DNA from: a virus
Reading direction: 5' to 3' (one strand)
DNA: 20,933 nt
Virus record (IMG/VR): IMGVR_UViG_3300045141_000081
Coordinates: 1-20,933 of that record
This document shows, piece by piece, positions 1 through 20,933 of the stretch (position 1 is the stretch's first letter; every line of letters begins with the position of its first letter). The translations under genes were made by a program, and so were the position numbers. The notes under the pieces were generated by a model, which made no database searches, was not told the origin of the DNA, and saw only the letters and a list, made by a program, of their open reading frames with translations.

Positions 1-357
1 CCACCCCATGACCTGACCGATGAGGAAGTCGAGGTGTGGGTGTCGGTGGTGTCACAAGAGGCGGCTGATTGGTTCACGGCTGCAACGCTACCGTTGTTGA
101 CGCAGTACTGTCGGCATGTGGTACATGCCAGGCGCATCGCTGAGTTGATCGAGCGCACGTTGAGTGACACTAAATCCGATGTGTTGGTTGATGAGTACGA
201 CAAGCTACTGCGCATGCAGGAGCGTGAGAGTAAGGCGATTACACTGATGGCGCGGTCGATGCGACTAACGCAGCAGGCCAACAGGAATGACAACTCACGC
301 AAGAAACCGCAAATCATCCGCAGCCCGCACGCGCGCATCACCGCAGACGCGGGCTGA
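1..357 (+). CDS. Phage terminase small subunit (P27-like), 5'-truncated by window edge
   Basis: The reading frame is open from base 1 to the TGA at 355-357, giving 118 visible residues; the true start and the N-terminal DNA-binding part lie outside the window. A GTG at position 34 is in frame, but open coding upstream (PPHDLTDEEVEVW) resembles the core of P27-family small terminases, in which a proline-rich lead is followed by a tryptophan helix and then a helical segment (here LPLLTQYCRHVVHARRIAEL). The family recognises the packaging site and recruits the large terminase. The end is basic and asparagine-rich (QQANRNDNSRKKPQ). It overlaps the large subunit gene by 71 bases, as expected for a terS-terL pair. 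The family call rests on pattern and context; no helix-turn-helix is visible in the part present. Confidence 0.75.
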   Translation, partial: PPHDLTDEEVEVWVSVVSQEAADWFTAATLPLLTQYCRHVVHARRIAELIERTLSDTKSDVLVDEYDKLLRMQERESKAITLMARSMRLTQQANRNDNSRKKPQIIRSPHARITADAG

Positions 358-1861
358 GCGCAACATCCGATGGATCGAGGAATGTTGTCGGGTGCCGAGC
401 GGCAGAGCGGACATGGTGGGCAAACGTGTTGTGCTGCGCGAATGGCAGTGCGATGCAATACGGGCGATCTATGATAACCCGCATGGGACGCGCCGAGCGA
501 TCTTGTCCTTTGGGCGCAAAAACGGCAAGACGGCGCTTTGTGCATTCCTGTTGCTACTTCACCTTTGCGGGCCGGAAGCGGTAGCGAACTCGCAGATGTA
601 CAGCGCAGCGCAATCGCGGGATCAGGCGGGGTTGTTGTTTGACCTGGCGGCGAAGTGCGTGCGGGCGTCGGCGGAACTGAACCCGTTTATTCAGATCAGG
701 CAAACGGCGAAGGAGATTGCATACCCGGAGCTAGGGACGTTCTACAAAGCGCTGAGTGCGGAAGCGACGACGGCATTCGGGCTGAACCCGCGCTTCGTGG
801 TGCATGACGAATTGGCGCAAGTGCGTGGCCCGCGGAGCACATTGTACGAAGCGCTTGAGACGGCGACGGGAGCGCAGGACGAGCCGCTGTCGATCATCAT
901 CAGCACGCAGGCGCCAACCGATGCGGATTTGTTGAGTGTGCTGATTGACGATGCGCTGGCGGGCCACGATCCGCGGGTGGTGGTGAAGTTATGGACGGCC
1001 GACAAAGCGCTCGATCCGTTTAGTGAAGCAACGATCCGCACCGCGAACCCGGCCTTTGGTGATTTTCTGAATTCCGGCGAAGTATTGTCGATGGCCGAGG
1101 ACGCGCGGCGGATGCCGAGCCGCGAGGCCGAATATCGCAACCTGATCCTTAACCAGCGGGTCGAGGCAAATTCGCCGTTTGTGTCGGCAAGCGTATGGGC
1201 GGCGTGCGGCGGCGAAGTGGCGCCGATCGACGACGTGCCGGTGTATGGCGGGTTGGATTTGAGCGCGGTCAGTGATCTCACGGCGTTGGTGTTGATTGGC
1301 GTGGTGGATGGGGTTTGGCAAGTGCATCCGACGTTCTGGCTGCCGGGCGAAAGTTTGGCGGCGAAGGCACGGACGGATCGGGTGCCGTATGATCTGTGGC
1401 ACGCGCAGGGATATTTGCAGGCGGCGCCGGGCAAGTCGGTCGAATACGAGTTTGTCGCGGATTATCTGCGGGATGCATTCGCCCGCTATGACATCCGCAA
1501 GATAGCGTTTGACCGTTGGGGTTGGCGGCATCTGCGGCCTTGGCTAGTGAAAGCGGGTTTTACCGACGACGAGCTGGAAGAACATTTCGTCGAGTTCGGG
1601 CAGGGCTTGCAGTCGATGAGCCCGGCGTTGCGCGAGCTGGAGAGTGATCTGTTGGCGCGCAATCTGGCGCACGGCAACCATCCGGTGCTGACGATGTGCG
1701 CTGCGAATGCGGTGGTGAAGAGCGACCCGGCGGGTAATCGCAAGTTGGACAAATCGCGCTCGACGGGGCGGATCGACGGGATGGTCGCGCTGACGATGGC
1801 GCGGGGCGCGGAGGCGCTGACCAGCGAAGAGACCATCGACATTTTGGCGATGGTCGGCTGA
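287..1861 (+). CDS. Phage terminase large subunit (HK97-like TerL)
   Basis: 524 residues, the motor ATPase and nuclease that drives DNA into the prohead through the portal. The N-terminal ATPase has an adenine-side tryptophan region (LREWQ, 50-54), Walker A SFGRKNGKT (74-82), Walker B FVVHDE (170-175, catalytic E175) and the coupling motif IISTQ (204-208). The C-terminal RNase H-like nuclease shows its three expected acidic residues: D324 in GGLDLS, D409 in AFDRWGW and D497 in GRIDGMVAL. All key residues are present, so the enzyme looks intact. The ATG at 287 keeps the family-typical segment before the ATPase (RWIEECCRVPSG), while the next ATG (413) would lose it. The ribosome site is poor (AGGA directly abuts the ATG), so expression may rely on coupling to terS. 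Confidence 0.95.
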   Translation: MTTHARNRKSSAARTRASPQTRAERNIRWIEECCRVPSGRADMVGKRVVLREWQCDAIRAIYDNPHGTRRAILSFGRKNGKTALCAFLLLLHLCGPEAVANSQMYSAAQSRDQAGLLFDLAAKCVRASAELNPFIQIRQTAKEIAYPELGTFYKALSAEATTAFGLNPRFVVHDELAQVRGPRSTLYEALETATGAQDEPLSIIISTQAPTDADLLSVLIDDALAGHDPRVVVKLWTADKALDPFSEATIRTANPAFGDFLNSGEVLSMAEDARRMPSREAEYRNLILNQRVEANSPFVSASVWAACGGEVAPIDDVPVYGGLDLSAVSDLTALVLIGVVDGVWQVHPTFWLPGESLAAKARTDRVPYDLWHAQGYLQAAPGKSVEYEFVADYLRDAFARYDIRKIAFDRWGWRHLRPWLVKAGFTDDELEEHFVEFGQGLQSMSPALRELESDLLARNLAHGNHPVLTMCAANAVVKSDPAGNRKLDKSRSTGRIDGMVALTMARGAEALTSEETIDILAMVG

Positions 1862-1882
1862 GGGCCGGAACGGAGCAATCGA

Positions 1883-3805
1883 ATGTCTGTCGTTCGGAAA
1901 ACCGCCGCAGGCAAGCGGCCGGGATCGCTCGCCTATGTGCTGAGCGATACTTCGGTTGATCGCTACGGCGACGTGATCGAAGCCCGTGGTTGGCAGCTCG
2001 ACTCGTTCCGCAGCAATCCGATTGCGCTGTTCAACCACAACCCAAATGCACCGATCGGCAAGTGGCGCAATATCCGGGTCGAGGACAATCAGCTTGTGGC
2101 GGAGCTTGAGCCGGCGGCGCGCGGCACCTCGCAGCGGGTCGACGAGATCCTGAGCCTGATCGAGCAGGACATCCTGCGCGCCACCAGCGTCGGGTTCCGC
2201 GCACTCCATAGCGAGCCGCTCGATCCGAAGAACCCGATACGCGGCACGCGCTACACCGCGCAGGAATTGCTGGAGACGAGCATCGTCTCGGTGCCGGCCA
2301 ATCCGGCAACGCTGGCGATTGCGCGTAGCCTGAACATTTCAGACGAAACCATGACCCTGGCTTTCGGCAAGCAAGCCATCGAAAAGCAACGGGACATGTC
2401 ACCCGGCAAGCAAGCCGTGATGAAACGCCTGACGAGGGCGGACATTCCGATGAACATCAGCAAGCAAATCGAGGACGTGCAGGCAAAGTTGAACGCGGCT
2501 CGCGACCAGTTATTGGAACACACCCGAGAGCCGGATTACGACATCGAGACGGCCGACATGCTCAACGGCGAAATCGACGAGCACGAACGGCGCCTTGTCT
2601 CGTTCAAGGAAACCGAGCGGCGGTTAGCAATCCGCGTCCAGCAGGATCAGCCAGTGACACAATTGCCGGCTCCCGCAATAGGTCGCCGGCCGTTCGGCCT
2701 GCCGATGAAGGACGTGCAGCCGGGCGATCTAGTGTACCGTGCTCTGAACGTCTGGACGCGGGCTTGCGAGTCACGGCGGCCGATTGCTGACGTACTGCGC
2801 GAGACGTACCCGGATGACGAGGCAACCGCGGTTGTCACCGGAGCGATCACCCGCGCTGCGGTAGCTGGCGCGACGACAGTCGCCACCAATTGGGCGACCG
2901 AGCTGGTGCAATTGGCGCAGGGCGAGTTCGTCAACACGCTCTACCCGAACAGCGTGTTCCCGAAGCTCTCGGCGATGGGAACCGCGCTGAACTTCGGGCC
3001 GAATGCCGGCGCAATCAAAATCCCGGCGCGCCAGACGACGCCCAGCATCGGCGGGTCGTTCGTCGCCGAGGCGGCACCGATTCCCGTGCGTCGGCTAGGT
3101 ACAACGTCGATTACGCTGTATCCGCACAAGGTCGGCGCCATCAGCGTCTACAGCCGGGAGATTGCCGCCTACTCCAACCCGGCTATCGAGGGGCTGATCC
3201 GCGACAGCATCGTCAATGATACGACGATCAACGTTGACGGCGTGCTGCTCGACAACGCGGCGGTATCGACGACGCGGCCGGCGGGGCTCACCAACGGCGT
3301 GTCGACGCTGACCGCCACGGCGGGCGGCGGCTATGCGGCATTCCTGGGCGATATCAACAAGCTGACGGCGCCGTTTTACGCCGCCAATGCCGGCCGCAAA
3401 TTGGCGCTTTTGACGAACCCGCAGCAGCGGCAGCAATTGCTGTACGCACCGGGGCCGGCTGGGGCGCCGTTCGGGTGGTCGACGCAGTTCACCGATATGT
3501 TCACGGTGATTGCGAGCACGACGATCGCGGCCGGTGCAGTCTACATGATCGACACCGTCGATTTCGTCAGCGTGTCGGGTGCGCCGGAGTTCGAGGTCAG
3601 CGAAGTCGCGACCCTGCACATGGAAGACACGACGCCCTTGAACATCGCGACGGGCGCGCAGGGTTCGGGTGTGCTGGCAACGCCGACGCAGTCGATGTTC
3701 CAGACCGGGCAGATCGCGATTCGGATGATCGCGAATGTCTCGTGGGCCATGCGGCGAACCGGGATGGTCCAGTTCATCGGCAGCGGCGTGAATTGGGGAC
3801 CGTAA
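1883..3805 (+). CDS. Fused prohead protease (S78) and HK97-fold major capsid protein
   Basis: One 640-residue frame joins functions that are usually separate genes. Residues 1-150 match the U35/S78 prohead protease: LFNHNP with H52, RATSVGF with S102, and the ETSIVSVPANP strand (131-141). Residues 190-252 are charged and helical (MNISKQIEDVQAKL onward), like the delta/scaffold domain at the start of HK97 capsid precursors. From about residue 275 the sequence is HK97-fold capsid, with an N-arm, the GSFVAEAAPIP segment (391-401) and a C-terminal segment ending FIGSGVNWGP. Expected role: shell assembly guided by the delta domain, then proteolytic removal of protease and delta parts, leaving a mature subunit of roughly 360 residues. 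An in-frame ATG at 2450 (M190), with GAGGGCGG at 2433-2440, sits exactly at the delta-domain start and could yield a protease-free capsid precursor. Confidence 0.93.
   Translation: MSVVRKTAAGKRPGSLAYVLSDTSVDRYGDVIEARGWQLDSFRSNPIALFNHNPNAPIGKWRNIRVEDNQLVAELEPAARGTSQRVDEILSLIEQDILRATSVGFRALHSEPLDPKNPIRGTRYTAQELLETSIVSVPANPATLAIARSLNISDETMTLAFGKQAIEKQRDMSPGKQAVMKRLTRADIPMNISKQIEDVQAKLNAARDQLLEHTREPDYDIETADMLNGEIDEHERRLVSFKETERRLAIRVQQDQPVTQLPAPAIGRRPFGLPMKDVQPGDLVYRALNVWTRACESRRPIADVLRETYPDDEATAVVTGAITRAAVAGATTVATNWATELVQLAQGEFVNTLYPNSVFPKLSAMGTALNFGPNAGAIKIPARQTTPSIGGSFVAEAAPIPVRRLGTTSITLYPHKVGAISVYSREIAAYSNPAIEGLIRDSIVNDTTINVDGVLLDNAAVSTTRPAGLTNGVSTLTATAGGGYAAFLGDINKLTAPFYAANAGRKLALLTNPQQRQQLLYAPGPAGAPFGWSTQFTDMFTVIASTTIAAGAVYMIDTVDFVSVSGAPEFEVSEVATLHMEDTTPLNIATGAQGSGVLATPTQSMFQTGQIAIRMIANVSWAMRRTGMVQFIGSGVNWGP
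2433..2452 (+). promoter_or_regulatory. Candidate internal ribosome site and start within the protease-capsid gene
   Basis: A purine-rich GAGGGCGG (2433-2440) lies 9 bases before an in-frame ATG at 2450-2452. That ATG encodes M190, where the protease part ends and the coiled-coil delta domain begins, the position at which a stand-alone HK97-type capsid gene would start. An alternative in-frame ATG (M180) at 2420 has no comparable purine tract. Use of this start is inference. Confidence 0.35.
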
Positions 3806-3818
3806 GCACATTCGAGCG

Positions 3819-3840
3819 GGGCGGGGCTTCGGCCTCGCCC
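3819..3840 (+). terminator. Strong C(UUCG)G hairpin after the capsid gene (attenuator or 3'-end stabiliser)
   Basis: A nine-pair stem (3819-3827 with 3832-3840, one G-U pair at 3824/3835) closes a TTCG loop at 3828-3831 in the exceptionally stable C(UUCG)G form. It starts 14 bases after the capsid TAA. Only a short ACTTTCG follows instead of a T-run, so it may be a leaky terminator or a block to 3' exonuclease decay. Either would raise capsid mRNA relative to downstream genes. The stem is read directly from the sequence; the function is inferred. Confidence 0.6.
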
Positions 3841-3863
3841 ACTTTCGCTAAGAGGAGCACGAG

Positions 3864-4229
3864 ATGTCAGACGAAACGCCCCAACCCGAACCGACGCAGG
3901 CCGAGGCCGACGACCTCAAGGAACAGGTGCATGGCGTGACGGACGAGTCCGAGCCCGCGACGGCGCCGCCGGTAAACGTCGATGTGCCACACGTCAGCGG
4001 GACCGGGTCGGTGGGCTCGACGCTCAACTGCACAATGGGCAATTGGAGCGGCACGCCGACCAGCTACGCCTACGCCTGGAAAAGCGATGGGATGACGGAT
4101 CTCGGTGCCGGCAGCAGCTATGTCGTCGCCGCCACCGACACCGGCCATAGCATCACCTGCGTCGTCACTGCGACGAATGCGCTCGGGTCAACCGCGGCAC
4201 CGCCGTCGAATGCCGTCTCGATAACTTAG
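3864..4229 (+). CDS. Ig-like domain protein, probable capsid decoration protein
   Basis: 121 residues. The first 35 are acidic and proline-rich (MSDETPQPEPTQAEADD), apparently a flexible tail. Residues 40-121 form one bacterial/phage Ig-like beta-sandwich, with VSGTGSVGSTLNC, GNWSGTPTSYAYAWKSDG and SITCVVTATNALGST; the core tryptophan W72 and the cysteines C56 and C99 fall where the Ig strand B and F residues would be. Ig-like domains occur on phage capsids and tails, where they often bind weakly to host surfaces or sugars. The position directly after the capsid gene suggests head decoration. The start is set by AGGAG at 3853-3857, six bases before the ATG. Domain call is good; the location on the particle is inferred from neighbours only. 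Confidence 0.75.
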   Translation: MSDETPQPEPTQAEADDLKEQVHGVTDESEPATAPPVNVDVPHVSGTGSVGSTLNCTMGNWSGTPTSYAYAWKSDGMTDLGAGSSYVVAATDTGHSITCVVTATNALGSTAAPPSNAVSIT

Positions 4230-4238
4230 GAGGCTACA

Positions 4239-4478
4239 ATGCAATCGCAAGCGCAAGCTGATAGACGCGCCGAGGTTGAGCGGCGCAGGGCAGTACGTCT
4301 CGAAGAGCGCACGGTCGAAGAGCAACTAGAAGAAATAAACAACCCGCCGGTCCCGGTGCCGACACAAGAGGAGGCCGACATCCTGAAGAGCGGCGAAACC
4401 CATGCGGCCCGCGAGGCTCGGGAGAAGCAGGAACGGGACATGAAGCCCGAGGACAGAGCTGGGTACAAGACCCGCTGA
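4239..4478 (+). CDS. Small charged helical protein of unknown function
   Basis: 79 residues, not recognised. Residues 1-34 are almost entirely Glu/Arg/Gln/Ala (RRAEVERRRAVRLEERTVEE) and should form a long amphipathic helix or coiled coil. A short proline break (NNPPVPVPTQEE) and a second charged stretch (AAREAREKQERDMKPEDRAG) follow. There is no signal peptide or membrane segment. It has a near-perfect ribosome site, AGGAGG at 4228-4233, that overlaps the stop codon of the Ig-like gene, so it is probably made at high level together with that protein. A role in head assembly or head completion is suggested only by its place between the Ig-like protein and the portal. Confidence 0.7.
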   Translation: MQSQAQADRRAEVERRRAVRLEERTVEEQLEEINNPPVPVPTQEEADILKSGETHAAREAREKQERDMKPEDRAGYKTR

Positions 4479-4495
4479 TTGCGCGGGCACTCTGA

Positions 4496-5896
4496 ATGGC
4501 GAACTGGCTCGCCAGGGTCTTGCCGTGGACGGCGCGAGCCGTTGAGGGGCAATACCGCCCGGGACCATATGTGCTGTCTACCGGCGGTTGGCTGCCGAAG
4601 GGATCGGGCTGGAATTACTGGCAGACCGGGTTGCCGCAAGGCGGGTTGCCGGCCGGCGAGCGCAGCGCGATGGTCGAGGCGTGCGTCTCGGCCTATAGCC
4701 AGACGGTCGCGATGTGTCCTGGCGATCATTGGCGCACGCTTGCGAATGGCGGCCGGGAGCGGGTGACGAATTCGGCGCTGACGCGGATTCTGCGGCAACC
4801 GAACGATTATCAGTCGATCAGCGATTTTTTGCTCAACATGACCCGGCGGCTATACGAGCAAGGCCAGGCGTTTGCCGTCGCGATCCGCAACAACCGCGGC
4901 GAGATCAACGAACTGCACCTGATGCGGATCGGCCAGGCGCTGCTTGCCGTCGACGGTTCGATTTTTTACTCGCTGCAAGGCAACGAGGTCGCGCAGCAGC
5001 GGTTCGATCTAACGATGCCGATACCAGCTCGCGACGTGCTGCACGTTCGATTGCACACACCGCGGCATCCGCTGATCGGCGAAAGCCCGATCCTGTCGGC
5101 GGCGCTTGACCTAGCGATGTCGGGCGCAGCGCTAAGCCAGCAAGTTTCGTTTTATCTGAACCAGGCTCGCCCGAGCTTCCTGCTGCAAACCGACCAGAAG
5201 TTGTCGCAGGAGCAGCGGAACCTGCTGCGGGCCGAATGGGACGAGAGAAGCCAGGGGGACAATGCCGGCAAAACACCGATCCTGACCTGGGGTTTGAAGG
5301 CGCAACCGATCCAGACCTCGGCCGTGGACGCGCAATTGGCCGAGATGCTGAAGATGACCGACCAGGCGATTGCGCTATGCATGAGGATACCGCCACAGAT
5401 CCTCGGGCTGGAATCGGCGCGGTCTGCCAGCGCTACAACCGCCGAAGTGCATATGCAGGAATGGATAGCGCAGGGGCTCGGGTTCACGCTGAACCACATC
5501 GAGGAGGCGATGGGGCTCATGTTCGGGTTGTTCGGCTACCCGGACGAATATTTGGAATTTGATACCCGCGCGTTGCTGCGCAGCGCTTACCGCGACCGGA
5601 TCGAGGCGTTGGCGCGTGGCGTTATTAGCGGCATCTACTCGCCCGACGAGGCGCGCGCCGCAGAGGACCTGCCGGCGGTGCCGGGCGGCTATGGCGAGCA
5701 GCCCAGAGTGCAGCAGCAGGTCGTCCCGCTGAGTTACGGGGCGGATCTCCAGCCGCCCTCGCCGCAAGCGTCAGCGTCGGCACCGGGCACGCCGCCAGCC
5801 GACAACCCTGCCGATGGGAGCGGCGATGCAAACCAGCCCACCAAGCAGCAGCTCGTCTCCGCTGTCCGATCCGGTTATGACCGCATCGCCGCTTGA
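4496..5896 (+). CDS. Phage portal protein (HK97 family)
   Basis: 466 residues, close to the usual 400-470 of the family. Portals form the dodecameric ring at one capsid vertex through which DNA passes, and dock the terminase and then the connector. Family-like segments are LPAGERSAMVEACVSAYSQT (51-70), RLYEQGQAFAVAIRNNRGEI (118-137), DVLHVRLHTPRHPLIGESPI (180-199), the MRIPPQILGLES loop (296-307) and a C-terminal GVISGIYSPDEARAAEDLP (375-393). The last 60 residues are low-complexity Pro/Ser/Ala/Gln. No strong ribosome site precedes the ATG; a short CCCGC/GCGGG hairpin (4471-4475, 4483-4487) encloses the upstream stop. Its place after the capsid gene departs from the common terminase-portal-protease-capsid order. 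Confidence 0.93.
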   Translation: MANWLARVLPWTARAVEGQYRPGPYVLSTGGWLPKGSGWNYWQTGLPQGGLPAGERSAMVEACVSAYSQTVAMCPGDHWRTLANGGRERVTNSALTRILRQPNDYQSISDFLLNMTRRLYEQGQAFAVAIRNNRGEINELHLMRIGQALLAVDGSIFYSLQGNEVAQQRFDLTMPIPARDVLHVRLHTPRHPLIGESPILSAALDLAMSGAALSQQVSFYLNQARPSFLLQTDQKLSQEQRNLLRAEWDERSQGDNAGKTPILTWGLKAQPIQTSAVDAQLAEMLKMTDQAIALCMRIPPQILGLESARSASATTAEVHMQEWIAQGLGFTLNHIEEAMGLMFGLFGYPDEYLEFDTRALLRSAYRDRIEALARGVISGIYSPDEARAAEDLPAVPGGYGEQPRVQQQVVPLSYGADLQPPSPQASASAPGTPPADNPADGSGDANQPTKQQLVSAVRSGYDRIAA

Positions 5897-6530
5897 GGTC
5901 GTCGCCGAAGAGCTTGGGGCGATAGCGGCGCGGGTCGAGCGGGAATTAAAGCTCGCTCTTGCCGCGGCACTGGCCGAGATCCGAGAGGAGAGGGCGGCAC
6001 TGCGTGCCGACCGCGCCGAAACCGAGCTGAATCTGGAGCGGGTCATCGCCGCGAGGCTCGCAACCTTGCAAGACGGCAGGGACGGCCCGCCAGGGCCGCA
6101 GGGCGAGCGTGGGGAGCGTGGGGAGCGTGGGGAGGCTATCATAGGCCCGCCCGGCGAACAGGGCATTCCTGGGGCTCCTGGCCAGCCGGGGGCCGCAGGA
6201 GCCGATGGCCGCTCGTTCGCGATCTGCGGAACGTGGTCTGCAACGGGCCAATATCGAGCACTCGATATCGTGACGCTGAATGGCGCCAGCTTTGCCGCCA
6301 GAGCAGACGATCCGGGGGCGTGTCCCGGCGAGAGTTGGCAGATGATTGCGCGCCAAGGCAAGCCCGGCGAAAAGGGGGAGCGCGGGCCGAAGGGTGAGAA
6401 AGGCCCGGCGGGGCGCGGTCTGTCGAACGCGGCGATTGACGACCAGGGGCTGCTGACGCTGACGCACGATGACGGCTCTGCCGTAACCTGCGACCTTTAT
6501 CCGCTGCTCTCCCGAATCGGCAAGCGATGA
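5826..6530 (+). CDS. Collagen-like fibrous protein with an embedded sugar-binding-like domain
   Basis: 234 residues from the ATG at 5826, chosen because GGGAG (5816-5820) lies five bases upstream; an ATG at 5814 would add four residues. Layout: Ser/Pro N terminus (1-22); long Ala/Glu/Arg helix (23-80), a likely trimerising coiled coil; Gly-X-Y collagen repeats (84-128, including three identical ERG units); a compact domain with GTWSATGQYRALDIVTLNG then ACPGESWQMIARQG (129-177), resembling small carbohydrate-binding/chitin-binding modules; a second Gly-X-Y run (178-198); and a beta-rich tail ending CDLYPLLSRIGKR. It overlaps the portal by 71 bases and abuts the connector gene by ATGA. Trimeric fibre formation is likely; whether it sits on the head or neck is unknown. 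Confidence 0.8.
   Translation: MQTSPPSSSSSPLSDPVMTASPLEVVAEELGAIAARVERELKLALAAALAEIREERAALRADRAETELNLERVIAARLATLQDGRDGPPGPQGERGERGERGEAIIGPPGEQGIPGAPGQPGAAGADGRSFAICGTWSATGQYRALDIVTLNGASFAARADDPGACPGESWQMIARQGKPGEKGERGPKGEKGPAGRGLSNAAIDDQGLLTLTHDDGSAVTCDLYPLLSRIGKR
6105..6131 (+). repeat. Three perfect copies of a 9-bp tandem repeat in the collagen region
   Basis: The unit GAGCGTGGG occurs three times without mismatch and encodes Glu-Arg-Gly repeated. Gain or loss of a unit by strand slippage would change the collagen stalk by exactly one Gly-X-Y triplet without breaking the frame. Confidence 0.9.
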
Positions 6531-7135
6531 GGCCGATAGCGTCAACCGTCACGGTGCCGGCGACCGACCGCAAGCTGGTGTCCCTCGACGATCTGCGCGA
6601 ACAACTCCGCGTCAAGCCGAACGACACGGCCAATGACGCATGGTTGACAAAGGTCATTGACCGCGTTTCGCGACAAGCCGAGCGCTACTGCAACCGGATT
6701 TTCGCGCCGCAAGGGTACGCCGAGACCTTTATGGCGCCCGGCAGCACGGGCGAGCCGCTGATCTTGTCGCAAGCCCCGATAGATCCGACAACCCTGATCG
6801 TGACGCTCGACGGCGCGGTTATCGATGCGACGGATTACATCCTCGACAGCTTCGCGGGGCTGCTCTATCGCGCCGCCGGCTGGTCGATGTCCACTTCGTT
6901 GGTGATCGAGTACACTGCGGGGTTTGATACAATCCCGCCCGATGTCGAGCAGGCCGTGCTCGACCTCTGTGTGATGGAAAATTCCGGCCGCGGGCGAGAT
7001 CCGATGCTGCGGGCCAGCGATAGCCCTGGGCTCGGGCGACAAGAGTTCTGGGTCGGCGGCCTGCCGGGTGGCGCGGCCATCCCGACCGAGATCGCCGCGT
7101 TGCTCGACCCCTACCATCGGGGCCTGATCGGATGA
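6527..7135 (+). CDS. Head-tail connector protein (gp6-like / phiE125 gp8-like)
   Basis: 202 residues. The N-terminal half has the helical pattern of gp6-type adaptors: VSLDDLREQLRVKPNDTAND, then WLTKVIDRVSRQAERYCNRIF, where the ARG/GLU-rich helix before the aromatic Asn-Arg-Ile-Phe is characteristic. A beta-rich middle (LILSQAPIDPTTLIVTLDG; SLVIEYTAGFDTIPPDVEQA) and a C-terminal helix follow. At about 200 residues it matches the longer phiE125 gp8-type members rather than the shorter HK97 gp6. It would assemble as a ring under the portal to prepare the head for tail joining. ATGA overlap with the upstream gene and with the downstream gp10-like gene implies translational coupling. Confident on the family. 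Confidence 0.88.
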   Translation: MRPIASTVTVPATDRKLVSLDDLREQLRVKPNDTANDAWLTKVIDRVSRQAERYCNRIFAPQGYAETFMAPGSTGEPLILSQAPIDPTTLIVTLDGAVIDATDYILDSFAGLLYRAAGWSMSTSLVIEYTAGFDTIPPDVEQAVLDLCVMENSGRGRDPMLRASDSPGLGRQEFWVGGLPGGAAIPTEIAALLDPYHRGLIG

Positions 7136-7614
7136 TTCCGCCGGTCTTTAACGTCGAGGTCGACGATCGCGCCCTAACTCTGCAATTCGAGCGCCTGCCG
7201 ATGACGCTCAAAACCAACCTGCGCGCCACGATCACGAAACTGACCAACGAACTGCTGGCACAAGTGCGCGCTGCCGAGCCAGTCCGCACCGGCTACTTGC
7301 GGTCCCAAACGCGCGCGGATGTTGCTGAGGGGCCGGATTTTGTCCGAGGCCGGGTGCGGATCGCTGCCACCGGCAGCGCTCGGCGGGTCGGCGCCGCATT
7401 CGGCGCGCTCGAATATGGCGCACCAGGCCGGCGCGGCCGGTTCGAGGTGCGAGCCTATACCCGCCGATCGGGCATCGTCGGCGCCTATCACCGCACCGCG
7501 CGCCTCCGCGCTCTACGCTTCCTGCGCGGGCCAGCGGAGGCCATGCGGCCACGGGCGCTCGCCGAGCTTGAGGCGGCTGTTGCCGCGTCGATCGAGCAGT
7601 CAGGCAAGCCATGA
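7132..7614 (+). CDS. HK97 gp10-like head-tail joining / minor tail protein
   Basis: 160 residues. The hallmark of this family is a helix followed by a TG-Y/x-L-R motif: here AAEPVRTGYLRSQTRADV (residues 47-64), then beta strands and a conserved glutamate-tyrosine-glycine turn (ALEYGAPGRRG). The rest is arginine-rich (VRAYTRRSG; HRTARLRALRFLRGP) and ends in a helix. Members sit between the connector and the tail terminator and are thought to complete head or tail. Order and overlap (ATGA on both sides) fit that role. The fit to motif is good; the exact structural position cannot be told from sequence. Confidence 0.85.
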   Translation: MIPPVFNVEVDDRALTLQFERLPMTLKTNLRATITKLTNELLAQVRAAEPVRTGYLRSQTRADVAEGPDFVRGRVRIAATGSARRVGAAFGALEYGAPGRRGRFEVRAYTRRSGIVGAYHRTARLRALRFLRGPAEAMRPRALAELEAAVAASIEQSGKP

Positions 7615-8258
7615 ACCGCGAAATCATCATGGGCGCGCTGTTCGACAGGCTGACCTCGCCGCCGCTGGTGTTCGGGTTTAGCGCTGACACGACGACCGGC
7701 GATGTGACGCTCGCGAACGTCAGCGATGCGACCGGGCTGATGGTCGGGATGCCGGTGATGGGCGACGGGTTGCCGGCCGACGCCACGATCGCGACGATTG
7801 CGCCGGCTGTTACGGTTTCGCTGCCGGCAATCGCCGACCGCACCGCTTCGCCGATGACCCAGGGTTTTCAGACGGCATCACGGCGCCTCGCCGATCCGAG
7901 CGCCGAGCAGGACATGCCCTCGCTCTATCTCGTCGAGCATTCCGAATTGCACCCGCCGCGCGGCACGACAGCCGGCGAGCTAGTCATGCTCCATTGCGAA
8001 GCGTGGATCTTCACCCGAGCCGGCGCCGACCAGAACGCGATCCCGGTTTCGACGCTCAACACGCTGATCGACGGCATCGAGGCGGCGCTTTATCCGACGC
8101 CACGCACGATACGGCAGAACCTCGGGGTCAGTGGCGTCAGCCATTGCCGGATCGAGGGCGAGGTGCAGAAAGATCCCGGCCACAACGGCCAGATCGCAGG
8201 GGCGATCATCCCGATCGTCGTCATCGCTGCACAGCACGAGCCGAGCTTTATTCTATAG
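7611..8258 (+). CDS. Tail-terminator / tail-completion-like protein with an inserted beta module
   Basis: 215 residues. Residues 1-20 (MNREIIMGALFDRLTSPPLV) and 86-215 together look like a tail-terminator/DUF3168-type protein: FQTASRRLADPS, SLYLVEHSELHPP, STLNTLIDGIEAAL, and the glycine-led end VSHCRIEGEVQKDPGHNGQI. Between them, residues 21-85 form a separate beta-rich module (GDVTLANVSDATGLMVGM, then ATIATIAPAVTVSLPA) not expected in this family. The same kind of module appears in the hub protein at 11879. Terminators cap the tail tube at the head-proximal end and are encoded just before the tube protein, as here. The family call rests on position and the flanking pattern; the insertion is my reading. 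Confidence 0.72.
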   Translation: MNREIIMGALFDRLTSPPLVFGFSADTTTGDVTLANVSDATGLMVGMPVMGDGLPADATIATIAPAVTVSLPAIADRTASPMTQGFQTASRRLADPSAEQDMPSLYLVEHSELHPPRGTTAGELVMLHCEAWIFTRAGADQNAIPVSTLNTLIDGIEAALYPTPRTIRQNLGVSGVSHCRIEGEVQKDPGHNGQIAGAIIPIVVIAAQHEPSFIL

Positions 8259-8273
8259 GAAGGGAGAACCAGC

Positions 8274-8813
8274 ATGTCAGACTCAGACGGTCGGCCGCAG
8301 GTAACGCCGCAAGTAGCCACACCCGGCACTTTCAATGTGTTCCAGGCCGATCAGTTTCCGGCAAAGGTCAAGTTCGTCGGCGCCAACTCCGTCGGCCCGG
8401 CGGTAACGATCGAACTGGATAACGTCCTATTGCGCGCGGCAAATCCGGTCGCGTTCATCGGGGATGCATGGGGCGAATTGCACCTGACCGGCGAGGTGCT
8501 GGCCGACAACACCGGCAGCTTCGGCACGTTTACCCATCCCGATACCACGATCACCTCGCCGGTCGTCACCGCCTATTACCTCGGGAAAGGTCTTCTCAGC
8601 ATCCAGACATCAGGCGATGTCGCTTATGTCGATGTCGGCAATGTGCCGACCTTCGAGTTCGTGCCGGCGATCACAACGCTGCCGCACTATTCGTCGCGGC
8701 ACGGCGTTCGGATTAAAGACCTCGAAATCATCCACGAGAAAGCCGCGACCCTCAATATCATCATGGATGAGTTCACTTACCATAACCTCAAGCTGGTGCT
8801 GATGGGGGTCTGA
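8274..8813 (+). CDS. Major tail tube protein
   Basis: 179 residues. The sequence has the beta-rich, tube-protein composition and the diagnostic end in which a tyrosine/histidine segment leads to an acidic, aromatic strand: HGVRIKDLEIIHEKAATLNI, then MDEFTYHNLKLVLMGV. It is preceded by a strong ribosome site (AGGGAG at 8261-8266, seven bases from the ATG), which suits a protein needed in hundreds of copies, and directly followed by the chaperone genes and tape measure, the invariant order of siphophage tails. Subunits would stack as hexameric rings around the tape measure. No added Ig domain is present at its C terminus. Confidence 0.85.
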   Translation: MSDSDGRPQVTPQVATPGTFNVFQADQFPAKVKFVGANSVGPAVTIELDNVLLRAANPVAFIGDAWGELHLTGEVLADNTGSFGTFTHPDTTITSPVVTAYYLGKGLLSIQTSGDVAYVDVGNVPTFEFVPAITTLPHYSSRHGVRIKDLEIIHEKAATLNIIMDEFTYHNLKLVLMGV

Positions 8814-9271
8814 TGGTTTCACTCATCGACATCGTTCCGCAGACGCGCACCGTGCAGATTGCCAGCGGCGACCTCACGCTGCGGGGCTTAGGGCTGCGCC
8901 AGATCGCCGATCTGCTGGTGCGCTTTCCGACGCTGCGCAGTCTGCTTGTCTTCGACGGCGACCTGGCCCTCAATGTCGATACCTTGCTCCGCGTTGCACC
9001 CGATGCAATCGGCGCGATCGTGGCAGAAGCCGCCGGCCAACCCGAAGCAGCCGACAAGGTCGCGGAAGGATTGCCGCTCGATGACATCGCAGAGTGCCTG
9101 CTGACCGTGATCGACCTCACGATGCCGAATGGCCCATCCCCTTTTCTCGGGCGGCTGACGAAACTGCTCGGCACCGGCGCCGTCGCCGATCCCGCTGGCA
9201 AGGCGCCGGATACGATCTCGCAGCCGGTGCCGAACGGCTCATTGCTGCCGGGCACGCTTCCCGCGAAGTGA
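8813..9271 (+). CDS. Tail assembly chaperone (gpG-like, first frame)
   Basis: 152 residues, placed between tail tube and tape measure and sharing TGATG with both neighbours. It has the mostly helical pattern of pre-tape-measure chaperones: LTLRGLGLRQIADLLVRFPT (21-40), APDAIGAIVAEAAGQ (62-76), LPLDDIAECLLTVIDLT (87-103) and MPNGPSPFLGRL (104-115). Such proteins coat the tape measure before tube polymerisation and are lost from the virion. In most siphophages a second product is made by a -1 frameshift near the 3' end; a candidate heptamer lies at 9139-9145 (residues P110-F111). The last 41 residues are specific to the unshifted product. Confidence 0.8.
   Translation: MVSLIDIVPQTRTVQIASGDLTLRGLGLRQIADLLVRFPTLRSLLVFDGDLALNVDTLLRVAPDAIGAIVAEAAGQPEAADKVAEGLPLDDIAECLLTVIDLTMPNGPSPFLGRLTKLLGTGAVADPAGKAPDTISQPVPNGSLLPGTLPAK
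9139..9145 (+). promoter_or_regulatory. Candidate -1 ribosomal frameshift site C CCT TTT in the tail chaperone gene
   Basis: The heptamer CCCTTTT has the X XXY YYZ form in the correct register: zero-frame codons CCT (9140) and TTT (9143) can re-pair as CCC (9139) and TTT (9142). The -1 frame is then open for 95 codons to the TAA at 9430-9432. The fusion would be 206 residues, with an arginine-rich linker (ARHRRRRRSRWQ) before the second chaperone part. The heptamer is seen directly; slippage is inferred from the lambda gpG-gpGT precedent. Confidence 0.5.
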
Positions 9272-9432
9272 TGGACTACACGCCGCGGCAATTGCAGGCG
9301 TTCCTCATCATCGTGTCGCACCGCAAACAGCACGAGCTTGCCGAGCAACTGCACATCGGCGCGCTGGCAGCACAAGGCGACTCAAAGGCTATCAAGGACG
9401 TGATGCGAAAGCTGACAGACGATGCCCGATAA
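9271..9432 (+). CDS. Second tail assembly chaperone segment (gpT-like)
   Basis: 53 residues in the -1 frame relative to the first chaperone, starting at the ATG of a TGATG overlap and ending 11 bases inside the tape measure gene. It reads MDYTPRQLQAFLIIVSHRKQ, then a helical HELAEQLHIGALAAQGDSKA, then KDVMRKLTDDAR, a compact helical protein typical of the small gene before tape measures. It may be made on its own by re-initiation at TGATG, or as the C-terminal part of a 206-residue frameshift fusion, or both; the frame is open well upstream, to before 9094. Function as a tape-measure chaperone is inferred from position. Confidence 0.72.
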   Translation: MDYTPRQLQAFLIIVSHRKQHELAEQLHIGALAAQGDSKAIKDVMRKLTDDAR

Positions 9433-11413
9433 CCTAACCGTAACGATCGGCGCCGATAGCTCCAAGCTGCTCGCCGACCTGAAGCTCGCCCAGGCGGCGT
9501 TGAAGTCTCTCAACGCCGAGATGACGGCGCTCACGAAGACGGCACAGCAGACCGGCGACCGGGCCGCCGTCGACGCGATGGCGCCGAAGATCATCGCGGC
9601 GCAGAAGGAGGTCGTCAGACTCAGCACGGCTTGGAAGGGTGTTGCGCCTTCGGTCAATACCGCAACCCGAAGCGTCGCTGTCTTCGGCGAGGTCAGCAAC
9701 CGCGAACTGATTAAATTCTCGCGCAGCTTTGGCAGTCTCAACAAATCGGCCGAAACCTTTGGGGTTATTATCGGCGGCGCATTTGGCGGCTTTACCGGCG
9801 GCTTGTTCGCAAGAGCTATTTCTTCGGTATTCGGGACATTTATCACTCAGTTAGACGAGGCATCAAAGCGCTTGACGGCGCTTCAACAACAAGCACGCGA
9901 GGCCGGAGTCAAACCGATCGCCGTCCAGGCGGCCGGCGAGGCGGCGGAACAGGCCGGACTACAAGCCGAAGCTGGAGAAAAGGCGTTTACGAGCTTTGCG
10001 AAGGCGTTGGCGGAGGCCCGCGCCGCCGTCCCGCGAGAGGCTACTCGGGGAATGCAGGTATTGCGCGGCCTTGGCCCAGATCCGAACGTGACCGGCGCCG
10101 CGGTCAATGATGCCGCCAAAGGCATCAGCGCAATGGACGCCGCCGCTAAGGAAGCCACCGGAAGTGTCCGCGTTCTGCGCGGCAGCGTAGCCGATGCCAC
10201 CACTCAGTTCGACAGCATGGGAAGGCTGCTGCCGACTGTGCTGAAAGGTGGCACGCGGGATCTGAAGGATTTTTCCAACGAGTGGGCAACTCTCGGCATC
10301 GATCCCGGACGGGTAAAACCCGAAGACACTCTCAAGTCATACGAAATTGCGATCCGGCGTGTCCTGGAGCTTGCAAAACAATTTCCGTCACAAGCGAACG
10401 TTATTTCTCAGAAGCTTTTCGGCGGTTTGACGATCCCCGACCTTCAGGAGATAACCCGAGACGCGGACAAACTGGATGCGCTGATAAAGAAACTCGCGGC
10501 AACGCAGCGGGGTGCCACGGACGAACATTTAAAAGACAACAAAGAATTAGTCAAAGCTCAAAACGAGGTGACTAAGGCATGGAATGAAACTACCGCAGCC
10601 ATAGCCAACGACAGCAGGGAGATCGAAATTTGGTATCTTAAATTGAAAACCAGAGTCATTGAGGGATTGCCCCAAGCGCTTCGCGATATGTTTGATTTTC
10701 GCGTTATAAAGGAGGGAGCGCGGTTACTCGGCTCGACCGCGACGACGTTTTCCAATGCGTGGACCGCTTCGATCAATTGGGTAGAAAGGCAACTTAGCGG
10801 CCTTATTGGAGCGTTTAATGCGACCGCGGCAGCGGCAAGCTCGATGGCGAGTGCCGCGGGCGCTGCGGCAAGCACTGCGGGCGCCGCAGCGATGGGCATT
10901 GGTGGCGGCGCTTCCGCTGGCACGCCGGGAACCTCCAGCTATCAGGCGGGGCCTGCTCAGATGGTTTTCCCAACCGGCGAAGGCAGTTCATTCGGAGTCA
11001 ACGTCTTACGGGGCGGCACCGGAGCACCAAGCTCCCCACTTAATATCACAAGCCAGGCGACCGGCGGTTACATCCGCGGGCCGGGCAGCAGCACCAGCGA
11101 CAGTATTCTGGCCCGACTCAGCAATGGTGAGTTTGTGTTGAATGCCGGGTCAGTCCGCCGGGTTGGTATCGGCTTTCTCGAGGCACTCAACAGTTTTGCC
11201 GCTGGCGGCCTGGTAAGCCCGCTGCCGCGCTTCGCCGAGGGCGGCCTGGTGGGCAGTGGCGGAACCCCGGTGCATCTCCATCTCGGCGGCCATAGCTTCG
11301 CGCTATCCGGCAGCGAGAGTGTGGTCGGCTCCTTGGTCCTCGAGGCGCACCGGCACAAGATCCGCTCGGCCGGCGTCAAGCCGAGCTGGTACGGCGGCAC
11401 GCCTGGCCGATGA
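9422..11413 (+). CDS. Tail length tape measure protein
   Basis: 663 residues. The N-terminal part is helical and Ala/Lys/Gln-rich (DLKLAQAALKSLNAEMTALT) and leads to a Gly-rich hydrophobic stretch (GVIIGGAFGGFTGGLFARAI, 114-133), a possible membrane-inserting segment. Residues 440-520 are Ala/Ser/Gly-rich. From about 546 the sequence carries the motif usual at the end of tape measures in this phage group (GGYIRGPGSSTSDSILARLS, then NGEFVLNAGSVRR), followed by an FAAGGL/FAEGGL pair and HLHLGGHSFALSG. By the common rule of about 0.15 nm per residue, this predicts a tail near 100 nm. No lytic domain is visible. Bases around 10440-10720 are clearly less GC-rich than the rest. Confidence 0.9.
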   Translation: MPDNLTVTIGADSSKLLADLKLAQAALKSLNAEMTALTKTAQQTGDRAAVDAMAPKIIAAQKEVVRLSTAWKGVAPSVNTATRSVAVFGEVSNRELIKFSRSFGSLNKSAETFGVIIGGAFGGFTGGLFARAISSVFGTFITQLDEASKRLTALQQQAREAGVKPIAVQAAGEAAEQAGLQAEAGEKAFTSFAKALAEARAAVPREATRGMQVLRGLGPDPNVTGAAVNDAAKGISAMDAAAKEATGSVRVLRGSVADATTQFDSMGRLLPTVLKGGTRDLKDFSNEWATLGIDPGRVKPEDTLKSYEIAIRRVLELAKQFPSQANVISQKLFGGLTIPDLQEITRDADKLDALIKKLAATQRGATDEHLKDNKELVKAQNEVTKAWNETTAAIANDSREIEIWYLKLKTRVIEGLPQALRDMFDFRVIKEGARLLGSTATTFSNAWTASINWVERQLSGLIGAFNATAAAASSMASAAGAAASTAGAAAMGIGGGASAGTPGTSSYQAGPAQMVFPTGEGSSFGVNVLRGGTGAPSSPLNITSQATGGYIRGPGSSTSDSILARLSNGEFVLNAGSVRRVGIGFLEALNSFAAGGLVSPLPRFAEGGLVGSGGTPVHLHLGGHSFALSGSESVVGSLVLEAHRHKIRSAGVKPSWYGGTPGR

Positions 11414-11877
11414 TCACTGCCACCAACCCGACCGTCTTCGATATTCACTTCGGCGTGGGCGACCCCGCGCCTGGTGTTGCGCCTTATTCCGCACGCGCCT
11501 TGAAGGGAACTCTCACGCCGATCGCCGCGGCCAGGGGCAACGACAAGCTGCGCCGCACCGTCAACGGCACGCTGATCGACATCTCGGCGCCGCAGATGCG
11601 CCGGTATTCGCTGGAGGTCAACGGCACCGACCAGGCGCCGCCCGCGCTGGATGGGCTGTGGGTGGGCATGTCGGTGCTAGTCAATTCCCATGTCGAAATC
11701 GGCTACCTGACGGCCGGCGGCTCGGCGGGGCGTTCGCCGGTTCCCGGCAGCGTGCGCTTCGAGGGCGACTTCACCTATTACTGTCCGCAATTCAACATGC
11801 GGATCGTGGACCTTCAGATCGAGCGCGACGAGTGGGCCGCTGCCGTCACTTGGTCGTTGACGTTGGAGGAAATTTGA
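11410..11877 (+). CDS. Tail-tip protein of unknown fold (distal-tail position)
   Basis: 155 residues, ATGA-coupled to the tape measure. Beta-rich, with TPIAAARGNDKLRRTVNGTL, a middle LWVGMSVLVNSHVEIGYLTA and an end IERDEWAAAVTWSLTLEEI. The tryptophan-glycine turn (DGLWVGMSV) and the closing W-S-L-x-x-E-E strand recur, as I remember them, in proteins encoded directly after the tape measure in Rhizobiales siphophages. The position corresponds to the distal tail protein, the ring that links tube to hub, but I do not recognise the Dit fold from sequence alone. A minor tail protein is the alternative. Confidence 0.6.
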   Translation: MITATNPTVFDIHFGVGDPAPGVAPYSARALKGTLTPIAAARGNDKLRRTVNGTLIDISAPQMRRYSLEVNGTDQAPPALDGLWVGMSVLVNSHVEIGYLTAGGSAGRSPVPGSVRFEGDFTYYCPQFNMRIVDLQIERDEWAAAVTWSLTLEEI

Positions 11878-11878
11878 C

Positions 11879-14572
11879 GTGCCGGGGCCGTTTTACTTTG
11901 CCTGGGCGGGCGGCACGATCCAAGACCAGCAAACGCTGATCACCAATGGCAACACGCATGGCGGCGTGGTCGAGACAATCACGGTCGTCGGCGATGTCGT
12001 AGCCGGTGTCGCGCGGCTCGACAACGTCGCGACTTTCACCGGGTTGGAGGAAGGCGGCTTCTATCGGATCACCGGACCCGGCATCGATGACGCCTTTTTC
12101 ATCTACGACAATTCCGTTCTGAGCGAGCCGGGCTCGGTCAACCTGAGTGCAGCATCGACCGCGACGGCTACCTCGGCGACGTTTGTCGCCACCAAGCCGA
12201 TCGTGTTCGGCACTGTTGCGGGTTCGATGGTGCAGGGCTCGAATACCGTTACGCTGCTGGATGACATCGACCTTCAACCGGGCACCTACTCGATCTCGGG
12301 CACCAGCATCGGCCAAACGGCCGACCTTGTCGGCGGGATCATGTTCGTCTCATCGGCTTGGTTCGAGTATACCGGCAGCCCAAACGTCGCGATGTTTATC
12401 CACAATTCTGTAGACGGCTTCGTCGGCTACCAGCCCGTGACGGCGACCTCGACCGGCACCTATTCGCTGCTCATCAGCGGTATGCCGAACGACGATTGGT
12501 ACAGCATCACCGGCATCCCGGCGGGTGCCCTGGCATCGCTGACGACCGGGCTCAGATACAACATCAGCGGCAACGGCATACAGGTCGGGACAACGTTTGT
12601 CGCCGATAGCGCCGCGACCTCGATCACGCTGGATCTGCCGGCGAGCTCATCCGCCTTTGCCGCCATCCTGACGATCACGGGACCCAGGACGCCGAATGCG
12701 GACTTCGATCCGCTCGTCCACAACCGCGAGGACGAGGAAATCGTCAGCCTTGAGATCAGTCAGGAGGAAGGCGGCTTCGCAACGCTGACGGCCGACATCA
12801 AAAATCCCAACATCGGGTTGCTGGCGTTCGGCCGAAATCTATGGTGCTGGCTCAGTTGGGACCAGGGCGACGGGACTCTGGTGCCGCTGTTCAATGGCCG
12901 ACTGATCGGCGTTCCGAAGCTCTCGGTCGGCGAGATCGTGCAGCTTCAGTTCCTGGCGCGGCCCGACGACTTCAATGCTCAGAAGGGCGCGCTGGTCGAG
13001 AACCTTAGCGTGTTGCCGTACTACGATCCGGTCTGGCTCGCGAGCAATGTCAATCCCGACACTGTGCTAGAGACTTATTCCTCCCTTTGGCACATCGACC
13101 GCACCAGCCTTGTGCTGACCGCCAGCGACATTCTGCAAGGCGAGGCCGGCACCGTTTCGATCGGCGAGGACAAAGCGTTCTACGATAGCTTTTCGCTGGC
13201 TTATGGCTCGCCGCCGCTGACCGCGGTCACCGTATCGGGAACCGTTAACTGGAACCAGCAGGGCGAAGGCTCGCTCGACATCACGCAGACGGTGGTCGGT
13301 GCTTTCGCGAAGGCTGGGTCGCCCTACAAAAAGACCTACGGGACGTATTATGCGAACAGAAAGCACGATACAAGCGGCGGCGGCGGCCTGATTAGTTGCA
13401 TCTGCGGCGACGGGTTGCGCACCGATTGGCCGAAGCCGGGCACGACCATCGGTGGCGGCTGGAGGTTGAGCAGCGACAATGACGGGATCGGTAAGCCGCT
13501 CTGCTATTGCATCGACGCTTTGCTTCCGAATGGTTGGATGCAGGGGCAAACCTACAACGTAAAATATGCCGGGCAGTCTACGGCCGACACAACGGGGATG
13601 ACGACCGACCAGGCCGACGTCGCCGTAGTGACCGGAACCTATGGGCAATACACCGCCAGATTTCCGATCAACATCTACAAGATTCAGATGGTGCTCGATT
13701 GGCAGGCGAGTCGGACCCGCACCGAGACGGTGGCGGCGGTCATGACCGCGAACGTCCAACGCGAGCTTTCAGACACCGCCGACAGCGACCGCGAAGACAT
13801 ATCGCTGAGTTCCGAATATGTGGACAAGGGCATCGATCCGGGCGGCGAAGTGCCGCTCGGCAGCGTTTCTCGCCGCTCCTATTTCCAGACCGACCGGGGC
13901 GCGTCGTCGTTCGAGTATTTGTTGCTGGCGGCGCGGGCCAAGATGCGGGCCAGGGCGAGGTCGGTGGACATCACATTCGGGGTCGATTGGCCGACCGCGC
14001 TCGGCATCGGCCTACGCCATAGTGTTACCTATCTCGACCGGCGGCTTCCCGGCGGAACGGCAACCGGCAAGGTCAAATCATACAAGCTGACGGTCGGCGA
14101 GGCCGGCATGTTCGGCGAGTTCACGATCGGTTGCAGCATCGGCAATGACGACCTGTCGTCTGCCGCCGAGGGTGTGCCGTCCTATGTGGAAGCCGATTAC
14201 GTCGATCCCGGCTATCAAGTGATGTCGGGCGGGCAAAAGATGTTGCTCGCCGACGAGCTGGCCTATCAGACGCTCGATGATTTTGTGATCGACGACGACG
14301 GCCTTGACCTGACCAACATGACAATCGAGCGCGGCGTCAACGAGTGCGTCGTTATCAACGGGCTGACTACGCAATTCGACACACTATCCACCTACCAGCG
14401 TACCGTAACCCCGACCGCGGGCGATCCAATCACAGCGATGCGGACGGCGACGACCGCGGTGACCCTCGACCTAAAGCCGGTTTCCGGCAACGCTTTTCAT
14501 ACGACGTTTTTCCCGTCCGTCTCCCAGCTATGGCTGCCGAAGACGATCGACCTTGCAGCATCGGTAGGGTGA
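11879..14572 (+). CDS. Baseplate hub / tail-tip protein with N-terminal beta-module insertion
   Basis: 897 residues from a GTG at 11879, with GGAGGA at 11865-11870 eight bases upstream. The first residues (MPGPFYFAWAGGT) and the part from 273 on (NADFDPLVHNREDEEIVSLE; FATLTADIKNPNIGLLAFGR; VPLFNGRLIGVP; DTVLETYSSLWHIDRTS) read as one conserved tail-tip protein of the hub type seen in alphaproteobacterial siphophages. Residues 36-270 hold two to three beta-rich modules of about 70 residues (such as GVARLDNVATFTGLEEGGFY and RYNISGNGIQVGTTFVADSA). Two CxC pairs (C507/C509 and C542/C544) may bind metal. The rest, to 897, is beta-rich. It would close the tube and hold the fibres. The family call is moderately sure; no lysozyme or peptidase motif was found. 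Confidence 0.72.
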   Translation: MPGPFYFAWAGGTIQDQQTLITNGNTHGGVVETITVVGDVVAGVARLDNVATFTGLEEGGFYRITGPGIDDAFFIYDNSVLSEPGSVNLSAASTATATSATFVATKPIVFGTVAGSMVQGSNTVTLLDDIDLQPGTYSISGTSIGQTADLVGGIMFVSSAWFEYTGSPNVAMFIHNSVDGFVGYQPVTATSTGTYSLLISGMPNDDWYSITGIPAGALASLTTGLRYNISGNGIQVGTTFVADSAATSITLDLPASSSAFAAILTITGPRTPNADFDPLVHNREDEEIVSLEISQEEGGFATLTADIKNPNIGLLAFGRNLWCWLSWDQGDGTLVPLFNGRLIGVPKLSVGEIVQLQFLARPDDFNAQKGALVENLSVLPYYDPVWLASNVNPDTVLETYSSLWHIDRTSLVLTASDILQGEAGTVSIGEDKAFYDSFSLAYGSPPLTAVTVSGTVNWNQQGEGSLDITQTVVGAFAKAGSPYKKTYGTYYANRKHDTSGGGGLISCICGDGLRTDWPKPGTTIGGGWRLSSDNDGIGKPLCYCIDALLPNGWMQGQTYNVKYAGQSTADTTGMTTDQADVAVVTGTYGQYTARFPINIYKIQMVLDWQASRTRTETVAAVMTANVQRELSDTADSDREDISLSSEYVDKGIDPGGEVPLGSVSRRSYFQTDRGASSFEYLLLAARAKMRARARSVDITFGVDWPTALGIGLRHSVTYLDRRLPGGTATGKVKSYKLTVGEAGMFGEFTIGCSIGNDDLSSAAEGVPSYVEADYVDPGYQVMSGGQKMLLADELAYQTLDDFVIDDDGLDLTNMTIERGVNECVVINGLTTQFDTLSTYQRTVTPTAGDPITAMRTATTAVTLDLKPVSGNAFHTTFFPSVSQLWLPKTIDLAASVG

Positions 14573-14576
14573 TCTG

Positions 14577-15167
14577 ATGCCGTTTGAATATGCCGTTCGT
14601 CCATACCAGACACCGGACAGTTCTGGCCGGGTCATCATTCCAGCTACGCCATCTGGCCATGAACGTGCAACGCTAACCTGGGGCGCGAAGACCAGCGTCG
14701 ATCAGGTGAAATTCGACAAAACCGGCGGGGACGTTGAGTGCTGCAAGGACGACCGCACGCAAGAGACCGGCGCGGTGGGTTCCTTTAAGTCTCAAAGAGG
14801 CAAGGTTATTCAACAGGTGTGGGGAGTACCCGGCACCCCTCCGCAACCGCATGGGCAATGGGGCGCAGAAATCATAGTTGATGAAAGCACCAGCGTTTTA
14901 TATCGCAAGAAGCAACAGGATATGTGCGCCGCCGAATGGAATCAAATGTCCGCTGTTGCCTCTGCCGTTGATGGCGCCTTCGCCAGTCTTGAGGCCGATA
15001 TCGAAGCGCAGGGTGCCGGGGCAGACGTGGATCACTGTAAGGCGCGGGTAAATACGTTCTTTGCCGCGACTGATACCTTCAACGGTAATCCGTTGGGATC
15101 TTTTCCGCAAACGATGCCGACCTTCTCAGGGCCAGATTTACTTAAACCGCCAACCGCGCCGGCTTGA
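14577..15167 (+). CDS. Tandem paralog 1 of an unrecognised tail-associated family
   Basis: 196 residues, no family recognised. It is the longest of three adjacent paralogs. Residues 1-40 are nearly invariant among them (MPFEYAVRPYQTPDS; IIPATPSGHERATLTWGAKT). A variable centre (41-105, here with a unique VWGVPGTPPQPHGQW loop) leads to a conserved helical block (CAAEWNQMSAVASAVDGAFA; ASLEADIEAQGAGADVDHC) and a private 40-residue tail rich in Pro, Phe and Thr. Cysteines C55, C56, C117 and C154 match in all copies. No signal peptide or membrane span. The gene starts five bases after the hub stop. Role in the tail tip or host recognition is suggested by position only. Confidence 0.75.
   Translation: MPFEYAVRPYQTPDSSGRVIIPATPSGHERATLTWGAKTSVDQVKFDKTGGDVECCKDDRTQETGAVGSFKSQRGKVIQQVWGVPGTPPQPHGQWGAEIIVDESTSVLYRKKQQDMCAAEWNQMSAVASAVDGAFASLEADIEAQGAGADVDHCKARVNTFFAATDTFNGNPLGSFPQTMPTFSGPDLLKPPTAPA
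14994..15041 (+). repeat. 48-bp perfect direct repeat, copy 1
   Basis: Identical over 48 bases to 15543-15590, offset 549 bases, in the same reading phase of paralogs 1 and 2 (it encodes ADIEAQGAGADVDHCK). The flanking coding sequence of the two genes differs at many third positions, so the identity here suggests recent gene conversion or strong local constraint. Confidence 0.9.
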
Positions 15168-15179
15168 GGATTAAAATAG

Positions 15180-15620
15180 ATGCCGTTTGAGTATTTTGTC
15201 CGACCCTTTCAAACGCCTGATTCAAATGGGCGGGTCATCATTCCGTCCACGCCGTCAGGGCACGAAAGAGCGACGCTTACCTGGGGTGCGAAGACCAGCA
15301 GCTTGCCAGCGCCGGAACGTACCGGGACCAATGTGAATTGTTGCGGAGAAGAATTGGATGAGGGTGAACGGGACGGGGAGGTTCACAAAATCTCGTCAGT
15401 CGAATCACCGGGGCTGTTCGTCTTGGAACATCGGCCGACGCAAGTGAAGCTACGAAAGAAACACGAGGACAAATGCGCCGCTGACTGGAACCAGATGTCG
15501 GGCGTTGCGTCGGCCGTCGAGAGCGCCTTCTCCAGCCTCGAAGCCGATATCGAAGCGCAGGGTGCCGGGGCAGACGTGGATCACTGTAAGACCCAGGTGT
15601 TGCATCTTAATCCGGGGTGA
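15180..15620 (+). CDS. Tandem paralog 2 of an unrecognised tail-associated family
   Basis: 146 residues, the shortest copy. It shares the near-invariant N terminus (MPFEYFVRPFQTPDS; TPSGHERATLTWGAKTSSLP), the CC pair (C54, C55), and the helical block with C99 and C136 (KCAADWNQMSGVASAVESAF). Its centre (NCCGEELDEGERDGEVHKIS) is acidic and differs from copy 1, and it lacks the long C-terminal tail, ending shortly after DVDHCKTQVLHLNPG. Start supported by GAGGA at 15166-15170. Its 3' block is identical to copy 1 over 48 bases and to copy 3 over 35 bases, so it looks like a mosaic of the other two. Function unknown. Confidence 0.75.
   Translation: MPFEYFVRPFQTPDSNGRVIIPSTPSGHERATLTWGAKTSSLPAPERTGTNVNCCGEELDEGERDGEVHKISSVESPGLFVLEHRPTQVKLRKKHEDKCAADWNQMSGVASAVESAFSSLEADIEAQGAGADVDHCKTQVLHLNPG
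15466..15500 (+). repeat. 35-bp perfect repeat shared by paralogs 2 and 3 (copy in paralog 2)
   Basis: Identical to 15914-15948 and encodes the core of the CAADWNQMS block. A further 23-base identity joins 15522-15544 and 15970-15992. Confidence 0.85.
15543..15590 (+). repeat. 48-bp perfect direct repeat, copy 2
   Basis: Same 48 bases as 14994-15041, here in paralog 2. The corresponding segment of paralog 3 is quite different (LALESSWPSIDHC), so the identity is confined to copies 1 and 2. Confidence 0.9.
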
Positions 15621-15624
15621 TGAA

Positions 15625-16101
15625 ATGCCGTTCGAGTATTTTGTGCGACCTTTTCAAACACCCGACAGTCAAGGGCGGATCATCATTCCGTCCACACCCT
15701 CGGGCCATGAGAGGGCAACGCTGACCTGGGGGGCGAAGACCAGCAGTCTGCCGGCGGTAGAACAAAGCGGCACCAGCGTCGATTGCTGTAGTGAGCATTT
15801 GGAAGAAGTCGAGCGGAAGACTGAGCGAGTCAAAATTATAGACCAATTCAGTTCACCGGAAAATTATATGTTGGTTGATCGTGCAACCAGCGTAAAGCTA
15901 CGCAAGAAACATCAGGACAAATGCGCCGCTGACTGGAACCAGATGTCGTCCGTCGCTTCGGCTATTGATAGCGCCTTCTCCAGCCTCGAAGCGGATCTTG
16001 CGCTGGAGAGTTCTTGGCCGTCGATTGATCACTGCCATCAGCAGTTGCAATTACGACAGAACACCGTTCAGACACCGAATGATCCGAGACTTGCTCCATG
16101 A
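15625..16101 (+). CDS. Tandem paralog 3 of an unrecognised tail-associated family
   Basis: 158 residues from the ATG at 15625. The frame is open further upstream, but this ATG follows GGGGTGA (15614-15620) and gives the same N terminus as the other copies (MPFEYFVRPFQTPDS). The conserved blocks and all four cysteines (C54, C55, C100, C137) are kept. The centre is again different (DCCSEHLEEVERKTERVKII; FSSPENYMLVDRATS) and the tail is basic/Gln-rich (HQQLQLRQNTVQTPNDP). Its centre is AT-rich: bases 15841-15900 contain 25 G+C of 60. It overlaps the next gene by ATGA. Function unknown; the pattern of fixed ends and changing centre is what one expects of a binding protein under diversifying pressure. 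Confidence 0.75.
   Translation: MPFEYFVRPFQTPDSQGRIIIPSTPSGHERATLTWGAKTSSLPAVEQSGTSVDCCSEHLEEVERKTERVKIIDQFSSPENYMLVDRATSVKLRKKHQDKCAADWNQMSSVASAIDSAFSSLEADLALESSWPSIDHCHQQLQLRQNTVQTPNDPRLAP
15914..15948 (+). repeat. 35-bp perfect repeat shared by paralogs 2 and 3 (copy in paralog 3)
   Basis: Identical to 15466-15500 at the same place in the paralog alignment, offset 448 bases. It marks the most conserved helical block of the family. Confidence 0.85.
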
Positions 16102-16742
16102 TAACCGTCCCTAAACGGCGCCGTATCGTCAGGCCAACGGATGCGTCGCAGCTTACGTATCGATATGAGTTTCCGTTTCTGTTTGACCGCATCGTTGAGT
16201 TGCATACGAAACGCGATCCCGAGCAAGACCCTGAGCCGCCACCAGATCCGGGTGGACCGCCGCCAGCCCCACCGCCCTGCGTGTCCTCATGGGATTCGAG
16301 CGTGTTGGTGGACCGGCTTGGTCAGCCGATAGGAATCCCAGGTTATCTCTATTACGACGGCGACCTATGGATCAATCCGCCGCAGTGCTGCCCCCCTGCC
16401 TTTCTCGATGCAGATGGCAACCCGATATTATTTCCCGATGGCGTGGAGGGAGTATTTATTGACGGAAGCGGAAGCAGTGCTCTTATAGCGGGCGGAAATG
16501 CTAAGTCACTAACGCTCACTTTTAGTGGTCCGCTCGATGGTGTCGCCAAATGGCCGAGAACCTGTCCGAGTCAAACTCATACATATGATCCGGAAATTTG
16601 GGGAGCAGTAGTAACTGTTTCGATCGACGAGCTGGCCCTACCGGAACATGAGGCACATCAAGGTTGCGGAACGACTATAGAACCCTTCGGCACTAAGCGC
16701 ACTGAGGGTTCCGTCCTCGTTGAATTTGACTGCCCAGAGTAA
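16098..16742 (+). CDS. Cysteine- and proline-rich orphan protein, probable tail-tip accessory
   Basis: 214 residues, not recognised. A basic start (MITVPKRRRIVRPT) leads to an amphipathic stretch (YRYEFPFLFDRIVELHTK), then an acidic/proline linker (DPEQDPEPPPDPGGPPPAPP, 40-59), and a beta-rich C-terminal domain. Six cysteines: C61, the doublet C97-C98 (PPQCCPPAF), C156, C190 and C212. The last part (VVTVSIDELALPE; GSVLVEFDCPE) looks like a small beta-sandwich. It is coupled by ATGA to paralog 3 and ends seven bases before the fibre gene, so it belongs to the cassette between hub and fibre. A linker that ties a C-terminal binding domain to the tip is a guess. Confidence 0.65.
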   Translation: MITVPKRRRIVRPTDASQLTYRYEFPFLFDRIVELHTKRDPEQDPEPPPDPGGPPPAPPPCVSSWDSSVLVDRLGQPIGIPGYLYYDGDLWINPPQCCPPAFLDADGNPILFPDGVEGVFIDGSGSSALIAGGNAKSLTLTFSGPLDGVAKWPRTCPSQTHTYDPEIWGAVVTVSIDELALPEHEAHQGCGTTIEPFGTKRTEGSVLVEFDCPE

Positions 16743-16748
16743 CCCCTG

Positions 16749-19700
16749 ATGGTCGACATCACCTATCGCACGTTAGGTCCCTGGGGTTCCGGTAAAGGAG
16801 CCAACCTCCAGCCGTCAGAGGTTGACGCCAACTTCTATTCGTTGGCGACTGCGATCGTTGATCTGATCAACAATCCGGAGTCGCCGAACGGAATTGATTC
16901 GATAGCGGTCAGCGGCACGCAGATGACCATCACCTTGCAGGACGGCACGGTGCTTGGCCCTTACACCTTGCCGGTTCTGACCTTCCGCTGGCGCGGTGAG
17001 TTCGAGCCAAACGTCTATGCCGTGCTGGATGTTTTTACCGTCAGTCTCGGCAATACCGATGTGGCTGATCCGGCAACCGTTTCCTACGGTATCTATATGG
17101 TGCAGATCGCCGGCACCTATTCGCTGTTCGATCAGGGCGAGATGGTCGGCGGGGAACCCGTCTACAAGCAATTGTTCGGATCGACCGACAACAGTCTTGC
17201 CACGATGGGTGATGTTGATGTCATCGACCCGCTGGCGGATGGCGACGTTCTGCGCTGGAACGCAGGCACCAGTTTATGGACAAACTCTGCGCTCGGCTCG
17301 ATGGCGGTGCAAGCCGCCAGCGCGGTCAACATTTCCGGTGGGGTGTTCCACAACCTCGCCAACCCGCTGTTGCCCGGTGATGCTGTTAACAAAGCCTATG
17401 TCGATTCGCTGCCAGCCGGGATGACGATCGATCCCGGGCTGATGATGGCAAATACGCTGGCCATGGTCGGCCCGGCAATCGGCACCGAATTGTCGGATTA
17501 TCTCGATTATGTGCTTGGCACGACGATACGCGGAACGATGATGTACCGCGGCGGGGCGGGCTGGATCGCGCTACCGCCCGGTGCAAACGGACTATTCCTT
17601 CAGACCCATGATGCCGGTGCTGACCCTACCTGGGCGGTCGGCGGTTCCGGTGTCGTCTCGATCACCGCTGGCACTGGGATCAACACAGGCGGCGCGCCGA
17701 TCACCAACACCGGCACGGTGTCGCTGGCAACAATCGCCGATAGCAACCTGCTTGCGAATATCAGTGGCGTTTCGGCCGCGCCAGTGCCGGCAACGCTGAG
17801 TGCGTTGCTCGATCACTCCGCGTCGAACGTCCGCGGCTCTGTGCTGATGCGCGCGGGTGGCGGTTGGGTCGCATTGGCGCCTGGCATCAGCGGGTATTTC
17901 CTCAAAACGCAGGGCACTGGCGCCGATGTGATGTGGGATGCGCCGGCCGGCTCCGGCACCGTTACCTCGATTGCGGCTGGCACCGGCTTGACTACGGGCG
18001 GCGCGCCAATCACCGGCTCTGGCACGATCTCGTTTGCGACTACCGCGGATAGCAGCTTGCTCGCCAATGTCAGCGGCAGCACCGCCGCGCCGGCCGCGAC
18101 GAGCTTGACTTTGCTGCTCGACCATGTGCTGGGCACGGCGCAAGGCAGCATTCTTTATCGCAGTGCTAGTGCTTGGGTGCAGTTGACGCCGGGTACCAGC
18201 GGCCAAATCCTGACGACGGGCGGTACTGGGGCAAATCCATCATGGGCCAATGCGCCGGCCAGCCCGGCGATCGGCAGCCATCTGATACTGGCGAATATCA
18301 CGGGCGCATCGGCCGTCCCGATCGGCAACACGCTGTCGAACATCCTCGATGCCGTTATCTCGTCGACGCGCGGCACGCTGATTTACCGCACGAGCAGCGG
18401 CTGGACCGGGCTGGCACCGGGCACCGCCGGCCAGGTGCTCACGACCGGCGGTAGCGCCGCAGATCCGGCATGGGCGCCGGGCGGCAGCACCATCAGTGTC
18501 GGCGACACGCCGCCCGCCTCGCCAAGCCCCGGCGCCGGCTGGTGGGATAGTGCCGACGGGCAACTGTATATCCGCTATGACGACGGCAATTCGGCGCAAT
18601 GGGTGCCGGCAAGCAATCAGCCGGGGTCGCCAGGCCCGACCGGCGCGACCGGTGCTAGTGGCCCGGCAGGTCCGACCGGCAGCACCGGGCCGGCGGGACC
18701 GATTGGCACGATCGTCGCCGGCACTGGCCTCTCAGGCGGCGGCAGTACCAGCTCGGTCACGGTCAATCTCGCGACGCCTGTTTCGATCGCCAATGGCGGC
18801 ACGAGCGCAGCGACTGCGCCCGCGGCGCTGGTGGCGCTTGGAGCGGCGCCGCTTGCCTCGCCGGTCTTCACCGGCACGCCGTCGCTGCCAGCGGGCGCAA
18901 TTGGTATCACTGCGGCGGCCGGCGACAACGATACGAGCATTGCGACGACGGCTTTTGTGCAGGCGGCGGTAACGCCGACTGCAAACAATGTCGGGCGCAA
19001 TGTCCTGCACAACAGCATGTTCAATGTGGCGCAGCGCATTGGTCCGTTCACGACAAACAACGCGTACACACTCGACCGCTGGGTGATGGGCTTTGGCGGT
19101 GGCACGTTATCGGTGACGCAGCTTGCCTTGGCTGACGCCGATCGGACTGCAATTGGCGACGAGGCAGCCCGGAATTGTTTGCAAAGTGTTTGTGTCGCGG
19201 GAGGCGGCGTCGCTGATTTGGATTTTATCACTCAATATATTGAGGACATACGCCGTTTGAGCGGCAAAACGGTGACGGTATCGTTCTGGGCTCGGGCGAC
19301 TGCCGGGACGCCAAAGCTGGCGATCGAGTTGAACCAGAGTTTCGGGACTGGCGGATCGCCCTCGGCAAACGTCAGTACGATTGGCAGCCAAGCGTTTACC
19401 TTGTCCACCAACTGGACGCGGTATGTCTCGACGCCAATTGCGGTGCCGAGCGCGGTTGGCAAGACCTTTGGCACAACGGCAGGAACCGACGCCACCGCAT
19501 TGACATTATGGCAGAGTGCCGGTTCCACCTATGCAGCTCGCGCTTCCAACATCGGAACGCAGAGCTACACCTTGCAGGTATGGGGCATTCAGCTCGAAAT
19601 CGGCAGCGTTGCCACACCGCTCGAAAAGCCCGACCCGCAGCAGGATCTCGCGAAGTGTCAGCGGTTTTATGTAGGCAATGGCTACTTTTTTCTCGGTGCG

Positions 19701-19919
19701 TGGAATGGCGCAGGAAGTGCGTTTGCTGGCGTAGCCAGCTTTCCGGTGCAGATGCGAGCGGCTCCGACTATCGTGTTTACCGGTGCGCCGTCGCTGGTGA
19801 ATTGTAGTGTCTTGAATGCGTTCAATCCCAACCCGTTGAACTTTGTTTGTAATTCTGTAGCTACCGCCGCTGCCCAGACGCAAATTCTGACAAGTTTTAC
19901 CGCATCGGCGGATCTCTGA
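16749..19919 (+). CDS. Tail fibre with four internal repeats, collagen stalk and C-terminal binding domain
   Basis: 1056 residues. The N-terminal part (1-250) carries a virion-side domain (MVDITYRTLGPWGSGKGANL). Four repeats begin at D253, D355, D458 and D534 (102, 103, 76 and about 48 residues), each with an RG-x-x-x-Y/M-R start, a GW-x-x-L-x-PG turn and a GADPTW-like end. Then comes a module common in phage fibres (GDTPPASPSPGAGWWDS; YDDGNSAQWVPASNQ), a collagen-like stretch (625-651), a trimerisation-type segment (GGTSAATAPAALVALGAAPL; DTSIATTAFVQAAV, 683-740) and, from 750, a beta-sandwich of carbohydrate-binding type (NVLHNSMFNVAQRIGPFTTN; YTLDRWVMGF). Expected to be a trimer that contacts the host surface. 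There is no visible catalytic site of a depolymerase, though one could be hidden. Confidence 0.88.
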   Translation: MVDITYRTLGPWGSGKGANLQPSEVDANFYSLATAIVDLINNPESPNGIDSIAVSGTQMTITLQDGTVLGPYTLPVLTFRWRGEFEPNVYAVLDVFTVSLGNTDVADPATVSYGIYMVQIAGTYSLFDQGEMVGGEPVYKQLFGSTDNSLATMGDVDVIDPLADGDVLRWNAGTSLWTNSALGSMAVQAASAVNISGGVFHNLANPLLPGDAVNKAYVDSLPAGMTIDPGLMMANTLAMVGPAIGTELSDYLDYVLGTTIRGTMMYRGGAGWIALPPGANGLFLQTHDAGADPTWAVGGSGVVSITAGTGINTGGAPITNTGTVSLATIADSNLLANISGVSAAPVPATLSALLDHSASNVRGSVLMRAGGGWVALAPGISGYFLKTQGTGADVMWDAPAGSGTVTSIAAGTGLTTGGAPITGSGTISFATTADSSLLANVSGSTAAPAATSLTLLLDHVLGTAQGSILYRSASAWVQLTPGTSGQILTTGGTGANPSWANAPASPAIGSHLILANITGASAVPIGNTLSNILDAVISSTRGTLIYRTSSGWTGLAPGTAGQVLTTGGSAADPAWAPGGSTISVGDTPPASPSPGAGWWDSADGQLYIRYDDGNSAQWVPASNQPGSPGPTGATGASGPAGPTGSTGPAGPIGTIVAGTGLSGGGSTSSVTVNLATPVSIANGGTSAATAPAALVALGAAPLASPVFTGTPSLPAGAIGITAAAGDNDTSIATTAFVQAAVTPTANNVGRNVLHNSMFNVAQRIGPFTTNNAYTLDRWVMGFGGGTLSVTQLALADADRTAIGDEAARNCLQSVCVAGGGVADLDFITQYIEDIRRLSGKTVTVSFWARATAGTPKLAIELNQSFGTGGSPSANVSTIGSQAFTLSTNWTRYVSTPIAVPSAVGKTFGTTAGTDATALTLWQSAGSTYAARASNIGTQSYTLQVWGIQLEIGSVATPLEKPDPQQDLAKCQRFYVGNGYFFLGAWNGAGSAFAGVASFPVQMRAAPTIVFTGAPSLVNCSVLNAFNPNPLNFVCNSVATAAAQTQILTSFTASADL
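17505..18491 (+). repeat. Four imperfect ~76-103-residue coding repeats in the tail fibre
   Basis: Repeat starts at 17505, 17811, 18120 and 18348. Units share the order RGTMMYRGGAGWIAL, then a glycine turn, then TAGTGINTGGAPITNTGTVS and ADSNLLANISGVSAAP. The third lacks the middle ITxGTG block and the fourth stops after its first half, so the array shortens towards the 3' end. The divergence excludes a recent tandem duplication. Confidence 0.8.
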
Positions 19920-19920
19920 C

Positions 19921-20106
19921 ATGGCACAAGCAGCTTATCAACTCGTCGTACCGCTTCCCGGCGTGGAAATAGAAACCGTGCAGCGGTTCAGCGACGGCGC
20001 GTTCATCCCGTTCGATCCGGCGAACCGCGACTATCAGGAATACCTCGAATGGCTGGGCAAAGGTAATGTGCCAGATCCGGCACCAGAACCGCAGGGAGCG
20101 CCTTGA
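19921..20106 (+). CDS. Small tail-fibre-associated protein
   Basis: 61 residues, one base after the fibre stop. The centre (VQRFSDGAFIPFDPANRDYQ) and the following EYLEWLGKGNVPDPAPEP match a short motif seen again and again in small genes next to phage tail fibres, where it is found alone or at the start of fibre assembly proteins (a disordered beginning, then aromatic Y-x-x-Y-L-x-W helix, then Gly-Asn-x-Pro turn). It may be a chaperone for fibre folding or an adaptor for the fibre tip; sequence alone does not decide. No membrane segment or signal peptide. The coding density and position make it a real gene. Confidence 0.72.
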   Translation: MAQAAYQLVVPLPGVEIETVQRFSDGAFIPFDPANRDYQEYLEWLGKGNVPDPAPEPQGAP

Positions 20107-20132
20107 TGCCTGTGACTAGGCCCGCCGCATGA
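20106..20132 (+). other. Eight-codon mini-ORF linking the small fibre gene to the next fibre
   Basis: An ATG at 20106 overlaps the stop of the preceding gene (TGATG) and encodes MPVTRPAA before a TGA at 20130-20132, which itself overlaps the next ATG (ATGA at 20129). It could carry ribosomes across a 22-base gap with no clear ribosome site for the following gene. Coincidence is possible at this length. Confidence 0.3.
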
Positions 20133-20933
20133 TCGACTTTCCGAACAGCCCGACAGTCGGCCAGGTCTTTTCGAGCGGTGCGACCTCGTGGACGTGGGAC
20201 GGTGCAAAATGGGCCGCGACGAGCTCGGGCTCAGGCGGCGGCATCACTGACGCGCCGAGCGATGGGACCTCCTATGGCCGCCTGAACGCCAACTGGGCCG
20301 CAGTTGCGCCGCTCGCCAGCCCGGCGTTGACCGGCACGCCGACCGCGCCGACCGCGGCTGGGGCGACAAACACGACGCAGCTTGCGACGACGGCGTTCGT
20401 GCAGACGGCGGTGGCAGGGGGCGGTGGTGGAGCGGGCACTGCGCAAATCGACACCTATACATCTACCGGGACATGGACAAAGCCGGCCGGCGCTAAATCG
20501 GTGACCGTCATCCTCTACGGCGGCGGCGGCGGCGGCGGCTCGGGTCAGACCGGCGTAGCGGGAACCCAGCGCGGCGGCGGTACGGGCGGCGGCGGCGGCG
20601 CCTGCGTCACCCGCACCTTCCTTGCGAGCCATGTCGGCGGGACCGAAACGGTGACGGTTCCCGCGGCGGCGGCGGGCGGCGCAGTAGCGAGCGTCAGCGG
20701 TAATGCGGGCGGCAATGTCAGCTTCGGCACACGGCTTGTCGCGTATGGAGGAGGGGCAGGCGCCGCCGGCACCGGCTCAGTCTCCACGGGCGGCGGCGGC
20801 GGCGGCTCCGCGAGTGCGGGTGCCGGCGGCGGCGGCGGCGGCGTGCTGGGTGGATTACCGCAGACCTCGTTGACCCTGGTGGGAATCGGCGGTGCCGGTG
20901 GCAGTTCGCAGGCTGCGGGCGGCATGTCCGCCG
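20129..20933 (+). CDS. Second tail fibre / glycine-rich receptor-binding protein, 3'-truncated by window edge
   Basis: 268 codons are visible and no stop is reached. An upstream in-frame TAG (20117-20119) makes the ATG at 20129 the first possible start. The N terminus is a fibre-attachment motif (MIDFPNSPTVGQVFSSGATS; WTWDGAKW). Residues 60-95 repeat the trimerisation-type segment of the first fibre (APLASPALTGTPTAPTAAGA; TTQLATTAFVQTAV). From 112 a glycine-rich domain begins (TGTWTKPAGAKSVTVILYGG), with poly-Gly runs of 5-7 residues at 131-137, 153-157, 221-226 and 233-238. Glycine-rich fibre tips of this kind often present short variable loops on packed polyglycine helices for receptor binding. 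Receptor contact is inferred. Confidence 0.82.
   Translation, partial: MIDFPNSPTVGQVFSSGATSWTWDGAKWAATSSGSGGGITDAPSDGTSYGRLNANWAAVAPLASPALTGTPTAPTAAGATNTTQLATTAFVQTAVAGGGGGAGTAQIDTYTSTGTWTKPAGAKSVTVILYGGGGGGGSGQTGVAGTQRGGGTGGGGGACVTRTFLASHVGGTETVTVPAAAAGGAVASVSGNAGGNVSFGTRLVAYGGGAGAAGTGSVSTGGGGGGSASAGAGGGGGGVLGGLPQTSLTLVGIGGAGGSSQAAGGMSA
20519..20539 (+). repeat. (GGC)7 trinucleotide run in the glycine-rich fibre
   Basis: Seven consecutive GGC codons. Further in-frame runs: 20585-20599 (five), 20789-20806 (six) and 20825-20842 (six). Slippage would add or remove single glycines without a frameshift. Confidence 0.9.

Follow-up and report, generated by a model that had tools for sequence, protein, structure and literature searches.

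In mycobacteriophage Mysterious, the beta-rich proteins gp35, gp36 and gp37, which are numbered consecutively, form a baseplate heterotrimer that is clamped by the C-terminus of the hub (PMC13252515, preprint 2026). Each of these proteins has a beta core with an arm at its N-terminus and an extension at its C-terminus, and the unit that they form is held by the hub. This is the nearest structural precedent for the arrangement proposed below for A, B and C, the products of three adjacent paralogous genes. The likeness drawn here is one of description. The Mysterious system differs in its host and hub, and its six heterotrimers are in contact with the distal tail protein as well; moreover, the cited passages describe neither paralogy of gp35-37 nor homogenisation of their ends (PMC13252515).

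The window, that is, the whole stretch of 20,933 bases that was analysed, is an IMG/VR virus record with a siphophage-like gene layout. The TerL encoded at 287-1861 shares 65% identity with its counterpart in Pseudomonas phage PAJU2, and neither the hub nor the 155-residue tail protein gave a tblastn match in INPHARED, which points to a mosaic genome. The tape measure (9422-11413) shares only 44% identity with its counterpart in the relative L004, although the adjoining 155-residue protein and the hub reach 92% and 90%, and this suggests that the tape measure gene may have been exchanged or is fast-changing. Among the head genes, a 238-residue protein (5814-6530) carries collagen-like GPPGPQGERGERGE repeats. 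The anchor gene of the tail module is the hub (11879-14572, + strand, 897 aa), which has 80 relatives in IMG/VR and owes its label to position and size, being unnamed in family libraries. Since approximately 275 N-terminal residues (11879-12700) are missing from the matches in most of the more distant hubs (L067-L094), the hub of the window possesses an extra N-terminal part. The tail fibre (16749-19919, + strand, 1056 aa) has a conserved N-terminus, YRTLGPWGSGKGANLQPSEVDANF, and matches PHROG tail fibre families with E values down to 2.6e-50; the relatives keep the gene order of the window at this gene.

After the hub stop at 14572, A, B and C follow head to tail on the + strand with near-zero spacing, and the next gene, D, overlaps C by 4 bp. 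A (14577-15167, 196 aa) has a derived centre that carries a long insert, and its tail is Pro-rich; B (15180-15620, 146 aa) has a derived centre, ESPGLFVLEHRPTQVKLRKK, and C (15625-16101) retains the ancestral family centre. The length of C, 158 aa, is counted from the ATG; in the program-made ORF list it starts at an upstream TTG within B and has 198 aa. In BLASTP comparisons from residue 1 to about 140, A and B are 54% identical (E 2e-54), A and C 49% (E 2e-51), and B and C 68% (E 7e-72); identity of 49-68% over such a length places the paralogy beyond chance. The sequence-only reading of this DNA had described three adjacent paralogs with nearly identical first 40 residues and a conserved C-terminal helical block, and both segments proved to be as described (88-95% and 58-79% identity between copies, respectively). 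Its view of the centres as unrelated-looking was overstated, as they are homologous: those of B and C are 51% identical, and A has the same CC pair and flanking residues. Orthologs of both A and B occur in L004, L005 and L006, that of A at position 2 and that of B at position 1 in L006.

A, B and C belong to a previously undescribed family of small post-hub proteins in soil and other environmental viruses, for which the name P was coined here. A scan of IMG/VR proteins gave eight loci with relatives of A, B and C, and an alignment search with the hub gave 80 hub loci, in all ORFs of which P homologs were sought by iterated HMM. The profile matches A, B and C over the N-terminus, the central hairpin and the last strand (E 2e-44 to 9e-57), but it was seeded with these very proteins, and independent support comes from matches in BLAST and tblastn. 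Of the 70 loci that extend 300 bp or more beyond the hub, 69 have P downstream of it, 64 of them directly adjacent; the same holds for 56 of the 57 lineages obtained by clustering hubs at 95%, in which P is likewise downstream. The suspected association with the hub and fibre module is thus borne out, and A, B and C occupy the position typical of the family, downstream of the hub and ahead of D and the fibre. A fibre-like gene stands between hub and P in L026, L028, L045 and L048, and L051 shows a similar gap; the sole locus without P, L024, terminates within a fibre-like gene of the type that precedes P in those four. One copy of P was found in 45 lineages, a tandem pair in five and a triplet in four including the window, and three further lineages have P together with a separate three-repeat protein. 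Most relatives carry a single copy. The single-copy proteins (e.g., L012, L029, L042 and L053) resemble A, B and C in lying between the hub and D, in the four-Cys pattern and in the central hairpin motif, but differ in the copy number, in lineage-specific ends and in lacking an A- or B-type centre.

Consistent with the first impression of an unrecognised family, A, B and C matched no entry of Pfam, PHROG or PDB, and with these no known cytoplasmic protein; a comparison of all 57 aligned P members with Pfam and PHROGs gave no meaningful match, and the P profile gave none in PDB. Tblastn searches with C and with distant P and hub members against INPHARED phages, and with the first 95 residues of C against plasmids, were also negative, so no cultivated relative or host can be named. 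A search of contigs from GTDB genomes with the alignments of P and of the hub, by narrow patterns, found none.

The distribution of conservation along P was in part the reverse of the constant anchor and changing centre that had been proposed. Across the 57 aligned members, the central motif R....VRIxxxxxPxxYVxVxR is kept even in distant ones such as L070-L089. Over the nine multi-copy genomes, identity within a genome and between genomes was 84% and 70% for the N-terminus, 75% and 38% for the C-terminal block, and 28% and 33% for the centre. By these comparisons the centre, a predicted beta-hairpin, is the core of the family and is inherited by orthology, and the ends, the C-terminal block most of all, have diverged from phage to phage and agree within each genome. 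In the trees, which are built on few columns and leave many forks open, the centre requires 2 changes by type (the minimum for three types) and 19 by genome; for the C-terminal block the counts are 10 by type, where 2 is the minimum, and 12 by genome, close to the minimum of 8. Orthologous centres are 51-88% identical among the triplet genomes, and their dN/dS of 0.05-0.17, with one pair at 0.41, in an analysis where some segments were saturated, indicates purifying selection. The hypervariable or diversifying centres that would mark a diversity-generating cassette are thus absent between relatives, and the suggestion of a locus that generates variants is contradicted. The low dN/dS of orthologs and the open reading frames also ruled out decaying redundant duplicates. 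The nearest centre was of the C type for 24 of 26 single-copy members, and 25 of the 26 were nearest to the second copy in two-copy genomes; because the single-copy members are nearest to C-type or last-copy centres, C is taken to hold the ancestral centre. Duplication followed by divergence of the centre is the most likely origin of A and B.

Recombination between copies, which had been raised as a possibility, left clear traces. A 48-bp tract in the C-terminal block of A (14994-15041, + strand) is identical to 15543-15590 of B (+ strand) and is a probable gene-conversion tract. Because uneven conservation inflates a plain permutation test on identical stretches of DNA, codons for the same residue were used instead; the A-B tract comprises 16 such consecutive identical codons (permutation p 0.0002), and in L004 the B and C genes share 19 identical codons in succession (p 0.0001). 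Only these two tracts remain clear after allowing for approximately 15 tests, other pairs being weak or not significant, and ortholog pairs used as controls gave no signal. In L006, the synonymous distance between copies 2 and 3 is 0.37 and 0.33 in the ends and 1.6 in the centre. Moreover, in the lineage of L006, L007, L016 and L022 the A- and B-type centres are swapped and the position-1 N-terminus has not moved: the position-1 gene of L006 and L007 combines the usual N-terminus of that position, YAVRPFES, with a B-type centre, and in the second gene an A-type centre follows a later-position N-terminus. The presence of this order in two contigs from separate samples makes an assembly accident unlikely. 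Judging from these traces, the copies do recombine, but in a way that homogenises the ends and leaves the centres stable, without diversification.

The cysteines corresponding to 54, 55, 100 and 137 are either all present or all absent in every aligned P member except L057, and A, B and C carry the full set (CC, C, C). The quartet occurs in 22 of 22 aligned tandem-copy members and in most of the near single-copy ones, and is absent from the rest. As L057 retains only two, the equivalents of 55 and 137, the simplest reading would be two disulfides, C55-C137 and C54-C100. Such bonds would fit a protein exposed outside the cell, but the four residues could instead be metal ligands. AlphaFold2 gave a model of low confidence (mean pLDDT 62), in which only the hairpin (residues 55-72 and 81-96) reaches 70-87; a first model, built on 20 sequences, was discarded at pLDDT 46. 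Foldseek with the better model gave no match below 1e-3, and matches to peptide deformylase were rejected on TM-scores of approximately 0.13 and large rmsd.

The gene overlapping C, D (16098-16742, + strand, 214 aa), encodes a constant N-terminus, EFPFLFDRIVELHTK, a Pro-rich linker and a variable, Cys-containing C-terminal domain. A D with a similar N-terminal motif comes after P in nearly all relatives, where the constant N-terminus (E-P--DRIV-VHWKKK or similar) and a Gly/Pro-rich linker are joined to widely differing C-terminal domains, some with weak Laminin_G_3 or BNR matches below the Pfam cut-offs. The heads of D in L073 and L074 are weakly lectin-like. The architecture that the sequence-only reading ascribed to the triplet is thus that of D. 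From this pattern, D looks like a better candidate than the triplet for the variable host-contact protein.

Proteins with three core-like repeats, as read by eye, were found near or directly ahead of D in L090, L093 and L094, and L099 encodes a 740-residue protein in which three repeats, each with SYAQE, are fused to a D-like part. They resemble A, B and C in having about three core motifs adjacent or fused to a D-like protein, and differ in being a single polypeptide without the cysteine quartet. In the ORF search, the profile supported the first repeat in L093 (E 1e-7) and L090 (8e-4) and in L099 only at 0.07, and repeats 2 and 3 are only weakly similar to P. Kinship of these proteins with P, given a match mainly on the first repeat, is a lead and not proof. 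The L099 gene (5001-7223), with its P-core-like repeats and D-like part, lies, in contrast to A, B and C, among head-tail and tail-tube genes outside the hub context. Also outside that context, L098 (4698-6358) has a P-core-like separate gene before a D-like protein with a weak BNR match, in a podovirus-like gene order.

The reading favoured here, at a probability of roughly 55%, is that A, B and C are tail-tip adaptor subunits that dock on the hub and form a hetero-oligomer, perhaps an A:B:C heterotrimer; we infer the virion location of P, the hetero-oligomer and the contact with D as its steps. The extended N-terminus and the C-terminal helical block would dock on a shared partner, the hub and/or each other being the most likely candidates, and the central beta-hairpin core would hold the contacts private to each copy. 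Ancestrally, a single P gene would have followed the hub, its product probably forming a homo-oligomer. In this clade, duplication would have led from one copy to two and then three, the last keeping the old centre and the upstream ones gaining new centres, while gene conversion and common constraint would keep the docking ends alike inside each genome. With two or three copies the oligomer would become mixed and, at the hub tip, present D and/or the fibre. The three core-like repeats per protein in L090, L093, L094 and L099 speak for a unit of three subunits; the two-copy genomes are a poor fit to a strict A:B:C rule.

Each copy might instead form its own homo-oligomeric ring or plug, stacked below the hub through the shared ends so that the tip is lengthened without any hetero-oligomer. 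The common ends and the copy numbers of 1, 2 and 3 suit such a stack as well as a heterotrimer, and N-terminal residue 6, which is A at position 1 and F at later positions in eight of the nine multi-copy genomes, distinguishes the first place from the others; three core-like repeats within one chain, as in L090 and L099, are better suited to a three-subunit unit, and the stack is considered unlikely. Small proteins encoded beside fibre genes are often chaperones, and P could comprise non-virion assembly factors for the hub, D or the fibre. This is quite improbable, as paired cysteines suit an exposed structural protein better than a cytoplasmic one, and in L099 P-like cores form one protein with a D-like part. 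Least credible are interchangeable host-binding cassettes, whose recombining copies would vary their centres to shift host range. The window tract and the L004 run do reveal recombining copies, A and B centres were exchanged in L006, and the locus lies beside the fibre and D; the centres, however, are orthologous across phages and under purifying selection, the C-type centre is maintained across the whole family, and most relatives are single-copy.

Summarizing, the presented results suggest that A, B and C are matched, non-identical tail-tip parts rather than a variant-generating machine. They link the P family, absent from the family libraries searched, to the tail hub in 56 virus lineages or more, and would redirect work on host recognition in these uncultivated phages from the triplet to D. 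One, two and three tandem copies, together with the three-repeat chain, offer a natural series for how a homo-oligomeric virion part might turn hetero-oligomeric. More tentatively, and at less than even odds, triplication may have converted a symmetric homo-oligomeric adaptor into an obligate heterotrimer with conversion-kept ends and specialised centres, made elsewhere as one fused three-core chain. If this is true, the phage group would show one tail-tip part in three forms, encoded by a single gene, by several genes or as a fusion.
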